Shown here: positions 1 to 64,000 of the stretch, in pieces
Position numbering within the stretch: the stretch's first letter is position 1
How the letters are laid out: each line of letters begins with the position of its first letter
Assembly (NCBI RefSeq): GCF_001748225.1
Contig: NZ_BDFE01000015.1
Span: 1-64,000, forward strand
Reading direction: 5' to 3'
Length of the DNA: 64,000 nt
From: Desulfoplanes formicivorans
Lineage (GTDB): Bacteria; Desulfobacterota; Desulfovibrionia; Desulfovibrionales; Desulfomicrobiaceae
Notes under the pieces: model-generated
Databases searched by the model: none
Seen by the model: the letters and a program-made list of their open reading frames with translations, nothing else
Told to the model about the DNA's origin: nothing
Translations under genes and position numbers: made by a program

Positions 1-334
1 CCTACCGCGTCAAAGAACTGTTACGCTGGATTCGTCGGGCCGAATCAAGGCAGGCTGCCAAGTGGCGCATTACCCATTTTCTCAAGCATGCAACCGAGTA
101 TACCGCTGATTGTCCACTTCTGGAGCCAGTAAGAAGTGCGTTGGCCTGTTTTGAGAGGCACATGCCACGCATCCTTCATCGTGGCATTCCTTGCACACCA
201 ATGCAAGGCTCGAAGGTTGCAACGGCCTGTTCCAAGCGGCAAGGGCCTGGGCCTGTGGCTACCGAAACGTGGAAAATTTTATCACCATGGTCTACCTGAT
301 TGCGGCTCCGATTCAGATCCTGGTTGCCACATGA
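1..334 (+). pseudogene. ISL3-family transposase, 3' remnant with frameshift
   Basis: Frame 3 from base 3 reads YRVKELLRWIRRAESRQ and on to FERHMPRILHR. Near base 200 the reading shifts to another frame, which reads NARLEGCNGLFQAARA and then YRNVENFITMVYLIAAP before a TGA at 332-334. The NARLEG..N...QAARA..GYRN motif is the typical C-terminal end of ISL3-type (DDE) transposases, which binds the two halves into one broken gene. The 5' part lies outside the window. Because of the frameshift the copy cannot make a complete transposase. The sequence just after the stop resembles the terminal repeat of the element. Confidence 0.75.
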
Positions 335-359
335 ATTCCACACAAAACGTCGAAGAACC
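334..359. repeat. Putative IS terminal repeat, copy 1
   Basis: The 18 bases aattccacacaaaacgtc at 334-351 recur exactly at 7486-7503, and the next 8 bases differ at only two positions. The copy starts at the stop codon of the ISL3-type transposase remnant, where the right inverted repeat of such an element is expected. No opposite-orientation (left-end) partner was noticed in the window. Confidence 0.5.
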
Positions 360-384
360 AATTCTTTTAACCTGATTATAGATC

Positions 385-1314
385 ATGAAAATTTTTTTTG
401 CCACTCCTCGCTTTTATGCTCTTGCCATTATAACCTCGTTTATTTCTCCTCTGGCCGTATCACAGGTCATGTGGGCCCTTTCAAAAGGGCGTATCCATGA
501 AATCCTGCCCCGCGTAGCCGGTGCCGCAGCTGTGGGCCTGCTCATAGGTTGGGCCTACTATGCCCTCTGTTCTTTTTTCATTCGCAAAAACCAAGCCATC
601 AACCAGAAGGAAACATGGAAAGGGTTGGCCCTTTTTCACCTCTCGTTTTTAGCCTCATGGCTCTATGTACTCCCGTTTATCCCGGCCCGGTTCGGCGATT
701 TTTTTGCAGCCCTCATCTTTACGGCCGGAACCTCCAAACTCTTGGCCATGGTCTACCAGGAATTCGGGACGTCCCTTTCCAACCGGGTCAGGTTTGCTGG
801 CAACTTTGTTGTTCTCGCCTGCACCACCATGCTGGTCATTTCCGTGGTCAAAACCTCCCTGGCCCTTTCCCTGGGTCTTGTGGGCGCCCTGTCCATTGTG
901 CGTTTCAGGACAGCCATCAAAGACCCTGAAGAACTTGCTTTCCTGTTTTTGAACATAGCACTGGGCCTCGGGTTCGGCTCAGGTCAGGTTGCCTACACCA
1001 TGATCGGGTTCATTGGCATCATTTTGGCGTTTGTCTGGTCCCGGGCCAAAAAAAATGTCATGCTCTTTCAGCAGAGCTACCTGGCCCAGATTTCTTTACC
1101 CGAAGCTCCTTTGGACTTTGACGCCCTTCTTGAAAAAGCCGTATTGTCGGTCAGCCCCCGATTTGAGATCAAACGCATTGACGAATCAGGTTCCACTGTA
1201 GACGCCACCTTGCTTGTGGAACTCAATGGACCGCCTACCAAGCTCATACGAGCCATAAAGGATCTTTTGCCAGGATCTCGGGTTTCCATCACCCATGCCC
1301 AGGGGCTTGTTTGA
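385..1314 (+). CDS. DUF4956 family membrane protein
   Basis: A 309-residue integral membrane protein. The first two thirds hold several hydrophobic segments (about residues 5-27, 45-70, 75-110, 130-150, 185-215). The motif LVGALSIVRFRTAIKDPEEL (about 165-184) followed by a glycine-rich helix is the hallmark of DUF4956. The last 90 residues are soluble and probably cytoplasmic. DUF4956 proteins commonly sit next to VTC-domain proteins, as here: the next gene begins 21 bases downstream. Function is unknown; a role in polyphosphate or envelope polymer handling is only inferred from the neighbour. The Shine-Dalgarno sequence before ATG 385 is weak. Confidence 0.8.
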   Translation: MKIFFATPRFYALAIITSFISPLAVSQVMWALSKGRIHEILPRVAGAAAVGLLIGWAYYALCSFFIRKNQAINQKETWKGLALFHLSFLASWLYVLPFIPARFGDFFAALIFTAGTSKLLAMVYQEFGTSLSNRVRFAGNFVVLACTTMLVISVVKTSLALSLGLVGALSIVRFRTAIKDPEELAFLFLNIALGLGFGSGQVAYTMIGFIGIILAFVWSRAKKNVMLFQQSYLAQISLPEAPLDFDALLEKAVLSVSPRFEIKRIDESGSTVDATLLVELNGPPTKLIRAIKDLLPGSRVSITHAQGLV

Positions 1315-1335
1315 AAGGGATTATAACGGACTGAC

Positions 1336-2019
1336 ATGCAACTTCGATACGAGCGCAAATATCTGGTTCCCGAGGATCAAACAAGCCAGCTTGCCGGTCT
1401 TTTGAACCTCCATCCTGCTTGTTTTCGAGAGGTTTATCCTCCTCGGTTTGTCAACAGCATTTATTTTGACGACCCCCAATGCACCAACTGGCAGCAAAGC
1501 GAAGAAGGATTTTGCCACCGCCGAAAAATCCGCATTCGCTGGTATGGTGCTCTTCAGGGAACCATCCGGGAACCACGGTTGGAAATCAAATCCAAGCAGG
1601 GTCATTTGGGCCGGAAAACATTGTTCCCCATGTCCCAATTCACCATGGGTTCAACAATGGACATGCTGCACATAAAGGAAATCATCAATGGTTCGGATAT
1701 CCCCAAGGGAATCAGACATCTCATGCAGCTGTACACACCTTCACTCATGAACCGTTATCACAGGACCTATCTCCTTTCTGCCGACGGCCATTACAGACTG
1801 ACCATTGACAGAAACATTACCTATTTTCCTTTGACATCCCATTTCGCCCATATTGGGACAGGTATGACGGATCCCATAACCACAGTTCTGGAACTCAAGT
1901 ACGACCGGAGCATGGACTCAAAAGCCCCATCCATTGCCAGATACTGGCCCTTCAGATTGTCCAGAAAATCCAAGTACGCCACTGGCATGAACCTGACCCG
2001 TTTTGCTCTTTCCAGGTAG
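1336..2019 (+). CDS. VTC domain protein (polyphosphate polymerase-like)
   Basis: A 227-residue protein that starts MQLRYERKYLVP and carries the basic and acidic pattern of the VTC/CYTH-like tunnel fold (RYERKY near the start, NSIYFDD about 36-42, RRKIRIRWYG about 56-65, EIKSK about 76-80, LELKYD near 181). In yeast Vtc4 this domain makes polyphosphate from ATP. Bacterial stand-alone versions paired with a DUF4956 membrane protein are mostly uncharacterised. It lies directly after the DUF4956 gene and before two kinase-fold genes. Family assignment is firm; the reaction in this organism is not established. Confidence 0.82.
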   Translation: MQLRYERKYLVPEDQTSQLAGLLNLHPACFREVYPPRFVNSIYFDDPQCTNWQQSEEGFCHRRKIRIRWYGALQGTIREPRLEIKSKQGHLGRKTLFPMSQFTMGSTMDMLHIKEIINGSDIPKGIRHLMQLYTPSLMNRYHRTYLLSADGHYRLTIDRNITYFPLTSHFAHIGTGMTDPITTVLELKYDRSMDSKAPSIARYWPFRLSRKSKYATGMNLTRFALSR

Positions 2020-2140
2020 CCTCAAGCTGCATACTCATACCTGATTCAGGGACGGATTGACTCACCATGTCGTTTTCCATCATACCGCAAAAAGAAAAGG
2101 TAACCATCTCTTTATTACATCCTTGCAGGATCAAACCTTG

Positions 2141-2797
2141 ATGATTGAACTTGGTACCAAAATCAGCTCCAAAGGGGGCTGGTGCAATATATATGAAATT
2201 GCCGGTCAGCCCCATTTGTGCGCCAAGGTATTGGCCAGGCATCGGCGGTACAAGGGTGAATTTCCCGATCCGGAAATGATTGCCAGAAAAAAATATGGCA
2301 TCAACGATATGCTGCAGTATGAACTGGACAATCATCACGCCATTGTCTCCCGCATCCCCCAAAAATATCAGATGTTCTTTGTGCACATGCACGGAATCCA
2401 ACGCACATCAGACGGCCACCGAGCACTGGTCATGGAATGCGTGCGCAATACCCGGGGGGAAGTGGCCAAAAATCTGGATCAAAATACCGACAGACTGAGT
2501 CCGGATTTTTTCCACAACCTGGAACTCTTGCGCAAAAAAGTCTTTTTGCAATACAGTATTGACCATTTCGGTCTTGCTTGCAGAAATATTCTTGTTAAAA
2601 ACGCATCAACCCCGGTGCTCATTGATTTTCAAAATACCATCAAGCGGTATCCCTACCAGTTCTGGCTGCGCATCCCCTTTTTCATCCGTAAGAAAATGAA
2701 CCGCAGATTTCAACAGGTTTACAAAAACATGCATGTCCCTGACTTGACTCGGGGCAAATCTTTTCCAACCTCCGCAAACCTTGGTGACCCGTCATGA
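2141..2797 (+). CDS. YrbL-like kinase-fold protein
   Basis: I take the start at ATG 2141 (MIELGTKISSKGGWCNIYE), giving 218 residues; an in-frame ATG at 2057 would add 28 residues with no recognisable content. The sequence matches the PhoP-regulated YrbL family: an N-terminal glycine loop (GGWCNIYE), a lysine in LCAKVL, and a late catalytic-type stretch IDHFGLACRNILV followed by VLIDFQ. These resemble the HxD..N and DFG regions of small kinases, with the HRD histidine replaced in the order HFGLACRN. The stop overlaps the next start by 4 nt, so translational coupling is likely. Substrate unknown; context suggests an envelope sugar or lipid. Confidence 0.65.
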   Translation: MIELGTKISSKGGWCNIYEIAGQPHLCAKVLARHRRYKGEFPDPEMIARKKYGINDMLQYELDNHHAIVSRIPQKYQMFFVHMHGIQRTSDGHRALVMECVRNTRGEVAKNLDQNTDRLSPDFFHNLELLRKKVFLQYSIDHFGLACRNILVKNASTPVLIDFQNTIKRYPYQFWLRIPFFIRKKMNRRFQQVYKNMHVPDLTRGKSFPTSANLGDPS

Positions 2798-3672
2798 ACA
2801 TGACAAACATGTTGCGATCTTGTGGCAAAACCATTTGGGCCCAACCCATGAAAAAGGCGGGTAATCAGAACCGAAAAATTCTGGGGTTTTCTCTGCACAA
2901 CGAAGAAACAATCATGGAGGTGATCGCTTCCTGGAACCGCTTGTGCCAGGTTCCAGGATTTTCTGCCCGTATTCAAAACATAGCCAAACGGGAATTGCTC
3001 AGGGATCTCATCATTCCCGCACAAGGCAAAACATTTATGGCCAAAGTGTATATGAACAAAGACCTAGGTCGCTCTTTGTTGAGCATGTGCCATTTTGGTG
3101 AGGCAGAGCGTAACGGATCAACCCTGGCCTACCTGGCCAACCAGTCCATTCATGTAACTCGTCCCCTTTGTCTGCTTCGTGAATATCACAACGGGTTGGT
3201 TACCAAATCCGTACTTTTTCTAGAAAAACTTCCTGAAACAGCCATTGATTACAAAGTGTATCTTCCGGGAACACTCCCCAACAAACCTGAACGGTTCAGA
3301 ACCACTTTTTTTGCCCAAGCCGGACAAGCCATCGGCCAGGTGCACAAGGCCGGAGTCTATACCGAAGATACGGATCAAAATCTCATGGTGGAGGAAAAAG
3401 AACAAAAATGTATTTTCCACCTCCTTGATTTTGACAATTTCTACCCTTGGCGGATCCCCACGCTCAATCGAACCATCCATGCCATTGCACACGCAGTTGA
3501 TACCGGGAAACAGGCCCAGTACACCTGCAACGCCCGCGAAACCGAGGCCTTTGTCAAGGCCTATCTGACTGTCCGCGACAAACCAGAGTGGCATAGCCCC
3601 ATCATGGCCGCCCTCAAGAATGACCGACAGCATATTTTTACCAACCCCACCTGCCCGCTTGAGGGCCAATAA
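2794..3672 (+). CDS. Lipopolysaccharide kinase (Kdo/WaaP-like) family protein
   Basis: A 292-residue protein that resembles the lipopolysaccharide kinases (Kdo kinase, WaaP/InaA type). Residues about 65-82 contain the substrate lysine region (TFMAKVYMNKDLGRSLL). Near residue 180 the catalytic-loop-like stretch AIGQVHKAGVYTEDTDQNLMV is followed by FHLLDFDNF, matching the H..G..H.D...N and DFD pattern of that family, although the H.D is replaced by YTED. It overlaps the previous YrbL-like gene by 4 nt and the deacetylase gene follows 13 nt after its stop. A role in phosphorylating an envelope sugar is likely but the acceptor is unknown. Confidence 0.65.
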   Translation: MNMTNMLRSCGKTIWAQPMKKAGNQNRKILGFSLHNEETIMEVIASWNRLCQVPGFSARIQNIAKRELLRDLIIPAQGKTFMAKVYMNKDLGRSLLSMCHFGEAERNGSTLAYLANQSIHVTRPLCLLREYHNGLVTKSVLFLEKLPETAIDYKVYLPGTLPNKPERFRTTFFAQAGQAIGQVHKAGVYTEDTDQNLMVEEKEQKCIFHLLDFDNFYPWRIPTLNRTIHAIAHAVDTGKQAQYTCNARETEAFVKAYLTVRDKPEWHSPIMAALKNDRQHIFTNPTCPLEGQ

Positions 3673-3685
3673 CCCGTCATCTGCC

Positions 3686-4657
3686 ATGTTCCCCTTTCTC
3701 ACCAACATCCCTGTCCTCTGCTTCCACGATATAGCCACCCCAGGTGGTATGTCCTTGGAACGCTTTCGCGCCCATCTGGACACCATCTGCCGCATGGGCT
3801 TTCGCACCATTTCGGCTCAGGAACTGCTGCAAATCTGTCTTGGAAAGGGAGAAATCCAGGGCAAACCCATTGTCATTACCTTCGACGACTGCCATGTGAG
3901 CAACTGGATCCATGCGATTCCGGAACTCAAAAAGCGGGGCATGGGCGGGATTTTTTTTGCGATAACCGATTTTATTATTCCCGGGCCCTTGCGCACACGG
4001 GAAACAGCCCCCTCCTTCAAGCCGGCCAGCGAATCCTTTGTCCAAGCCCTTAGATATCAAGACTATTCCCAGTTCATGACCAGAAACGAACTGATTGCCG
4101 TTCTTGCAGACCACAACATGGAAGTGTATTCCCACACCTCCAGGCACCAAGGATGTTTTCGCAATCTCACTCGGGTGGCAACCGTAGGCACTGGCCACTG
4201 GTCGGCCCATGGGATCTACGACCAACCGTCAGACAACCTGCCTACCTACCAGTTGGGCAGCGCCTACGCCTACAACGGGTACTGGCCGGGATCATCTGAC
4301 AATGATCCCAACTCCTTACACAAACGCTCGGATGAAGAACGAATGGCCTTTTGTGTTCGGGATTTTCAAAAAAGCTTTGCGACCATGAAAGAGCTCAACC
4401 AAGCCGACAAACAATTCATTTGCTGGCCATGGGGAGAATTTGACGAAATGACCATCAAGGCGGCTAAGCAGGCAGGTTTTTCCGGCGCCTTCAACCTTGA
4501 CCGGTTTGTCAATGGTCCGGGAACCGATCCCTTTCAACTGCACCGCATTCCCGTATCCCACCGCAAATCTGTCAAATGGCTGAGATCCCGCCTTCTCATG
4601 CACGCATCCCGGCCGGGAGCCATGGTATTCAGAAAATTTTTCAGGAAAAAATCATAA
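3686..4657 (+). CDS. Polysaccharide deacetylase (NodB family)
   Basis: The start at ATG 3686 (MFPFLTNIPVLCFHDI) gives 323 residues; the in-frame ATG at 3620 lies inside the upstream gene. NodB-homology motifs are visible: IVITFDDCHVSNW (catalytic TFDD, about residues 69-76), HTSRHQG (metal-binding H-x3-H) and FICWPWGEFDE near the C-terminal half (motif 3-like). Such enzymes remove N- or O-acetyl groups from polysaccharides. No clear signal peptide is seen, so it may act in the cytoplasm or be anchored by another route. It ends the first part of the envelope gene run. Confidence 0.85.
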   Translation: MFPFLTNIPVLCFHDIATPGGMSLERFRAHLDTICRMGFRTISAQELLQICLGKGEIQGKPIVITFDDCHVSNWIHAIPELKKRGMGGIFFAITDFIIPGPLRTRETAPSFKPASESFVQALRYQDYSQFMTRNELIAVLADHNMEVYSHTSRHQGCFRNLTRVATVGTGHWSAHGIYDQPSDNLPTYQLGSAYAYNGYWPGSSDNDPNSLHKRSDEERMAFCVRDFQKSFATMKELNQADKQFICWPWGEFDEMTIKAAKQAGFSGAFNLDRFVNGPGTDPFQLHRIPVSHRKSVKWLRSRLLMHASRPGAMVFRKFFRKKS

Positions 4658-4980
4658 TCTTGTTGATGTACAATCAAATGGCAAACGCTCTCTCAAGACC
4701 TCTTTATCGACTAAGCAGACCATCATGATCTTTGCCTCATACAGAAAAAACAAACAAAGTCTCAGACGCTTCAAATATTTCCATCCGTCTGCGGTTACCA
4801 GCTGGGCAAAGGCATCAATGTTGGCGGAGATATACTGCCAGCATATCAGTGAATGCTAAACGAGACAATGTTCAGGATGCAGCTGTTAACACAAATTGCT
4901 GCCACTCAGTACAGCACAAAGGACGAAACTATTCCATCAAGTCTGTAGCAGGATCACATTCTAATATTTAAAAGTTAGCT
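4658..4980. other. AT-richer intergenic region without a clear gene
   Basis: There is one open frame (4732-4971, 79 codons), but it has no Shine-Dalgarno sequence and no family features, so I do not call it. Another frame near 4790-4860 contains GYQLGKGINVGGD before a stop, which might be debris of a hexapeptide-type acyltransferase, but this is too short to support. The region ends with the first copy of a 20-bp repeat. Nothing else is recognisable. Confidence 0.4.
4937..4956 (+). repeat. 20-bp direct repeat, copy 1
   Basis: tcaagtctgtagcaggatca occurs here and again, identical and in the same orientation, at 7439-7458. The two copies bracket the O-antigen ligase and glycosyltransferase genes. 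The last nine bases (gcaggatca) also occur alone before other genes nearby (about 2126 and 6294). Confidence 0.75.
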
Positions 4981-6273
4981 ATGTTTTCAATCACAAAAAA
5001 AATATCCTCACTATTCGAATTACTTAAGGGAAAAACCTGGGCACAGCGTGCGTACCTGCTCATGTATATGGGGTTTTGTTTCTATATTCTGTTTTTTCCC
5101 ATCGGAAGAGCATTCAGGGAAATCGGCGAGATCGTTTCTGTTCTTGGGCTGATTACCTACTACCTACTTGATTATAAAAATTCTCAATTAAAAAAATTCC
5201 CGCTTAAATGGATCTATTTCCTATTCTGGGGATACATGTTGTTCAAGGTATTCCATTCTGTTGACATGGCCCGCAGTTGGGACGGATTCGAAACGAGCAT
5301 CAGAAAAGGAGGGCTCCTCTTTTTCGTGGGCATCGAGTGCGTCCGGGGCATGAAGGATATCAAACGTTTCGTCATTCTTTTCTGCATTATGGGATTTTAC
5401 GAGGGGCTGGATGGTATTTATCAGTATATCACAGGACATGACCTCTTCCGGGGAACTGCCGCTTGGGGTAGCAGACTTACTGGGTCATTTTCAACGCCCA
5501 GAGTAGGCAACCTCATGGCCTTGGTCCTGCCTCCGTCTATGGCTGTATTTTTTTTATGGAAGGACTCATGGTCAATTTCAAAAAAGATATTGCTCACTGG
5601 AATTATTCTGATCCCGGCAATGTTTATTTTTGTTGGGGCACAAGCTCGAAGTGGCTATTTGGGCTATATCTTAGCATGCACTGTGCTGATTCTTTTTTTC
5701 CGCAAATTTTCACTGACTAAAGCAACAATCGTCATAGCACTAATAGTTGGCGCATTATTTTTTAGCTCGACGAGGACATCATATAACAAAGTAATCAATG
5801 ATCCTCGCATCCAAGAGATATGGCCTACAGCTATTCATGTATTTGAAAAAAACCCCATTCTGGGGGTAGGTATCAAAGGATTCAATAAGGGTTTTAAGAA
5901 CATTGGATTACATATGCCAGGAAGACTTAATAGGATGCCTCACCCTCACAATATTTACCTTCAATTCGCCTGTGAAACCGGCATCATCGGATTAGGTATT
6001 TTTCTCGGGTGGATTGGCAGCTACCTTTGGTGGACCTGGAGAAAAATCCGAACGGGCTGGCTCACGTCTTCAGATACCACGTATTGGAGCCTAACTTTTT
6101 GTTTGTGGAGTGCCTATTTCGGGTACACAGGCACGGCCATTTCCGGCCATGATTTTTTCAGGGACTGGTGGCTTGCCCTTTCTTTATCACTACTCGGCAT
6201 GACAGTCGGAGCCTGCATAGCAAAATCGCCGGAATATGGAACCAATACCCAGGCCACACAACAAGTGGTTTAA
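4981..6273 (+). CDS. O-antigen ligase family protein (Wzy_C domain)
   Basis: A 430-residue polytopic membrane protein with about ten to twelve hydrophobic segments. The signature of the O-antigen ligase/polymerase (Wzy_C, WaaL-like) family is visible: a large periplasmic loop leading into PHPHNIYLQFACETGIIG (about residues 320-337), with the conserved H..N....E/G, preceded by FEKNPILGVGIKGFN. Such proteins join undecaprenyl-linked glycan to an acceptor or polymerise it in the periplasm. The gene is noticeably richer in A/T than its neighbours and is followed 44 nt later by a glycosyltransferase; both lie between direct repeats, which suggests acquisition as a unit. Confidence 0.85.
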   Translation: MFSITKKISSLFELLKGKTWAQRAYLLMYMGFCFYILFFPIGRAFREIGEIVSVLGLITYYLLDYKNSQLKKFPLKWIYFLFWGYMLFKVFHSVDMARSWDGFETSIRKGGLLFFVGIECVRGMKDIKRFVILFCIMGFYEGLDGIYQYITGHDLFRGTAAWGSRLTGSFSTPRVGNLMALVLPPSMAVFFLWKDSWSISKKILLTGIILIPAMFIFVGAQARSGYLGYILACTVLILFFRKFSLTKATIVIALIVGALFFSSTRTSYNKVINDPRIQEIWPTAIHVFEKNPILGVGIKGFNKGFKNIGLHMPGRLNRMPHPHNIYLQFACETGIIGLGIFLGWIGSYLWWTWRKIRTGWLTSSDTTYWSLTFCLWSAYFGYTGTAISGHDFFRDWWLALSLSLLGMTVGACIAKSPEYGTNTQATQQVV

Positions 6274-6317
6274 CTGGATCTCCACTAAATTGTTGCAGGA
6301 TCATTTATGGAAGACGC

Positions 6318-7367
6318 ATGAACATAGCCTTTGTCAACAGCACACGAAAATGGGGCGGGGTCAAGACATGGACTCTAGAAGTGGCTCATGGCCTGACCGA
6401 ACGAGGACATAACACCCTGATCATTGCCCGGCACGGCCCTTTTACGGACAAGGCGCTGGCAATGGGCCTTCAAACCTTGCCCATCACATTTGGCCCCGAC
6501 TTCAATCCCATCCTCATCTATAGATTGCTCCGTCTTTTCAAAACCTGGAAATGTGACCGGGTCGTGGTCAACGTGGGCAAAGACATGTGCTCTGCTGGCG
6601 TAGCTGGACGTATCTTGGGCATTCCAGTGATCCACCGGGTGGGCCTGGCCGGAGACATGGAAAACAGGCTCAAGGTTCGGTCCGTACATAAATGGATCAA
6701 GCCCCGTTTGTTAGCACCTTGTGAACACGTCAAGCAGGGTATGCTCAAGGAGTTGCCGTATCTACGTCCGGAAGAAATCAAGGTCATCTTGACTGGAAAA
6801 CCCGTAGCTGCACACCCGCCCTCGGATGTGCACCACCCACTCCGATTCATATCCACCAGCCAGCTCAATGCCGACAAAGGGCACAGCGACGTGCTCACCG
6901 CCTTGGCAGCACTCAAGAAACAGGGGTATACGTTCCAGTACCACGTAGTTGGTACCGGTCGTGTAGAACAGCGTCTCAAGAAGATGGCCTCTTCCCTTGA
7001 TCTAGAAAAAGAGGTCGTGTGGCACGGCTTTCAAAAAGACGTTCGAGCCCTTCTTGCCACATGTGATGTTTTCATTCTTGCCTCCCACACGGAAGGGCTA
7101 CCCAACAGCCTGCTGGAAGCCATGTCCATGGGATTGGCCTGTGTGGCAACTGATGTGGGGGGGGTAGCCGAAGTCTGGAGCGAACACTTCCTCCCCCTTT
7201 TACCGATCCATGCCCCTGCAGCCCTAACTCACACCCTCCACCAACTCCTTGATGGATCCACATCCAGGATAAAACAACTCCAGACAACAACGCTGGCTCA
7301 TGCACGAAAGTCCATTTCCATCAAACAATCCATCTCCAGGGTAGAAAACTGGCTCCAAGAATGTTAA
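6318..7367 (+). CDS. Glycosyltransferase family 4 protein
   Basis: The start ATG 6318 follows tggaagacgc and opens with MNIAFVNSTRKWGGVKTW, the usual GT4 N-terminal strand and glycine loop; the longer frame from 6168 overlaps the ligase gene. The 349-residue protein has the GT-B layout: N-terminal domain to about residue 165, then FISTSQLNADKGHSDVL (donor-domain first strand), VVGTG, VVWHGFQKDVRALLATCDVF and SHTEGLPNSLLEAMSMGLACVATDVGG, which holds the E..x7..E donor motif. It probably transfers a nucleotide-activated sugar to the glycan handled by the neighbouring ligase. Donor and acceptor cannot be read from sequence. Confidence 0.88.
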   Translation: MNIAFVNSTRKWGGVKTWTLEVAHGLTERGHNTLIIARHGPFTDKALAMGLQTLPITFGPDFNPILIYRLLRLFKTWKCDRVVVNVGKDMCSAGVAGRILGIPVIHRVGLAGDMENRLKVRSVHKWIKPRLLAPCEHVKQGMLKELPYLRPEEIKVILTGKPVAAHPPSDVHHPLRFISTSQLNADKGHSDVLTALAALKKQGYTFQYHVVGTGRVEQRLKKMASSLDLEKEVVWHGFQKDVRALLATCDVFILASHTEGLPNSLLEAMSMGLACVATDVGGVAEVWSEHFLPLLPIHAPAALTHTLHQLLDGSTSRIKQLQTTTLAHARKSISIKQSISRVENWLQEC

Positions 7368-7438
7368 CCAGAACCAATCCTGCAAACATGACGTATTCTC
7401 CTGCTTGATTGTCAGGATAGTGGCTTAACTTCGACTCC

Positions 7439-7458
7439 TCAAGTCTGTAGCAGGATCA
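7439..7458 (+). repeat. 20-bp direct repeat, copy 2
   Basis: Identical to 4937-4956, 2502 bases further on and in the same orientation. It lies in the spacer after the glycosyltransferase gene. Confidence 0.75.
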
Positions 7459-7485
7459 GGCTTTTCAAACTCGATATGGTCAGTC

Positions 7486-7511
7486 AATTCCACACAAAAC
7501 GTCAAAAAACC
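7486..7511. repeat. Putative IS terminal repeat, copy 2
   Basis: Shares 24 of 26 bases with 334-359, the end of the ISL3-type remnant. Here no transposase sequence adjoins it, so it may be a solitary IS end left after deletion. It lies 15 bases before the STT3 gene. Confidence 0.5.
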
Positions 7512-7526
7512 GAAACCTGAAAAACC

Positions 7527-9725
7527 ATGAACCACACATCGCCTGTTCACACTGACCGCATATCCTGTTCTCCCTGGTTCACCCTGCTTGTTCCCTGCCT
7601 TGTGGTGTATGGGGTCAGTTTGTGTCTTCGCCTTGTGGAACTTCCCTTCTGGAATCCTGCATTCCTTCAGATTGACGGTGAAAAACTCATGGCCACCCAT
7701 GATGCCTATTTCTGGATGGCCGGAGCCCAAGGCACATCCTGGGCAACGGACAGAGCGCTCATGGAACTGCTCCGCATTCTTCACACCATCACTGCAGCAC
7801 CCATGGGAAATATAGCCTTTTACCTGCCCGTTATTCTCGCCCCCCTGGCCGGGTTGCCCCTGTGTTATCTGGCATGGAAGCAGGACATGCCCGAGGCAGG
7901 AATGGGCGCGGGCATCATGGGAACCGGCTGTCTGGGGTATCTGCTGCGGACCCGCCTGGGATTCTGCGACACCGACCCCTTTGCCCTGTTCATCCCCGCC
8001 CTCATGGGGACGGCCCTGATCCTCTGGGCATCTCCCCTTGTCAGGTCATCCTGGCTGACCGATGCCAAGGGCACGCCATTACCCCAACAGTCTTCAAGAA
8101 AACGATTTCTTGCAATGGCCACCCAGACCATCCTCCTCGGCCTGGTCGGACGAGTATGCTTTTGGCTCTACTACCAAAGCAATTACATCATCCTGTCATT
8201 TATTGGAATCTGCATGCTTGTCGTCATCATCCTGGCCCGCCCGGGGACACGACAAACTGCCCTGTTCGGTCTGTTGTGCCTGTACGCGGTAGCCTTCGGC
8301 GGATGGATCGGGCTGGGTGGAGCCTTTTTTTTGACGGCTCTTTTTCTGTATTTCCCGGACATTGCACGATCCCCCAAAAAAGGATGGTTCCTCCTTGTTC
8401 TGTTCGGACTGGCCATATGTTTTATCACCGGTCTGCACAACCAGGCATGGACCATCTTGTCCAAGCTGATCGCTCTGACCAAGCCAAGCAGCGTGTATCC
8501 CCCGTCCACAAATACCACCCTGCTTCTGCCTTCAGTGCTGCAAAGCATCCGTGAGGTCCAGAACGTGGATCTGCCCAATCTGTACTCCCGCATTAGCGGC
8601 AATGGTGTTCTTTTCTGGCTGGGATTTGGCGCCTACCTGTATCTGATCTGGAAAAAGCCCCTTTTTCTGACCTTTGCCCCCATTCTTGTTTTCAGCGTTT
8701 TTTCCTTCAAGCTTGGTAACCGATTCACCATGTATGGGGGGATTGTCTGGGGCGTAGCCCTTTGTTTTGGTCTGTCCACGTTGCTGAAGGCATGGGGAGT
8801 GCAATCGGGCAAACGGTTCCTTGCCCAAGTCATCCTCATAGTGATCATTGTCTGGCCGATATGGGACGTGACAAATAGCCTTCGTCCCTCCCCGATTCTT
8901 CCCAGGGTTTATGCCCAAACGTTCAAGGATCTTGCCCAAACATCTCCGAAAAAGGCACGCCTTTGGCAATGGTGGGATTACGGCTACGCAGCCCAATATT
9001 ATGCCGGTAGAATGTCTTTTGCCGATGGGGGACTGCACGACGGCCCATGGCTCTACCCCCTGGCCCTGGTCCACAGCACGGATTCCCCTGCCCAGGCCGC
9101 CCGCATGATTCGTTTTACCACCGCGGATCAGCAAAACACCTTTGAACAAAACAGCTCCCAGCCCCGGCAGGAACGCCTGCAATGGTCTGTTCCCTCTTAC
9201 CTGTCTCATCCCACCGCAGGGCTCGAAGCCCTTGGCCCACACCAGGCCGAGAACCTTGTGAACAGCATGCGCACCACTCCCCTGGAAGTGAACGTAGGTA
9301 TGCCCCCCCAGTATTTTGTTGTTTCCTGGGAAAATCTTCGTCTGGCCTACTGGATCTCCTACTTCGGCAACTGGGATCTTCTCACGGGCAAGGCAAGTCC
9401 CGGAAGAATCCAGCGCATGCGGGGCAGCATCCAGCTGGACATGCAAAACGGTGTGATCAAATCCACCCGCCAGGCCATCCCCCTGGACAGCCTCGACATC
9501 GTCTCGGACAAGGGGCCGCAGCACAGAACCTGGTCCAACGGCAAGGGACTTCACGCTATCTTCAACCAGCTCTCCCAGGAAATCTATGTCATGGATGGCA
9601 AGATGTACCGATCCATGATGATCCAGATGCTCATCAGCCCACCCGAACACTTTGCTCCGTATTTCCAGCTGGTCGTGGACCATTATCCCTGGGCCAGGGC
9701 CTACCTGGTCACTAACGCGCCCTGA
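7527..9725 (+). CDS. STT3/PglB-type oligosaccharyltransferase
   Basis: A 732-residue membrane protein with about 12-13 transmembrane segments in the first 450 residues and a soluble C-terminal domain. The catalytic motif WWDYG is at residues 482-486 (QWWDYGYAAQYYAG). THDAYFWMAGA (about 55-65) matches the first external loop acidic motif, and GFCDTDPFALFIPA (about 147-160) matches the second D-x-D/E metal-site motif of PglB/AglB. These enzymes move a lipid-linked oligosaccharide to asparagine in N-x-S/T sequons on exported proteins. The location next to the ligase, glycosyltransferase and deacetylase genes fits a glycan assembly locus. The Shine-Dalgarno sequence is weak. Confidence 0.9.
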   Translation: MNHTSPVHTDRISCSPWFTLLVPCLVVYGVSLCLRLVELPFWNPAFLQIDGEKLMATHDAYFWMAGAQGTSWATDRALMELLRILHTITAAPMGNIAFYLPVILAPLAGLPLCYLAWKQDMPEAGMGAGIMGTGCLGYLLRTRLGFCDTDPFALFIPALMGTALILWASPLVRSSWLTDAKGTPLPQQSSRKRFLAMATQTILLGLVGRVCFWLYYQSNYIILSFIGICMLVVIILARPGTRQTALFGLLCLYAVAFGGWIGLGGAFFLTALFLYFPDIARSPKKGWFLLVLFGLAICFITGLHNQAWTILSKLIALTKPSSVYPPSTNTTLLLPSVLQSIREVQNVDLPNLYSRISGNGVLFWLGFGAYLYLIWKKPLFLTFAPILVFSVFSFKLGNRFTMYGGIVWGVALCFGLSTLLKAWGVQSGKRFLAQVILIVIIVWPIWDVTNSLRPSPILPRVYAQTFKDLAQTSPKKARLWQWWDYGYAAQYYAGRMSFADGGLHDGPWLYPLALVHSTDSPAQAARMIRFTTADQQNTFEQNSSQPRQERLQWSVPSYLSHPTAGLEALGPHQAENLVNSMRTTPLEVNVGMPPQYFVVSWENLRLAYWISYFGNWDLLTGKASPGRIQRMRGSIQLDMQNGVIKSTRQAIPLDSLDIVSDKGPQHRTWSNGKGLHAIFNQLSQEIYVMDGKMYRSMMIQMLISPPEHFAPYFQLVVDHYPWARAYLVTNAP

Positions 9726-9734
9726 CGGCTTAAA

Positions 9735-9790
9735 CGGGATTCTGAATGGTCAACAAACCTCTTCCGGCTCATTGACCATTCAGAATCCCG
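9735..9790 (+). terminator. Intrinsic-type hairpin after STT3 gene
   Basis: A perfect 19-bp inverted repeat (cgggattctgaatggtcaa at 9735-9753, complement at 9772-9790) with an 18-base loop is followed by aattttcccc. It begins 9 nt after the STT3 stop. The T-run is short, but position and stem length fit a terminator. Confidence 0.65.
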
Positions 9791-9994
9791 AATTTTCCCC
9801 TGGCTCAATAAACCACCCTGCCTGTACAGAAACGCTCTCCTTACGAACAACCATCTCCTTCCTGTTATCTTGTGGGCCAACCCTCTGGCCAACAGCAACA
9901 AAACATCCTATGAATCGGGCTAGGCAATCGTTACCGGTCCAGCCGGACGTTTGAGCAAACAAATTCCCGCCATCCTTGTTTCAAGGAGATTGCT

Positions 9995-11122
9995 GTGATG
10001 CATATGCTCCGTTCGTTTCCGGGTCTGAAGACCATACTGTTCCTCCCGGCCGTGCTTGTTCTGCTTGCAGGATGCAGAGACCCTCAACCACCAGCGTCCC
10101 CGGCCATCCGCCCTGTCAGGGCGGTCAAGGCCCGCTTGTTTTCCCGCACAGATACTTTTGTTTTTTCAGGCACAACCAAAGCCTGGCGCAGTGCCGAACT
10201 GTCCTTTCGCATTCCCGGCGAGCTGCTCCAATTACCGGTTGAGGTCGGCAGTTTTCTGCAAACGGGTGATCTTGTGGCCCGTCTGGACCCAAGGGATTAC
10301 GCAACCCGGGTGCGCGCCCTTGAGAGCCAATGGGCCGGAGCCCGAGCCGCATTGACCGAAGCAGAATTGCGCTTTGTACGGTACAAAAAACTCAGGGCTT
10401 CAGGCTCCATTGCCGTTTCTGCCCTGGACACGGCCGAAGCCGCGTACAAAGGGGCCCAGGCCACAGTCAAAGCATTGGCCAATTCCCTGACCAAGGCGCG
10501 GGACGACCTGGCCGATACCCGTTTGGACGCGCCCTTTTCCGGGTATATCACCCGAAAATACAAAGACAATTTTGAAACGGTTTCTGCAGGCATGCCCATT
10601 GTGACCCTGCAGGATTTTTCACGCATGGAAGTGGTAGTGGGCATTCCGGATACAATCATGGCCAAAGGTGGCGTTGACACGGGCATTCAATGTACGGTGA
10701 GCGCCTTTCCCGACCACGTTTTTGCCGCACGCATCAAGGAACTGGCTAGGGACGCCGATCCCATCACCCGAACCTTTAAACTGACCGTAATCTTTGACAA
10801 ACCCGACGACCTTGCCATCACTCCAGGCATGACCGCCGAAGTGCATCTGCACGCCATCAACCAGCGTCCGGGGACGGTCATGGTGCCGGAAACAGCCCTT
10901 TTTCCCAGGGGTAAGGGATCCCGGGTGTGGGTGATCAATGGCACAACCCACACCGTATCCAGTCGCCCGGTGACCATTGCGTCCCTGAACGCCGAGGGTG
11001 CCGTGCTCTTTGGAGATCTGGAACCAGGTGAACTTGTTGTCACGGCAGGAACCAATAGTTTGAGTGAAGGCCAGAAGGTGCGCATCCTGGATCACGGGCC
11101 GGGCCACAGGGGTGCATCGTGA
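9995..11122 (+). CDS. RND efflux periplasmic adaptor (membrane fusion lipoprotein)
   Basis: The reading frame opens with GTG 9995 or ATG 9998 after tcaaggagatt. The N-terminus is a lipoprotein signal ending in LVLLAGC (lipobox). The body has the HlyD/AcrA layout: RIPGELLQLPVEVGSFLQTGDLVARLDPRDY (lipoyl half), an alpha-hairpin rich in A/E/K/R (about 110-165), DTRLDAPFSGYITRK (second lipoyl half), then a beta-barrel and a membrane-proximal domain ending with LEPGELVVTAGTNSLSEGQKV. About 375 residues is normal for the family. Its stop overlaps the GTG start of the RND pump by 4 nt, so the two form a translationally coupled operon. Substrates are unknown. Confidence 0.92.
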   Translation: MMHMLRSFPGLKTILFLPAVLVLLAGCRDPQPPASPAIRPVRAVKARLFSRTDTFVFSGTTKAWRSAELSFRIPGELLQLPVEVGSFLQTGDLVARLDPRDYATRVRALESQWAGARAALTEAELRFVRYKKLRASGSIAVSALDTAEAAYKGAQATVKALANSLTKARDDLADTRLDAPFSGYITRKYKDNFETVSAGMPIVTLQDFSRMEVVVGIPDTIMAKGGVDTGIQCTVSAFPDHVFAARIKELARDADPITRTFKLTVIFDKPDDLAITPGMTAEVHLHAINQRPGTVMVPETALFPRGKGSRVWVINGTTHTVSSRPVTIASLNAEGAVLFGDLEPGELVVTAGTNSLSEGQKVRILDHGPGHRGAS

Positions 11123-14100
11123 ATTTGACCCAATACGCCCTTGGCAAACGGACTCTGGTCATCTTTGCCACCCTGGTGCTGACTCTGGCGGGTATTATGG
11201 CCCAAGTCGGCATGGGCAAGCTCGAGGACCCGGAATTCAGCATCAAGACGGCCATGGTCACCACCACCTATGCCGGGGCAAGCGCCCTGGAAGTGGAACA
11301 GGAAGTGACCGACATACTGGAAACCTCCATCCAGCGCCTGCCCAGTCTGGACCATGTCCGCTCCTTGTCCACACCAGGTCACTCCAGAATCTGGGTGGAT
11401 TTCAAGGAATCCTTTCGCAAGAAGGACCTGCCCCAGCTTTTCGACAACCTGCGCAAAAAAGTGGCCGAGGTGGCCAATGATCTGCCTCCGGGTGCGGGCA
11501 CGCCCGTGGTCGAGGATGATTTCGGCGATGTCTACGGCATCTTCCTGGCCGTGGTCAGCCACGGTCTGCCCCATGATGAGCTCAAGGACTATGCCGACGA
11601 CATCCGGCGTGAGCTTCTTCTGGTCAAGGATGTGGCCCGCATTGAATTGTGGGGAAACCAGCCCCAGTGCATCTGGCTGGAGGTCTCCAGGGCGCGTATG
11701 GACGAGCTGGGCATTCCCTTTGAAGTTCTGGCCCAAACCCTGGGCCAGCAGAACCTGGTCGTGGACAGCGGCCATGCCGATCTGGGACAATGGCGCATCA
11801 GAATGGATGTGGGCGGTACATACAATGCCGTGACAGAAATCGGCAATCAGGTCATCAGGAGCCCGGGGTCGGACACACTTGTCAGAATCCGGGATATTGC
11901 CAAGGTCAAAAAAGGGTATCTTGATCCGCCGGTGTGGAAAATGCGCTTTGATGGCAAACCAGCCATCGGGCTGGCCATTTCCACGGTTTCCGGAGGCAAT
12001 GTGGTTGATATGGGCAAGCGGGTCAGGGCCCGACTGGACGAACTCATCCAGGAAATCCCCCTGGGCCTTTCCGTGGAGACCGTGGCCTTTCAGCCCGAAC
12101 TGGTCCAGGCTTCCATTGAGGAATTCATGCTCAACCTGGTGGAGGCCGTGGTCATTGTCATTGCCCTACTCCTTGTATGCATGGGGCTTTCTTCGGGGCT
12201 GCTCATCGGTGTTGGCCTGGTCATCACCATCTGCATTACCTTTGGAGCCATGTACGCTCTGGGGCTGACCCTGGACCGGGTCACCCTGGGAGCCCTCATC
12301 GTGGCCCTGGGTATGCTGGTGGACAACGCCATCGTGGTAACCGAGGGCATGCTGGTCAAAATGCAGCGAGGCATGTCCGGGGTTCAGGCCGGAGCGCACG
12401 TCTGCAGGGAAACCGCCTGGCCGCTTTTGGGCGCAACCCTGGTGGCCGCCCTTGCCTTTTTGCCCATTTTTCTTTCTCCCAACAATGTGGGCGAATACTG
12501 CGTGGGTCTGTTCAAGGTCGTCAGCCTTTCCCTTGGCATCAGCTGGATTCTGGCCCTCACCGTAACTCCCATTCTGTGTGACAGGTGGCTGAACCCCAAG
12601 GTGGTGGGCAGACACGGCGATCCCTATGCAGGCAGGATGTTTGGGATGTACCGGAAGCTGGTTGGCTTTGCCCTTGGACACCGAACCCTGACCATTGGGA
12701 TCATGATCGCCTTGTTCGTGGCGGCCTTACAGGGATTTTCCCTGGTCAAACGGGAATTTTTTCCCGAAAGCAGACGGGCCCAGCTGATGATTGACTACTG
12801 GCGGGACCAGGGCACGGACATCCGGGCGGTTGATGCCGATCTCAAATCCCTTGAACGCGCCCTTCTTGCCCACGAACATGTCACAAGCGTGGCCACCTTT
12901 GTGGGAGCCGGTCCCCATCGTTTTTATCTGCCCCTTGAGCCGCAGGTACCCAACACTGCTTATGGCTATCTGCTCCTCAATCTGGACAGCGGCGACAGCA
13001 TTCCCGAGGTGAGGGCCTTTGCCAGAACGTATCTGACCAACCACTTTCCCCAGGCCGATCCCCGGGTACGCCGGTTTCCCCTGGGGTCGCCGTCTCCATT
13101 CAAAATCGCCACCCGGTTCAGGGGCCCTGATCCCGTCATTCTTCACCAGCTCGCCGATCAGGCCACCGCCATCATGCGTAACTGCCCTCTGGTGCAGGAC
13201 GTGCGTGATGACTGGAGAAACCGGGTACTGACCATTGTTCCCCAATATGATGCCTCCCGGGGACTTTTGGCCGGGACCACCCGCCAGGATGTGGCCGGGA
13301 CTCTCAAACGGGTGTATGAATGGTCCGCCGTTGGCTTGTACCGGGAGCACAACCGCCTCATCCCCATTATGGTCCGGCCTCCGGCCAAAGAACGCCAGCG
13401 CATGGGTGACCTTTTGACTGTGCAAGTCCGTCCGGTCGGCTCCATGCAGGGCGTACCCCTGGCCACGGTGGTCAATGGAGTAGATTTGACCTGGGAGGAA
13501 TCCCAGATACGAAGATACGACCATCAACGATGCATCACGGCCCAATGCGACCCCATCCCCGGGGTGACCATGTCCGAGGCTCTGCAAGCCATGCGCTCCC
13601 AACTGGACGCCATTAAACTGCCTCCAGGCTACACCATGGAATGGGGTGGCAGCGTGGAAACATCACAGGATTCCACCCAGTATGTTCTCAAGGGTGTGCC
13701 CCTGTCGTTTCTGCTCATGGCCCTGGTCGTGGTGGCCCTGTTCAATGGCATGCGCCAGCCTCTGATCATCCTGTGCATCCTCCCTCTGGCCCTCATCGGA
13801 GTCTCCCTGGGGCTGCTTGCCACGGACAAACCCTTCGGGTTCATGGCCCTGCTCGGGTTCTTGAGCCTGGCAGGCATGCTCATCAAGAACGCAGTGGTTC
13901 TTTTAGATCAGATGGATGCGGAAATCCGAGGCGGCAAGGATCCATACCAGGCCATTCTGGATTCTGCCGTGAGCAGGATGCGCCCGGTGCTCATGGCAGC
14001 CATCTCAACGGTCCTTGGGATGACGCCCCTGATCTTCGACCGTTTCTGGGTGGCCATGGCCGTGACCATCTGCTTCGGCCTGACCTTTGCCACCGTGCTG

Positions 14101-14175
14101 ACCCTCATCGTGGTTCCGGTCCTGTATGCGGTGTTCTTCAGAATCAAGACACCCACCCCAACGTCTCGTACGTGA
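11119..14175 (+). CDS. RND multidrug efflux permease (AcrB family)
   Basis: A 1018-residue inner-membrane RND pump. It has the duplicated layout of the HAE/AcrB family: one N-terminal membrane helix, a large periplasmic domain (with GKLEDPEF and YAGASALEVEQEVTD near the start), helices around residues 335-530 containing GALIVALGMLVDNAIVVTEG (the conserved TM4 region with the proton-relay Asp), a second periplasmic loop and a second helix set with FLSLAGMLIKNAVVLLDQ. The start is GTG 11119 inside the stop of the adaptor gene. No outer-membrane TolC-like gene follows, so the channel must be encoded elsewhere. Confidence 0.93.
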   Translation: MNLTQYALGKRTLVIFATLVLTLAGIMAQVGMGKLEDPEFSIKTAMVTTTYAGASALEVEQEVTDILETSIQRLPSLDHVRSLSTPGHSRIWVDFKESFRKKDLPQLFDNLRKKVAEVANDLPPGAGTPVVEDDFGDVYGIFLAVVSHGLPHDELKDYADDIRRELLLVKDVARIELWGNQPQCIWLEVSRARMDELGIPFEVLAQTLGQQNLVVDSGHADLGQWRIRMDVGGTYNAVTEIGNQVIRSPGSDTLVRIRDIAKVKKGYLDPPVWKMRFDGKPAIGLAISTVSGGNVVDMGKRVRARLDELIQEIPLGLSVETVAFQPELVQASIEEFMLNLVEAVVIVIALLLVCMGLSSGLLIGVGLVITICITFGAMYALGLTLDRVTLGALIVALGMLVDNAIVVTEGMLVKMQRGMSGVQAGAHVCRETAWPLLGATLVAALAFLPIFLSPNNVGEYCVGLFKVVSLSLGISWILALTVTPILCDRWLNPKVVGRHGDPYAGRMFGMYRKLVGFALGHRTLTIGIMIALFVAALQGFSLVKREFFPESRRAQLMIDYWRDQGTDIRAVDADLKSLERALLAHEHVTSVATFVGAGPHRFYLPLEPQVPNTAYGYLLLNLDSGDSIPEVRAFARTYLTNHFPQADPRVRRFPLGSPSPFKIATRFRGPDPVILHQLADQATAIMRNCPLVQDVRDDWRNRVLTIVPQYDASRGLLAGTTRQDVAGTLKRVYEWSAVGLYREHNRLIPIMVRPPAKERQRMGDLLTVQVRPVGSMQGVPLATVVNGVDLTWEESQIRRYDHQRCITAQCDPIPGVTMSEALQAMRSQLDAIKLPPGYTMEWGGSVETSQDSTQYVLKGVPLSFLLMALVVVALFNGMRQPLIILCILPLALIGVSLGLLATDKPFGFMALLGFLSLAGMLIKNAVVLLDQMDAEIRGGKDPYQAILDSAVSRMRPVLMAAISTVLGMTPLIFDRFWVAMAVTICFGLTFATVLTLIVVPVLYAVFFRIKTPTPTSRT

Positions 14176-14305
14176 GCTGGAACAAGGATCGTCCATGATC
14201 ACGGTTTCAAGTGCTTCAGCTTGAGGACAAGCAGAAAGCAATCCGTGTCATCCCGGGGTGACAAATTCCTGTGAAGATATCTTCCGGCCATTCCTCCATC
14301 GGGCA

Positions 14306-14334
14306 TTGACTTCTTTGCCCCTATCCGTATTGTG
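14306..14334 (+). promoter_or_regulatory. Candidate sigma-70 promoter for msrAB
   Basis: TTGACT (14306-14311) is followed after 16 bases by TATTGT (14328-14333), about 39 bases upstream of the msrAB start at 14373. Assigned by similarity to the consensus only. Confidence 0.4.
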
Positions 14335-14372
14335 ATGGTTGCACTCGACCCACAATGTACCGAGGAGAAGCC

Positions 14373-15461
14373 ATGAAGATCTTCCTGCCCCTGCTTGTAA
14401 CCATGCTGTTCGTCATTGTTCCTGCGGTTCTCGTTGCCGCAACCATGCCGGAAAACCGGGAAACGACATCAGGCCTCAAAACGGCAACCTTTGCCGGCGG
14501 ATGTTTCTGGTGCACGGAATCGGATTTTGAAAAGCTGGACGGGGTGATCAAAGTCATTTCCGGGTATACCGGCGGCCATGTTGCCAATCCCACCTACGAG
14601 CAGGTTTCTTCGGGAAGCACCGGCCATGTGGAAGCCATCCAGGTGACCTATGACCCGGACAAAATCACTTACGCCTTTCTTGTGGACTGGCTCTGGCGGC
14701 ATATCGACCCCACGGACGCAGGCGGGCAGTTCGTTGACCGGGGGGATCAATATGCTTCGGCCATCTTTTATCACGACCAGACCCAGCTGGACATTGCCAC
14801 GGCATCAAAAAAAGCCCTTGAACAGTCCGGGATATTTGCCAAACCCATTGTCACCGCCATCCGCCCCCTGGAAACCTTTTATCCGGCTGAAACGTATCAC
14901 CAGGATTATTACAAAAAACACGGTATTCAGTACAAATTTTATCGGTACCGGTCAGGACGCGATGATTTTCTCAAGGCCACCTGGGGCGACCGGCTGGACC
15001 GACGGTCCATGGTCATAGGCCCGGGATTTGTCAAACCCGGGGAAGCGAAACTGCGGAGCATGCTCACCCCGCTTCAATACAAGGTCACCCAGGAAGAAGG
15101 AACCGAGCCACCTTTTGACAATGCCTATTGGGACAACAAGAAAGACGGCATCTACGTGGACATCGTCTCGGGCGAGCCCCTGTTCAGTTCCAGGGACAAA
15201 TATGTTTCCGGAACGGGCTGGCCCAGTTTCACCCGTCCCCTTGAGCCAGACAACATTGTCACCCGGGAAGACCGCAAGCTGTTTGCCGTACGCACCGAGG
15301 TCCGAAGTCGAATGGGGGATAACCACCTGGGTCATGTGTTTGAAGACGGCCCGCAGCCAACAGGACTGCGCTACTGCATGAACTCGGCGGCCCTGCGGTT
15401 TGTGCCTGTTGAGGATCTGGAACAGGAAGGATACGGCGCGTATGTGAAACATTTTGAGTAA
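14373..15461 (+). CDS. msrAB: Exported MsrA-MsrB fusion methionine sulfoxide reductase
   Basis: ATG 14373 follows cgaggagaagcc and gives 362 residues; an ATG at 14355 is in frame but has no ribosome site. A signal peptide or anchor (about 1-24, [17 protein letters not shown]) precedes the MsrA domain, which has [18 protein letters not shown] (catalytic Cys in GCFWC) and GYTGGH. The MsrB domain follows from about residue 210 with [24 protein letters not shown] and [11 protein letters not shown] (catalytic Cys). The protein reduces both S- and R-methionine sulfoxide, here probably in the periplasm. The usual MsrA motif is GCFWG or GCFWC, so the second Cys is acceptable. The Cys-x2-Cys zinc pairs of some MsrB proteins are not seen. 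Confidence 0.93.
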
Positions 15462-15614
15462 CCACGTCCAGCCAACCGCGTGGAGGATGGCACAAACCAG
15501 CAAGCAGAGCGCAAAACAAGGGCCATGAGAAGGAAATGAGCCCCAAAGCCAAGCTCTGTGTCCAAGCCCCTGGAACAACCGCCCGGGCCTCCCCCAAACC
15601 TTTTTTCCTCCTTT

Positions 15615-15668
15615 CCAAGACAGCGCGAGGCGACCGGTCATAATGCCGGCCGCCTCGCGCTGTCTTGG
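15615..15668. terminator. Hairpin between convergent msrAB and arsC
   Basis: ccaagacagcgcgaggcg (15615-15632) pairs perfectly with 15651-15668, with four more pairs (ccgg) inside after one mismatch and an 8-base loop. It lies between two converging genes. No long T-run follows on either side, so it may act as a bidirectional terminator or a transcript-stabilising hairpin. Confidence 0.6.
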
Positions 15669-15711
15669 AGACTCATGACAACCCCATCCCCTTTTGGAAT
15701 CATTCGACCCG

Positions 15712-16137
15712 TCACAATGTCTGGGGCAAGGTCAACACATACTCCCAGATCTCGTCGCGCACCCGCCTGAAATGCTTCAAAGCCTCTTCTTCAGATGACG
15801 CCCCCTTGGCCAGGGCCGGAGGATCGTCAAAACCATGGTGCACATGTTTGACCGCACCGGGAAAAACCGGACAGGTTTCATTGGCATGACCGCACAAGGT
15901 GATGACGTAATCAAAATCCTTCCGGGGTAACTGGTCAATGGTCTTGGAAAATTGACCGGACATGTCCACGCCTGCCTCGGCCATGACCTTAACCGCCATG
16001 GGGTTGAGGCCGTGTTTGACGATCCCTGCGGAAAAAGGCTCGATCTCATCGCCCTTGAGGGTCCTGGCCCAGGCTTCGGCCATCTGACTGCGGCAGGAAT
16101 TGCCCGTACACAAAAAGAGAATGCGCGTTTTTTCCAT
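15712..16137 (-). CDS. arsC: Arsenate reductase, thioredoxin-coupled (LMW-phosphatase fold)
   Basis: About 141 residues. The P-loop [17 protein letters not shown] near the N-terminus (C-x-x-N-x-C-R) and the later Cys pair in [13 protein letters not shown] match the thioredoxin-dependent ArsC type of Gram-positives and many proteobacteria. The enzyme reduces arsenate to arsenite, relaying electrons through three cysteines to thioredoxin. It is the last gene of the minus-strand ars operon, 52 nt after the ACR3 gene. Two adjacent Met codons at 16140 and 16137 could serve as start; I list the second. Confidence 0.92.
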
Positions 16138-16191
16138 CAACGACCTCGTTGCCGGTTGAATTGGTTAGGCTTCATACGTCCTTTGTACGGC

Positions 16192-17307
16192 TCATTGCTT
16201 TTGATGCGACTGATCCAGGGGGCAGGCGTAGTGGCACACCCCGGCAGGCGTCGTCATGGTAAAGGGGAAGAAGCGTTTTTTGATCCACAAGGCCACATGA
16301 ACCAGACCAATAAGCACGGGAACCTCCACCAAGGGACCAATAACCGCGGCAAAGGCCTGGCCCGAATCAATCCCGAACACGGCAACAGCCACGGCAATGG
16401 CCAGCTCGAAATTGTTGGAGGCCGCCGTGAAGCTGAGGGTTGTTGACTGCTCGTAGGTCGCTTTGACCTTTCTGGACATGTAAAAGGAAACCAGGAACAT
16501 GGCCACAAAATAGATACACAGGGGAATGGCAATGCGGACCACATCCAGGGGGAGCTGCACAATATGTTCTCCCTTAAGGGAAAACATGACCAGGATGGTG
16601 AACAACAGGGCGATAAGGGTCAAGGGACTGATTTTGGGAATAAACACCTGCTCATACCACTTCTTGCCCCTGGTTCGAAGGCCTATAAGGCGGGAAATGA
16701 TTCCGGCCAAAAAGGGGATGCCCAAATAGATGAACACAGACTCGGCAATGCTGGCCATGGAGATGTGCACTTCCGAGCCGGCAAAACCCAGAACCGGAGG
16801 AAGTACGGTGATGAACACGTAAGCGTATACGGAAAAGAACAGCACCTGAAAGATGGAATTAAAGGCCACTAATCCGGCGCAGTACTCGCAATCACCACCG
16901 GCAAGGTCATTCCACACAATGACCATGGCAATGCACCGGGCCAGCCCGATGAGAATAAGTCCCACCATGTACTCGTTGTTTCCGGAAAGAAATGTTACGG
17001 CCAAAAAAAACATGAGTACCGGCCCGACGAGCCAGTTCTGCACCAGGGACAGGGAAAGCACTCGGATATCTTTGAATACCCGACCCAGCTCCTCATACTT
17101 CACCTTGGCCAGGGGCGGATACATCATGAGAATGAGCCCCACGGCAATGGGGATATTGGTGGTACCCACCTGAAAAAAGTTGATAACATGCTGCACGCCA
17201 GGGGCGAGATAACCCATCCCGACCCCGACAAACATGGCCAGAAAAATCCACAATGTCAGGTACCGATCCAAAAAGGAAAGTCTTCTGGTGACGGATGGAG
17301 TTGTCAT
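16192..17307 (-). CDS. acr3: Arsenite efflux permease ACR3
   Basis: The start at 17307 ([18 protein letters not shown]) follows an aggga box; the longer frame to 17355 is unlikely. The 371-residue protein has about ten membrane segments. [19 protein letters not shown] carries the conserved cysteine of ACR3 transporters, and a charged [21 protein letters not shown] segment holds the conserved glutamate late in the protein. ACR3 exports arsenite driven by the proton gradient. It precedes arsC and follows the CcdA/ArsG-like gene in the same direction. The C-terminal tail contains an extra Cys ([10 protein letters not shown]). Confidence 0.94.
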
Positions 17308-17424
17308 GGAATGTGTCCCTGAAAAAGATAAAGGGTTGAGCAACGTGGGTCGCACCAGGTGCGTACACTCGCCGCCAGATACATATATTCCTTGGGATTA
17401 TGCCATTTGGGTGACCGTTTGTTT

Positions 17425-18129
17425 TCAGCTCAGAAACGGTTTGACCACAAAAACGATTCCCAAAAGGAGAATGCCTGCGCCTGCTGCTTTGCGGAACCAT
17501 TGGGCCCCTTGCTGCATGTTCCGACTCTCCACAATGCGCCGGGCCGCTGCTGTGGAACTGCCTGCCAGGGCAATGGGCAGACAATGGCCCAGACCGAAAA
17601 GAACCATGAGCAGGATACCGGTAAGGATCTTTTCCTGCACCGTGACAATGGCCAGGATGGGAGCAATGAACCCGAAAGTGCAGGAGCCGGACAACAGCCC
17701 ATAGGCCAGACCAAGCACCAGAGCCCCGGACAGACCGGCAAGCCCCAGACGGGACGGATTGAAACTGCCCAGGGAACATTTCGTGAGACCGAACATGTCC
17801 AAACCGACCCACACCAGGACCAATCCCACCAGAATATTGAAGTAAGGCCCCACGTCCCCCAGCATCCTGCCAAGAAGGGAACAGATGATGCCAATGGCCG
17901 CAATGGTCAAAAACAGCCCCAGGGTGAAGGCCAGGGCGTATTTGACGGCTTCACGCCCGCAAAGAATCCGGTTCTGCCCACCCACATAGCCCACAATAAG
18001 GGGAATGGAAGCAAGATGACAGGGGCTGAAAAGCACACTGACCATGCCCCAGAGAAAACAGCCAAGCCCGGCCATCCAGGTTTCGGCAAGCATCCAGGTA
18101 TTAATGGTGACAAAAACGTTTTCCAGCAT
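17425..18129 (-). CDS. CcdA/DsbD-like membrane protein (ArsG-like)
   Basis: A 234-residue protein with six predicted membrane helices and the CcdA/DsbD electron-carrier fold. Cys in FSPCHLASIPLIVGY (helix 1) and Cys in LLSGSCTFGFIAPIL (helix 4) are the pair expected to accept electrons from cytoplasmic thioredoxin and pass them across the membrane. The next gene upstream encodes an exported thioredoxin-like protein whose stop lies 3 nt from this start, so they probably form a redox pair. In some ars clusters such proteins are named ArsG; whether it transports anything or only electrons is not known. Confidence 0.82.
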   Translation of the reverse strand: MLENVFVTINTWMLAETWMAGLGCFLWGMVSVLFSPCHLASIPLIVGYVGGQNRILCGREAVKYALAFTLGLFLTIAAIGIICSLLGRMLGDVGPYFNILVGLVLVWVGLDMFGLTKCSLGSFNPSRLGLAGLSGALVLGLAYGLLSGSCTFGFIAPILAIVTVQEKILTGILLMVLFGLGHCLPIALAGSSTAAARRIVESRNMQQGAQWFRKAAGAGILLLGIVFVVKPFLS

Positions 18130-18132
18130 ACC

Positions 18133-18543
18133 CTAGTTGCCCCCCTGATCTGCTAACAATTTGTCCAGGATATGCACAATGTTTTCTTCGGGATAATATC
18201 CTTCATGCCGAAAAACCTCCTTGCCCGTATGATCGTAAAAGATCTGGGTGGGAATGGCCCTGATTTTGTATTTTTGCGGTTCCAGGGGATACTCCCATAC
18301 ATCAATGAACACGATGGCTGCCCGGTCTTTGTACTTCTTTTCCACCTTGTCCAAGATGGGAGCCATCATCTTGCAGGGAATGCAGGAATGGGCGCCCAGA
18401 TCAATCATGGTCACGGTGCCGGGAACAGGGAGAACATCAGGAAACGGCTTGGCGGATGCGGCATCAGCAGCAGCTGCCATGGCCCCCCCGGAGAAAAACA
18501 GGAAAATACTCCATATCAAACACAACCCAACTGCCTTGCGCAT
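18133..18543 (-). CDS. Exported thioredoxin-like protein
   Basis: ATG 18543 is preceded by an aaggag box (about 7 nt), so I reject the longer frame to 18852. The 136-residue product has a signal peptide (MRKAVGLCLIWSIFLFFSGGAMAAA) and a thioredoxin fold with the active site HSCIPCKMM and the cis-proline in RAIPTQIF. It should act in the periplasm, probably receiving electrons from the CcdA-like protein encoded just downstream. Because the ArsC enzyme here is cytoplasmic, this thioredoxin is unlikely to be its direct donor; a role in keeping periplasmic thiols reduced under arsenite stress is an inference. Confidence 0.88.
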   Translation of the reverse strand: MRKAVGLCLIWSIFLFFSGGAMAAAADAASAKPFPDVLPVPGTVTMIDLGAHSCIPCKMMAPILDKVEKKYKDRAAIVFIDVWEYPLEPQKYKIRAIPTQIFYDHTGKEVFRHEGYYPEENIVHILDKLLADQGGN

Positions 18544-19013
18544 AAACGACTCCTTGTGAATAGGTATGGGGAAATAGTGCCGAAACGATACAGTCCGCAC
18601 CAAACGGACAAAACAGGCATGCAGAACAAAACCAAACCGCAAAACGTGACGTGCCCTCCACCACGCCCAAGAGGGCCTCAGTATCACACACAACCTGATC
18701 GGCCTGTTGGCTACCGGGACATCCCAAACCGGGATGCACAACATGCCCTTGCGTTTTGCATAGACTAACTTGGCCAAAAAGCCAAATTTTCCGGCGCAAA
18801 ACCACACACCAAGAACAACAGCCAAAAACCGCCCCTGGTTGGAAAACATCAAGCGTCTTATGAGTCACGTCCCCTTGAGACCGCTTCTCCATCAACACCT
18901 GGCCCAAAGGGAGGATTCGGACAACTAGCCAGGGAGGGTGCATATCGTCAAGAAACAACATGCCCTTCAAAAATGCCGGAGCTGGGCATGAGCCTTATGT
19001 TCCAGGGTCAATG
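18544..19013. other. Intergenic region in ars operon without a clear gene
   Basis: This 470-base spacer has open frames on both strands but none with a ribosome site or a recognisable domain. It splits the arsenic operon in two, so a second promoter for the downstream genes may lie here. I see no convincing promoter. Confidence 0.4.
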
Positions 19014-19280
19014 CTATCGATGAAGCAATCGTCGTCCTTTGTGCACAAGCCACCTCCACACGTCCTTCCAACGTTGAGTGAAAAGGGCGAAAATGCCCCC
19101 CAAAGTGCTTGCAAAACCAACACCCACAGGGCACCCCGGCGTACCGCAAAAGGGACAGACCGTAGTTGAAGAGATCAAACCGGTAAAGGCCAGCCACCAC
19201 TTGAGATAGTGGAGCATCCAGGACAGAACCGGATGATTATCATGGGGAGGATGATGTCCTCCGGATGATGTATGGTTCAT
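19014..19280 (-). CDS. Small cysteine-containing membrane-associated protein
   Basis: An 88-residue product with a His-rich N-terminus (SSGGHHPPHDNH), a hydrophobic segment (LKWWLAFTGLISS), the motif CPFCGTPGCPVGVG (three cysteines, C-x2-C-x4-C), a second hydrophobic stretch and a basic tail (RWKDVWRWLVHKGRRLLHR). The paired cysteines and histidines suggest metal or metalloid binding, but I do not recognise a named family. It lies between the TauE/SafE and thioredoxin genes, same strand. The ribosome site before the start is poor, which lowers confidence. Confidence 0.5.
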   Translation of the reverse strand: MNHTSSGGHHPPHDNHPVLSWMLHYLKWWLAFTGLISSTTVCPFCGTPGCPVGVGFASTLGGIFALFTQRWKDVWRWLVHKGRRLLHR

Positions 19281-19418
19281 AAAATTTTTGGGTTTCTACT
19301 CGACTTGGTTGTACTCTTCTTTCGTCCTCAAATCAAAAAAACGCCACCTGGATGCCAATGAAAACAGCTAGCTGATACCTGTTAGTCAACCCAGAAAATC
19401 AAGAAAATGGACTGTCTT

Positions 19419-20168
19419 CTAAAACAGTTTGAAAATCATTTTCAGGGCCAGAATCATAAGGACCACACCCAAAAATTTCTTGACCGTGCCCGGACGCATC
19501 TTTCTGTGCATAACTCTGGTCCCAAGATAGCCGCCGCCCCATGCGGACAGGCCGGCAAAAGCAAGGATCCTCCAGGAGACCGAGCCCATGGCCGCATAGG
19601 TCACAAAGGCGGAAAAAGAAGAAAAGGGTACGGCAAAGGCGGTTACAGCAGCGATCTTCTTGGGGTTGAATCCCTGCAAAATCATAAGGGGAGAAATGAG
19701 AGCCCCGCCCCCAACACCAAGAAGCCCTGAAAAAAATCCGGCAACAATGCCCACCAGAGTGGGCCCCAGTACGGGACGATCATCCCGGTACTGGTCGGCA
19801 TATTTGGACCCCTTGAAAAAGAGCATCATGATTCCGGAAAAAAGAAGAAACCCGATAAAGGCCATCATGACATAGGATGTGGGAATAACGTGACCCACCC
19901 AGGCTCCCACAGGGGCAAGGATGATGGAGGCAAGGATGATGGGAATCCCCAGTTTGAAATCCAACCGTTTTTCCCGAATATTGGAATAGGTTGCTCCGAT
20001 CATGCTCACGGTGTTCACAAAAAGGCCCGTGGGACGGGCCAACCCAAAAGGGACCCCCAGCCAGGTCAGGGTGGGAATGAGAACCAGGGCCGAGCCCACG
20101 CCCCCCAGGGCGAAAACAAAACTCAGACCAAAAGAAAGACAGATAATAACAACGGTCAAAATATCCAT
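19419..20168 (-). CDS. TauE/SafE family permease
   Basis: A 249-residue protein with about eight membrane helices in two repeats. GVGSALVLIPTLTWLGVP near the N-terminus and FFSGLLGVGGGALISPLMIL in the second half are the typical GxGG motifs of the TauE/SafE (DUF81) sulfite-exporter family. It is in the ars operon after the rhodanese gene, so sulfur oxyanion or thiol-sulfur export linked to arsenic stress is one possibility. The substrate is not determined by sequence. Confidence 0.86.
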   Translation of the reverse strand: MDILTVVIICLSFGLSFVFALGGVGSALVLIPTLTWLGVPFGLARPTGLFVNTVSMIGATYSNIREKRLDFKLGIPIILASIILAPVGAWVGHVIPTSYVMMAFIGFLLFSGIMMLFFKGSKYADQYRDDRPVLGPTLVGIVAGFFSGLLGVGGGALISPLMILQGFNPKKIAAVTAFAVPFSSFSAFVTYAAMGSVSWRILAFAGLSAWGGGYLGTRVMHRKMRPGTVKKFLGVVLMILALKMIFKLF

Positions 20169-20246
20169 ACAAATTTACCCAAGGGTTGGGATTGGTGATC
20201 TTTAGCAGTGTCCTGGTACCGCAGGATCGCTACCAGAATCATGGCA

Positions 20247-20275
20247 TGGACCCGGAGGGCATACATCCGGGTCCA
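20247..20275. terminator. Hairpin between rhodanese and TauE/SafE genes
   Basis: tggacccgga at 20247-20256 pairs perfectly with 20266-20275 around a 9-base loop. No T-run follows on the minus strand, so it may be a processing or stability element inside the operon, or a weak terminator that lowers expression of downstream genes. Confidence 0.4.
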
Positions 20276-20303
20276 ACACAGAAAACATCAGCGAACAGCA
20301 AAC

Positions 20304-20678
20304 CTACATTTTGGACAGGGGACCCGGTTTGAATATTTTGACCAAATCTTCCATGGAAGCGGCCAGCCCCTTGACTTCATCAAACCCATTGGCTCGCAGA
20401 TAGGTGTAGGCTACAGCTCCGCGAAAGACCGAGGTGCAAAAGGTGACGATCAACTTGTCCTTGGGAAGTTCACCCCTGCGAGCCGGCAATTCGTGCAGGG
20501 GAATATGTTTGGCAAAAGGGAAGGTGACATACCCCTGTTCCTTGTCCGTACGGATATCCAAAAACAGAAAATGGTCGTTTCCAAGGGCCTTGCGCACCCC
20601 TTCCACACTTATGGTATGTTCGCCGGATCCCAGAAAATCAAAATCCATCTCTGCTACAACTTCATCAAGTGCCTTCAT
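20304..20678 (-). CDS. Rhodanese-like domain protein
   Basis: A 124-residue single-domain rhodanese. DIRTDKEQGYVTFPFAKHIPL matches the conserved D-x-R and H-I-P strand, and VTFCTSVFRGAVAYTYLRANGFDEV is the active-site loop with the catalytic Cys. Such proteins move sulfane sulfur between donors and acceptors such as thiols or cyanide; related domains can act on arsenate. The gene overlaps the stop of arsR by 4 nt, so its expression follows arsR closely. The start follows an aaggaga-type box. The role in arsenic resistance is inferred from position. Confidence 0.85.
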   Translation of the reverse strand: MKALDEVVAEMDFDFLGSGEHTISVEGVRKALGNDHFLFLDIRTDKEQGYVTFPFAKHIPLHELPARRGELPKDKLIVTFCTSVFRGAVAYTYLRANGFDEVKGLAASMEDLVKIFKPGPLSKM

Positions 20679-21031
20679 TGTTTTCTCCTTTGTTTGCTGA
20701 TTTCATAGCGATCAATGTGCTCCAGCCCCTTGAGCAATTCCTTGGTCTCGGCACTCTCCCCGGCCCAGACGCCGACCTCTTCAAGAATGGTCGCAACATG
20801 GGATTTTGCAGGAAGAAATGCGAGAAAATAGTTCACAAACTGGGCCTCCTTCCGCTTGTCCACCAGCCCCGCCACCTCGAGAATCCTGAGATGTTTGGAA
20901 ATGGTTGGTTGAGCCAGATGAAGAGCCGCATGGATCTCGCAGACACACAGTTCCCGCACCTTAAGCATTTGCAGGATCTTGATCCTGGTCGGATCGGCCA
21001 GAGCCTTCATGATTGTAACGAGCTGCTTCAT
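20675..21031 (-). CDS. arsR: ArsR-family transcriptional repressor
   Basis: About 118 residues when started at ATG 21031, which is 8 nt from the ggag box; an ATG at 21037 lies only 2 nt from it. It is a winged-helix ArsR/SmtB protein: KALADPTRIKILQML (helix 1-2), VRELCVCEIHAAL with the ELCVC metal-binding pair of cysteines as in ArsR, then the recognition helix QPTISKHLRILEVAGLV. It should repress the operon until arsenite binds the cysteines. A palindromic site lies just upstream. Confidence 0.92.
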   Translation of the reverse strand: MKQLVTIMKALADPTRIKILQMLKVRELCVCEIHAALHLAQPTISKHLRILEVAGLVDKRKEAQFVNYFLAFLPAKSHVATILEEVGVWAGESAETKELLKGLEHIDRYEISKQRRKQ

Positions 21032-21043
21032 GTGCATATCTCC

Positions 21044-21085
21044 ATATTACTAAAAGGCAATATACATGAGGACATTCCACGTCAA
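21044..21085 (-). promoter_or_regulatory. ars promoter with candidate ArsR operator
   Basis: Read on the minus strand, TTGACG (21085-21080) is followed after 17 bases by TATTGC (21062-21057), or after 15 bases by TATATT. Overlapping the -10 is the inverted repeat ATATT-N10-AATAT (21044-21063), just upstream of the arsR ribosome site. The arrangement fits autorepression by ArsR. Confidence 0.55.
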
Positions 21086-21272
21086 CCTTTTTGCACCCCG
21101 AGGCTACCTGCAATACCCGACAGACCTCTCGACATACCGTGTATTTCTTATTCAACAGCCAGATAATTCTTCACAAATGAGATCAAAATCTTGCGGCATC
21201 TGCTCCTCATCCCTCCGAAACAGGAAGCAAAAAAGAAAACAAAAGCGGCACGTCGTAACGACAGGGCATCCA

Positions 21273-21307
21273 AAAAGGCGGCCAGGATTACAACCTGACC
21301 GCCTTTT
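21273..21307 (-). terminator. Terminator after asd
   Basis: The arms 21273-21286 and 21294-21307 (aaaaggcggccagg against cctgaccgcctttt) pair with one mismatch around a 7-base loop. On the minus strand the stem is followed by a run of T, and it lies 30 nt after the asd stop. Confidence 0.75.
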
Positions 21308-21337
21308 GATAGCGTTGATACAGAGACACCGGGATAC

Positions 21338-22456
21338 CTATCCCAACCGTTCCAACAATATCCGAAGCATCCTGCGCAAGGGTTCGGCCGCGCCCCACAG
21401 GAGCTGATCGCCCACGGAAAAAACAGAGATGAACCCCGACCCCATATTCAGCTTGCGAATTCTTCCCACAGGCACATTCAGAGTGCCGGTCACCTTGGCC
21501 GGAGTCAGCTCCTGCATGGAACGTTCTTTTTCATTGGGAATGACCCGCACCCAAGCGTTGTGGGCCGCCAGCAGGGATTCAATATCGTTGATCGGAACAT
21601 CCCGCTTCAACTTGATGGTAAAGGCCTGACTGTGACAGCGCATGGCCCCGATGCGCACGCAGAGTCCATCAATGGGCACGGGATTATCCGTGCGTCCTAG
21701 AATCTTGTTGGTTTCCACAAACCCCTTCCATTCCTCCCGGGTCTGTCCGTTTTCCAGAGGCCGGTCGATCCACGGGATAACACTGCCGGCCAGGGGAACA
21801 CCAAAATGATCCGTGGGAAAAGACGGATCGCGCATGGTGGAGATGACCTTGCGATCCAGCTCGGCAATGGCTGCGGCCGGATTATTAAGAATATCCTCGG
21901 ACGAAGTCCCGATGACCCGCATCTGATCCACCAATTCGCGCATGTTCCTGGCCCCGGCACCCGAAGCGGCCTGATAGGTCATGGAGGTCATCCATTCCAC
22001 CAGATCGTTCTCAAAAAGCCCGCCCAGCCCCATGAGCATGAGGGAAACCGTACAATTGCCGCCCACAAAATCCCTGATCCCGGCGTCCAGAGCCTTGTCA
22101 ATAACCTTGCGGTTCACCGGATCAAGAACGATCACGCTGTCATCGGCCATGCGCAGGGTCGAGGCCGCGTCAATCCAGTAGCCTTTCCACCCTATTTTCC
22201 GAAGTTCGGGATGGCACTGCTCCGTGTAGCCCCCGCCCTGACAGGAAACAATAACATCCATGGTCTTCAAAAGATCGTAGTCATACGCATCAGCCAGGGG
22301 AGGAATATCCATACCCACGTCCGGGCCGGCCTGCCCAGCCTGGGAGGTGGTGAAAAACAGGGGTTCAAACCCGGCAAAATCCTTTTCCTCGAGCATCCTG
22401 CCCATGAGTACCGACCCGACCATCCCCCGCCAGCCCACAAATCCGATCCTTAGCAT
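21338..22456 (-). CDS. asd: Aspartate-semialdehyde dehydrogenase
   Basis: A 372-residue enzyme when started at ATG 22456, which follows caggag at a good distance (a GTG at 22465 would add three residues). [21 protein letters not shown] is the NADP-binding start typical of gamma-proteobacterial-type Asd, and [18 protein letters not shown] carries the catalytic cysteine. [14 protein letters not shown] and [16 protein letters not shown] are further family motifs. It converts aspartyl phosphate to the semialdehyde, the branch point for lysine, threonine and methionine; dapL lies in the same region on the same strand. A terminator follows. Confidence 0.95.
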
Positions 22457-22614
22457 TGTTTCCACTCCTGACTGTCAAAATTCAGATTCAATATCAAAAC
22501 CGTGTCCATGCCTACGTCAGGTAAAACCACCAAGGCAACTGAAAATTTCACTCAAAACCGCTTGTCCGACCTGTTACCAGCCAAGGGCAGAGCACGTGCC
22601 ATACTACCGTGAAC

Positions 22615-23340
22615 TCAGGAGGAAAGGCCTCGAGCAAGCATGGAAAGACCCAGAACCAATACAAGAAACTGCACACTTTTCCGATACCCGGTTTCTCCCA
22701 TTTTCCCCGCAGCAAATACGCCCAGCCCGATACCTGCAAGCAAGGGGAAAAAACCTACCCTGAAAAGGGCAAACACCTGGGGCGTAAGCAGGCCGTTGAA
22801 CCCCTGGGCCGAGGTCACCCCGATGCCCGAAAGCAGAAAGAACAAGGCCAAAACGCTTTTAACCTCGTTTTTGGACCAGGGCTGGATGGCCGTGTATACG
22901 AGAATGGGCGGCCCGTTGGTCCCAAGACTGCCACCCAGACAGCCCGAAATAAACCCCGCTGGCATGGCCCACCACCAGGGTGTTTCACGCTGGGGAAAAC
23001 AAAACAGCAGTCCATAGCCTGTAAAAAGCACAAGAACGATCCCCAGACCTATTTCCAGATATTGGGGCGCAACCACTTTGAGGATCAAAACCCCGCAGGG
23101 GATCCCGGGGAGGGAACATGAAAGCATAAGCAGAACCGGACCAAGGCGGATGTCCCGACGCAGTTTCATGATGAGACTGGAGTTGATGCACAAGGCAAAC
23201 AGCCCGGCAAGGGGAATAATGGTCTTGATGGGAAAGATCAGGGTCAACAGGGGAAGCAGGATCAGGTTGGACCCGAATCCCGACATCCCCTGAATGAATC
23301 CGGCAGAAAAAACCACGCCGCAGAAAAAAAACAATTCCAT
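22615..23340 (-). CDS. TauE/SafE family permease (second copy)
   Basis: A 241-residue membrane protein with about eight helices. FSAGFIQGMSGFGSNLILLPLL near the start and GFISGCLGGSLGTNGPPILVY in the second half are the TauE/SafE motifs. It is clearly diverged from the ars-operon homologue. It lies alone between asd and a thioesterase gene on the same strand, with gaps of about 80-160 nt. Sulfur-compound or organic-acid transport is possible; the substrate is unknown. Confidence 0.82.
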   Translation of the reverse strand: MELFFFCGVVFSAGFIQGMSGFGSNLILLPLLTLIFPIKTIIPLAGLFALCINSSLIMKLRRDIRLGPVLLMLSCSLPGIPCGVLILKVVAPQYLEIGLGIVLVLFTGYGLLFCFPQRETPWWWAMPAGFISGCLGGSLGTNGPPILVYTAIQPWSKNEVKSVLALFFLLSGIGVTSAQGFNGLLTPQVFALFRVGFFPLLAGIGLGVFAAGKMGETGYRKSVQFLVLVLGLSMLARGLSS

Positions 23341-23424
23341 ACTCCCCCTCCGGGGACAACGAGGTCATACGCCAACACCGCACGACACAAACGTGAACCA
23401 ACCTTGCAACAAGGCAGTTGTTGT

Positions 23425-23901
23425 CTAGGGCCTCTCGTCAAGGGCGCGGCACACAGCGTCCTGCACGTGAGGCCAGCTTTTCCGAGCCACCCGGAAGACC
23501 GCGCCAAAACGCATCACCACGCGGCCGTCTTCATCCGTAACCTCGGCGTTTCCCATAAGATCACGACCACGGCGTCCGGTCATCACGGCCCTGGCCGTAA
23601 CAACCCCGCGGGTGACCGGATGCAGAAAGCGGTTGGTAATGGACGTGGTGGCGAACACGGTTCCAGGGGGAAGCAGGCTCTTGGCGGCCATGGCCACGGC
23701 CGTGTCAGCCAGGGAAACAAGAGCGCCCCCATGCATGAAACCCAGCCCCTGGGCAAGAACGCGCACAAAAGGCATGGTCAAAACAGCATGCCCGTTGGAT
23801 GCCGAGATGATCTTCATCCCCAGCAGATCTTCAAAAGGCGCCGTTGCTATCCAGGTATCCAGGGTCACCTCATGGGGGCCGGTGCTGGCATGCTCTGCCA
23901 C
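23425..23901 (-). CDS. PaaI-type hotdog-fold thioesterase
   Basis: I take GTG 23901 (VAEHASTGPHEVTL) as the likely start, directly after the dapL stop; the open frame continues to 24027 inside dapL. The 158-residue product has the hotdog motif GFMHGGALVSLADTAVAMAA with the catalytic Asp/Asn-region of PaaI-like acyl-CoA thioesterases and FLHPVTRGVVTARAVMTGRRGR. It probably hydrolyses a small aromatic or medium-chain acyl-CoA. The gene is immediately behind dapL, suggesting cotranscription, though no shared pathway is evident. Confidence 0.78.
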   Translation of the reverse strand: MAEHASTGPHEVTLDTWIATAPFEDLLGMKIISASNGHAVLTMPFVRVLAQGLGFMHGGALVSLADTAVAMAAKSLLPPGTVFATTSITNRFLHPVTRGVVTARAVMTGRRGRDLMGNAEVTDEDGRVVMRFGAVFRVARKSWPHVQDAVCRALDERP

Positions 23902-23905
23902 GTGA

Positions 23906-25129
23906 TCAGCCCAGGGCTTTCTCAATGCGCTGCATGGCCTTGGCCACGTTCTCGTAACTGTTAAACGCACTGATGCGAATATATCCCTCACCGCACCGGC
24001 CAAATCCCGCACCAGGAGTGCAGACAACCCCGGCCTCGTTCAGGAGCAGATCAAAAAGCTCCCACGATCCCCGGTTCCCGCTGACCCAGATGTACGGGGA
24101 ATTTTTTCCGCCCACGCACGCAAACCCGAGAGCCGTCATTTTTTCAATGACCAGGGCAGCGTTGTGCAGGTAATAGTCCGAAAGGGCGCGGCATTGTTTC
24201 TTGCCTTCCTCACTGTACACGGCCTCGGCAGCCCGCTGGATGGGATAGGACACCCCGTTGAACTTGGTACAATGCCTGCGGTTCCACAGCGAATGCAGGT
24301 CATGCTCCTGACCCTTGTCATCAAAGGCCCGACAGGTGGTGGGTACCACCGTGTATGCGCACCTGGTCCCGGTAAACCCGGCGGTCTTGGAAAAACTTCT
24401 GAACTCGATGGCCACGTCCCTGGCCCCCGGAATCTCGTAAATGGACTGGGGCAGGGAATCATCCCGGATAAAGGCCACATAAGCGGCATCGTACAGGATA
24501 AGAGCCTTGTTCTCCCGGGCATAATCGACCCAGACCTGCAGTTCATTCCGGGTGATGGTCGTTCCGGTAGGATTGTTGGGAAAGCACAGGTAGATCAGAT
24601 CAACCGGGGTTTCAGGAAGAGCCGGCACAAACCCGTTTTCTGCCGTGCAATCCAGGTAGACAATGCCTTCGTACCGGCCGTTCTTGAACGCACCGGTGCG
24701 ACCGGCCATGACATTGGTATCCAGATACACGGGATAAACCGGATCAGGAATGGCCACGGTGATATCCCGGGCAAAGAGTTCCTGGATATTGCCGGTATCG
24801 CATTTGGCGCCGTCGCTGATAAAAATCTCATGGGCGTTGATATCTGCCCCCCGGGCCTGAAAATCCTCCCGGGCAATGGCTTCACGCAGGAAATCATACC
24901 CCTGTTCTGGCCCGTATCCGCGGAAAGTTTCCGGATCGGCCATCTCGTCAACAGCCTGATGCATGGCCTGGATGCAGGCATCAGGCAGGGGCATGGTCAC
25001 GTCGCCGATACCCAGGCGGATGATCTCCTTGTCCGGATGGGCGTTCTGGAATGCGGCCACCCGTTTGGCAATGTCGGAAAAAAGATAGGAAGCCTGCAGT
25101 TTCGTATAATGACTGTTGATGCGAATCAT
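23906..25129 (-). CDS. dapL: LL-diaminopimelate aminotransferase
   Basis: ATG 25129 lies 6 nt after ggag, so I choose [17 protein letters not shown] as the N-terminus (407 residues); the reading frame extends four codons further. It is a class I/II PLP aminotransferase: [39 protein letters not shown], and [19 protein letters not shown] with the PLP-binding lysine. DapL converts tetrahydrodipicolinate to LL-diaminopimelate in one step, skipping the succinylase route, and is typical of Desulfovibrio-like bacteria. Together with asd nearby it serves lysine and peptidoglycan synthesis. Confidence 0.95.
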
Positions 25130-25366
25130 GATATTCTCCATTCTTGGTATTCGTGAAAGACATCCTCAATACCCGGCCTTGACCTGATTGACAATTCCAT
25201 TTGCGGCATCTCCCCCTTCAAGGTTGCCAACGTCGGCAAATAATGAGACGCAATGGTCGATTTGGGGACAAATCCCGAAGCATATGCCAACGGTCACCTT
25301 GTCGTGTCGGCAAGGAGAACCGTTCCAACCATTCTCAACACCCCATCCAACAGGGAGCCAAACCTC

Positions 25367-26116
25367 ATGAAAAAAACCCTATTGACCCTAGTATGTCTTC
25401 TGGCTCTGACCGTTGCCTGCAATCAGGAAAACGAGAAAGCCGCAACCTCCAAGGCATCCCAGACGTTGACCACGCAACAGGACAAGGTCAGCTACAGCAT
25501 TGGCATGGACATCGGAACCACCATCAAACAACAGGGCTTTGACGTTGATCCCGCCCTGGTGGCCCTGGGCATCAACCACGCTTTTACCAACGCCACCACC
25601 CTGCTCACCCCGGAACAGGCCAAGGAAGTGCTTGCCCAGTGGCAGCAGGACATGATGCAGAAACGGGTTGAGGCCATCAAGAAACAGGCCGAGGAAAACG
25701 CCGCTGCGGGCAAGGCCTTTCTTGAAGCCAATGCCAAAAAGGAAGGTGTAGTCACCTTGGACAGCGGCCTTCAGTACAAAATCCTTGAAGAAGGCAACGG
25801 CACCCGTCCTGCCGTGGACGATATCGTCACCGTGCACTACAAGGGCACACTGACCAATGGTACGGAATTCGACAGCACCTATTCCCGCAACCAGCCGGCC
25901 ACCTTCCCTGTCAACGGCGTGATCAAGGGGTGGACCGAGGCCCTGCAGAAGATGAAAACCGGAGGGCACTGGATGCTCTACATCCCGGCCAATCTCGCTT
26001 ATGGTGAACGCCAGGCCGGTCCCATCATCGGCCCCAATTCAACCCTGGTCTTTGATGTGACCCTGCTTTCCATCCAGGACAAGAACCAGGCTGGCGCAGC
26101 ACAAACAACCAAATAA
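25367..26116 (+). CDS. FKBP-type peptidyl-prolyl isomerase lipoprotein
   Basis: ATG 25367 follows cagggag; the open frame to 25253 is ignored. The 249-residue product begins with a lipoprotein signal (MKKTLLTLVCLLALTVAC). An N-terminal FKBP dimerisation domain (about 38-125, YSIGMDIGTTIKQQGFDVDP) and long helix (EEQ/K-rich) lead to a C-terminal FKBP domain with VTVHYKGTLTNGTEFDSTY, FPVNGVIKGWTEALQKMKTG and IPANLAYGER. This is the Mip/FkpA layout: a periplasmic or outer-membrane foldase. A strong terminator follows. Confidence 0.93.
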   Translation: MKKTLLTLVCLLALTVACNQENEKAATSKASQTLTTQQDKVSYSIGMDIGTTIKQQGFDVDPALVALGINHAFTNATTLLTPEQAKEVLAQWQQDMMQKRVEAIKKQAEENAAAGKAFLEANAKKEGVVTLDSGLQYKILEEGNGTRPAVDDIVTVHYKGTLTNGTEFDSTYSRNQPATFPVNGVIKGWTEALQKMKTGGHWMLYIPANLAYGERQAGPIIGPNSTLVFDVTLLSIQDKNQAGAAQTTK

Positions 26117-26120
26117 GGGT

Positions 26121-26160
26121 ACAACCCGGGTGAGGACCTCCCGGGGTTGTTCTTTTTTTT
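26121..26160 (+). terminator. Terminator after FKBP gene
   Basis: acaacccggg (26121-26130) pairs with cccggggttgt (26140-26150) with one bulged base, followed by tctttttttt. It begins 4 nt after the stop codon. Confidence 0.9.
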
Positions 26161-26164
26161 GAAC

Positions 26165-26213
26165 ACAAGACGTCCTGCCAGGGCCATGGCTGCTCTGACA
26201 GGGCGTCTTGCCC
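26165..26213. other. Second hairpin downstream of FKBP terminator
   Basis: The arms caagacgtcctg and cagggcgtcttg pair with one mismatch across a 20-odd-base loop. It has no T-run and an unknown role. Confidence 0.35.
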
Positions 26214-26420
26214 TTAGGTCCGCGCACAGGAATCCTCTCAGCCAGCGACCATTGACAATCCCGGACGTTCCCGTCATGTTCTTCCATGATCATACGTGGC
26301 GACACCAGCTTGTGCTGCATGAAAACCCCTGCAGCAGGGCGGCTCGTTTCCCCTGCGAGGCGTTCCTGCAGAACCTGAATATTTTTTTGTAAACCAGGAA
26401 GATAGCCTTACGGAAAACCC

Positions 26421-26771
26421 ATGACCGACAACGACACAACCCCTTCGGCCCATGCGGACAACCTGCCTGCCAAAATCCAGGAATCCGAGCTGGCCCTTTC
26501 CGAATCCAGGGAATTGCTCAAAAAATCCTTTGGCAAGGCCGTACTCACCAATTTGGCCATCATGGCCTGTACAGGCATGCTTGCCATCCGTTCGACCCGG
26601 CTTTTCTGGGAAAAACGGGGCAAACGGTGGTCCAGTGATCTCAAGGATTTCTCCACCAAGGCCTACAAGGCCCTCAAGCAGGATGCCTTTGGCTCGGACG
26701 AGACCATTGAAACCCTCCAGTTCATGGATGCCCTTCCTCCAAGCGACGCTCCCCAGCTCCCTCCCAAATGA
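26421..26771 (+). CDS. Hypothetical protein with one hydrophobic segment
   Basis: A 116-residue product without a recognised domain. The N-terminal third is acidic and polar (MTDNDTTPSAHADNLPA), followed by an E/L/S-rich helix (IQESELALSESRELLKKSF), one hydrophobic stretch (AVLTNLAIMACTGMLAI, about 48-64), and a polar, lysine-rich tail ending in prolines. The ribosome site (acggaaa) is weak. It lies between the FKBP terminator and the tRNA cluster. It could be a membrane-anchored helical protein; no function is suggested. Confidence 0.6.
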   Translation: MTDNDTTPSAHADNLPAKIQESELALSESRELLKKSFGKAVLTNLAIMACTGMLAIRSTRLFWEKRGKRWSSDLKDFSTKAYKALKQDAFGSDETIETLQFMDALPPSDAPQLPPK

Positions 26772-26849
26772 CGGATGCCATCTGGACAACATGCGATTTT
26801 GGACTTGACCCCGAAGGCGAGTTTCTTTATCAAGCTTCTTCCGCATCAA

Positions 26850-26935
26850 GGAGGGGTTCCCGAGTGGTCAAAGGGAACAGACTGTAAATCTGTCGGCGGA
26901 CGCCTTCGGAGGTTCAAATCCTCCCCCCTCCACCA
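26850..26935 (+). tRNA. tRNA-Tyr (anticodon GTA)
   Basis: Acceptor stem ggagggg / cccctcc, a class II long variable arm, anticodon stem acaga/tctgt with loop ctgtaaa and anticodon GTA at 26884-26886, T-arm ggaggttcaaatcctcc, and CCA encoded at the 3' end. Confidence 0.95.
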
Positions 26936-26948
26936 TGATGCACCAGAC

Positions 26949-27026
26949 GTCCCCATCGTCTAGCCCGGTCCAGGACACCAGATTTTCATTCTGGGTACAG
27001 GGGTTCAAATCCCCTTGGGGACGCCA
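26949..27026 (+). tRNA. tRNA-Glu (anticodon TTC)
   Basis: Acceptor stem gtcccca/tggggac, anticodon stem ccaga/tctgg with loop ttttcat and anticodon TTC at 26985-26987, T-arm aggggttcaaatcccct, CCA encoded. It is 13 nt after tRNA-Tyr. Confidence 0.95.
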
Positions 27027-27029
27027 TTT

Positions 27030-27105
27030 TCCCCGGTGGCTCAATCGGCAGAGCGGGTGGCTGTTAACCACTAGGTTGTAAGTTCAAGTCTTACCCGGGG
27101 AGCCA
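27030..27105 (+). tRNA. tRNA-Asn (anticodon GTT)
   Basis: Acceptor stem tccccgg/ccgggga, D-arm with ggctcaatcggcagagc, anticodon stem ggtgg/ccact with loop ctgttaa and anticodon GTT at 27063-27065, CCA encoded. It is 3 nt after tRNA-Glu, so the three tRNAs come from one transcript. Confidence 0.95.
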
Positions 27106-27113
27106 AATTTCCA

Positions 27114-27135
27114 GCCGCTGTGATCAGCGGCTTTT
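27114..27135 (+). terminator. Terminator after the tRNA cluster
   Basis: gccgctg (27114-27120) pairs with cagcggc (27125-27131) around a 4-base loop, followed by tttt. Confidence 0.75.
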
Positions 27136-27140
27136 CTTCA

Positions 27141-27178
27141 GACAAAACCCCGTGGGTTGATCCCCGCGGGGTTTTGTC
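27141..27178. terminator. Second terminator hairpin after tRNA cluster
   Basis: gacaaaaccccg (27141-27152) pairs perfectly over 12 bp with cggggttttgtc (27167-27178). The A/T-rich outer stem gives T-runs in both directions. Confidence 0.7.
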
Positions 27179-27939
27179 GTCTGGTTGAGTGGCTGGCGAC
27201 CAAAACGCCAGGATTGACCGCCTTTCCGCCATCACCGAACAACCATACTCTCAGGGTGGGCACGTCCTTTCCCTTTTGTTGTAAACAAAAACACCTCTTC
27301 GCATGTCAGCCCCCCACATCTGCCCTGTCTGAGCAAGACGCTGGTTGCCCAAAAATGCGTTCCAGGTCTTGCCCCTTACGGATCATGCGTTATATAGAAG
27401 CAATTATCCGAGGCGGTGTTTTCCGCTCCGCTTCCACAAGATTTGTCAACATTTCGTTGGTTCCGGGAATTTCGGGCACAAGGGACGAAATATTCTGGAA
27501 TGGGCTGGTAACAGCTTAGTTGTCGAGGCAATCCAACGGACCTTTCAAACGGCCCCGCTTCTTGAATACGACGCAAGGCGCTCCTTCCTGCTGATGCGTT
27601 GTTGCCAGCTCCCTGGTGGCCACCCCATACTCGGCCTGCCGGTCTGAGGACGCCACCAGGACAAATCCCCGGAAATCCCTCCCCGATACACCCTGACCAC
27701 CCTGGATGCATGCCCTTGCCCGCGGACACGCAGATCTTGCTGTTTGCACAACAGAATTCCTGTCTGGGGGTTGCCTGCCGACCTGCACCTGCTGCAACCC
27801 TTGTTCCGCATGCCAGGGCAGGGATATTGTATCTGTTGGCAAACACAACCCGGGTCGGGCTTGGGCCATATTTCGGCCATTGCAATGGCCACGGAAATCA
27901 AGGCAACGAGCCGGACCCGTGACAGCCAGGAGAATCGAT
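27179..27939. other. Long non-coding leader region before the GT/GH130 cluster
   Basis: Over 750 bases hold no supported gene. Visible elements are a small hairpin near 27280 (ttttgtt/aacaaaa), a weak promoter-like pair (TTGCCC about 27364 and TATATA about 27386), and a perfect 16-bp palindrome ggccattgcaatggcc at 27875-27890. A frame reading into the next gene from 27706 is Cys-rich and lacks a ribosome site, so I regard it as a read-through extension. Confidence 0.4.
27875..27890. promoter_or_regulatory. 16-bp perfect palindrome, possible operator
   Basis: ggccattgcaatggcc is its own reverse complement and ends 49 bases before the first gene of the glycosyltransferase/GH130 cluster. It could bind a dimeric regulator; no family is identifiable. 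Confidence 0.35.
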
Positions 27940-30270
27940 ATGCTTCAATCGGGAGACCATCCTTCGTACCCACAAAAAATCGCCCTCATCGGCAATCACC
28001 TGCCGCGCCAATGCGGCATTGCCACGTTTACCACGGATTTGCTGGCAAGCATGGCCCGGGAAAATCCCAAAGGCGAATGCTGGGCCGTGGTGATGAACGA
28101 TATGCCCGCAGGATACCGTTATCCCGCCCAGGTCCGCTTTGAAATCAACCAACGCGTTCTGGCCGAATACCGATTGGCAGCGGATTTTTTAAATACGAAC
28201 CGGGTGGACGTGGTTTGTCTGCAACATGAATTCGGCATTTTTGGCGGTGAAAACGGTGCGTATATCATGGACCTGCTCGGCAATTTGCGCATGCCGGTGA
28301 TCACCACCCTGCACACGGTGCTTCAGTCGCCATCGCCCGGCCAACTGGCCGTTATGAAACGCATTGCCAGCCTTTCCGACCGACTGGTGATCATGAGCCG
28401 CCACGCGCGTTCAATCCTGCAGCAGGTGTACAAGGTCCCACCATCAAAAATCGCCCTCATTCACCACGGCATCCCTGATGTGCCCTTTGTGGATCCCAAC
28501 TACTACAAGGACCAGTACGGGGTCGAGGGTCGCAAGGTCATTCTGACCTTTGGCCTCATTTCCCCCGGCAAGGGCATTGAAACCATGATCGATGCCCTGC
28601 CTGCCATTGTGGCCCGCCATCCTGAGACCGTGTACATGGTTCTTGGTGCAACCCATCCCCATGTCAAAAGGGAACAGGGCGAGTCCTACCGTTTGTCCCT
28701 GCAGCGCAGGGCCAATGATCTGGGCATTGGCGATCATCTCCTGTTCCACAATCGTTTTGTCAGTCTGGGGGAACTGTGTGAATTCCTGGGCGCAGCAGAC
28801 ATCTATGTAACCCCCTACCTGAATCAGGAACAGATTGTTTCCGGAACCCTGGCCTACGCCCTGGGCAGCGGCAAGGCCACCATTGCAACGCCCTACTGGT
28901 ATGCCAAGGAGATGCTGGCCAAGGGTCGCGGCCGCTTGGTGCCCTTTCATGATCCAAACGCCATGGCAACGCAGGTCAACGATCTTCTGGATCACGAAGT
29001 GGAGCGCCACGCCATGCGCAAACGGGCCTATACCTTTTGCCGCAAAATGATCTGGAAAGAAGTGGCCCGCAGATATCTGGCATTGTGCAACGAGGTAAAA
29101 GCAGAGCGGGCCCGCTCCCCCCGGCCGGTCTTTCGCGCCAGAACCGTGGACATGGCACCACGCGAGCTGCCCCAACCCAAGCTGGACCACATCATCCGCC
29201 TGTCCGACGACGTGGGTATGTTGCAGCACGCCACGTACATCGTGCCCAACCGGGATCACGGGTATTGCACCGACGACAACGCCCGGGCCCTCATTGCCGT
29301 GCTCATGGCCTGTGAAATGATCCCGGGCAGTGATGTTGCTGCGGATCTGGCCTGTACCTATCTCGGGTTTTTGCAACACGCCTTTAATGAAGAAACCGGC
29401 CGTTTTCGCAACTTCATGGGGTATGACCGACGCTGGCTTGAAGAAGTCGGGTCCGAAGACAGCCACGGCCGGGCGATCTGGGGCCTGGGCGAGGCAGTGG
29501 CCCTGGCCGAATCGGCCGATATCCGGCATGCGGCCCGGGGTGTGTTTGAAAAGGCGCTGCCCTTTTTGACAACATGCCGTTTTCCACGAACCTGGGCCTT
29601 TGCTCTGGTTGGCATGCATGCCTATCTGCGCCGGTACAGCGGCGACAGTGAAGTCCGACGCATCCGGGAAATCCTGGCAGATCGCCTTTTTCGCGCTCAC
29701 AGAAAAAACGCCACCCGGACATGGCCCTGGATCCAGGACCAGCTCACCTATGCCAACGGCAAAATCGCCCAGGCCCTGATTCTTTCGGGTCGATGCATGC
29801 ACAACAACGAAATGCTGGAAGCAGGATTGCAAAGTCTTGCATGGCTCATGAAAATACAGACCGACCCCAAGGGCCACTTTGTCCCGGTGGGCAACCACGG
29901 CTGGTATCCCAAAGACGGCACCAAGGCGCGGTTTGATCAGCAGCCCATTGAGGCCCTGGACATGATCGAAGCCTGTCGGGAAGCCCATGAAACCACCTGC
30001 GATCCCCAATGGGTTACCCATGCCCAATGTTGCATGGAATGGTTTCTGGGACGCAACGATCTGAACACCCCCTTGTACGACCACAAGAGCGGAGGCTGCT
30101 GCGACGGGCTCAATGCTGACGGTCCCAACCGCAACCAGGGGGCGGAATCCACCCTGGCCTGCTTTTTGTCCATGCTCCACCTCAACCGCATGCGCTGCAA
30201 CCAGATCGCAGTGGAGGCCCAAGAAAAGGAACCCATGCATCCCAGGGAGGTAGCCGACCATGTCTCATAA
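27940..30270 (+). CDS. GT4 glycosyltransferase with C-terminal toroid-like domain
   Basis: ATG 27940 follows ccaggag; the 78 codons read further upstream are rejected. The 776-residue protein starts KIALIGNHLPRQCGIATFTTDLL, a GT4 N-terminal fold, and has the donor domain VILTFGLISPGKGIETMIDAL, a TPYLNQEQIVSGTLAYALGSGKATI donor-binding segment and an end near residue 385. The second half (about 400-770) has no GT motif; RDHGYCTDDNARALIAVLMAC, GSEDSHGRAIWGLGEAV and repeated paired helices suggest an (alpha/alpha)6 toroid like epimerases or glycosidases. It is first of a five-gene run with another GT4, two GH130 proteins and a GT4-PMI fusion. Its stop overlaps the next start by 11 nt. The linkage made is unknown. 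Confidence 0.85.
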   Translation: MLQSGDHPSYPQKIALIGNHLPRQCGIATFTTDLLASMARENPKGECWAVVMNDMPAGYRYPAQVRFEINQRVLAEYRLAADFLNTNRVDVVCLQHEFGIFGGENGAYIMDLLGNLRMPVITTLHTVLQSPSPGQLAVMKRIASLSDRLVIMSRHARSILQQVYKVPPSKIALIHHGIPDVPFVDPNYYKDQYGVEGRKVILTFGLISPGKGIETMIDALPAIVARHPETVYMVLGATHPHVKREQGESYRLSLQRRANDLGIGDHLLFHNRFVSLGELCEFLGAADIYVTPYLNQEQIVSGTLAYALGSGKATIATPYWYAKEMLAKGRGRLVPFHDPNAMATQVNDLLDHEVERHAMRKRAYTFCRKMIWKEVARRYLALCNEVKAERARSPRPVFRARTVDMAPRELPQPKLDHIIRLSDDVGMLQHATYIVPNRDHGYCTDDNARALIAVLMACEMIPGSDVAADLACTYLGFLQHAFNEETGRFRNFMGYDRRWLEEVGSEDSHGRAIWGLGEAVALAESADIRHAARGVFEKALPFLTTCRFPRTWAFALVGMHAYLRRYSGDSEVRRIREILADRLFRAHRKNATRTWPWIQDQLTYANGKIAQALILSGRCMHNNEMLEAGLQSLAWLMKIQTDPKGHFVPVGNHGWYPKDGTKARFDQQPIEALDMIEACREAHETTCDPQWVTHAQCCMEWFLGRNDLNTPLYDHKSGGCCDGLNADGPNRNQGAESTLACFLSMLHLNRMRCNQIAVEAQEKEPMHPREVADHVS

Positions 30271-31486
30271 ACCCATTGTAATGGTCAGTTCCTATCCGCC
30301 CCGCTTGTGCGGCATTGCCACTTTTTGCGAGGAAGCCAGGGAGTTCATTCAAAAAGCCAACCCCCATCGAGAAGTGCTGGTCATCAGCCACACGGACGGT
30401 CGGGGCGAGGGCGTGTTCCCCCTCATTGACACGACAAAACGAGACTGGTGGCGGCCTGTTGCCCGAAAAATAGAACAACTCAAACCGTATGCGGTGCATG
30501 TTGAACACGAATACGGGCTGTACGAATATCACGATCCCCGGGGAGTGGGGGATGGCAACGATGGTTTTCTCGACCTCCTGGAGGCCATCGGCCATCTGCC
30601 CATTGTGGTGGAGCCCCATACGGTTCACGGGCGGCTCAGGGATTTTGAAGCTGATTTCATCTACAAGCTGACCCAGCGCAGCCACGTGGTGCTGTTCAAG
30701 TGCCACTACCAGAAGTGGCGGCTTGACTGGACCTTTCATGGCCGCAATTGGCCCACACCGCGCAACATCATGGTGGTCCCCCATGGAGCACGTTCCGACA
30801 AACGCTGGGGAGTCCATGAAATCCCGGCCCTGCGCAGGGAGTTCGGTCTGGACACCATCGGATTGTCCGACCACGTGGTGGGCATGATCGGCTGGATTCA
30901 GTCCAACAAACGCTGGGACATCCTTCTTTCCATGTGGGAGGATATCCATGCGGAGATCAAGGCACGCACCGGCCAGGAATGGGATCTGCTGGCCGCCGGT
31001 GCCATGCGTGATCCCCACCACAAAAGGGATTACGAAGAATGGAAATCAGATGTCCAGATGCTGGCAGGCAAGGGATTGGCCCATTATCACGAGTTCATCC
31101 CCCGGGGTGACGACTATTACAAGATGATGGCCATCTGCGATTTCATTGTCCTGCCCTCAACAGACGAAACCCAATCCGGCACCCTGGCCCGCATCATCGC
31201 TCTGAACAAACCCTACATCACCACCGCGCCCATGGAAGGACTCACGGCCCAGACCCTGGAAAGCCAAGGCGGCCTGCTCTTCACCACCAAGAAGATGCTC
31301 CGCAGCCAGGTGATCAAGCTGGCAACGGATGAAAACCTGCGCCTCAAACTGGGAGAAAATCTGAAACGCTATCTGGAAAACGAGGTCTGCTGGGAAGTGG
31401 TGGCCCAGCAGTACAACAAGGCGTATCAGCTGGCCCGCAAGGCCGTCCGAACCGGGCAACCCGTTGTACTGGAAATGGAATTTTAA
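30260..31486 (+). CDS. GT4 glycosyltransferase
   Basis: A 408-residue GT-B protein. It opens with IVMVSSYPPRLCGIATFCEEA, close to the start of the preceding enzyme, so the two share an ancestor. VHVEHEYGLYEYHDPRG, VVEPHTVHGRLRDFE, VVGMIGWIQSNKRWD (donor domain) and LPSTDETQSGTLARIIALNKP (donor-binding loop) are visible. Catalytic residues cannot be named from sequence. The gene overlaps its upstream neighbour by 11 nt and is followed after about 100 nt by the first GH130 gene. Probably a mannosyl- or glucosyltransferase, judging by the neighbours. Confidence 0.87.
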   Translation: MSHKPIVMVSSYPPRLCGIATFCEEAREFIQKANPHREVLVISHTDGRGEGVFPLIDTTKRDWWRPVARKIEQLKPYAVHVEHEYGLYEYHDPRGVGDGNDGFLDLLEAIGHLPIVVEPHTVHGRLRDFEADFIYKLTQRSHVVLFKCHYQKWRLDWTFHGRNWPTPRNIMVVPHGARSDKRWGVHEIPALRREFGLDTIGLSDHVVGMIGWIQSNKRWDILLSMWEDIHAEIKARTGQEWDLLAAGAMRDPHHKRDYEEWKSDVQMLAGKGLAHYHEFIPRGDDYYKMMAICDFIVLPSTDETQSGTLARIIALNKPYITTAPMEGLTAQTLESQGGLLFTTKKMLRSQVIKLATDENLRLKLGENLKRYLENEVCWEVVAQQYNKAYQLARKAVRTGQPVVLEMEF

Positions 31487-31586
31487 GACCTTGCCCAAGG
31501 CCATATTTCTTCTGAAACCAGAAAGGACATGCGGGGTTGCTGTCCGGCATCACCCTGGTCCTTGAAACACAAACCCCAAAACGATC

Positions 31587-32552
31587 ATGTGCCATACCAC
31601 CTGCAGGGAACTTTTTACCAGGTACACAGCCAATCCCATTATCCGGCCCCAGGACCTGCCTTATCAGGCCCATGCGGTGTTCAACGCCGGCGCCACCCGG
31701 TGGGGCAACACCACCGTGCTGCTCATGCGGGTGGAAGACCGCACCGGCCTCTCCCACCTGACCGTGGCGCGTAGTCAAGACGGGGTCACTGGCTGGCAGA
31801 TCGATGCCCAACCCACCCTCAAGGCTGATCCGCATAACCATCCAGAAGAAATCTGGGGCATCGAGGACCCCAGAATCACCCGCATCGAACAGGAGGATCT
31901 CTGGGCGGTCCTTTACACAGCCTATTCCCGGGGAGGCCCTCTGGTTGCCTTGGCCACCACGCGGGATTTTCGCACCTTTGAACGTCAGGGCGCGGTGCTG
32001 CCGCCTGCCAACAAGGATGCCGCCCTGTTCCCCGCGCGGTTCAACGGTAGATGGGCCATGCTCCACAGACCGGTTCCAGGCGTTGCCGGTGTGGGCAACC
32101 ATATATGGATTTCCATGAGTCCGGACCTGAAGCACTGGGGAGATCATCGCCTCCTTGTGCCGGCCCGCAAAGGAGGCTGGTGGGACGCCAACAAGATCGG
32201 TCTTTCACCGCCCCCGTTGCGAACTCCCAAGGGGTGGCTGCTTCTCTATCACGGAGTTCGCCAAACAGCCGGTGGCTGCATATACCGCTTGGGTCTGGCG
32301 CTGCTGGATCTCAAGGATCCGACCCGACTTGTGGCAAGAGCGGACCAATGGGTCTTTGGTCCTGAGGAAGACTATGAGATGCAGGGAGATGTGGACAAAG
32401 TGGTTTTTCCCTGTGGATGGGTAGCTGATGGTGACCGCATCAACCTGTACTACGGAGGTGCGGACAGGTGCATTGCCCTGGCCACAGCGCGTATTTCAGA
32501 TCTGCTCAAATGGCTTAAAACCCATAACCGACAGGATAATCATATGGAGTGA
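31587..32552 (+). CDS. GH130-family protein (beta-mannoside phosphorylase-like), copy 1
   Basis: A 321-residue five-bladed propeller protein. The catalytic acid motif WGIEDPRITRI places Asp at residue 94. NKDAALFPARFNGRWAMLHRP (about 142-162) keeps the K-D..LFP and H-R-P residues that bind phosphate in GH130 phosphorylases. NKIGLSPPPLRTPKGWLLLYHGV and VVFPCGW.. followed by YYGGADRCIALA complete the family pattern. Characterised members phosphorolyse beta-1,4- or beta-1,2-mannosides, and the related GT108 enzymes of Leishmania build beta-1,2-mannan. Position between glycosyltransferases favours a role in turnover or assembly of a mannoside. The next gene starts 3 nt after its stop. Confidence 0.88.
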   Translation: MCHTTCRELFTRYTANPIIRPQDLPYQAHAVFNAGATRWGNTTVLLMRVEDRTGLSHLTVARSQDGVTGWQIDAQPTLKADPHNHPEEIWGIEDPRITRIEQEDLWAVLYTAYSRGGPLVALATTRDFRTFERQGAVLPPANKDAALFPARFNGRWAMLHRPVPGVAGVGNHIWISMSPDLKHWGDHRLLVPARKGGWWDANKIGLSPPPLRTPKGWLLLYHGVRQTAGGCIYRLGLALLDLKDPTRLVARADQWVFGPEEDYEMQGDVDKVVFPCGWVADGDRINLYYGGADRCIALATARISDLLKWLKTHNRQDNHME

Positions 32553-32555
32553 ATC

Positions 32556-33908
32556 ATGAAAATCGCCATGTTATCACCCATTGCCTGGCGCACGCCCCCA
32601 CGACACTACGGCCCCTGGGAAAATGTGGTCTCCCTGCTCACAGAAGGATTGGTACGCCGGTGCATGGACGTGACCCTGTTTGCCACCCAGGACTCCATGA
32701 CCAGGGCACGGCTGCAGGGCGTTTGTCCCAGGGGATATGAAGAAGATGATCACATTCAGCCCAAGGTTTTTGAATGCCTGCATATTGCAAATGTCTTCGA
32801 GCAAGGCGACGCCTTTGACCTCATCCACAACCACTTTGACTATCTGCCCCTGACCTACTCGGGGATGACCCAAACCCCTGTGCTCACCACCATTCACGGG
32901 TTCTCGTCCCCCGATATCCTGCCTGTCTACAAGAAGTACAACAACCGATGCTCGTACGTGGCCATCAGTGAGGCGGACAAGTCGCCTGACCTCACTTACG
33001 CGGCCACCATTCACCATGGCATTGATCTGGGACAGTTCACCTTCCGACCCGAGCAGGGCGACTATCTGCTGTTTCTGGGCCGCATCCATCCGGACAAGGG
33101 CACGGCCCAGTGCATTGAAGTGGCTCAACGGACTGGAAGAAAACTCATCATTGCAGGCATTATCCAGGATCAGACCTATTTCCATACCCAGGTCAAACCC
33201 CATGTGGACGGTTCCCGCATCGTTTATGTGGGCAGCGTCGGTCCCCAACAACGCGACAAACTTATGGGAGGGGCCTACGCCCTGTTGCACCCCATTGATT
33301 TTGACGAACCCTTTGGCCTTTCCGTTGTGGAATCCATGGCCTGCGGCACTCCGGTGGTGGCCTTTGCCCGGGGCAGCATGCCGGAAATCATTGTCCACCA
33401 GAAGACCGGCTTTCTGACCAACCATGTGGACGAGATGGTCCAAGCCATTGACCTGGTGGGAGACCTTGACCGTGGAGCATGCCGGCAATGGGTCGAGGAA
33501 CGCTTTAGTGTGGACCGCATGGTCACCGACTATATGCGGGTGTACGAAACCATCATCAGGCAAAGCCGACGCCAGGACCACCGACCCTGGGGGTTTTATG
33601 AAGTCCTGGCCGACAAGCCGGATCACAAGGTCAAACGGATTACCGTGTATCCCGGCCAACGCCTGAGCTACCAGCGTCATTTCAGACGATCCGAACACTG
33701 GTACCTGATGCAGGGAACCGCCGTGATCACCCGAAACGGCCAGGACATCCGGCAAGGGCCCGGTCAGTCCTTGGATCTGCCTGTGGGTACCTGGCACCGC
33801 ATCCGCAATGCAGGACCGGACAATCTGGTGTTCATCGAGGTGCAGACAGGTGACTATTTTGGAGAGGATGACATTGAACGAAGGGAGGATGATTATGGCA
33901 GGGTCTGA
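32556..33908 (+). CDS. GT4 glycosyltransferase fused to type II PMI-like cupin
   Basis: ATG 32556 follows tggagtgaatc. Residues 1 to about 335 are a GT4 enzyme (AMLSPIAWRTPPRHYGPWENVVSLL, LIHNHFDYLPLTYS, LFLGRIHPDKGTAQCIEVA, HPIDFDEPFGLSVVESMACGTPVVAF with the E..x7..E donor motif). Residues about 343-450 match the C-terminal cupin of type II mannose-6-phosphate isomerases (RPWGFYEVLADKPDHKVKRI, LPVGTWHRIRN, IEVQTGDYFGEDDIERREDDYGR). One visible change: the family's H-x-H before the E-H-W reads QRHFRRSEHW, so the second His is Arg. The domain may therefore be a weak isomerase or a ligand sensor. The 3' end overlaps the next gene by 14 nt. Confidence 0.88.
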   Translation: MKIAMLSPIAWRTPPRHYGPWENVVSLLTEGLVRRCMDVTLFATQDSMTRARLQGVCPRGYEEDDHIQPKVFECLHIANVFEQGDAFDLIHNHFDYLPLTYSGMTQTPVLTTIHGFSSPDILPVYKKYNNRCSYVAISEADKSPDLTYAATIHHGIDLGQFTFRPEQGDYLLFLGRIHPDKGTAQCIEVAQRTGRKLIIAGIIQDQTYFHTQVKPHVDGSRIVYVGSVGPQQRDKLMGGAYALLHPIDFDEPFGLSVVESMACGTPVVAFARGSMPEIIVHQKTGFLTNHVDEMVQAIDLVGDLDRGACRQWVEERFSVDRMVTDYMRVYETIIRQSRRQDHRPWGFYEVLADKPDHKVKRITVYPGQRLSYQRHFRRSEHWYLMQGTAVITRNGQDIRQGPGQSLDLPVGTWHRIRNAGPDNLVFIEVQTGDYFGEDDIERREDDYGRV

Positions 33909-34842
33909 TGGCGCCATCATCCAACGGTACGACACCAACCCCATCCTGACCAGAGATGACGTTCCTTATCCGGTGGAAACCGTACACAACGCCGGCGTGG
34001 TCAAGCAGGGGGGCATGTACGTCATGCTCTTCAGATCTCACCTGCGCAACGGCCGGTCCATCATCGGGTTGGCCCGAAGCACCGATGGGGTGCGCTTCAC
34101 GGTTCATCCGAAACCCTTTATCACCCCGGCGCAAAAGGGGACCTTTGCCGAGTATGAGGCCTTTGGGGTGGAAGATCCGCGCATCTGCCCCATGGGAGAC
34201 GACTACCTGATCACCTATTCGGCCTATTCTCCCCACGGGGTACGGGTAGCCCTGGCCAGGACCACGGATTTTGAGCGGGTGGAACGCATCGCCCTCATCA
34301 CCCAGGCGGATTACCGCAATATCGTTCTCTTTCCGGAACAAACAGGCGGCCGGTACGTCCGACTGGACCGGCCCCATTCGAGTATTTCGCCCTGGTCCAT
34401 CTGGATTTCCTATTCACCGGATCTTGTGCATTGGGGGGATTCCCGGGTTGTCATGAAACCCATGGAGTATCATTGGGATGCCCTGAAAATAGGACCGGGC
34501 GCCACCCCCATCAAGACCCAACAGGGATGGCTGAACATCTTCCACGGCGTTTTCAAGACCATGGACGGCGCGGTCTACCGCCTGGGCGTGGCCCTGCATG
34601 ACCTGCACGATCCATCAAGGATTCTGGGCGTGGCCGACGACTGGATTCTGCAGCCCGAGGACCCCTGGGAAGTCAGCGGTTATGTGCATAATGTGGTTTT
34701 CTGCTGCGGGGCCGTACCCGAGGACGACGGCACGGTAAAGATATACTGGGGCGGGGCGGATACGGTCATGTGCGGCGGCACGGCATCCATTGCCGACCTG
34801 GTGGAACTCTGCCTTTCCAAACCCCGTCCCGCCCTGGGGTAA
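33895..34842 (+). CDS. GH130-family protein, copy 2
   Basis: ATG 33895 follows agggagg by 6 nt; the frame extends to 33808 inside the previous gene. The 315-residue product has the same fold as copy 1 (FGVEDPRICPM with Asp 94, DALKIGPGATPIKTQQGWLNIFHG, WGGADTVMC). In the phosphate region it differs: the K-D..LFP and HRP of copy 1 read YRNIVLFP and LDRP, so phosphorolysis may be lost or altered, and it belongs to another subgroup. The pair probably has divided labour. It ends the five-gene run, with 90 nt to the convergent pldA. Confidence 0.87.
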   Translation: MAGSDGAIIQRYDTNPILTRDDVPYPVETVHNAGVVKQGGMYVMLFRSHLRNGRSIIGLARSTDGVRFTVHPKPFITPAQKGTFAEYEAFGVEDPRICPMGDDYLITYSAYSPHGVRVALARTTDFERVERIALITQADYRNIVLFPEQTGGRYVRLDRPHSSISPWSIWISYSPDLVHWGDSRVVMKPMEYHWDALKIGPGATPIKTQQGWLNIFHGVFKTMDGAVYRLGVALHDLHDPSRILGVADDWILQPEDPWEVSGYVHNVVFCCGAVPEDDGTVKIYWGGADTVMCGGTASIADLVELCLSKPRPALG

Positions 34843-34934
34843 ACCTTTGTGATGCGGGATAATGCATGCGGGGCGCGCATCAGATGGATGTCGAGGGGTG
34901 TCGGGAGCGGTTGCCGACAGGCAGTTGAAACAGA

Positions 34935-35984
34935 CTAATCCCAGTCATTGAGGATAAATCCGATGCCGATCCTGTCCACGGCGTGATCGTAATCAATCAG
35001 GCTTTCACCGTATCCGGTAAAATACTGTATATATCCGTTGAGCTTGCGCCCCAGGGGAAAGGCCCATTCCAGCTGCAGGGCCCCCCGGTTGTGATCCCAC
35101 CGGCAGTTGTTCCGCCACATAGCCCCGAGTCGGTGCCCCCCCAGAAGATAGTGGACCCACAGCTCACCCGGGCCCATGTATTCGTCAATGTCGGGATTGT
35201 CGTCCTCACCCTGGGATTCGGGAATGCGGTACCAGGTCTTGAGCTGAACAACAAAATCATCATATTCAAGGCCCAGATTGCCCACCACCCGGTTCCAGCT
35301 CCGGGACAGGGACTCGGCCCGCCCGTTGGACTGATGATTGAGACCAACGGTTACCGTTCGCAAGTGCACGCCCAGGACATTCCAGTCGGTCCTGTAATTG
35401 AGAAGCACTTCGGGCTCGTAATTGGTCTCCCTGAAGGGTGCGGACTCATCCACATTGTACAACTGCCAAAAGGAACGCTGGGTATACCCGAACCAGAGAT
35501 CCATGTTCTGGCCAAGGACGTCCTGCCACAGCTTGACCTTCATGCTCAACTGAAACGCCACTTCGGCGTTTTTGACCGTATCCACCTCTCCGGTGTGATC
35601 GTGATTGGGGGACTTGTTGTAGGTAAAGGGCAGAATGTAATTATCCCGATGGGGCATGAAGGCGAACCGTCCCCTGGGACCGGATTCGTCAAGCTCCCAA
35701 TGCCTGGTCAGGTAGGAGGGTTCATCGTCCTCTGGCGAAATGCGGACAGCGGGTGCCCCATCCTCTTCTTCCCCGACAGGCGGTTTTGACCTTTCAGGCA
35801 TCTGTTCAGCACCAGTGCTTGACGCCAACCGGTCATAGCATTGAAGGCGCAGGGTATCGTCCTTGATGCAGGCGCATTGTTCAAGGCTTTGCGGCTCTCC
35901 GGCCCAGAGAACTGGAAGCGGGAGCCATTGGGACATCAAAACGGCCGCCATCAGGCCGACGAGCAGTCTTGGTACGTGTTTCAT
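34935..35984 (-). CDS. pldA: Outer membrane phospholipase A
   Basis: ATG 35984 follows aaggtgg and gives a signal peptide (MKHVPRLLVGLMAAVLMSQWLPLPVLWAG); the frame extends further but without a ribosome site. The 349-residue protein has an acidic N-terminal region and a beta-barrel rich in alternating hydrophobic residues. GLNHQSNGRAESLSRSWNRVVGN holds the catalytic His, Ser and Asn with the spacing of OMPLA (Ser to Asn 12 residues). It hydrolyses outer-membrane phospholipids when asymmetry is lost. An insert with two Cys (CACIKDDTLRLQCYD) in the mature N-terminus may be structural. It ends 92 nt from the convergent GH130 gene. Confidence 0.9.
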   Translation of the reverse strand: MKHVPRLLVGLMAAVLMSQWLPLPVLWAGEPQSLEQCACIKDDTLRLQCYDRLASSTGAEQMPERSKPPVGEEEDGAPAVRISPEDDEPSYLTRHWELDESGPRGRFAFMPHRDNYILPFTYNKSPNHDHTGEVDTVKNAEVAFQLSMKVKLWQDVLGQNMDLWFGYTQRSFWQLYNVDESAPFRETNYEPEVLLNYRTDWNVLGVHLRTVTVGLNHQSNGRAESLSRSWNRVVGNLGLEYDDFVVQLKTWYRIPESQGEDDNPDIDEYMGPGELWVHYLLGGHRLGAMWRNNCRWDHNRGALQLEWAFPLGRKLNGYIQYFTGYGESLIDYDHAVDRIGIGFILNDWD

Positions 35985-36079
35985 GATCCACCTTGATACG
36001 CCTTTGCGACCAGGTTCTCCACCACGCCCGGCAGGCCCACGCCCCCAGGTCCATACTGTCCGACCAATACTGACCAGAA

Positions 36080-37375
36080 TCAATCGCCGTTGCGCTCATC
36101 CACAACGCGCTTGCTCTTGCCATAGGTTCGGGGAAGCCCCAGAGGATCGACAATGCGCACGTTGCCCCGAACCAGAAGTTTCTTGCGCAGTTCCACGGCA
36201 ACCGCCTCGGACAGATTGGCGTCCATATCGGCTGAAACATCCGGCTTGCGTTCCACGTTGATCAGCATGTGATCCAGTCCGTCCTTGCGGGTCAGGTGAA
36301 TCTGGTATTCCGAACTGACCTCGGGGAAACGTTCCAGCACATCCGCAATCTGTCCGGGATAGATATTCACCCCGCGGAAGATGATCATATCGTCCGAACG
36401 GCCCATGATCTTGTCGTGCATGGGCAGACACAGACCACAGGAACACGCATGGGGAATGATCCGGCACAGATCCCGGGTCCGGTAACGGATAAGGGGGACC
36501 GCCTCCTTGCACAGGGTGGTGACCACCATTTCACCCATTTCCCCAGGGGCAACGGGTTGCAGGGTTTCCGGGTCCACGATCTCCAGGATGTAGTAATCAG
36601 CCCAATAATGAATGCCTTCGTGGGCCGAACATTCGAGACCGGCTCCGGGTCCGTACAATTCCGTGAGACCGGAGATATCAAAGGAATCCTTGGCGCCCAA
36701 AAGGTTGAGCACCCGGTTGCGCATCTTGACGGTATGCGGTTCCGACCCGAAAATGAGTGTTTTAAGACCGATTTTCTCCCGAAGTCCGTGCTTTTCCACC
36801 TGTTCGGCCAAAAGCAGGGCCATGGACGCGGTGGAGCACATGCAGGTGGACTGCATGTCCTGCAGAAATTGAAGCTGAAACTCCAGGTTGCCCGGGCCAA
36901 GAGGCAGCGCCATGGCACCGAAATGTTCGCAGCCCATCTGGAAGCCCACACCGGCCGTCCACAACCCGTACCCCACGGCAATCTGTACGCGATCTTCACG
37001 GGTTACGCCTGCCAGCTCAAAACACCTGGCCATCATGTTCTTCCAGTCATCCACATCCTTCTGGCTGTAGGCAAGCACCTTGCGCTTGCCCGTGGTGCCA
37101 GACGAGGCATGCACCCGGACCACCTGGTCCATGGGCACACTGACCAGGGGAAAAGGGTAGCCGGCCCGCAGATCCTGGACCGTGGTAAAAGGCAGTCGGG
37201 TCAGATCGTCCAGGGAACGAATGTCTCCGGGAGCGACCCCGGCTTCCTTGAGTTTTTCCCGGTAGGCCATGCTCCCTTCATAGGCATGGGCTACCGTCCA
37301 TTTGAGGCCTTCGAGCTGCCTCTTCGCCAATTCCTCTTCCGTGTACTGGGGTAAAAAACCATGAGTCGATCGCAT
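36080..37375 (-). CDS. paaK: Phenylacetate-CoA ligase family protein
   Basis: A 431-residue adenylate-forming enzyme. HASSGTTGKRKVLAYS is the ATP loop, VGYGLWTAGVGFQMG and GLTELYGPGAGLECSAHEG the acid-binding and A5 segments, and RSDDMIIFRGVNIYPGQIADVL the hinge motif typical of PaaK proteins rather than longer acyl-CoA synthetases. C-terminal YGKSKRVVDERNG carries the catalytic lysine. In sulfate reducers PaaK-like ligases activate phenylacetate or indoleacetate from amino acid degradation; the substrate cannot be fixed from sequence. The start follows a good aaggag box, next to a strong hairpin in the leader. It lies upstream of pldA on the same strand. Confidence 0.9.
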   Translation of the reverse strand: MRSTHGFLPQYTEEELAKRQLEGLKWTVAHAYEGSMAYREKLKEAGVAPGDIRSLDDLTRLPFTTVQDLRAGYPFPLVSVPMDQVVRVHASSGTTGKRKVLAYSQKDVDDWKNMMARCFELAGVTREDRVQIAVGYGLWTAGVGFQMGCEHFGAMALPLGPGNLEFQLQFLQDMQSTCMCSTASMALLLAEQVEKHGLREKIGLKTLIFGSEPHTVKMRNRVLNLLGAKDSFDISGLTELYGPGAGLECSAHEGIHYWADYYILEIVDPETLQPVAPGEMGEMVVTTLCKEAVPLIRYRTRDLCRIIPHACSCGLCLPMHDKIMGRSDDMIIFRGVNIYPGQIADVLERFPEVSSEYQIHLTRKDGLDHMLINVERKPDVSADMDANLSEAVAVELRKKLLVRGNVRIVDPLGLPRTYGKSKRVVDERNGD

Positions 37376-37388
37376 GTGAACTCCTTAC

Positions 37389-37422
37389 AAAAAAAGCCGC
37401 GGTTTGGGCCCGCGGCTTTTTC
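37389..37422 (-). terminator. Terminator-like hairpin in the paaK leader
   Basis: aaaaaagccgcgg pairs with ccgcggcttttt around a short loop (about 37390-37422). On the minus strand the GC-rich stem is followed by seven T and then at once by the taaggag ribosome site of the paaK gene. An intrinsic terminator this close to the start would block expression unless an antiterminator exists. Confidence 0.7.
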
Positions 37423-37602
37423 ATCTGTTCAAAGATCACCGTGGACCGCCTGGAAGCTTTCCACGATGTATGATGGACTGGATTTTAGTGGACAACTTCC
37501 CTATACAAGGTTGCGCCACCACCAATATGCTGTCGTTGTTTCTGGTACGTGCATAATGGGTGCACTATGCGACGCAGCCCTCATCCTGTCAAGAAGGAAA
37601 CC

Positions 37603-38394
37603 ATGTACACACTGCCGCTGCCCCTGATCCCCACGTCCTTCATCAGCCTCGTTCTCGGTCTGGTGCTCGGAAGTTTCTACAACGTCTGCATTTTCCGCTA
37701 CCTTGCCGGCACATCCATTGTCCGCCCCGGTTCCCATTGTCCGGGATGCGGTCATGTTCTGGCCTGGTGGGAAAACATCCCGGTCCTCAGTTATCTTCTG
37801 CTGGGGGGAAAATGCCGGTCCTGCAAGGCATCCATCTCCCTGCAATACCCGCTGGTGGAGCTCCTTTCGGGCATACTGGCCCTGCTGCTGGCCCTGCGTT
37901 TCGGTCTGGGCGCCACCTGGCTCGTGTACATGATTCTCACGGGACTGCTCATTGTCGGCAGCTTCATCGACCTGCACAGCTTCATTCTGCCCGATATCAT
38001 CACCCTTCCGGGAGCGGCCATTGCCCTGGCCGGATCATTTCTCTTTCCCCAGGGCGTTGTCAGCAGCCTCGTGGGAGCCCTGGCCGGAGCCGGGCTGTTT
38101 CTCTTCATTCAGCAGACCTACCGACTGCTCAGGAACATCGAAGGGTTGGGAACCGGAGACATCAAGCTCATGCTCATGCTCGGGGCCATGACCGGATGGC
38201 AGGGACTGCCCATCATGATTTTTCTTTCAGCCACAACCGGCCTGGTGGTCAGCCTGGTCTATCTGAAAAAGGACAAGAGGCTGGACATGAAAACAGCCAT
38301 TCCCTTTGGGCCGTTTTTGAGCATGGGGACCATGCTCTATGTCCTGTGGGGGCAACAAATATGGAACCTGTATCTGGGACTGTTGTCGAAATGA
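37603..38394 (+). CDS. Prepilin peptidase (A24 family)
   Basis: ATG 37603 follows aagaagga; the frame runs 18 codons further up without a ribosome site. The 263-residue protein has an N-terminal membrane helix, the two C-x2-C pairs HCPGC and GKCRSC of the methylation domain, then seven or so helices with the catalytic aspartates in FIDLHSFILPDIIT and LGTGDIKLMLMLG (GD-x-K). It cleaves and N-methylates type IV pilin-like leaders. It overlaps mobA by 4 nt. No pilin genes are in the window. Confidence 0.93.
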   Translation: MYTLPLPLIPTSFISLVLGLVLGSFYNVCIFRYLAGTSIVRPGSHCPGCGHVLAWWENIPVLSYLLLGGKCRSCKASISLQYPLVELLSGILALLLALRFGLGATWLVYMILTGLLIVGSFIDLHSFILPDIITLPGAAIALAGSFLFPQGVVSSLVGALAGAGLFLFIQQTYRLLRNIEGLGTGDIKLMLMLGAMTGWQGLPIMIFLSATTGLVVSLVYLKKDKRLDMKTAIPFGPFLSMGTMLYVLWGQQIWNLYLGLLSK

Positions 38395-39059
38395 TCAGAT
38401 GTCCGGGACTCCAGGGTGTGGTTCTGGCCGGCGGCAAGAGTCTGCGCATGGGCAAGGACAAGGCCGGGGTGGTTTTCCGTGGCCAGAATCTGGTGGAGCG
38501 TGCTGTCCATGTGCTGGAAAAACTGTGTGACCGGGTCTGGATAGCAGGAAGGGACGCACGTGAACACGGGCTGTCCAATCCCTGGTTTCTGGATGACGCG
38601 CCCGGCAAGGGTCCCCTTCGCGGTATTGTGACCGCATTGGAACATATTGGAGCGCCGTGCATGTTTTTACCCTGTGATCTCCCCTTGATGGACGTGTCTA
38701 CGGCAGCGTTGCTGATCAAGGCCTACATGACCCGGCCCCCCCATACCCTGCGCACGGATTTCATCCAGCAGGAAACAGGCTTCATCGAGGCATTGGTAGC
38801 CATTTACGACCCCGGCTGCATCCCCCATATCCACCAGGCCCTCAGGAAGAAACAATACAAGGTTGCTCCGGCCATTCCCGACGCCTTGTGTGTGCATGTT
38901 CCCTATGCAAAATCCCATTCGCGGCCCTTTTTGAACGTCAACTATCCCCACGATCTCCAATTGCTCCACCAGGCTGCAGATCAGTTCTGTCTTCTGCCCG
39001 AGACCAAGAAATCCCGGTTCAACAACGCCGACGTGGACGCACCTGCTCCCAAGTCATAG
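38391..39059 (+). CDS. mobA: Molybdenum cofactor guanylyltransferase MobA
   Basis: ATG 38391 overlaps the prepilin peptidase stop by 4 nt, giving 222 residues. GVVLAGGKSLRMGKDKAGVVF is the nucleotide-binding loop of MobA-type NTP transferases, and FLPCDLPLMDVSTAALL the metal site. It attaches GMP to molybdopterin to give the bis-MGD cofactor used by DMSO-reductase-like enzymes. The last 40 residues are less conserved. A connection with the tup/mosB-like genes 15 kb away is by function only. Confidence 0.9.
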   Translation: MIRCPGLQGVVLAGGKSLRMGKDKAGVVFRGQNLVERAVHVLEKLCDRVWIAGRDAREHGLSNPWFLDDAPGKGPLRGIVTALEHIGAPCMFLPCDLPLMDVSTAALLIKAYMTRPPHTLRTDFIQQETGFIEALVAIYDPGCIPHIHQALRKKQYKVAPAIPDALCVHVPYAKSHSRPFLNVNYPHDLQLLHQAADQFCLLPETKKSRFNNADVDAPAPKS

Positions 39060-39093
39060 TTCCGGTCTGGCAAATACCCTTGGTATCAGGAGT

Positions 39094-40086
39094 TCATTCG
39101 TCCTTCAGGCTTCTTTGCATGAGTTCCTGTACTGCGGCTCGCGGGTCCTTGTCCTCATAAAGCACCTTGTAAACCTGTTCGGTGATGGGCAGTTCAATGC
39201 CGTATTCCCGGCCCAGCCCGTACACCGATCGTGTGGTTCGGACCCCTTCGGCAACCATGCGCATGGAAGCGAGGATCTTCTCCAGTTTCTGACCCTGACC
39301 GAGCTTCAGCCCCACCTGACGATTGCGGCTCAGGTCTCCCGTACAGGTCAAAACCAGATCACCCATGCCGGACAGGCCCATGAATGTTCGTTCCTGGGCA
39401 CCCATGGCACGGCCCAACCGGGACATTTCGGCCAGACCGCGGGTTATCAGGGCGGCCCGGGCATCGTGACCGAATTGCAACCCATCGGCGATCCCGGACC
39501 CGATGGCCATGATGTTCTTGACCGCCCCGCCCAGTTCAACGCCCTTGAAGTCAGGGGTCGTGTAAACCCGGAAAAAATCGGTGGACAGGACATCCCGCAA
39601 GGTATGAGCCAGCTGCCGGTCCTCGCAACCCAGGGAAACCGCTGTGGGCAGCTGCCGACTCACCTCCTGGGCAAAGGACGGCCCTGACAGAATCGCATAT
39701 CTGGGGGACTTGCCCTCAAGGGATTCAGCCACAACCCGGGACATGGGTTGCAAGGTCCTGTTTTCCACCCCCTTGCTGGCACAGACAACCACCCCATGTT
39801 CGGGAAACAGATGCTTGTGGCGGGAAAGCACCTCACGGATGAACTGGGAGGGCACAGCCACCAGAACACATTGCGCCCCCTGCATGACCTCGCCAATATC
39901 CCAGCACACCCGAAGTGAAGGGCACAACTCAACTCCGGGAAGATAACGGTCATTGACCCGCTGGCTCGCCACAAGACGCGCCTGCTCGGGATCCCTGATC
40001 CACAATCTGATCGTGTTCCCCTTGCGGGCCAACAGATCGGCCAGGGTGGTTCCCCAGCTGCCCCCACCAAGCACTGCAATATTCAT
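39094..40086 (-). CDS. gpsA: NAD(P)-dependent glycerol-3-phosphate dehydrogenase
   Basis: A 330-residue enzyme. NIAVLGGGSWGTTLADLLARKG is the Rossmann fold dinucleotide site, VVCASKGVENRTLQPMS and ILSGPSFAQEV are GpsA motifs, and LGGAVKNIMAIGSGIADGLQFG contains the catalytic lysine. It reduces dihydroxyacetone phosphate to glycerol-3-phosphate for phospholipid synthesis. It lies alone on the minus strand between mobA and ahbB, with a good ggagg-type ribosome site before ATG 40086. Confidence 0.96.
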   Translation of the reverse strand: MNIAVLGGGSWGTTLADLLARKGNTIRLWIRDPEQARLVASQRVNDRYLPGVELCPSLRVCWDIGEVMQGAQCVLVAVPSQFIREVLSRHKHLFPEHGVVVCASKGVENRTLQPMSRVVAESLEGKSPRYAILSGPSFAQEVSRQLPTAVSLGCEDRQLAHTLRDVLSTDFFRVYTTPDFKGVELGGAVKNIMAIGSGIADGLQFGHDARAALITRGLAEMSRLGRAMGAQERTFMGLSGMGDLVLTCTGDLSRNRQVGLKLGQGQKLEKILASMRMVAEGVRTTRSVYGLGREYGIELPITEQVYKVLYEDKDPRAAVQELMQRSLKDE

Positions 40087-40226
40087 GAACGCCTCCTTGA
40101 ATGAACCTGCTCAAATCAGGCCACGGGTACCTGCAGGCCCGGGCAAAGGCAAGAACAGGCGCGGCAGTTGCGATCCGCTCACGAAAAGGGTAACGAAAAT
40201 TTTTTCATCCTCAACCAGCGAATCCC

Positions 40227-40718
40227 ATGAACGAACAGACCACACCGGTGACCTTCACCCATGACGAACACGCCATTCTCAAGCAGCTTCAGGGAACCAT
40301 TCCCCTTACCCTGACCCCTTTTGCCCATATTGCCCAGCAGGCAGGTGTTGATGAAGATCTGGTCATTGCCCTCATCAGGGAGATGAAGGACAAGGGCTAC
40401 ATCCGCCGTTTCGGAGCCACCCTCAGACACAGGAAAGCCGGATACGGGTTCAACGCCATGACCGCCTGGTACGTGGAAGAGGGCATGGACATCAACGCCA
40501 TTGGCATGCTCATGGCCAAGCGGCCTGAAATTTCCCATTGCTACCAACGAAGAACCTGCATGGACTGGCCCTACAGCCTCTACACCATGATCCACGGCCG
40601 ATCCAAAGAGGATTGTCTGCGGGTCGTGGACGAACTGGTCAAGGAGACCGGAGTGACCCAGTACGATCTTCTTTTCAGCACCAAGGAACTCAAAAAGACA
40701 TCCATGCGCTACTTCTGA
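40227..40718 (+). CDS. ahbB: Siroheme decarboxylase beta subunit, AhbB-like
   Basis: A 163-residue Lrp/AsnC-like protein. The N-terminal helix-turn-helix ([38 protein letters not shown]) is followed by the C-terminal domain with AWYVEEGMD.. and [22 protein letters not shown], matching the AhbB heme-binding His/Tyr region. AhbA-AhbB remove the acetate carboxylates of siroheme to give didecarboxysiroheme in the alternative heme route of sulfate reducers. The usual AhbA partner is not adjacent. hemL lies 140 nt downstream and belongs to the same tetrapyrrole pathway. Confidence 0.85.
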
Positions 40719-40858
40719 CCATGAACAGGGGACAACGCCATGGCCACGGCCAGGCAAGTGCACATCCCTGCAACCACTTCGCACCTTCTGCCCGGAACCC
40801 CGGCCACAAACAGGGATATCCCCGGGCAGACAAGGACAACACATTTGAAGGTACTTCC

Positions 40859-42127
40859 ATGACCGACTCCAAAACATTGTTCCAGACCGCTCAGGAAATC
40901 ATTCCCGGCGGGGTCAACAGCCCCGTGAGGGCCTGCCAGAGCGTCCAGACCGACCCCCTTTTCGTGTCCAGGGGACAGGGTTCCCACCTCTGGGTCGAAG
41001 ATGGGCAGGAATTCATTGACTATGTCATGTCCTGGGGACCTCTTCTCCTGGGGCACAACCATCCCGTGGTCAATGAGGCCATCCATGCAGCCGTGGACAG
41101 GGGAACCAGTTACGGAGCACCCTGCAAAGACGAAATCAACCTGGCCAAGGCCATTGTGGATGTGGTTCCCGGCGTGGAAATGATCCGCATGGTCAATTCA
41201 GGCACCGAAGCAACCATGAGCGCCCTGCGCCTGGCCCGAGGATACACGGGACGGAACAAGATCGTGAAATTCCACGGCGGATACCATGGGCATGCCGATG
41301 CCTTTCTGGCCAGTGCCGGATCAGGCGTGGCCACCCAGAGCATCCCGGGAACTCCTGGTGTTCCCCAGGCCGTGGTCAAGGATACCCTGCTGGCCCATTA
41401 CAACGATCTGGACGGGGTCAAGGAACTCTTTGCCCAACACGGTCACGACATTGCAGCAGTGTTTGTGGAACCCGTGGCCGGCAACATGGGGCTGGTGCTT
41501 CCGCACAAGGACTTTTTGCAGGGGTTGCGGGATCTGACCACGGCCTATGGTGCTGTCCTGGTCTTTGACGAGGTCATCTCCGGATTCCGGGTTTCCCTTG
41601 GTGGGGCCCAGGGCCATTTCGGGATCACCCCTGATCTGACCTGTCTGGGCAAAATCATCGGCGGCGGTCTGCCCGTGGGCGCCTATGGCGGCAAAAGAGA
41701 GATCATGAGCCACATTGCACCCTGCGGGGACGTCTACCAGGCCGGAACCCTGTCGGGGAATCCCCTGGCCATGGCTGCAGGACTGGCCACAATCAACGTC
41801 CTGGCCACCCAGGACTACGAACAGCTGGCAGCGCGAACCAAAACCTTTTGCCAGGAACTGGTTTCCATCATGCGCGCCAAGCAGGTTCCGGTGCAGCTTA
41901 ACAGAATCGCTTCCATCTTTACCCTCTTCTTTACTCCGGATCCGGTTACGGATTTTGCATCGGCCCAGCAAAGCGACCAATCTCTTTTCACCAAGTATTA
42001 CCAGCAAATGCGCCAACAGGGCATCTATCTGGCCCCTTCGGGATTCGAGTGTTCCTTTGTCTCGTTCGCCCACAGCGACGAGGATCTGACCCGAACCCTT
42101 GAAGCGGCCGACAAGGTCACCTTTTAA
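40859..42127 (+). CDS. hemL: Glutamate-1-semialdehyde 2,1-aminomutase
   Basis: ATG 40859 ([25 protein letters not shown]) opens the protein; the longer open frame back to 40538 overlaps ahbB. About 422 residues, full length. [55 protein letters not shown] and [18 protein letters not shown] (PLP lysine) are all present. It converts glutamate-1-semialdehyde to 5-aminolevulinate, first precursor of siroheme and heme. The upstream gap shows no ribosome site as strong as those elsewhere (gaaggtacttcc). Confidence 0.96.
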
Positions 42128-42208
42128 CGTGCATGCGAACAGAAAACTTCCTGCACGGCGTTGTGGTTCCATCCCGCTTTGTCAGCGATCAAACCAACGA
42201 GGTATCCC

Positions 42209-44026
42209 ATGGGTGCACATGACAACGAAGAGATTATCGAGTTGACCGACGTGATCGACGATGCAGCCTTCTCCCCATCGTCCTCAAAACCCACCCAGGA
42301 CTTTCCTTTGGAACAGGCCATTGACCCCAAGGATCTGGAGGACGAATTCGAGCAGCTGCTCCGGGATGCTCCCGATGACCGGTCCAGTGATGCCGAAACC
42401 ACTGTTGATGACGACCTGGACATCGAATCCCTGTTTGAAGAGATGGAACAGGGGGATACCTCGTCATCCAACAGGCAGGACGACCCTCACGTGCTGGAAC
42501 AAAAGGACGATGCCGGAGCCGCCTTGTCCCCAGCCTCCGATCCGGACATGGACGATCTCGAAGACCTTTTTGCCTCTCTGGACGACGACGCATCCAGCAA
42601 GACATCGTCCTCTTCCCAGCCGGACATTTCAGTCCAGGATCAAGACATGGACGAACTGCTGACAAACAGCGAACCGTCCCTGCAGCCGGACAATGCTCCC
42701 CTGGACGAGGGAATTGATGAAGCAAAAACGCCAGCAACCGATTCCGGGACTGACGACCTGTTTCAGGATCAGACGCCTGGCGAATCGGAACAGGCCCCTG
42801 CAGAGCACGCCGACGTCCAGGAACTCCAGAAGGACCCTCTGGACGTACCAGCCACGGACCACGATCGTGATGCAGCCGAGTCCTTGGTCGATACTCACGG
42901 GGATGCTGCCATGGCCCCGGTGACCGACGACCCCATGCCGGCGGATGCGCCGGCTTCCATCCAAAAAGACGAGCCCTCACCCGATCTTTCTCCTGCCCTG
43001 TCCGCAGACAAAGCCCTTCTGGAAAGCCTGCAGGAACGGGTCGCCAGCCTGGAAGCCCAAACCCAAACGCCTCCCCAGCCGGACCTGTTTGCCCAACTGG
43101 CAGCCTTTTTCCAGGAAAGCGCTCAGGGCAGGGAACTGTTGGAAGACATTGCCGGAAAAGTGACCAGCCGCATGGAAGCAACCACCAAACAGCTGGTGGA
43201 AGAAAAGCTCGATATGCTGGATGTTCCCTCTTCTGAAGAGATCAACGCGGCGGTCAGGGAAGAGATTCGCGCCTCGGTGGCGGAAAATCTGCCTACCCCC
43301 CCGGATACCAAGGAGCTTGTGCGGGAAATCCGACAGGATCTGCAGCAACGGGTTCAGGATGGTATGGATGAGTGGGAAACCCAGCGCATGGAACTGCGCA
43401 CGGATCTGGACGCCATCAAACAGGCTGTGAGTCAGACAGAGCCTCTGGACAAAGCCGCCCTCATCCGGGACATTCGTGAAGACCTCCAGCGCAGGGTCCA
43501 GGAAGGCATGGATCAGTGGGAAGCCCAGCGTATGGCCCTGCAGGAAACGGTCGATACGTTGCAGGCAAACCAGTCCTCCCAACCCCTGGACAGACAAACC
43601 CTTGTCCAGGAAATCCGGCAGGATCTGCAGCAACGGGTGCAGGAGGGCATGGATGCCTGGGAAGCCGAACGGGTTGCTTTGCGCACGGAGCTGGAGGATC
43701 TCAGGCAGACCGTGAGTCAGACAGAACCCCTGGACAGGCAGGCCCTCATCCGGGACATCCGCGAAGAGCTCCAGCGCACGGTCCAGGAAGGCATGGACCA
43801 GTGGGAAGTTCAGAAATCCGCCCTTTCCAGGGAGATGGACGACCTGCGGCAAACCGTGGCCTCAGCCGATGTCCAGGCACAGATCAAGACAATCACGTCG
43901 ACCATGGTCGCCCGGGAAGAACTTCAGGCTGTCAAGGAAGAACTCATGGCCGCCCTTTCCAGGGAGATCCCCAAGGCCGCAGCCCAGATCATCCGGGAAG
44001 AGATCGCTGCCCTGATGAATCCGTAA
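42209..44026 (+). CDS. Acidic, repeat-containing coiled-coil protein
   Basis: A 605-residue protein of unknown function started at ATG 42209 (MGAHDNEEIIELTDVIDD). Residues 1 to about 270 are very acidic, low in complexity and rich in D/E/S/P. A coiled-coil section follows, with four near-perfect repeats of 47-48 residues at about 370-417, 418-464, 465-512 and 513-556. Each begins L[VI].[ED]IR[QE][DE]LQ and contains [VQ]Q[ED]GMD.WE, then a heptad segment ending TEPLD. The C-terminus (EEIAALMNP) is short. No catalytic motif or signal peptide is visible. It could be a scaffold, like cytoplasmic polar organising proteins, but this is a guess. It lies after hemL with its own ribosome site. Confidence 0.85.
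   Translation: MGAHDNEEIIELTDVIDDAAFSPSSSKPTQDFPLEQAIDPKDLEDEFEQLLRDAPDDRSSDAETTVDDDLDIESLFEEMEQGDTSSSNRQDDPHVLEQKDDAGAALSPASDPDMDDLEDLFASLDDDASSKTSSSSQPDISVQDQDMDELLTNSEPSLQPDNAPLDEGIDEAKTPATDSGTDDLFQDQTPGESEQAPAEHADVQELQKDPLDVPATDHDRDAAESLVDTHGDAAMAPVTDDPMPADAPASIQKDEPSPDLSPALSADKALLESLQERVASLEAQTQTPPQPDLFAQLAAFFQESAQGRELLEDIAGKVTSRMEATTKQLVEEKLDMLDVPSSEEINAAVREEIRASVAENLPTPPDTKELVREIRQDLQQRVQDGMDEWETQRMELRTDLDAIKQAVSQTEPLDKAALIRDIREDLQRRVQEGMDQWEAQRMALQETVDTLQANQSSQPLDRQTLVQEIRQDLQQRVQEGMDAWEAERVALRTELEDLRQTVSQTEPLDRQALIRDIREELQRTVQEGMDQWEVQKSALSREMDDLRQTVASADVQAQIKTITSTMVAREELQAVKEELMAALSREIPKAAAQIIREEIAALMNP
43316..43876 (+). repeat. Four tandem 141-144 bp coding repeats
   Basis: Units start at 43316, 43460, 43601 and 43745. 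Protein and DNA are both alike (for example gacaggatctgcagcaacggg occurs in units 1 and 3 with one or no change), pointing to fairly recent duplication, apparently as a two-unit block copied once. Confidence 0.85.
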
Positions 44027-44090
44027 GCAGCGACTCACGCCGACAACAGCAGGCGCGAAGACGCTGCGCAGATATCAGAAAAACAGATAA

Positions 44091-44122
44091 AAAGCAGGTA
44101 CATGGAATCATGTGCCTGCTTT
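44091..44122 (+). terminator. Terminator after the repeat protein
   Basis: aaagcaggtacatg (44091-44104) pairs with catgtgcctgcttt (44109-44122) with one G-T pair around a 4-base loop, 65 nt after the stop codon. Confidence 0.7.
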
Positions 44123-44237
44123 CTGCGTCTCATGCGCCGTGCCAGATCCCGTCCCAGGGAAGAACTCGACGAACGCAAGGGTCCATGCTATGCGTTCCGG
44201 GCCAAAAGGGGGATGGCTCCACGGTTATTCTTCTTTT
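44123..44237. other. Leader region, no clear gene
   Basis: Between two hairpins there is a stretch without a supported reading frame; an 82-codon frame from 44102 runs through the next terminator and is rejected. A short RNA could end at the 44238-44299 hairpin. Confidence 0.3.
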
Positions 44238-44299
44238 ACCGCCCGGTGCTCGTTTGTTCCGTGTTGGTCAAACCCATTTCCCGGCCGGGCGGTTTTTTT
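44238..44299 (+). terminator. Terminator-like structure just upstream of the 61-aa gene
   Basis: accgcccgg (44238-44246) pairs with ccgggcggt (44285-44293), followed by ttttttt. Its loop is long (38 bases), but the T-run is strong. The ribosome site cagggag of the next gene begins about 10 bases later. Confidence 0.5.
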
Positions 44300-44316
44300 C
44301 ACGCAGGGAGCAGATC

Positions 44317-44502
44317 ATGGACAAGACCGAACAGCAGGCATTGCAGGTGACCAAGGAAATCATGGTCAAATTCATTGAAGTGGGCAGAATTTCCCCCACC
44401 AATTTTTCGGAACATTTTGCAACTATTTATGGCGAAGTGCTCCGGACCGTTGTTGACAAACGGACCCATGCGGCCAACAATCAGCCCCTTGCGAGCGACT
44501 AG
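44317..44502 (+). CDS. Small conserved-type protein, 61 residues
   Basis: Starts at ATG 44317 after cagggagcagatc and gives 61 residues (MDKTEQQALQVTKEIMVKF, then VGRISPTNFSEHFATIYGEV). It is wholly alpha-helical in appearance, charged, with no signal peptide. It ends 12 nt before the GTG of the menG gene and is likely cotranscribed with it. I do not recognise a named family; short proteins with this opening occur in sulfate reducers as far as I remember, but I cannot verify that here. Confidence 0.75.
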   Translation: MDKTEQQALQVTKEIMVKFIEVGRISPTNFSEHFATIYGEVLRTVVDKRTHAANNQPLASD

Positions 44503-44514
44503 GAGACATGTATC

Positions 44515-45243
44515 GTGGATAAACGGCACGGCGAGAGCAATCCCATCGCCTCCCTCTTCAACTCCATCGCGCGTTGGTACGATTTTCTGAACCATTTCCT
44601 GAGTGTCGGACAGGACGTGTATTGGCGCAAACGCCAGGTCAGGGGTTTGCGGGTTCCTCCGGGCGGTCTGGTCCTGGACCTGGCCGCCGGCACCATGGAC
44701 GTGAGTCTGGAAATCCTGCGCCGATACCCCGACGTGAAGATTCTTGCCGTGGATGTATCCCCCTCCATGCTCATCCACGGACGGCACAAGATACCCGCCC
44801 ACCAGGCCACCTCCATCGCCCCGGTGCTTTCGGACGGACGGAAACTTCCCCTGCCCGACGCAAGCGTTGACAGCGTGACCATATCCTTTGGCATCAGAAA
44901 CATCACCCCCAGATCCAAGGCGTATGCAGAGATACTGCGTATCCTCAAACCAGGGGGCAAATTGAGCATTCTTGAATTTGGAACCGGCAGGGAAAAAATT
45001 TGGGGCGGGCTGTACAACTTGTACCTGGACAGGATTCTCCCCCTTGTGGGCCGCATTGTTTCCAGGGACCCGGGGGCCTATCGGTATCTGGCCGAAACCA
45101 TCAAGGCCTTTCCCGATGCGCGCAGTCTGACCCGGGAATTGGCCGAGGCCGGATTCGGACGGATCATGTACCAGCCTCTGAGCTCGGGAATCGTGTACCT
45201 GCACACGGCTGAAAAACCAGCCAGTGAGGATCGCAGCAGGTGA
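44515..45243 (+). CDS. menG: Demethylmenaquinone methyltransferase (UbiE/MenG)
   Basis: The start is GTG 44515 after actaggaga. The 242-residue protein is a class I methyltransferase: FNSIARWYDFLNHFLSVGQDVYWRK (UbiE signature 1), VLDLAAGTMDVSLEIL (SAM-binding, Met replacing the usual Gly), SFGIRNITPRSKAYAEILRILKPGG (signature 2). It methylates the menaquinone ring at the last step. The menaquinone genes mqnB, mqnD and a polyprenyl synthase follow nearby on the same strand. Confidence 0.93.
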   Translation: MDKRHGESNPIASLFNSIARWYDFLNHFLSVGQDVYWRKRQVRGLRVPPGGLVLDLAAGTMDVSLEILRRYPDVKILAVDVSPSMLIHGRHKIPAHQATSIAPVLSDGRKLPLPDASVDSVTISFGIRNITPRSKAYAEILRILKPGGKLSILEFGTGREKIWGGLYNLYLDRILPLVGRIVSRDPGAYRYLAETIKAFPDARSLTRELAEAGFGRIMYQPLSSGIVYLHTAEKPASEDRSR

Positions 45244-45441
45244 TCAGCACCGGGCAATGGCAATGAGGAGAAGACCGGCCACAATGGCGGTGATCCCGAG
45301 ACGCCGCAGGCCGGAGGCAGGGCTTTGGGCCAGCATCTCCAATATCTTGGGCATCTTTTCCGCCCACAGAAAATAGGGCGTTCCCTCCAGGATGAAGGCC
45401 AGGCCCAATGCGCTCAAGAGGAGCGACCAGTCGATATGCAT
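45244..45441 (-). CDS. DUF2065-type small membrane protein
   Basis: ATG 45441 gives 65 residues (MHIDWSLLLSALGLAFILEGTPYFLW, then a basic loop and LGITAIVAGLLLIAIARC). Two hydrophobic helices with a short loop and the GTPYFL motif match DUF2065. It converges on menG with the two stop codons immediately adjacent. Function unknown. Confidence 0.8.
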   Translation of the reverse strand: MHIDWSLLLSALGLAFILEGTPYFLWAEKMPKILEMLAQSPASGLRRLGITAIVAGLLLIAIARC

Positions 45442-45606
45442 GCCGTTCCCATAGCCGGCAGGAGGAGATCTTGTCCAGCAGGAGAACGCCCGTGCATCCC
45501 GCATAACGTCACATGCATCCAACCGGAACAGCTGTTTTTTTTCGTTTTTCAGAGTGCTGACGGATTCTTTGCAGCCGTGTCCTGCTTTACAGGGAGACAA
45601 ACCATC

Positions 45607-46320
45607 ATGCTAGCCCTTGTGTTTGCAACCTCCCGGGAATCCCGGGCATGTCTCGGCCCGGCCCATGCAGGGATCAGGGAAGGACAATGGGCTGCCATCA
45701 CCGTTCATGACCGTCCCTGTCTGCAGGTGATAACCGGCATCGGCCCGGTCAATGCGGCCCTGGTCTTTGGCAAGGTTCTGGCCACCTTTCCCCGACTGCA
45801 AGGGGCCATCAATCTGGGCATTGGCGGCAGTTTTGATCTGGACCGGGCGGATCTTGGAGAATGGGCCGCTGCCACCCGGGAGACATGGCCGGAAATAGGC
45901 GTCAGACACAAGGCAGGCGTCCACGCCCGGACATTGGGATTTCCCCAGGGCCATGCCGGCCAGGACACTATCTGGGAAAGCATTGATCTGGATCCAGACG
46001 CCCATGCCCGCGCCATGAACGTGAGCCTCCCGCCATCCATGGCCAGACTTCCCTTTATCACGGTGGCCGGTGTCACCGCCACCCACAAGCGGGCCTTGTT
46101 TCTGCAAACCATGTACAACGGGGGCATTGAAAACATGGAAGGTTTTTCCCTGGCGTTGGCCTGCGCCACGCACTCGCTGCCATTTCTCGAAATCCGGACC
46201 GTTTCCAACAAGGTTGGCCCCCGGGACACAAAGACCTGGCAGTTTGGCAAGGCCCTTGGCCAGCTCGGCAGGGTCCTTCCCGCCCTGTTCGCAACCCCTG
46301 TCCCCCACACGACACCATGA
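45607..46320 (+). CDS. mqnB: Futalosine hydrolase
   Basis: ATG 45607 (MLALVFATSRESRACL) gives 237 residues of the purine-nucleosidase fold. QVITGIGPVNAALVFGK, INLGIGGSFDLDRADLG, NGGIENMEGFSLALAC (substrate-binding Met-Glu) and EIRTVSNKVGPRD match MqnB. It splits futalosine into hypoxanthine and dehypoxanthinyl futalosine in the alternative menaquinone pathway. Its stop overlaps the mqnD start by 4 nt. The large upstream frame from 45325 is not used. Confidence 0.92.
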   Translation: MLALVFATSRESRACLGPAHAGIREGQWAAITVHDRPCLQVITGIGPVNAALVFGKVLATFPRLQGAINLGIGGSFDLDRADLGEWAAATRETWPEIGVRHKAGVHARTLGFPQGHAGQDTIWESIDLDPDAHARAMNVSLPPSMARLPFITVAGVTATHKRALFLQTMYNGGIENMEGFSLALACATHSLPFLEIRTVSNKVGPRDTKTWQFGKALGQLGRVLPALFATPVPHTTP

Positions 46321-47117
46321 ACGCCCAACCCCTGACCATTGCCCTTTCCCCCTGTCCCAACGACACGTTCATCTTCGGCTCCTGGGTTCTCGGCCGCATT
46401 CCGGACATCCCCGGACACTGCTCCCGATTCTTCTGGCAGGACATTCAGAACCTGAACGAAGCGGCCCAGCAAAATCGTTTTGACATCATCAAGGTTTCTG
46501 CCGTGCAGGCCCTGAAGCTGCAGGATTCGTACACCATTCTTGCCTGCGGCGGGGCGTTCGGCCTGGAACACGGGCCCAAGCTGGTCACCCGTCCCGGAAT
46601 TTCCCGACCCCGCAGGATCGCGGTTCCCGGCATGCTGACCACGGCCGTGTGTCTTCTTGAAACCGCCCTGGAAAGGGATTTCGAACCCGTACCCATGACC
46701 TTTGACCAGGAGATCGCCGCCCTGCAACGCCACAAGGTTGACGCCGCCCTGCTCATCCACGAAACCGCCCTGGTTTACAAGGACTACGGGCTTGACCTGC
46801 TTCTCGATCTCGGGAAATGGTGGCAGGACGCCAGCGGTGGTCTTCCCCTGCCCCTTGGCGCGATCATTGTTCGCAGGGAATTGGCCGGCAACCGTTCATG
46901 CAGGCCGAAAATCATTGAAGACCAGATCCGGGCAAGTCTGCACCATGCCCATGCCCACCGGGCATCCATCAATGTCTTCATGCGCAGCCTTGCCCAGGAA
47001 ATGGACCAGTCAACCCTGGATGATCATGTCCGGGCGTATGTCAATGAATATTCCATGGATATCGGCTCATTGGGACAGGCAGCCCTTGATCACCTGCAAA
47101 CTCTCCTGGACAGATGA
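46317..47117 (+). CDS. mqnD: 1,4-dihydroxy-6-naphthoate synthase
   Basis: A 266-residue protein of the periplasmic-binding-protein-like fold. TIALSPCPNDTFIFGSWVLG is the MqnD opening, DIIKVSAVQALKLQDSYTIL and RRIAVPGMLTTAVCLLE follow, and DAALLIHETALVYKDYGL contains the substrate-binding His/Glu. It forms 1,4-dihydroxy-6-naphthoate from cyclic dehypoxanthinylfutalosine. It is coupled to mqnB by a 4-nt overlap. mqnA and mqnC are not in the window. Confidence 0.94.
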   Translation: MNAQPLTIALSPCPNDTFIFGSWVLGRIPDIPGHCSRFFWQDIQNLNEAAQQNRFDIIKVSAVQALKLQDSYTILACGGAFGLEHGPKLVTRPGISRPRRIAVPGMLTTAVCLLETALERDFEPVPMTFDQEIAALQRHKVDAALLIHETALVYKDYGLDLLLDLGKWWQDASGGLPLPLGAIIVRRELAGNRSCRPKIIEDQIRASLHHAHAHRASINVFMRSLAQEMDQSTLDDHVRAYVNEYSMDIGSLGQAALDHLQTLLDR

Positions 47118-47223
47118 ACCAACGCCGTGCCCTGGGTTGCATCCCTGGTAAACACGGCATGAACCTGTTTTTTTCCATCAAACCCCTAGCGTCCCCTGGG
47201 ACCACGAGGGACTCATTCGACCC

Positions 47224-48192
47224 ATGAACATCCTCAAGGCCTATATGGCCCGGGAATTGCCCCGCATCAACCAGACGCTATATGATTTGACCAAGGATCT
47301 CGAACCCGAGGTTCTCCCCCTTGTGGAGCATGTCCTCAAGGCCGGCGGCAAGCGCATCCGCCCCATTTTGACCCTGCTCACGGCCCGGGCCATGGGATGC
47401 ACCAGAAACGACGTCTACCCCATGGCCGCGGCCGTGGAACTTCTGCATTCCGCCTCCCTGCTCCATGACGACATTCTGGACAATGCAGGCCTGCGGCGGG
47501 GGAAAAAAGCAGCCCATCTTGTTTTCGGAACAAGTCATGCCATCCTGGGCGGGGATATTCTCTTTGCCCTGGCCAACAGGATCGCTGCTGAGTACAATAT
47601 TCCCGCCCTGACCCACTGTCTGGCCCAGGCAATCATGCATACGGCAACCGGTGAGATCAAGGAAATAGCCCTGCTCAGAAATCCGGCCATAACAAGGGCC
47701 CAGTACCTGGATATCATCACCGGCAAGACCGCCTACCTCCTTCAGGTGGCCTGTCAATGCGGAGCCATCATGGCCGGAGCCGATGCCACCGGTCTTGAGA
47801 GTGCCTCCCGGTACGGCCTCAATCTGGGCATTGCCTTCCAGATCGTGGACGATGCCCTGGATTATTCATCCTCGGCCGCTGTTTCCGGCAAGCCCCTGGG
47901 AGGAGATCTCAAGGAGGGCAAGTTCACCCTGCCCCTTGTACTCTATCTCCAGCAACTGGCTGACGAGGACAAAACCAGGGTCATGGACAAGCTTGCCTCC
48001 AACGCCATGGACGCCAAAGACATTGCCCAGGTGGTCGGCGCCATTCAATCTCTGGGCCTGGACGTGCAAACCAGGCAGGAAGCCGGCACATACATCACCA
48101 GGGCCAAGGCCTCCCTTGAGCACCTTGGCGACACCCCGGAAAAAAACATCTTATTGTCACTCCTCGACTTTGTACTTCACAGAGAAAAATAA
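47224..48192 (+). CDS. Polyprenyl diphosphate synthase
   Basis: A 322-residue trans-prenyltransferase. LKAGGKRIRPILTLLTARAMG, LLHDDILDNAGLRRGKKAAH (first aspartate-rich motif DDILD) and IAFQIVDDALDYSSSAAVSGKPLGGDLKEGKFTLP (second motif DDALD) are present. Small residues before the first DDxxD are consistent with long-chain products such as octaprenyl or heptaprenyl diphosphate, used for the menaquinone side chain. It lies about 100 nt after mqnD. Confidence 0.93.
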   Translation: MNILKAYMARELPRINQTLYDLTKDLEPEVLPLVEHVLKAGGKRIRPILTLLTARAMGCTRNDVYPMAAAVELLHSASLLHDDILDNAGLRRGKKAAHLVFGTSHAILGGDILFALANRIAAEYNIPALTHCLAQAIMHTATGEIKEIALLRNPAITRAQYLDIITGKTAYLLQVACQCGAIMAGADATGLESASRYGLNLGIAFQIVDDALDYSSSAAVSGKPLGGDLKEGKFTLPLVLYLQQLADEDKTRVMDKLASNAMDAKDIAQVVGAIQSLGLDVQTRQEAGTYITRAKASLEHLGDTPEKNILLSLLDFVLHREK

Positions 48193-48315
48193 TAAGATGA
48201 CCGATCGACAACAAGATCGTCATTGCCGAATAGATCGGCCATCGGAGTCATCCGATCCAACCATCACCATTTGCAAGGGTTCTTTACGAGAACCGTGTTC
48301 AGGGAGTTTTCATTC

Positions 48316-51312
48316 ATGCTCACACGTATTGAAATCGGCCTGCAAGATAGCATCCGCGATGTACAGGGCGAAAACGTCGCCCGCAAAATCCGCAACGAAC
48401 TCGGTCTGGCCATCGACAGGGTCCGCCTGATCAAGGTCTATACCGTGTCCGGTTTGAGCGGCGAAGAAATCGACAGGGTCGTTGAACTCGGTGCATTGCA
48501 TGATCCTGTGCTCCATATACCTTCCATGAGCCCCCTGGCTCGGGATTTCGATTGGATCATCGAAGTGGGATTCAGGCCCGGGGTGACCGATAACGAAGGC
48601 AAGACCGCCAGGGAAAGTCTGGCCACCGTCCTTGACCTGGACGAGACGCGCAAACAACGCGTGGCCGTGTATACGGCCACCCAGTACCTGCTGGAGGGCG
48701 ATCTCTCCCGGGAGGCCGTGGAGCATATTGCCAAAGATCTTTTGGCCAACGAGCTCATCCAACGCTTCCAGTTCACGTCCATGGAAGATTGGCGCCAGAG
48801 CCCGGGGTTTCCGGCCCAGGCGGCCCGGGTTACGGGCCAGGCATCGGATCGGGTGGAAATCATTCCCCTGGCAGACATGGACGATCAGGGGCTCATGGAA
48901 TTGAGCCGGTCCAGGACCCTGGCCCTGAGCCTCAAGGAAATGCGCCTTCTCAAGGCCCATTTTACCGACGTCAAGACCATTGAAGAACGCAGAAAACACG
49001 GATTGCCGGCCAATCCCACGGATGCCGAACTGGAATGTCTGGCCCAGACCTGGTCGGAACACTGCAAACACAAAATTTTCAACGCGACCATTGATTATAC
49101 GGATGCGGAAAAGGGCAGACGAACGACCATCACCAGCCTGTACAAGACCTATGTCCAGGGAAGCACCCAAACCCTGCGGGAGCGCATGGGCGATGATGAT
49201 TTCTGCCTGTCCGTGTTCAAGGACAACGCCGGGGTGATCCGATTCGACGAATCCACCAACGTCTGCATCAAGGTGGAAACCCACAACAGCCCTTCGGCCC
49301 TGGATCCCTATGGCGGCGCCCTTACCGGCATTGTGGGCGTCAACCGCGATCCCATGGGCACGGGCATGGGCGCCAACCTGTTGTGCAACACGGACGTGTT
49401 CTGCTTTGCCTCGCCCTTTTACGACAAGGAAATCCCGCCACGGCTGCTGCACCCCCGTCGGGTTCTGGAAGGGGTGCGCGAGGGCGTGGAACACGGAGGC
49501 AATAAGTCGGGCATCCCCACGGTCAACGGGGCCATTTTGTTTGACGATCGCTACCTGGGCAAACCCCTGGTTTTCTGCGGGACCATCGGCACCATGCCCA
49601 AGACGATCAAGGGAAAACCCAGCGAAGACAAAAAGGCGTTGCCCGGAGACAAGATCGTCATGACCGGCGGGCGCATTGGCAAGGACGGCATCCACGGAGC
49701 CACCTTTTCCTCGGAAGAGCTCCACGAGGGTTCTCCGGCCACGGCTGTGCAGATCGGTGATCCCATCACCCAGCGCAAGATGTACGATTTTCTCATGCGG
49801 GCCAGGGACCTGGGCCTGTACAACGCCATCACGGACAACGGGGCCGGTGGCCTCAGCTCCTCGGTGGGTGAAATGGCCCAGGACTGCGGGGGATGCGATA
49901 TGGATCTCAAGCTCGCTCCCCTCAAATATGACGGACTCGATCCGTGGGAAATCCTCATTTCCGAGGCCCAGGAACGCATGACCCTGGCCGTGCCCCCAAA
50001 CAACCTGGACAGGTTCCTTTCCCTGGCCCGGGAAATGGACGTGGAAGCCACCGTGCTCGGTGAATTCCAGGATTCCGGAGTCTTTCATGTGCGATACGGC
50101 GATCGCATCGTCTGCCACATGGACATGGAGTTCTTGCACGACGGCGCCCCGCGCATGGAACTTTCAGCCGTATGGAAACGTCCGGATCTGCCCCAATCCA
50201 TCACCATTGATCCCGCAACCATAGGTGATCATGCCGCCTTTCTAGAAGACATGCTTGCCCGGCCCAACATCTGTTCCAAGGAATATGTCATTCGGCAGTA
50301 CGACCACGAAGTCCAGGGGGGCAGCGTGATCAAGCCTCTGGTGGGTGACGAGCTGGACGGTCCCGGAGACGCCGGCGTGATCCGGCCGGTCCTTGGTTCC
50401 AACAAGGGTTTGGTCATCAGCAACGGTATCTGCCCCAAATATAGTGATCTGGACACCTACTGGATGATGGCCAACTGCATTGACGAGGCCATCCGCAACG
50501 CCGTGGCTGTTGGCGCGGACATCCGGCACATGGCCGGGGTGGACAATTTCTGCTGGTGCGACCCGGTTCAATCGGAAAAGACCCCGGACGGCGAGTACAA
50601 GCTGGCACAACTTGTCCGGGCCAACCAGGCCCTGGCCCACTTCTGCATGGGCTATGGTGTACCCTGCATCTCGGGCAAGGACTCCATGAAAAACGACTAC
50701 ACAGGCGGCACCACCAAGATCTCCATCCCGCCCACGGTCCTTTTTTCCGTCATGGGAGTCATCCCCGACATTACCAAGTGTCAGACGTCTGACTTCAAGG
50801 CTCCGGACGAGCTCATCTACATCCTCGGACTGACCAGGGCCGAACTGGGCGGCAGCGAACTCTGCTCTTTGCTGGGCATCAAGGGCGGCCAGGTCCCCCA
50901 GGTGGATCTGATCCCCGCGAGAACCCGCTATCTGTCTTTGTTCCAGGCCATCCAGCAGGGCTATATCACCTCCTGCCACGACCTTTCCGACGGCGGGCTG
51001 GGCGTGGCCGCGGCCGAAATGGCCATTGGAGGACGCATCGGGGCCCAGATCGACCTGAACCGGGTCCCCACCCAGGGCTCCCCCCTGTCACCGGTGGAAC
51101 TGTTATACAGTGAATCGGCCAGCCGGTTACTGGTTACGGTCAAACCCGAACACCGCACACGGTTTGAACGCTGCTTTGCCAGCCAGCCCCTGGCCTGGAT
51201 CGGTCAGACCGTACCGGGCAGGGAGCTTTCCTTTTTCCAAAACGACAAGGCCCTTTTTACCAGCCGCATCGAGTACCTGACCAAGGCCTGGAAATCGACC
51301 CTGGATTTCTGA
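48316..51312 (+). CDS. purL: Phosphoribosylformylglycinamidine synthase, PurS-PurL fusion
   Basis: ATG 48316 (MLTRIEIGLQDSIRDVQGENVARKI) follows cagggag; the 31 codons upstream are not used. The 998-residue protein begins with PurS-like domains (about 1-180; DPVLHIPSMSPLARDFDWIIEVGFRPGVTDNEG), then a PurL domain with ETHNSPSALDPYGGALTGIVGVNRDPMGTG, DNGAGGLSSSVGEMAQDCGG and CSGKD-type IPCISGKDSMKNDY. No glutaminase (PurQ) domain is seen at the C-terminus, so a separate PurQ is needed. It converts FGAR to FGAM in purine synthesis. A terminator follows. Confidence 0.93.
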   Translation: MLTRIEIGLQDSIRDVQGENVARKIRNELGLAIDRVRLIKVYTVSGLSGEEIDRVVELGALHDPVLHIPSMSPLARDFDWIIEVGFRPGVTDNEGKTARESLATVLDLDETRKQRVAVYTATQYLLEGDLSREAVEHIAKDLLANELIQRFQFTSMEDWRQSPGFPAQAARVTGQASDRVEIIPLADMDDQGLMELSRSRTLALSLKEMRLLKAHFTDVKTIEERRKHGLPANPTDAELECLAQTWSEHCKHKIFNATIDYTDAEKGRRTTITSLYKTYVQGSTQTLRERMGDDDFCLSVFKDNAGVIRFDESTNVCIKVETHNSPSALDPYGGALTGIVGVNRDPMGTGMGANLLCNTDVFCFASPFYDKEIPPRLLHPRRVLEGVREGVEHGGNKSGIPTVNGAILFDDRYLGKPLVFCGTIGTMPKTIKGKPSEDKKALPGDKIVMTGGRIGKDGIHGATFSSEELHEGSPATAVQIGDPITQRKMYDFLMRARDLGLYNAITDNGAGGLSSSVGEMAQDCGGCDMDLKLAPLKYDGLDPWEILISEAQERMTLAVPPNNLDRFLSLAREMDVEATVLGEFQDSGVFHVRYGDRIVCHMDMEFLHDGAPRMELSAVWKRPDLPQSITIDPATIGDHAAFLEDMLARPNICSKEYVIRQYDHEVQGGSVIKPLVGDELDGPGDAGVIRPVLGSNKGLVISNGICPKYSDLDTYWMMANCIDEAIRNAVAVGADIRHMAGVDNFCWCDPVQSEKTPDGEYKLAQLVRANQALAHFCMGYGVPCISGKDSMKNDYTGGTTKISIPPTVLFSVMGVIPDITKCQTSDFKAPDELIYILGLTRAELGGSELCSLLGIKGGQVPQVDLIPARTRYLSLFQAIQQGYITSCHDLSDGGLGVAAAEMAIGGRIGAQIDLNRVPTQGSPLSPVELLYSESASRLLVTVKPEHRTRFERCFASQPLAWIGQTVPGRELSFFQNDKALFTSRIEYLTKAWKSTLDF

Positions 51313-51332
51313 CAACCATTCGTTTCAGTCAT

Positions 51333-51367
51333 AAAAAGCCGGAAACAGAACCTGTTTTCGGCTTTTT
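51333..51367 (+). terminator. Terminator after purSL
   Basis: aaaaagccggaaacag pairs with ctgttttcggcttttt (51352-51367) over 16 bp with one G-T pair around a 3-base loop. It starts 20 nt after the stop. Confidence 0.9.
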
Positions 51368-51419
51368 GTTTGGTCTTGCTCCCCCCAAGGAGGGACACGG
51401 TCATGCCCGACTCAGCCTG

Positions 51420-51460
51420 TTGACGATAAAGGCCAAGAACATGTATCAGGCAGATCATGT
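51420..51460 (+). promoter_or_regulatory. Candidate tup promoter with overlapping ACATG/CATGT repeat
   Basis: TTGACG (51420-51425) lies 17-18 bases before GTATCA/TATCAG (51443-51449). The inverted pair acatg (51440-51444) and catgt (51456-51460) overlaps the presumed -10 region and could bind a metal-oxyanion regulator. Based on pattern only. Confidence 0.4.
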
Positions 51461-51511
51461 GTTCAGCCAAACGCGGCATAGAACCGACAACCCATACACG
51501 AGGAGGGAACC

Positions 51512-52420
51512 ATGAAACATTGCTTGACCTTTGCTGCCGGACTTTTGGCGCTGCTTTTTCTGACAGCAGGCACGGTCCAGGCCGACGGGCACAAGGTCCT
51601 GACCATGTCCACCACCACCAGCACCCAGGCTTCCGGACTTCTGGACGTGCTCCTGCCCGCCCTTGAAAAGGATACCGGCATCCAGATCAAGGTCATTGCC
51701 AAGGGAACCGGCGCGGCCATTCGCGACGGCATGGATGGCAATGTGGACGTCATCTTTGTACACGCCAAATCCCGCGAAGAGGCCTTTGTCAGCGATGGCT
51801 ACGGCACCAAGCGGTATCCCGTGATGCACAATGACTTCATCATTCTCGGCCCGGCCGCTGATCCCGCAGGCATCGCCGGCATGAAAGACGCTGCAGCAGC
51901 CATGAAAAAGATCGCCCTGTCCCGTTCCAAATTCGTATCTCGCGGTGATGACAGCGGCACCCACACCAAAGAACAGTCCTTGTGGAAGGCCACGGGCCTG
52001 CCTCAGGAAAAGGTGCTCAAGTCCATCTTCAAAAAGGGCAAGAAAACCATGGTCACCTTTTCGCATCCCAAGGGTCTGGGTGACTGGTATCTGTCCATAG
52101 GTCAGGGCATGGGCAAGTCGCTGACCTATGCCGAGGAAAAACAGGCCTACATCCTGGCCGACAGGGGAACCTATCTGAAGTACAAACTCGGCCGCAATCA
52201 GGGTCTTGACCTGAACATTCTGGTGGAAGGCGATCCCCTGCTGTACAATCCCTACGGGGTCATTCCGGTCAATCCGGCCAAGCACCCCCACGTCAAGGTC
52301 GACCTGGCAACCACCTTTGCCGAGTGGATCACCTCCCACAAGGGACAGGCCCTTATCGCCAATTACAAACTCCTCGGGGAACAGCTCTTCTACCCCGACG
52401 CCATTCCTGACGCACGATAA
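51512..52420 (+). CDS. tupA: Tungstate ABC transporter substrate-binding protein
   Basis: ATG 51512 follows acgaggaggga. The 302-residue protein begins with a signal peptide (MKHCLTFAAGLLALLFLTAGTVQA) and continues TMSTTTSTQASGLLDVLLPAL, the TupA-specific TTTS oxyanion motif. AKGTGAAIRDGMDGNVDVIFVHAK, FVSRGDDSGTHTKEQSLW and GRNQGLDLNILVEGDPLLYNPYG are further family signatures. It binds tungstate (or molybdate) in the periplasm. The permease and ATPase genes follow in the same direction. TupA prefers tungstate; some relatives bind both. Confidence 0.92.
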   Translation: MKHCLTFAAGLLALLFLTAGTVQADGHKVLTMSTTTSTQASGLLDVLLPALEKDTGIQIKVIAKGTGAAIRDGMDGNVDVIFVHAKSREEAFVSDGYGTKRYPVMHNDFIILGPAADPAGIAGMKDAAAAMKKIALSRSKFVSRGDDSGTHTKEQSLWKATGLPQEKVLKSIFKKGKKTMVTFSHPKGLGDWYLSIGQGMGKSLTYAEEKQAYILADRGTYLKYKLGRNQGLDLNILVEGDPLLYNPYGVIPVNPAKHPHVKVDLATTFAEWITSHKGQALIANYKLLGEQLFYPDAIPDAR

Positions 52421-52546
52421 CCATGAACAGGCAGGCCGGGAACAACGCCCCGGTCTGCCTCATGACTCCAACGGTATACATGCGGCCCGTTGTCCAGGCC
52501 TCATAGCGCCTCCTCACTGCACACTCACCCTCAACCGGGTGTCCCC

Positions 52547-53242
52547 ATGAATTTCTTCACCGACAGTCTCCTTTCCGCCCTGACCCTGATGCGGGATTTC
52601 GACCCCGAGCTGGTCGAAATCGTAGGGGTATCCCTCAAGGTCAGTCTTTCCTCGACCCTGCTGGCCGCCTGCCTTGGCATCCCCCTGGGCTTTGCCGTGG
52701 GCATCAGGGAGTTCCCTGGTAAACGAACCGTGGTCACCCTGCTCAACACCCTGCTGGCCCTGCCCACCGTGGTCATCGCCCTGTTCGTGTACTCGTTCAT
52801 TTCCAGGCGGGGCATCCTTGGAGCCTTGGATCTGCTTTACACTCCCAAGGCGATCATCATCGGCCAGGTTCTGCTCATTCTCCCGGTTGTGGCCACCTTC
52901 ACCCTGTCGGCCATCAGCCGCATTGATGCCAGGTATCGCCAAACAGCCATGACCTTGGGAGCAACACGATTTCAAACAGCCCTGGTCATCCTGCGTGAGG
53001 CCCGCTTCGGCATCATGGCCGCTGTGGTGGCGGCCTTTGGGCGGGTTATCTCGGAAATCGGAATCAGCATGATGCTGGGCGGCAATGCCAGAGGGTTCAC
53101 CAGAACCATGACCACGGCCATGGCCCTGGAATATGACAAGGGCGAATTCGTCCTGGCTGTGGCCCTGGGGTTGGTGCTCATGTCCATCAGTCTTCTGGTC
53201 AACGTCATCCTGAATCTTTTCCAAGGCCGGGGGAGGAACTGA
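52547..53242 (+). CDS. tupB: Tungstate ABC transporter permease
   Basis: ATG 52547 (MNFFTDSLLSALTLMRDFDPELVEIV) is chosen over the earlier 52490. About 231 residues with five or six helices. The permease-ATPase contact loop is QTAMTLGATRFQTALVILREARFGIMAAVVAAFGRVISEIG, with the EAA-type motif of oxyanion importers. It is followed at once by tupC, whose ATG shares the last base of this gene's stop codon. Confidence 0.92.
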   Translation: MNFFTDSLLSALTLMRDFDPELVEIVGVSLKVSLSSTLLAACLGIPLGFAVGIREFPGKRTVVTLLNTLLALPTVVIALFVYSFISRRGILGALDLLYTPKAIIIGQVLLILPVVATFTLSAISRIDARYRQTAMTLGATRFQTALVILREARFGIMAAVVAAFGRVISEIGISMMLGGNARGFTRTMTTAMALEYDKGEFVLAVALGLVLMSISLLVNVILNLFQGRGRN

Positions 53243-54258
53243 TGCTCTATGCAGCGCGCAATCTGCGCAAGACCTATGGTGAACGGACCGTCCTTGACAT
53301 CGACGAGCTGCACATCCAGGCAGGAAACATCTACGGGCTCCTCGGTCCCAACGGTTCGGGCAAATCCACCCTGCTTTCCCTGCTCGCCTTTCTGGACACC
53401 CCGTCAAGCGGCAACCTCTGGTACCGGGGCAACCTGGTGCGCTCACATCCCAACGAACTGCTTGCCCTGCGCCGGGAAGTCATCCTGGTTGACCAGCACC
53501 CCATCCTGTTCAGTACATCGGTTTTCAAAAATGTGGAATTCGGCCTCAAGGTCAGAGGCATACCCGCCCGGCAACGCAAGCGCATTGTGGAGGAAAGCCT
53601 TGATCTCGTGGGCATGCGCGCCTTCATCCACGAGCGAAGTCACCACCTTTCAGGAGGAGAAACCCAACGGCTGGCCATTGCCCGGGCCCTTGCCTGCTCC
53701 CCCAGGGTTCTTTTGTTCGACGAACCAACAGCCAGTGTGGACGTGGAAAACCAGATCGCCATTGAAAATATCATCCATGAGGTACACCAGGAAAAAAACA
53801 TGTCCATCATCCTGTGCACCCACGACATGCTGCAGGTTTCCAGGCTGGCCCAGGAAACCATCTTTCTCTTTGACGGCCGCAGGAGCGCTTCGACTCACGA
53901 AAACATTTTCAGCGCCCAGGTCTATGAACAGGATGGCATGCCTCTTGCCAAGCTGACCGACCAGATTGCCGTTCCCCTTGCAAGCAGCGTCCAGGGCAAG
54001 ATCAAGCTGGCCATAGCCCCCCAGTCCATCAAACTCTTTCCAGTTACAGCCCAGGCCGGTAAACCCCAAAGGATAACGGGCACGGTCATGCAGCTTACCC
54101 GCGAAGGAAGGCACATCCGCGCCCTTGTGGACATGGGCGTTCCCCTAAGCGTGCGCATTCCCCTTCGCGAGTTCACCTCCCTGAGCATTTGCGTGGGCGA
54201 CAGGGTTCTGGTGGACTGTCCCGCCCACGGCGTGAGCATCCTGAGCCGGGATGGCTGA
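53242..54258 (+). CDS. tupC: Tungstate ABC transporter ATP-binding protein
   Basis: A 338-residue ATPase. Walker A GPNGSGKSTLLSLL (about 35-42), ABC signature HHLSGGETQRLAIARAL, Walker B VLLFDEPTASVD and the switch His in CTHDML are all present. A C-terminal part (about 255-338) resembles a TOBE/MOP-like domain (GKIKLAIAPQSIKLFPV.., GTVMQLTREGRHIRALVDMG), which in related proteins binds oxyanions. It overlaps tupB by one base and ends the transporter set. Confidence 0.92.
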   Translation: MLYAARNLRKTYGERTVLDIDELHIQAGNIYGLLGPNGSGKSTLLSLLAFLDTPSSGNLWYRGNLVRSHPNELLALRREVILVDQHPILFSTSVFKNVEFGLKVRGIPARQRKRIVEESLDLVGMRAFIHERSHHLSGGETQRLAIARALACSPRVLLFDEPTASVDVENQIAIENIIHEVHQEKNMSIILCTHDMLQVSRLAQETIFLFDGRRSASTHENIFSAQVYEQDGMPLAKLTDQIAVPLASSVQGKIKLAIAPQSIKLFPVTAQAGKPQRITGTVMQLTREGRHIRALVDMGVPLSVRIPLREFTSLSICVGDRVLVDCPAHGVSILSRDG

Positions 54259-54401
54259 TCCAAAGGTTCCCGTTCACTGGTCACTGCAACCGCCAAAACG
54301 TCCGGGAATCGACTCGTTATCATGCAAGACCTTCCCTTTGCCGCATTTTGTGCCTATGGAAAACAGAAAGCATGTGGCAAACCCCAAACCAGGAGGTCAT
54401 C

Positions 54402-54614
54402 ATGTCCGGAAAAATTTTCTATCGTTCTCGCAGAAAAACAGGCGAAGGCGAGAAAAAGCCCAGATACCGTGTTGTGGCCGTGGCCGATTGCAATCTGAAA
54501 ATCTATGTTGATCACCTGCGCATGGCCGAACTGGAACACCTTGCCGAAGTCATGAAGGCCGAGCTGATCCCCTTGCGTCTGGGGGAAAAGCATGATGGTC
54601 CTGCAACCGAATAA
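54402..54614 (+). CDS. Small protein between tupC and mosB-like gene, 70 residues
   Basis: ATG 54402 follows ccaggaggtcatc, a very good ribosome site. The product (MSGKIFYRSRRKTGEGEKKP, then RYRVVAVADCNLKIYVDHL) looks like a small alpha/beta protein with basic N-terminus, one Cys and a helical end (MAELEHLAEVMKAELI). I do not recognise it. Its stop is 20 nt from the mosB-like start, so it is likely part of the same unit. Confidence 0.8.
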   Translation: MSGKIFYRSRRKTGEGEKKPRYRVVAVADCNLKIYVDHLRMAELEHLAEVMKAELIPLRLGEKHDGPATE

Positions 54615-54634
54615 AAGCGCATCAAGGAGATTCC

Positions 54635-55465
54635 ATGTCACTTGTACGAGAAAAAGACGGCAAAAGACTGCATGTCAAAAGCAGGCTCATGGGAGAGAGT
54701 CTGGTCAGCAAAAAGTTTCTCGAAACCCTGGAAGTGGCCCCCCAGGAACGACTGTATCCGGACGTCTGCCTCCTGAAGGTCGGCGGCCAGTCCGTGTGTG
54801 ACAGGGGAGCCAAGGCACTGCCCGCCATTGCCCGGGAAATCGCGGACAACCGGAGCAAACACAAGATGCTCATCACAACGGGAGGAGGCACCAGAAGCCG
54901 GCATATCTACACCATCGGTCTGGAGCTGGGCATGCCCACGGGAGTCATTGCCAAGTTCGGAAGCACCATTTCCGACCAGAACGCCCTCATGCTGGCCACC
55001 CTTCTTTCCCCCTGGGGTGGCGTGAAGATCTCCCACAGCGACATTGTCAAACTCCCGGCGTATTTTGCCGAAAACATCATTCCGGTCATGCACGGCATGC
55101 CCCCGTACGACTATTTTGCCATGCGCCCCAAGACCGGACGTATCCCCATCCACCGGACCGATGTAGGTCTTGTTCTCATTGCCGATCTCATCGGTTCCCG
55201 AAACATCATCTTTGTCAAGGATGAAAACGGATTGTATACGGATGATCCCAAGAAGAACCCGAATGCCCGATTCATTCCCAAGATAGGAGCCAAGGAGCTC
55301 ATGGACATGGATCAGGACGATCTGGTCATTGAACGCCCCTGCCTGGACATCATTCAAAACAGTGAAGTCATTGATCAGGTTCAGATCATTAACGGCCTGG
55401 TTCCCGGCAACCTGACCAGGGCACTCAACGGCGAGCACGTGGGAACGATCATCTACCGGCAGTAA
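54635..55465 (+). CDS. Molybdenum/tungsten storage protein homologue (MosB-like)
   Basis: A 276-residue amino-acid-kinase-fold protein. Beyond the general kinase loop (CLLKVGGQSVCDRGAKALP at about 45-63), it matches the Azotobacter molybdenum storage protein beta subunit: TTGGGTRSRHIYTIGLELGMPTG, QNALMLATLLS, VMHGMPPYDYF, RIPIHRTDVGLVLIADL, FVKDENGLYTDDPKKNP and the C-terminal QIINGLVPGNLTRALNGEHVGTII. UMP kinases lack the last motif. MoSto binds ATP and packs polyoxomolybdate or tungstate clusters inside a hexameric cage. It follows the tungstate importer, which supports an oxyanion storage role. Start ATG 54635 follows caaggag. Only one subunit is present, so a homomeric cage or a distant partner is needed. 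Confidence 0.88.
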   Translation: MSLVREKDGKRLHVKSRLMGESLVSKKFLETLEVAPQERLYPDVCLLKVGGQSVCDRGAKALPAIAREIADNRSKHKMLITTGGGTRSRHIYTIGLELGMPTGVIAKFGSTISDQNALMLATLLSPWGGVKISHSDIVKLPAYFAENIIPVMHGMPPYDYFAMRPKTGRIPIHRTDVGLVLIADLIGSRNIIFVKDENGLYTDDPKKNPNARFIPKIGAKELMDMDQDDLVIERPCLDIIQNSEVIDQVQIINGLVPGNLTRALNGEHVGTIIYRQ

Positions 55466-55484
55466 CACCCTGCCGCCTGCCCCA

Positions 55485-55530
55485 CCAACCTAAAAGAGAC
55501 GGCTGTAAACAGCCGTCTCTTTTGGGTTGG
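55485..55530. terminator. Bidirectional terminator between mosB-like gene and der
   Basis: aaaagagacggctgt (55492-55506) pairs perfectly with acagccgtctctttt (55509-55523); the flanks ccaacc and ggttgg extend the stem to about 22 bp. It is shared by two convergent genes. Confidence 0.9.
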
Positions 55531-55565
55531 AAATTTCAATCCTTGCATATTGGGGCACGAAATCG

Positions 55566-56894
55566 TCAACGTTTTTTGGCATGGCTTCCCCGGAAAACGA
55601 TCTTCAGGGGCACCATATCCAGTCTGAAAAACTTGCGAAGCTGATTTTCCAGATACTTGGCATAGCTTGGTTTGACCAAGGCGGGATCATTGACAAAAAA
55701 AACAAAGGTTGGGGGAGTGGATTTGGCCTGGGTCAGATAATACATCTTGAGGCGTCGCCCCTTGACCATGGGCGGCTGGTGCCGCTCGGTGACCATTTTG
55801 ACCAAACGGTTCAATTCGCCGGTCCCGATGCGGGCCATACATTGCTTGACCAGCTTGCCAGCCAGGGGAACAATCTTGTTCACGCCCCGCTGTTTGAGGG
55901 CGGAAATGAAAATCAGGGGTGCGTGGCCGCAAAAGGCCAGGGCATCCCTGATATCCTGCTGTCTGGTTCTCAACTCGTAGCGGGGAATGAGATCCGTCTT
56001 GTTCACGGCAACAATAAACGGGATCTTTTCCCGATCAAGATAGGAAATAAGCCGCTTGTCCTGTGCCGAGAGTTCCTGGGAACCATCCAATACGAAAACG
56101 ACCACATCAGCCCTTCTGGCCGCCTGCAGGGCACGGATCACACTGTACTGCTCCAGATCATCGTCAATCCGGGTCCGCCTTCGTATACCGGCGGTATCCA
56201 CGAACACGTATCTGGTTCCTTCCCGGACAAAGGACACATCCACGCTGTCACGCGTTGTTCCGGCCACCGGGCTGACAATGAGACGATTAGTGCCCACCAG
56301 GGCGTTGATCAGCGAGGACTTGCCCGCATTGGGCCGACCAAGCATGGCCATGGCCAGGCGCGGCCGGGGATCTTTCTCCTCAGCCGCCACCACCGGCAAA
56401 CGCTCCTCAATCAGATCCTGCAGCACGGAGATACCAAACCCGTGGGCCGCAGACACACAGGTCAGGGGAAAACCCAATGCATAAAATTCGGTTGCCAGCG
56501 TTTCCTCAAGCTCGGGCCCGTCGACCTTGTTCACCACCAGCACAACATCCTTGCCGCTTTGACGCAAATAGGCGCATACATCCTCGTCCATGCCCGTAAG
56601 ACCTTGCCTGCCGTCCACAACAAACAGGATCAGATCTGCTGCATAAATGGCCTCCCTGGCCTGTTCCAGGATTTCCTCCTCCAGTTCCTGCGGGGTCTCC
56701 AGAACGAGACCTCCGGTATCGACCATGGTGAAGGGTTTTTCCAGATGGGTCACTTCCCCGAAAAGGGAATCACGGGTTACCCCGGATCGATCATGGGTGA
56801 TGGCCTTTTTCTGACGCAGGATCCGGTTGAACAGGGAAGATTTGCCCACATTGGGACGCCCAACAATGGCAACAAGGGGGAGAGAAGCAGTCAT
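55566..56894 (-). CDS. der: Ribosome biogenesis GTPase Der (EngA)
   Basis: ATG 56894 (MTASLPLVAIVGRPNVGKSSLFNRIL) is chosen; 54 upstream codons are dropped. The 442-residue protein has two GTPase domains: G1 GRPNVGKSS, DTGG, NKVD in the first and G1 GRPNAGKSS, DTAG, NKTD in the second, followed by a KH-like C-terminal domain. Der is needed for 50S subunit assembly. A long open frame on the opposite strand here is only its shadow. Confidence 0.96.
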   Translation of the reverse strand: MTASLPLVAIVGRPNVGKSSLFNRILRQKKAITHDRSGVTRDSLFGEVTHLEKPFTMVDTGGLVLETPQELEEEILEQAREAIYAADLILFVVDGRQGLTGMDEDVCAYLRQSGKDVVLVVNKVDGPELEETLATEFYALGFPLTCVSAAHGFGISVLQDLIEERLPVVAAEEKDPRPRLAMAMLGRPNAGKSSLINALVGTNRLIVSPVAGTTRDSVDVSFVREGTRYVFVDTAGIRRRTRIDDDLEQYSVIRALQAARRADVVVFVLDGSQELSAQDKRLISYLDREKIPFIVAVNKTDLIPRYELRTRQQDIRDALAFCGHAPLIFISALKQRGVNKIVPLAGKLVKQCMARIGTGELNRLVKMVTERHQPPMVKGRRLKMYYLTQAKSTPPTFVFFVNDPALVKPSYAKYLENQLRKFFRLDMVPLKIVFRGSHAKKR

Positions 56895-57054
56895 GAGCGT
56901 GGTACCTCTTGGATGAAAGGGTCGTTGGTTCGCTCGAAACAGGCGAAAGGTGCAACCCGATTTCCGAACATGCGCCTGCCTGTACAAAGGGGACCTCGAA
57001 CCGTCAACCAATGCATGGATGACATCCGCGGCCCATTGGCATACATGGTAAGCC

Positions 57055-57537
57055 ATGGCCCTTCAATCCGACCCAGCAAAGAACACGGACAAGGCGGTGC
57101 TTTTGGCCGTGGACATCGGTCTGCGTACAGGTCTGGCAGCCTATGATGCCAGCGGCGATCTTCTGGTCTACGCATCCCGGCATTTTGCCTCGCCGGGCCG
57201 ACTGGCCAAAGGACTCTGGGCCATGCTGGGTACGTATCCCAATTTGACCCATCTGGTTCTGGAAGGCGGCGGGCACATTGCTTCCCTTTGGGAACGCACC
57301 GCCTGGAAAAAACAGATTCAGGTCATGCGCATCACCGCGGAAACCTGGCGTCCGGACCTGCTCACGAGCAGACAGCGGAGGTCCGGGCGTGAAGCCAAGA
57401 GGACCGCATTGGTCAAGGCTCGGGAAATCATTGCCAGATCAACGGCCAAGGCCCCCACATCCCTCAGGCACGATGCGGCTGAAGCCATTCTCATCGGTCA
57501 TTGGGCCGTCACGCACCTGGGCTGGGTGCAACGCTGA
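57055..57537 (+). CDS. RNase H/RuvC-fold hypothetical protein
   Basis: A 160-residue protein. LLAVDIGLRTGLAAYDASGDLLVY resembles the first acidic strand of RuvC/RNase-H folds, THLVLEGGGHIA carries an acidic residue on strand 4, and APTSLRHDAAEAILIGHW resembles the RuvC end motif (H-D-x-x-[DE]A). This suggests a small nuclease or holoenzyme-like fold, possibly on branched or damaged DNA. It is not RuvC itself (the family core of RuvC differs). The start at 57055 has a modest ribosome site (ggtaag). It is divergent from der. Confidence 0.72.
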   Translation: MALQSDPAKNTDKAVLLAVDIGLRTGLAAYDASGDLLVYASRHFASPGRLAKGLWAMLGTYPNLTHLVLEGGGHIASLWERTAWKKQIQVMRITAETWRPDLLTSRQRRSGREAKRTALVKAREIIARSTAKAPTSLRHDAAEAILIGHWAVTHLGWVQR

Positions 57538-57623
57538 AGGGTCATGCCGCATACCCTTTTTGTATGTTGTAACGACATTTTCGTTATCACGGACCTTTTT
57601 CCCTGTCTCACACACATCCACTC

Positions 57624-57950
57624 ATGTCCATGCATTACATCATCAGAGAATCGCAATTCACCCTGTTCGGCTCTTGTTCCCGCCGGAAAATAGGCATCAA
57701 CCCCAAAGGCGTCCGGGTTGATGTTGTGCTTGCGGAAGGAGGCCCTGTGCGCGTTGGCTTCATGCAGGGCACGGCCATTTCCTGGCAATGCGAAATCCAT
57801 GATCTCCACGCCATGCACAGCTTTGACACCCCGGGGCAATCCCACTGCCACGTCGTCATTGAAACCACTGATTCGTCCCTGGCACGGGGAACCGTGCTGG
57901 TCTGGGGGCTGGCTGCCGAACCAGCGGACAAAACCCATGATCCGCTTTGA
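57624..57950 (+). CDS. Hypothetical protein, 108 residues
   Basis: An open frame with mixed hydrophobic strands (YIIRESQFTLFGSCSRRKIG, VRVDVVLAEGGPVRVGFMQG, HCHVVIETTDSSLARGTVLVWG) that suggest a small beta-rich protein. No family is recognised. The ribosome site is poor, and a second ATG (57630) follows the first. It may be real because the pattern is protein-like, but it is the weakest of the listed genes in this section. Confidence 0.45.
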   Translation: MSMHYIIRESQFTLFGSCSRRKIGINPKGVRVDVVLAEGGPVRVGFMQGTAISWQCEIHDLHAMHSFDTPGQSHCHVVIETTDSSLARGTVLVWGLAAEPADKTHDPL

Positions 57951-58123
57951 CAAGTATGATTTCCGTCCTTATAGGTCTGTGCCTTGGATTTCGTCTTGAT
58001 CCTCCAGGTACCCGTCTGCCGACAAGGGCTTGCCTGGTTGCAGTCGTCTGCCCTCAAAGGCACTTTGATTGCATGGCTTGAAAGTACATCCCGTATCAAC
58101 CACACCTCCAACAAGGGAGACGC

Positions 58124-58330
58124 ATGCAAAAAACAATCGAGATCACCATCGACCCTGGCACCCACGCCCGCAACCTCTCTCCCAAGGATGCCGAAGAACT
58201 GGACATGCGCATGAAGGCCTTTGAAATTGCCGTGCGCATGAATCCCTCACTGATTGAAGAATTCGTGAACGTGGCAGAGCCGCTCCAGATGGCTTCCCCC
58301 AGACAATCCGGTCCGTCACGCGAAAGCTGA
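58124..58330 (+). CDS. Small hypothetical protein, 68 residues
   Basis: ATG 58124 follows caagggagacgc. The product (MQKTIEITIDPGTHARNLSP, KDAEELDMRMKAFEIAVRMN) has a beta strand followed by a helix and a polar tail, with no signal peptide. Unknown function. A strong terminator follows 43 nt after the stop, so it is probably the last gene of a transcript. Confidence 0.7.
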   Translation: MQKTIEITIDPGTHARNLSPKDAEELDMRMKAFEIAVRMNPSLIEEFVNVAEPLQMASPRQSGPSRES

Positions 58331-58372
58331 ACAACCAGATTTATGCACGAATCGTTTTGATACACGGTTATC

Positions 58373-58412
58373 AACCCGAAAGACCGGCCCGCAAGGGTCG
58401 GTCTTTCGGGTT
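58373..58412 (+). terminator. Terminator after the 68-residue gene
   Basis: aacccgaaagaccggccc (58373-58390) pairs with gggtcggtctttcgggtt (58395-58412) over 18 bp, with one G-T pair and a gcaa loop. Confidence 0.8.
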
Positions 58413-58663
58413 GTGTGGAACACGTCTGCTCAACCGAATCATTCCTTGGGCATGAACGCTACCCGGAAATGCCGCCACCCCTTTGACATGATCTTCCAGG
58501 CTTTACTCAGCGGGCTTCCCCCTATATGGGTGAAGGCAGATGCTCACCGGTTCTTTGTTCCCCGGATTTCGGGCAGAACCTGATCCCGAATCCCGGGCCG
58601 GATCACGCGCAACCACTGCTGCGGGACGCGGAGTCAACCCCGACATAGGGAGGAAATCGTTTC
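58413..58663. other. Intergenic region before the small membrane protein
   Basis: No gene, RNA gene or clear promoter is visible. I looked for a TPP-type riboswitch because of the NCS1 permease downstream; there is no ctgaga box, although a gaacctgatcccgaatcccggg run near 58574 recalls part of one. Confidence 0.3.
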
Positions 58664-58810
58664 ATGGATGCCCTCATTATCGTAGCCATTGCCCTGATCG
58701 TTGTTATCGGCGCCTTTTATGCCCTGGGTGTCGGCAGGCCCCACAAGACCACGTCGCGACCCACCAAGAACAAAGGCGCCTATTCCAAACGCGCTCGAAA
58801 CAAGCGCTAG
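58664..58810 (+). CDS. Small single-pass membrane protein, 48 residues
   Basis: ATG 58664 follows atagggaggaaa and gives 48 residues: one hydrophobic helix (LIIVAIALIVVIGAFYALGV) and a basic tail (GRPHKTTSRPTKNKGAYSKRARNKR). The tail is likely cytoplasmic. The strong ribosome site and helix support a real gene. It precedes the NCS1 permease by 61 nt. Confidence 0.65.
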   Translation: MDALIIVAIALIVVIGAFYALGVGRPHKTTSRPTKNKGAYSKRARNKR

Positions 58811-58871
58811 CTCCTTCACAACCACCTTCCGTTCACGTCCCGGGACGTAAACCGATCAATCACCAGGTGCC

Positions 58872-60134
58872 ATGGACATTACTACCCTGCCTGTTACCCG
58901 CCGAACCCTCGGCGGCATGGATTATTTTCTTCTCTGGTCCGGCGTGGCCGTCTCCCTGGCCGAAATCTGGGCCGGAGGCTTTCTTGCTCCCATGGGACTG
59001 TGGGCCGGCCTGGGCGCCATCATCCTCGGCCACATCATTGGCAACACACTCATGGCCGGATGCGGCATCCTTGGTTCGGACCACGGGGTCATGGCCATGA
59101 CCTCCCTGCGCCCGTCCTTTGGCATCCGGGGCTCCATACTGCCGGCCATTCTGAACATCATCCAGCTCGTGGGCTGGGCCGCCATCATGCTCATTATCAG
59201 CGGTCATGCCGGGGCCATGCTTGCCAGATTTGCCCCTGTTCCGTCATCAGAACGATTCTGGATCATCCTCATCGGTCTGGGCACCCTCATTTGGGCACTG
59301 CTCACGGAAAAACCCCTGTGGAAAACCTTGCAGAATACCGCAGTGATCGGCCTGCTCCTTGTGGTCTGTCTGATGACCGTGGTTTCGTTCAAGGAGATCG
59401 GCGTGGCCGCGGCCGTGAACAGACCCGTAACCATGAACTTCATGACCGGCCTTGACCTGGTCATTGCCATGCCCATTTCCTTTATGCCCCTGGTGGCTGA
59501 TTACGCCCGGTTCGCCAGGAGCACCAAAACATCCTTCTGGAACACCTGGTGGGGCTATTTTCTGGTTTCTTCCTGGATGTACGTTCTCGGACTTGTGGCC
59601 ACACTTATTACCGGCGAAACCGACCCGGGCATGCTCATTCTGCGAACCATGGGTTCTCTGGGCCTGGCCGTGCCTGCGCTGCTTTTGGTTGTCTTTTCCA
59701 CCATCACTTCGGATTTTGCCAATCTCTACTCGTCCACCTGTTCGGCCCTGAACATCTCGGACAGGATCAAACCCAAAACCGTCATCTGGGCATCGGGTAT
59801 CCTGTCCATTCTGGTAGCCCTTGTCTTTCCCATGGCCCAGTACGAGTCCTTTCTGCTGTTCATCGGAGCCATGTTCGTGCCAGTTCTGGGCATTGTCATG
59901 ACCGATTATTTTCTGCTCAACAAACGTCACATGGCAACGGAGGACCTCAATCGACCCCATGGACCCTACTGGTATTTCAAGGGCGTCAACCGGGCCGCCA
60001 TCCTGGCATGGATTGCAGGCTTCGGGGTCTTCCAGGGACTGGCAGCCATGAACTCACCCCTGGGTTCGTCTCTTCCCTCCATCCTGGCTGCCGGGATCGT
60101 TTATTACCTGTGCATGGCTCGTTCACGGGCCTGA
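58872..60134 (+). CDS. NCS1 family permease (CytX/CodB-like)
   Basis: A 420-residue transporter with about twelve helices and the NCS1 (cytosine/purine/thiamine precursor) fold. It begins ITTLPVTRRTLGGMDYFLLWSGVAVSLAE and has GCGILGSDHGVMAMTSLRPSFGIRGS and VADYARFARSTKTSFWNTWWGYFLVSS; the conserved N-terminal loop and the DYARFARS loop indicate a nucleobase or hydroxymethylpyrimidine importer. CytX in thiamine salvage is the closest guess, but no riboswitch is present, so cytosine or another pyrimidine is equally possible. Confidence 0.82.
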   Translation: MDITTLPVTRRTLGGMDYFLLWSGVAVSLAEIWAGGFLAPMGLWAGLGAIILGHIIGNTLMAGCGILGSDHGVMAMTSLRPSFGIRGSILPAILNIIQLVGWAAIMLIISGHAGAMLARFAPVPSSERFWIILIGLGTLIWALLTEKPLWKTLQNTAVIGLLLVVCLMTVVSFKEIGVAAAVNRPVTMNFMTGLDLVIAMPISFMPLVADYARFARSTKTSFWNTWWGYFLVSSWMYVLGLVATLITGETDPGMLILRTMGSLGLAVPALLLVVFSTITSDFANLYSSTCSALNISDRIKPKTVIWASGILSILVALVFPMAQYESFLLFIGAMFVPVLGIVMTDYFLLNKRHMATEDLNRPHGPYWYFKGVNRAAILAWIAGFGVFQGLAAMNSPLGSSLPSILAAGIVYYLCMARSRA

Positions 60135-60201
60135 TTCCCCTTCATGGTCCGAACATGGCCACTGGTTTGCGTTTTTTCCGGCTTGCCCATAGATTGGTCC
60201 C

Positions 60202-62028
60202 ATGCGCTGGTTCCTGAAAATCTTTCTGGGCATTTTGGCCCTTTTCATCCTGGCCATGGCCCTGGCCACCATCCTCATTGATCCCGACGATCTCAAGCCG
60301 TGGCTGCGCACACTGGTGCACCAGCACACCGGCCTTACCCTGGAAATCAGAAAACCGCTGGAGCTTTCCTTGTTTCCCCGCCCCGAACTCATGGCAAGGG
60401 GAGTACGTCTCACCGTGCCCGGTCAACCCCACAACCTGCCCCTTGTTGAAGCAAAACAATGCGTTATGGGCGTGTCTGCATGGTCCATATGGTCTGGCGG
60501 GTTTGATCTTTCGCGAATCGTCATTCACGGGCTGACCATGGATGCGGATCTGGCATCGCAGATCTCCCCGCCCGACACCCAGCAGACGCGGTCCGATTCC
60601 GGCCCGCCCTCTGTAACGGCCTTACCCCTTGCCATCAATCATATCCAGCAACTCCGCATCACCAACGCCACACTCACCGGGCTGCCGGACATATTCGGGA
60701 CCACCCGCGTGCTGACCATCGCCGAACTGGACGTGCAGGGACTTGGCCGAGAGGTTCCTGCCCCAGCGCGATGTCGGGCAACCTGCAACAACATGGCCCT
60801 GGACCTGAACGGTTCACTGACCCTGTCCCGGGATCTGACCACCCTGCTTGTGCAAGACATCCAGGCCCGCGTGACTGCTCCCAGTCCGTTCCTGCCAACT
60901 ACGTCAATCAACACGACCCTTGCGGGGACGCTTTTCCTTGACCCGCCCAACGACAGGCTGGTTTTGCGCGCCGTTCGCGCCACCCTTCCCGGGCTGGACA
61001 TCCTGACATCCTCAACCATCAACTGGGCCCGGCCTTCCTGGGAAGGGGGCGTCATTGTAAACGCCGTCTTCACCCAGGCTGCACGCGCCCTGGGGCTTGC
61101 AGCGAACAATCTCACAACCCTGCCGAGACGAGTCGATCTCCGCACCCACTTCTCCCTGCATCCGGACACCCTGGCTCTCAGGGACGTGCACACGGTCATG
61201 GACGGACAAACACTGCGCGGCCAGGCAAGGGTCTCTGATTTTACCCGCCCCAGCATCACCTTCAAGGCCTTTGGAGATCACGTGAATATGGGCAGATATC
61301 TTCCCCCCGCCCCGGACACGGACAGAACGGCAGAACCGCCCGCATGGCTCAAAACCGCCCGGGTACGGGGAAGCTTCTCGGCCAACCGGATCACATTGGG
61401 ATCACTGGTCGCGGACAATCCCCAAACCCTTGTCCGCGTCAACAAGGGCATCGTGCGCATCTATCCCCTCAAGGCAACCATCGCCAATGGCACCATGGAG
61501 GCCAATATCCGGGTCAACCTCAACGCCAGCCCGCCGACCTCCACCCTCAGAACCCATCTCAAGAACATTCAAATCCGCGACCTCGTTGATACGGACCAGC
61601 CGTCCACTGCCCTTCTCGGTGCCATGGACATGTTTTTCGATCTGACCTGGCAGGATGTTCCCTGGCGTCCCCATGTGGCAACCATGCACGGCCAGGCAAC
61701 CATTGATGCGGTCAACGGCACCCTTGTCGGGGTACGCATTCCCGGCAGCAAGTCACCCTCCCCCCTCACCGAACGCATGGTCCCCCCTGGGGACATCATT
61801 CCCTTTTCCCTGCTTGCAGCCCGGTTCGATGTTGAAAGCGGGGTCATGAAGACCCGGCGTTTCACTCTCAAAAACCGATCCTTCACCCTGACCGGAAGGG
61901 GGACGTATGATCCTGGTACGGACGAACTTGGAGGCATCCTCTCCCTTGTCAACACAACATCCCGGCAAACCCTGCAATTGCAAGGCAGTCTGAACGAACC
62001 ACGGCTGCGCAGGGTGCCAGCACCCTGA
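60202..62028 (+). CDS. AsmA family protein
   Basis: A 608-residue protein anchored by one N-terminal helix (MRWFLKIFLGILALFILAMALATIL). The AsmA start domain follows with IDPDDLKPWLRTLVHQHTGLTLEIRKPLELSLFPRPELMARGVRL, and the C-terminal AsmA-like half with GILSLVNTTSRQTLQLQGSLNEPRLR. Long beta-strands between them fit the groove-like AsmA/TamB architecture that handles phospholipid movement to the outer membrane. It is close to the cyclopropane fatty acid synthase, but on the opposite strand. Confidence 0.9.
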   Translation: MRWFLKIFLGILALFILAMALATILIDPDDLKPWLRTLVHQHTGLTLEIRKPLELSLFPRPELMARGVRLTVPGQPHNLPLVEAKQCVMGVSAWSIWSGGFDLSRIVIHGLTMDADLASQISPPDTQQTRSDSGPPSVTALPLAINHIQQLRITNATLTGLPDIFGTTRVLTIAELDVQGLGREVPAPARCRATCNNMALDLNGSLTLSRDLTTLLVQDIQARVTAPSPFLPTTSINTTLAGTLFLDPPNDRLVLRAVRATLPGLDILTSSTINWARPSWEGGVIVNAVFTQAARALGLAANNLTTLPRRVDLRTHFSLHPDTLALRDVHTVMDGQTLRGQARVSDFTRPSITFKAFGDHVNMGRYLPPAPDTDRTAEPPAWLKTARVRGSFSANRITLGSLVADNPQTLVRVNKGIVRIYPLKATIANGTMEANIRVNLNASPPTSTLRTHLKNIQIRDLVDTDQPSTALLGAMDMFFDLTWQDVPWRPHVATMHGQATIDAVNGTLVGVRIPGSKSPSPLTERMVPPGDIIPFSLLAARFDVESGVMKTRRFTLKNRSFTLTGRGTYDPGTDELGGILSLVNTTSRQTLQLQGSLNEPRLRRVPAP

Positions 62029-62117
62029 CAAGAAATGGCCCTGGGTCACGCCTGACCTGAACGGCTGTGTGCCATCAATGGTCCGCAACGCTCCAAGGCG
62101 GGAACCACCAACACGAA

Positions 62118-62172
62118 CCCCCAGCAAACAACACCGTGACAAGCAGGTATCATTTGCTGGGGGCTGGTTTTT
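62118..62172. terminator. Terminator between AsmA and cfa genes
   Basis: cccccagcaaa (62118-62128) pairs perfectly with tttgctggggg (62153-62163), then ctggttttt. It lies between two converging genes and can serve both. Confidence 0.75.
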
Positions 62173-62238
62173 CGTTCATGAACGTACCGGAAGGCATCCT
62201 GCCCCGGGAACAGCCGGACATTGCTCCTTGGTGCCCGG

Positions 62239-63351
62239 CTACCGGCACACGGGCTGGGTACGGCCCTTTCTGGTCATGAGCACCTGCCAGACCTGGATAT
62301 CCCGTGCCCGAAACGCCCCGGCACAGGAGAGCAGATAGTATTCCCACATGCGCTTGAAGGCCTGGCCGTATGTCGAGCTCAGGCTGTCCCAGTGGTCAAT
62401 GAACCGCTTGTGCCAGGCCAAGAGGGTGGGATCGTAGTGCGGGCCGATGTTGTGCCAGTCCTCGACCACAAAGATTCCTTCGCAGGCCCGGGCTATCTGG
62501 CCGATGGCAGGGAGCATGCCATTGGGGAAGATATAGGTGGTGATCCAGGGATCACAGCGCAGATTGGGGGCATTGCCGCCAATGGTGTGCAAAAGAAAGA
62601 TACCCTTGTCCGCGAGCAGGGAGTCCACCTTGCGCATGAATGTCCGGTAGTTCTTGGCCCCAACATGCTCGAACATGCCCACGGACACGATTTTGTCAAA
62701 GGTCCCGCGCACATCCCGATAGTCCTTTTTCTCGATGGTCACGGGAAGGGAGCGGCACCATGTGCGCGCATACTCGATCTGCTTGTCCGAGATGTTCACA
62801 CCCGTGACCCGGCACCCGTACTCCTCGGCCATATACTTGGCCAGGCCGCCCCAGCCACACCCGATATCAAGGACATGGTCGCCGGGAGCAAGCTCAAGCT
62901 TGCGACAGATGAGATCCATCTTGTTGCGCTGGGCTATTTCCAGATCGTCTGTATCCTGGAAATAGGCGCAGCTGTACTGGAGGTAGGAATCGAGAAAGGC
63001 AAGGAACAGATCATTGCCCAGGTTGTAATGTACCCGGGCCACCTTGCCAGCCTTGCGTCTGGTCTGGTTGTTGAAAAGGTAGGCAGGCAGGGCCTTGAGC
63101 AAAAGCTTCAGGTTGCCCGAGAGTCGATCCGTAACCCGGGCCGCAAGCACCCGGGAAATAAACGCATCAATGCGGGGACAATCCCACCATCCTTCCACAT
63201 ACGCCTCGCCAAGCCCCAGATTATGGTCGCAAAGGACCCGATCGTAGAGCCGGTCGTCATGAATGCGAATATCCCAGGGCGCGTTGCCACCGGGCGTGAC
63301 ACCGGCCTGCTCAAGCATGGTTTCCACCAGGTGTCTGGCTGCTTTTCGCAT
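62239..63351 (-). CDS. cfa: Cyclopropane-fatty-acyl-phospholipid synthase
   Basis: ATG 63351 (MRKAARHLVETMLEQAGV) follows an aaggaggtac box; an earlier ATG in frame adds seven residues. The 370-residue protein has an N-terminal domain (about 1-110, YVEGWWDCPRIDAFI) and the methyltransferase core HVLDIGCGWGGLAKYMAEEYGCRVTGVNISDKQ, with the Cys-like YAYFQDTDDLEIAQRNKMDLI region and the C-terminal AFRARDIQVWQVLM. It adds a methylene bridge to unsaturated phospholipid chains, protecting the membrane under acid or stationary stress. Confidence 0.95.
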   Translation of the reverse strand: MRKAARHLVETMLEQAGVTPGGNAPWDIRIHDDRLYDRVLCDHNLGLGEAYVEGWWDCPRIDAFISRVLAARVTDRLSGNLKLLLKALPAYLFNNQTRRKAGKVARVHYNLGNDLFLAFLDSYLQYSCAYFQDTDDLEIAQRNKMDLICRKLELAPGDHVLDIGCGWGGLAKYMAEEYGCRVTGVNISDKQIEYARTWCRSLPVTIEKKDYRDVRGTFDKIVSVGMFEHVGAKNYRTFMRKVDSLLADKGIFLLHTIGGNAPNLRCDPWITTYIFPNGMLPAIGQIARACEGIFVVEDWHNIGPHYDPTLLAWHKRFIDHWDSLSSTYGQAFKRMWEYYLLSCAGAFRARDIQVWQVLMTRKGRTQPVCR

Positions 63352-63690
63352 GGTGTACCTCCTTGTGCGCATCTTTTACGTGCGGATGCTGTTCCTCCCT
63401 TGAATCTCTTGCCTGGTGCCTGCACAATATCCACGTACAGGCTGCATAACGGTTGATGACATCAGATCCCTCGCAGAACCACGGGATCGTACTGCCCGCA
63501 GGGAAAAAAGGCCTCATCTATTCAGACAGCCCGCTCCCTGGATTTCCTGCGGATCGGGCTTTGACAACTCCTTGAAAATAGTTGCAGCGTAAGCCTGAAA
63601 GAACTTATTGTAAAGCAAACAATCCTGATTTGTGCACACAAAAGCGGACTATTGCGTGTGTACAGAGCATGGCTCAACAAGGGAGACACC
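63352..63690. other. Divergent promoter region between cfa and shikimate kinase
   Basis: The two genes are transcribed away from each other. TTGACA (about 63562) followed by a run of A/T is the nearest promoter-like element for the plus gene, but no good -10 lies at standard distance. No small gene is seen. Confidence 0.35.
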
Positions 63691-64000
63691 ATGAAACCAT
63701 TTATCTGCAAAAAATTTGATGTTGAAAACCCCGACGAAACCATGGTCTTTGGCAAAACCCGACACGTGGTCTTTGACCTGGCCGCATCCAATGTGTTTCT
63801 GGTCGGCCTGCGGGGCAGCGGCAAGACCACCCTTGCCCGCAAGGTGGCTGACAAACTGGACGCATCCTTCGTGGATACGGACAGCCTTGTTGCCCGGAAA
63901 GCGGGCGCAACCATCCGGGAAATCATCGAGGAAAAGGGGTGGGAAACGTTCAGAAAGCTTGAAACAGATGTCCTGCGTGACGTCTGTTCCAACAGGGGGC
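63691..64000 (+). CDS. Shikimate kinase (partial, runs off the window)
   Basis: ATG 63691 follows caagggagacacc. The first 25 residues (MKPFICKKFDVENPDETMVFG) extend beyond the usual start and are unlike shikimate kinase. The body then reads NVFLVGLRGSGKTTLARKVADKL (P-loop), FVDTDSLVARKAGATIREIIEEKGWETFRKLE, matching the AroK/AroL DTD and G.TI.EI motifs. The rest of the gene lies beyond base 64000. It would phosphorylate shikimate in chorismate synthesis. Confidence 0.9.
   Translation, partial: MKPFICKKFDVENPDETMVFGKTRHVVFDLAASNVFLVGLRGSGKTTLARKVADKLDASFVDTDSLVARKAGATIREIIEEKGWETFRKLETDVLRDVCSNRG

Follow-up and report, generated by a model that had tools for sequence, protein, structure and literature searches.

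The window, a stretch of 64,000 nucleotides of DNA from the sulfate reducer Desulfoplanes formicivorans, contains a cassette of five genes on one strand, here called A to E:

27940..30270, + strand: gene A, a GT4 transferase (residues ~1-395) fused to a predicted (alpha/alpha)6 toroid (~405-760)
30260..31486, + strand: gene B, a GT4-like transferase of GT-B fold (Pfam, model)
31587..32552, + strand: gene C, a GH130 protein of clade C (Pfam, motif, tree)
32556..33908, + strand: gene D, a TeGSS-like GT4 (1-330) fused to a MannoseP_isomer cupin (331-450) (Pfam, sequence match)
33895..34842, + strand: gene E, a GH130 protein of clade E (Pfam, motif, tree)

The strand, order and domains agree with a sequence-only reading of the locus, which had described a GT4-toroid fusion, a GT4, a GH130, a GT4-cupin fusion and a second GH130. 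Over its cut-offs, Pfam detects a GT4-type domain (Glycos_transf_1 type) in each of A, B and D, and PF04041 (GH130) scores 192.6 bits in C and 188.2 bits in E against a cut-off of 26. PF01050 at the C-terminus of D scores 109.8 bits, also over its cut-off, which bears out the claim that the fused cupin belongs to a mannose-6-phosphate family. The GT-B fold is supported by models for A and B and by a sequence match to 7fg9 for D. A and B overlap by 11 nt, D and E by 14 nt (the ATG of E is at 33895, 14 nt inside D) and C and D are 3 nt apart, as expected from the described overlaps of 11-14 nt or tiny gaps; however, the gap between B and C is 100 nt. Promoter-like sites between 27300 and 35100 number 5 against a shuffled mean of 3.6 (sd 1.8) and terminator-like sites 9 against 7.5 (sd 2.7), with no excess of either. 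Since these counts are near the shuffled means, it is the gene overlaps by themselves that suggest transcription of the five genes as one unit. A Kyte-Doolittle scan of all five proteins found no signal peptide or membrane helix (top 19-residue mean 1.61), and by this measure the claimed absence of signal peptides stands.

PimA and MshA are the nearest sequence matches of A, and both A and B have folds similar to those of PimA- and MshA-type enzymes. In the AlphaFold model of A (pLDDT 86.7, pTM 0.64) the C-terminal half is a predicted (alpha/alpha)6 toroid. Its top fold match is 7tem (YPO2471, unknown function; Z 38.4, 335 residues, 2.6 A), to which the toroid profile is also related (E 5e-19); unlike A, 7tem has no GT4 fusion. 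The AGE/cellobiose 2-epimerase fold is similar (Z about 30), but this likeness is one of fold only, as a sequence relation was seen only to 7tem. The window toroid matches no Pfam family at E 1, and an assignment to GH127, C5-epimerase or GH88 was dropped since these were weak matches in only 3, 2 and 2, respectively, of 15 A-toroid members. Gene B has 13 homologues at 58-83% identity and no match among PDB sequences at E 0.001; its model (pLDDT 85.3) is closest to GT4-type enzymes (best Z 25).

The transferase half of D matches TeGSS far better than any other enzyme (288 bits across 330 residues, to 7fg9 and 8x3q). TeGSS is the UDP-Glc:sucrose alpha-1,2-glucosyltransferase of cyanobacteria, where its product has a link to stress. 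D shares catalytic residues with this enzyme (tll1591 glucosylsucrose synthase; 7fg9, 7fga), keeping Tyr18, Arg179, Lys184 and both glutamates of EPFGxxxxE. It differs from TeGSS in the cupin fusion and in an Ala that aligns with Trp10 of the TeGSS sucrose site. Since the nearest enzyme uses UDP-glucose, the "mannose-rich" product of the sequence-only reading does not follow for the D step and is not established. Sucrose was considered as the acceptor of D and set aside, as the host genome offers only a weak HAD match to PF05116 (29.8 bits, cut-off 20.3), beside which no synthase was recognised by eye. Since 11 of 14 control genomes match PF05116 too, the host match says little. For the cupin, the metal site of type II phosphomannose isomerases is taken here to be HxH...E...H. 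The D cupin reads H-F-R where the ManC of locus L061 reads H-M-H, and the 22 D proteins with a cupin differ from one another here. Because one usual metal ligand is missing, the cupin is probably not the working isomerase. It was not detected in 25 of 47 D proteins, some of which run off a contig end.

The EDPR motif, with the catalytic Asp of GH130, is kept in C and E of the window. It reads EDPRIT in clade C, ED.R in clade E and EDaR in clade F, a GH130 type absent from the window. A second motif is NKD in C, as in three beta-1,2-mannoside phosphorylases, and YRN in E, with Arg-Asn as in two beta-1,4 enzymes. GH130 phosphorylases, unlike hydrolases, bind phosphate with three basic residues (PMC4599007). 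These columns would be the Arg of HRP/DRP, the Lys before IG and the His of HG, and all three residues are retained in both window proteins. Clade C keeps the Lys in 70-95% of its members; in F the position is mostly Gln.

C, E and F form separate clades with SH-aLRT 100, none holding any of the 5 characterised references, in a tree made by a quick method from sampled rows with these references only and with Uhgb_MS not placed. The grouping of C and E with characterised catabolic enzymes, which had been named as evidence against the sequence-only reading, was thus not seen among these five. Clade C adjoins two beta-1,4 references (support 81) although its motif is beta-1,2-like, so that tree and motif point to different linkages for C. 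NCBIfam equivalog scores are below cut-off for both C (255.5/550 and 218.5/450) and E (241.1/550 and 204.3/450). The best single PDB match of C (212.8 bits) and E (195 bits) is the beta-1,4-mannooligosaccharide phosphorylase TM1225 (1vkd), but TM1225 is outside both clades and C has NKD rather than NRN. The mannoside synthase Uhgb_MS (9eqq, 9erg, 9erh), which has a GH130 fold, is matched by C at 172-173 bits and by E at about 150. Uhgb_MS is not among the closest PDB matches of either protein; its PDB name gives a precedent for synthesis by the GH130 family. The GT108 structure 6Q50 was absent among 18 matches at E 0.001 for C and for E, in a sequence search that used no GT108 profile. To our knowledge, clades C, E, F, A and B include no protein of known activity.

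The five-gene set recurs, in several versions, in many unrelated phyla. A GH130 gene is present at 103 of 116 loci with gene A and is the next cassette gene in 62. Of the 13 loci lacking it, eight end within about 2.5 kb of A, and the remaining five (L043, L070, L074, L096, L098) continue past A for about 8-9 kb without a GH130. A same-strand cassette gene lies within 400 nt after A at 95 of the 116 loci, and the gap is at most 30 nt in 80 of these 95, counting overlaps and with gene starts unrefined. The named loci, which are the best 80 of 581 relatives and therefore favour close ones, carry 16 phylum labels including Thermodesulfobacteriota, Acidobacteriota, Chloroflexota, Verrucomicrobiota and Planctomycetota. 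Among 297 genomes of the phylum, GH130 occurs in 31 of 33 with A and in 32 of 264 without (p 3e-22); 60 of the 63 GH130 genomes pass the Pfam cut-off. The two A genomes without a PF04041 match are G024 and G177, the latter with a fragment where a contig ends. The loci exclude short or split A matches (G137, G094, G108, G001:C237); of these, G137 still counts among the A genomes, but G094 and G108 do not. Two loci come from each of four genomes, L038 is identical in sequence to L071 and further overlap between the named set and the other loci is possible.

The genes repeat as modules, A with C, A with F and D with E. D and E are together in 33 loci, while D is without E in 14 and E without D in 2 (Fisher p 1e-15), and E directly follows D in 31 of the 33. 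C and F are together in only 4 loci, against 53 with C only and 43 with F only, and B accompanies F in 0 of 21. Related loci are treated as independent in these statistics. Gene classes in this count come from author-set score cut-offs, with partial matches included. No published description of the cassette was found among the papers listed by literature searches on GH130, GT4 and mannogen systems, which covered neither subscription papers nor preprints.

Clustering of 845 other ORFs at the 116 loci revealed no general conserved neighbour outside the cassette; the widest cluster, radical-SAM-like by eye, reaches 11 loci. No general transporter lies beside the A loci and none is among the five cassette genes, as the sequence-only reading had claimed for the latter. 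The available part of the published host description lists organic acids as the carbon source of strain Pf12B and does not mention tests of sugars. The host genome has its own ManC and PGM/PMM genes, with ManC about 68 kb away on the contig. A GlgA-type gene and a partial match to GT35 are found there as well; since these glycogen-type genes are present, the cassette product is not a simple replacement reserve and simple glycogen replacement was ruled out.

C and E are in clades of their own but keep catalytic and phosphate-type residues, the proteins have no membrane segment and there is no general transporter; therefore, endogenous synthesis and turnover is favoured over catabolism. The cassette may well make and remodel an endogenous cytoplasmic oligosaccharide containing beta-linked mannose, a reading with an even chance of being correct. 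From the gene content, order, conservation, module pairing and retained active-site residues we infer the following reactions, including the GH130 direction, the sugars and a role as solute or reserve. The retaining GT4s A and D (transferase half) would each be paired with their own GH130, A with C (or with F elsewhere) and D with E. The GT4s would add alpha-linked sugars from nucleotide sugars, probably glucose for D and possibly mannose for A and B. C and E would reversibly move mannose between alpha-mannose 1-phosphate and beta-mannosyl ends, and so either attach beta-mannose or recover Man-1-P for the ManC of the cell. The toroid of A may trim or modify the product. The earlier proposal of synthesis and turnover is thus supported by the wide recurrence, the separate clades, the lack of a general transporter or signal peptide, the organic-acid host and its own ManC and PGM/PMM; its "mannose-rich" product is not.

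A bolder and quite tentative version is that the cassette is a bacterial counterpart, in many phyla, of the mannogen cycle. The GH130-fold enzymes would then be mainly beta-mannosyl synthases, paired 1:1 with retaining GT4s (A-C/F, D-E) and building an undescribed mixed alpha/beta oligosaccharide as solute or reserve, with the GT4-toroid fusion as hallmark. The GT108 enzymes of Leishmania are beta-propellers that build and phosphorolyse the beta-mannan reserve mannogen (as described in PMC8950772), and the idea shared with the cassette is that the same enzymes would build and recycle. Unlike GT108, however, C and E belong to GH130 by Pfam and gave no match to 6Q50 at E 0.001, and three candidate GT4s are added.

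It is possible, but rather unlikely, that the cell instead makes a hetero-oligosaccharide or compatible solute of its own from mainly glucose (sucrose-like or glucosylated), with no mannose-rich glycan and with GH130s that act on another sugar or only cap. The closeness of D to TeGSS, with its stress-linked product and kept catalytic residues, suggests such a solute, as does the growth optimum of the host at 1-4% NaCl and 42-45 C. However, the characterised GH130 cases covered by the literature consulted act on beta-mannosides, the D cupin is of a mannose-phosphate family and no sucrose pathway stands out beyond the weak PF05116 match.

Salvage is improbable. Here C and E would phosphorolyse an imported beta-mannoside, and the Man-1-P released would supply GDP-mannose and the glycans that the GT4s make. 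The nearest published precedent for the cassette is cluster Teth514_1785-1796 of Thermoanaerobacter sp. X-514, with two GH130s, a GT4, ManC, a GH5 and an ABC transporter; its authors proposed that it salvages oligomannan taken up from outside (PMC4264767). As in the window, two GH130 genes lie beside a GT4, with phosphorylases (predicted ones in the window) and a link through mannose-1-phosphate, but the window cassette is without the ManC, GH5 and ABC transporter, and the part of the paper covered here mentions no toroid fusion or TeGSS-cupin fusion (PMC4264767). Transport-like neighbours do occur at some loci: an ABC ATPase cluster spans 7 of them, and each permease-like cluster is found at 3. 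Against salvage are the lack of a general transporter at the 116 loci, the organic-acid listing of the host and the placement of C and E outside the clade of the Thermoanaerobacter GH130s Teth514_1788/1789. GT4 enzymes often serve surface glycans, and the PimA- and MshA-like folds of A and B would suit glycosylation of a surface molecule, lipid or protein, where the GH130s would trim errors, but this is the least probable reading since no general membrane protein, flippase or polymerase is near the cassette and the neighbours with at least 4 predicted membrane segments within 3 kb, found at 26 of 116 loci, are diverse by eye.

Endogenous synthesis remains the favoured reading, and the recurring cassette points to an internal sugar that contains mannose and has yet to be described. 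GH130 enzymes are known above all for degrading mannosides of plants, fungi or hosts; if the pairing of GH130 with GT4 across phyla has the proposed meaning, many environmental bacteria make their own beta-mannose-containing glycan. The cassette is also a source of candidate enzymes for beta-mannoside synthesis, a chemically hard linkage, and D. formicivorans has a cultured type strain, not a pathogen, in which the product could be sought. Related clusters L157-L159 carry two GH130s together with a guanylyltransferase (L157, L159) and/or a MannoseP_isomer cupin (L158, L159).

The cassette in the window consists of five genes on one strand:

27940-34842, + strand, genes A to E

By Pfam, A, B and D carry GT4-type domains, C and E have a GH130 domain, and D ends in a MannoseP_isomer cupin. 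These matches and the gene coordinates confirm the one-strand GT4, GH130 and cupin set described in the sequence-only reading. The reported overlaps of 11-14 nt hold for A/B (11 nt) and D/E (14 nt), and the gap between C and D is tiny (3 nt), but a 100-nt gap separates B from C. Apart from C and E, the genome has no PF04041 match. By eye, a prepilin-peptidase-like gene with a MobA-like reading close behind in another frame lies at 37549-39059 of the window.

The gene set recurs elsewhere. A search of 297 phylum genomes with A finds it full-length in 32 and split in one more (33 in all). GH130 is present in 63 of these genomes and occurs together with A in 31 (Fisher p 3e-22). A total of 116 A loci was classified: the best 80 of 581 relatives from an A-alignment scan of wider genome contigs, 35 further stretches and the window. 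GH130 occurs at 103 of the 116. Within 400 nt after A, the following cassette gene on the same strand is C at 37 loci, B at 20, D at 13 and F, a third GH130 type absent from the window, at 22; a partial GH130 follows at 3 and none at 21. The complete order A-B-C-D-E is found at 7 loci, window counted; other arrangements are A-C alone (28), A-F alone (15), A-D-E-F (10) and A alone (9). C and F are near-exclusive alternatives at these loci, and B and F never share one. E is accompanied by D in 33 of 35 cases; of the 47 D genes, 14 stand without E. The 80 named loci (best 80 of 581) carry 16 phylum labels, one an archaeal MAG and 13 with GH130 in the stretch; many of these loci are MAGs, and single labels may be wrong. 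Named strains with an A locus include Desulfobacter vibrioformis, Anaerolinea thermolimosa and Aquisphaera insulae. Among the papers listed in literature searches on GH130, GT4 and mannogen systems, none was seen to describe this distribution. The cassette is a new arrangement of familiar enzyme types, and its distribution is wide and modular.

TM1225 is the top-scoring solved structure for both C and E, and both score below the NCBIfam equivalog cut-offs. In an alignment of GH130 proteins with five characterised references, C and E conserve the Asp of EDPR. They also retain an Arg, a Lys and a His that we equate with the three basic phosphate-binding residues of PMC4599007. C has the motif NKD, as do Lin0857, Teth514_1788 and Teth514_1789, and E has YRN, which is closer to NRN, the motif of both beta-1,4 references. 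PMC4599007 also attributes beta-1,2 specificity to a lysine; judged by spacing, this would be the lysine of NKD. In a quick tree of 67 sampled rows (21 C, 15 E and 12 F proteins and the five references among them), C, E and F each form one branch (SH-aLRT 100) that includes none of the five references. C adjoins the two beta-1,4 references (support 81), which runs against the hint of its NKD motif. F, a GH130 type of about 490 residues, mostly carries Gln at the position of the phosphate-site Lys. It has an N-terminal extension of about 250 residues (L044:217-1707, on a fetched locus stretch, and 43 further F proteins in the alignment), and its best PDB match is 9fj8, a 1,2-beta-oligomannan phosphorylase.

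Across 330 residues, the transferase half of D scores 288 bits against tll1591 (7fg9, 8x3q). This protein is TeGSS, which according to PMC9909042 converts UDP-glucose and sucrose to glucosylsucrose. D keeps Tyr18, Arg179, Lys184 and both EPFGxxxxE glutamates of TeGSS, and Trp10 is aligned with Ala. By sequence, the transferase of D points to glucose. The usual cupin metal site consists of a first His, a second His, a Glu and a last His. The D cupin keeps the first His, Glu and last His and has R for the second His, a position that is variable among the 22 cupin-bearing proteins of the 47 D proteins classified. The genome also has a complete ManC:

C15:102497-103867 (genome contig), complete ManC, 543.6 bits against a cut-off of 372.95

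Isomerase activity therefore does not have to come from D.

The N-terminal half of A is a GT4 whose closest sequence matches are PimA and MshA, and AlphaFold predicts an (alpha/alpha)6 toroid for the C-terminal half. The model has a pLDDT of 86.7 and a pTM of 0.64, which leaves the relative placing of the halves uncertain. In structure, the toroid best matches 7tem (Z 38.4, 335 residues, 2.6 A), an exported protein whose function is unknown, and next cellobiose 2-epimerases at Z of about 30. With a profile built on 15 toroids, 7tem scores E 5e-19, and all else lies at E of at least 0.3. Many polar residues are invariant across 34 A proteins, the others being 40-75% identical to A of the window, which suggests an active site. 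B has a predicted GT-B fold (pLDDT 85.3) whose best structural matches are tied at Z 24-25 (sucrose-phosphate synthase 6kih, BshA, MshA and GlgM), and no PDB sequence matches it at E 0.001. It is very conserved, with a mean column identity of 77% among 14 proteins.

Because GT4 enzymes retain the anomeric configuration, alpha linkages are expected from A, B and D. To our knowledge, GH130 enzymes do not cleave such linkages; if the cassette is self-contained, C and E must therefore make a beta-mannosyl bond. One route would be reverse phosphorolysis with Man-1-P, another the mechanism of GT108, the family of the Leishmania mannogen enzyme, and GH130 entries named "mannoside synthase" are in the PDB (9eqq, 9erg, 9erh). 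Alternatively, a beta-mannosyltransferase may be encoded elsewhere in the genome. The pairing of one GT with one GH130 would fit a two-step extension or a cap-and-recover cycle. A to E of the window have no predicted membrane segments (one F protein has one among 314 classified members), and no transporter is general around the 116 A loci. This speaks for a cytoplasmic product, which may be a solute, reserve or precursor, and agrees with the earlier statement that no transporter or signal peptide points to catabolism of an outside sugar. The interpretation in the sequence-only reading is partly supported: endogenous synthesis and turnover is favoured, the mannose-rich nature of the product stays a proposal, and D suggests glucose. 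Glycogen-type genes are present in the genome. For Desulfoplanes formicivorans Pf12B, PMC5460402 lists organic acids as carbon source and a growth optimum of 1-4% NaCl and 42-45 C.

Coordinates from the phylum searches show 16 further genomes in which a toroid-less GT4, weakly related to A, directly adjoins GH130. Eight such stretches were fetched and an ORF table was made; the pair is visible in six (L149-L154, with three GH130s in a row in L153), and in L148 and L155 it was masked because the longest ORF was chosen. Stretches L157, L158 and L159 each have two GH130s, one of which groups with Teth514_1788/1789 in the quick tree, and GT4-like neighbours seen by eye; the two searched, both in L159, match no Pfam or NCBIfam model. 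L157 and L159 contain a guanylyltransferase, L158 and L159 a MannoseP_isomer cupin; L159 also has an inositol-3-phosphate synthase, a GH5-like gene and a DUF6178 gene. These three stretches resemble the Thermoanaerobacter cluster of PMC4264767. That cluster additionally carries an ABC transporter, and its authors interpret it as salvage of imported oligomannan. By eye, a transporter of that kind was not recognised in the L157-L159 ORF lists. Long frames also occur: one of 1214 residues with a GH130-like part behind a GT4 (L156:3220-6864), and others with GH130 parts in genomes G169 (1188) and G176 (764). G016:C14 and G242:C128 hold frames of about 900 residues in which short partial GH130 matches are numerous; these are perhaps other propeller proteins.

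Follow-up and report, generated by a model that had tools for sequence, protein, structure and literature searches.

A tungstate-importer operon of Desulfoplanes formicivorans carries a single-subunit relative of the molybdenum storage protein and its constant small partner

Introduction

Nitrogen fixers store molybdenum in a hexameric protein cage, the molybdenum storage protein (MoSto), which fills with W/Mo-oxide clusters at the expense of ATP. In Azotobacter vinelandii it is encoded by two genes, mosA and mosB. It takes both molybdenum and tungsten (PMC6448029, PMC4504029) and is said to have no known homologues (PMC6448029). A 64,000-nucleotide stretch of the Desulfoplanes formicivorans genome (contig NZ_BDFE01000015.1, positions 1 to 64,000; hereafter the window) contains a five-gene block that a preliminary description had read as a tungstate importer, TupABC, followed by a 70-residue unknown protein and a MosB-like protein with an amino-acid kinase fold. 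The locus raises the questions of whether the last gene encodes a MoSto relative or a UMP kinase, whether a single subunit is all that is encoded, and what the small protein (P70) and the importer have to do with it.

Results

Five genes on one strand

ORF calls on the window sequence place tupA, tupB, tupC, P70 and mos in succession at 51512-55465 on the plus strand, exactly as first drawn. The accompanying statement that no terminator lies between them is borne out by a terminator scan, in which the few internal matches are weak, intragenic and rarer than in shuffled sequences. The features of the block are the following.

51331..51369, plus strand: hairpin with T-rich tail 3' of purL (terminator scan, 18 pairs), the upstream operon boundary
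51512..52420, plus strand: tupA, putative periplasmic tungstate-binding protein (PDB 5my5 TupA, 242 bits; NF041772, E 1e-69, below cut-off; TTTS and SRGDDSGT motifs)
52430..52459, plus strand: GC-rich inverted repeat in the tupA-tupB gap, with no T run (read from the sequence; absent from the scan matches)
52547..53242, plus strand: tupB, putative tungstate ABC permease (NF038017 above cut-off; NF041773 TupB, E 2e-56, below cut-off)
53242..54258, plus strand: tupC, ABC ATPase (NF041774 TupC is the top-scoring model, E 5e-47, under its cut-off)
54402..54614, plus strand: P70, 70-residue small basic protein, pI about 9, predicted beta-beta-alpha-beta
54635..55465, plus strand: mos, single-subunit MoSto homologue, amino-acid kinase fold, 276 aa
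54668..54712, plus strand: Mos N-terminal arm LHVKSRLMGESLVSK, codons 12-26, MosA-like
55492..55523, plus strand: hairpin with 14-bp stem ending in TTTT, 3' of mos (read directly from the sequence)

Clear ribosome-binding sites precede tupA (GGAGG), tupC (GGGAGGA), P70 (GGAGG) and mos (AAGGAG). The start of tupC (53242) overlaps the tupB stop, and the start of tupB is itself uncertain, 52547 being likely within a frame that is open from 52490. The inverted repeat between tupA and tupB perhaps stabilises or attenuates the mRNA. Both flanking genes were named from sequence: the one upstream reads as purL, and the one that follows mos, on the opposite strand, reads as the GTPase Der and likely shares the 3' hairpin with mos as a common terminator. 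The same five-gene order is found in the nearest relative, locus L007 (identities of 84, 91, 69, 67 and 91%), and 79 of the 80 other loci also have P70 next to mos, arguing that the order did not arise by chance.

TupABC is best read as a tungstate importer. TupA matches the Desulfovibrio alaskensis protein (PDB 5my5) with 242 bits and retains the TTTS, VHA, SRGDxSGT and DRGTY residues that bind tungstate in TupA (PMC5517513). All three proteins fall under the NCBIfam Tup equivalog cut-offs (234.8/400, 191.2/320 and 160.5/400), with Tup models still their best or near-best matches, and "tungstate importer" is therefore not a curated call. Relative to TupABC of D. alaskensis G20, the TTTS and R118-region motifs (Arg118 oxyanion pocket) are kept, whereas the window operon runs on into P70 and mos. 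TupA (51512-52420) also has about 25 extra residues (about 165-190) compared with solved TupA proteins, which split the PDB match in two.

Mos resembles MoSto by sequence and predicted fold

Among PDB sequences searched with phmmer, Mos matches MosB with 235 bits and MosA with 162 bits, and UMP kinases with at most 34. The AlphaFold model of Mos (pLDDT 88) returns only MoSto entries as its top Foldseek matches, with TM scores of 0.85-0.88 to MosB compared with about 0.67 to UMP kinase; PDB 6ris, a MosB K42S variant, was among the entries compared. In a phylogeny against MosA, MosB and UMP kinases, PyrH sits on a very long branch away from Mos. Mos thus groups with UMP kinases neither by sequence, nor by tree, nor by fold and, on the strength of these comparisons, is related to MoSto. 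The original reading, a tungstate importer with a MoSto homologue behind it, is supported. In an Azospirillum plasmid (L131:5983-7666), a mosB annotated as "uridine kinase" lies directly 5' of a mosA whose annotation reads molybdenum storage protein subunit alpha; the kinase label is likely a common misannotation.

One subunit per genome, in a clade of its own

Only one MoSto subunit had been noticed in the window, and targeted searches of the host genome (3.0 Mb, 100% complete) agree: among six AA_kinase matches, one is Mos, another is PyrH and none is a second Mos. Exactly one copy is present in 49 of the 50 named genomes with a close Mos, complete genomes included, and in all eight Mos-bearing Synergistota. 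The exception among the 50, L040, has one copy each of two Mos sub-types; at L040:5670-8736 both types follow tupABC, each with its own P70, in convergent arrangement.

In the tree, type I and type II Mos (the latter with P70 convergent), which are the single forms, cluster together (SH-aLRT 91.6, bootstrap 94), apart from Azotobacter and Azospirillum MosA and MosB and from the tandem Mos pairs of other Desulfobacterota. The deeper branches of this tree are weakly supported, with PyrH as a very long outgroup; its MosA reference is letter for letter identical to PDB 2ogx chain A. MosB is the closest solved relative. The label "MosB-like" needs correcting: the protein is not simply a MosB that has lost MosA, but belongs to a separate single-subunit clade with a MosA-type arm, found in Desulfobacterota and Synergistota. 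None of the 16 sampled genomes of the same order has Mos or P70, and the nearest Mos relatives are those of a Desulfoplanes MAG (91%), then of Desulfobulbales and Desulfobacterales at about 80%, which together suggest that Mos was acquired by transfer.

P70 accompanies the single-subunit form

P70 is the constant partner of single-subunit Mos and is missing beside the two-subunit form. In 79 of 80 loci it precedes mos, usually by no more than 100 bases; L055, the sole locus with no upstream P70, has its start 290 bases from a contig end. Across 395 genomes of the phylum, P70 occurs in 22/22 genomes with a single Mos and 0/4 with a tandem pair (Fisher p 4e-34 for the association with single Mos, uncorrected for phylogeny), and only two genomes, G273 and G167, have P70 with no Mos. 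Exactly the same eight of 188 Synergistota carry both proteins. A search of the plasmid collection containing Azospirillum MosAB found no P70. With four pair genomes, and Azospirillum checked on plasmids alone, the rule that P70 never occurs with two subunits is a strong trend and not a law. The preliminary description, which called the 70-residue protein unknown, overlooked it as the most informative part of the operon.

The protein is basic (median pI 9.6), with invariant M1, R8, P20 and H38, and has a predicted beta-beta-alpha-beta fold (pLDDT 78) for which a search of the PDB gave nothing better than E 1.7; sequence searches of Pfam, NCBIfam, PHROGs and PDB gave nothing consistent. A TOBE molbindin identity was rejected, there being no TOBE (PF03459) match. 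Distances of P70 and Mos correlate with r 0.54, a value that, with no control, we treated as uninformative.

The two Mos-less genomes place P70 in other company. In G273 (L162:1523-6021, plus strand), a TiaS-like gene and P70 stand ahead of an ECF-type transporter that comprises two ABC domains, CbiQ and a permease, possibly one with an unrecognised substrate. In G167 (L165:1720-1965, plus strand), a distant P70 (weak match, 34% identity) stands directly before moaA with a MOSC gene nearby, which links P70 proteins to Mo/W cofactor metabolism even where Mos is absent.

The TiaS-like protein (about 245 residues, with DDTD, SHNS and HGG motifs) also occurs near P70-mos in 38-52 of 80 loci (for example L046:2908-3642 and L012:4707-5450, minus strand), in 20/22 single-Mos and 0/4 paired-Mos genomes. 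It is absent from the D. formicivorans genome and is a candidate third component.

A MosA-like arm on a MosB-like body

Aligned with MoSto, the N-terminal arm of single Mos (LHVKSxLMGESLVSK) resembles those of MosA (KHVISPLARQTL) and tandem MosA (RKHLPSRLMRESLVSK), with H10/H13 and the arm motif matching both, and an arm of this type is absent from tandem MosB. The catalytic body, in turn, aligns with MosB: K48, Q52, M155, K195, D196 and E197 of Mos correspond to K42, Q46, M149, K189, D190 and E191, and are invariant in type I. The MosA arm reportedly closes over the ATP bound in MosB, and Met149 of MosB is said to gate the inward path; if so, one Mos chain, in which a MosA-like arm is joined to a MosB-like ATPase body, carries both functions.

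The cluster ligands of MosA have gone. At the positions of the covalent ligands E129, H140 and H156, single Mos has S/G, Y/F and D/G, and the window protein S133, Y143 and D159. E129 and H156 of MosA bind metal clusters (PMC4504029). Type I Mos keeps Y143, D159 and Y160 in 21/21 sequences and H134, which neighbours the lost ligands, in 19/21. Such strong conservation suggests that the cage interior may be re-tuned, not idle.

Tungsten or molybdenum

The coupling of Tup genes to mos is not confined to the window operon: they lie beside mos in many Desulfobacterota and Synergistota. Of 80 loci, 30 have TupA, ModA or MOT1 within 4.5 kb of mos, and the number rises to 38 once formate dehydrogenase, FmdE, MoeA-like and PBP-HTH genes are counted as Mo/W genes as well; many of the contigs are short. 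In many relatives mos adjoins molybdate (Mod, MOT1) and not tungstate transporters, and the neighbours include Moco genes. The host genome has two AFOR_C (tungsten-type AOR) and four Molybdop_Fe4S4 genes; NifH and ModA gave no match above cut-off in it, and no TOBE-domain store was found there.

Moco riboswitches, all lacking the P3 stem, flank Mos operons of Synergistota and of one further MAG (L059). In L079 and L080 one lies upstream of TiaS-like/P70/Mos and another between Mos and TupA, and in L051 one lies upstream of TiaS-like/Mos/TupABC. The P3-less sites are the following.

L079: 4482-4600, 6851-6972 and 12593-12709
L080: 1634-1749, 3860-3980 and 6892-7009
L051: 5047-5166
Further sites: L059, L044, L075 and L149 (the site in L148 repeats that in L044)

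P3-less Moco RNA has been linked to the tungsten cofactor by Regulski et al. (PMC2408646). No riboswitch was detected in the window, and no Moco RNA in 11 Desulfobacterota-type loci. Tungsten is a better guess for the metal than molybdenum or both.

Discussion

We propose, with a probability of about 0.62, that the operon couples uptake by TupABC to a homomeric, ATP-driven store for tungstate or molybdate with P70 as an obligate small partner. Starting from the computed homology, single copy, operon structure, P70 association, arm-and-body composition and conserved ATPase and gate residues, we infer a hexamer, pumping, storage, the metal and the role of P70. TupABC would import tungstate, and secondarily molybdate, with high affinity. 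Six identical Mos subunits would form a MoSto-type cage in the cytoplasm, in which the MosB-type ATP site of each subunit would energise the oxyanion and drive it inward past the gate M155 (MosB Met149), while its own MosA-type arm closes over the ATP of a neighbour. P70 would be an indispensable accessory, most likely bound to the cage as its lining, as a plug or as a release factor, supplying what the one-subunit cage does not have. The metal would then go into the W/Mo cofactor used by aldehyde oxidoreductases and by enzymes of the formate dehydrogenase type, a destination favoured by the lack of a NifH match in the host genome.

Mos is homologous to MoSto and probably works like it, but departs from it in two defining features: the two subunits and the MosA cluster ligands. 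The replacement of the covalent MosA ligands E129, H140 and H156 weighs against a plain MoSto label and against our proposal, as do, for the latter, the lack of a known fold relative for P70 and association statistics uncorrected for phylogeny. A tentative variant, clearly less probable than the general proposal, is that the homomeric cage is a distinct tungsten store, which P70 enters or caps, supplying cluster ligands as MosA does in Azotobacter. P70 and a second subunit would then answer one need in two different ways, which would explain why the two never co-occurred.

Kept ATP-site and gate residues beside lost cluster ligands would also suit an enzyme that activates the oxyanion, by kinase-like activation of tungstate or molybdate or by delivery for cofactor insertion, with P70 as carrier or delivery partner; the P70 relative directly before moaA and the MoeA-like gene in some neighbourhoods fit such a role. 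We consider it unlikely, since the invariant or nearly invariant cage-side Y143, D159, Y160 and H134 suggest that the interior still matters and, to our knowledge, metal insertion by MoeA/Mog in other bacteria requires no Mos-like protein. A store for molybdate, or for both metals, with TupABC merely a local supplier, has somewhat better prospects while remaining doubtful: some loci have ModA and MOT1 genes beside mos, and MoSto itself takes both metals, but TupABC is found in the window operon and in many relatives, the host has no ModA above cut-off and two AOR genes, and the Synergistota riboswitches are of the tungsten type.

Two further readings concern what Mos is, and we give either very little credence. 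If Mos were a UMP kinase, or belonged with the other amino-acid kinase family members that act on small molecules, the fold superfamily would be the same, and archaeal pyrH is indeed the best NCBIfam match of Mos; we rejected this identity because that match reaches 65.7 bits against a cut-off of 158, MoSto matches far better by sequence and fold, the genome carries its own PyrH, and Mo/W genes lie in the neighbourhoods. That Mos is half of a MosA/MosB pair with its partner gene elsewhere would agree with MosB being its nearest solved relative, but Mos has a MosA-type arm itself, and a missing second subunit was rejected for the present assembly by the genome search and by the one copy in 49/50 genomes.

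The proposed store shares with A. vinelandii MoSto the ATP-site Lys, the KDE motif, the GMPPY gate segment, the MosA-type arm and the amino-acid kinase fold, and differs in its P70 partner, the adjoining TupABC, a genome with no NifH above cut-off and a clade and single gene of its own. The literature sets the ATP-dependent cage against Tub/Mop molbindins. Tub of Eubacterium limosum (PMC11980592) is likewise a proposed cytoplasmic W/Mo store and, at about 70 residues, is of P70 size, whereas neither P70 nor Mos has a TOBE match and Mos carries ATP-site residues.

The preliminary description called the arrangement new for sulfate reducers. Among the papers examined that mention "molybdenum storage protein", we found no case of a one-subunit MoSto with a tungstate importer in these organisms; the arrangement itself is no singularity, given how widely Tup-mos coupling recurs in Desulfobacterota and Synergistota. 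MoSto, hitherto regarded as all but confined to a nitrogen fixer, now has a one-gene relative spread over both phyla, present in D. formicivorans with no NifH detected in its genome. P70 with every one-gene Mos tested, and with no two-gene Mos, points to a metal store that has escaped notice and is probably linked to tungsten, a candidate tungsten reserve of sulfate reducers and syntrophs. The P70 family gains a testable role, and a natural one-subunit version would let MoSto biochemistry separate pumping from cluster templating.
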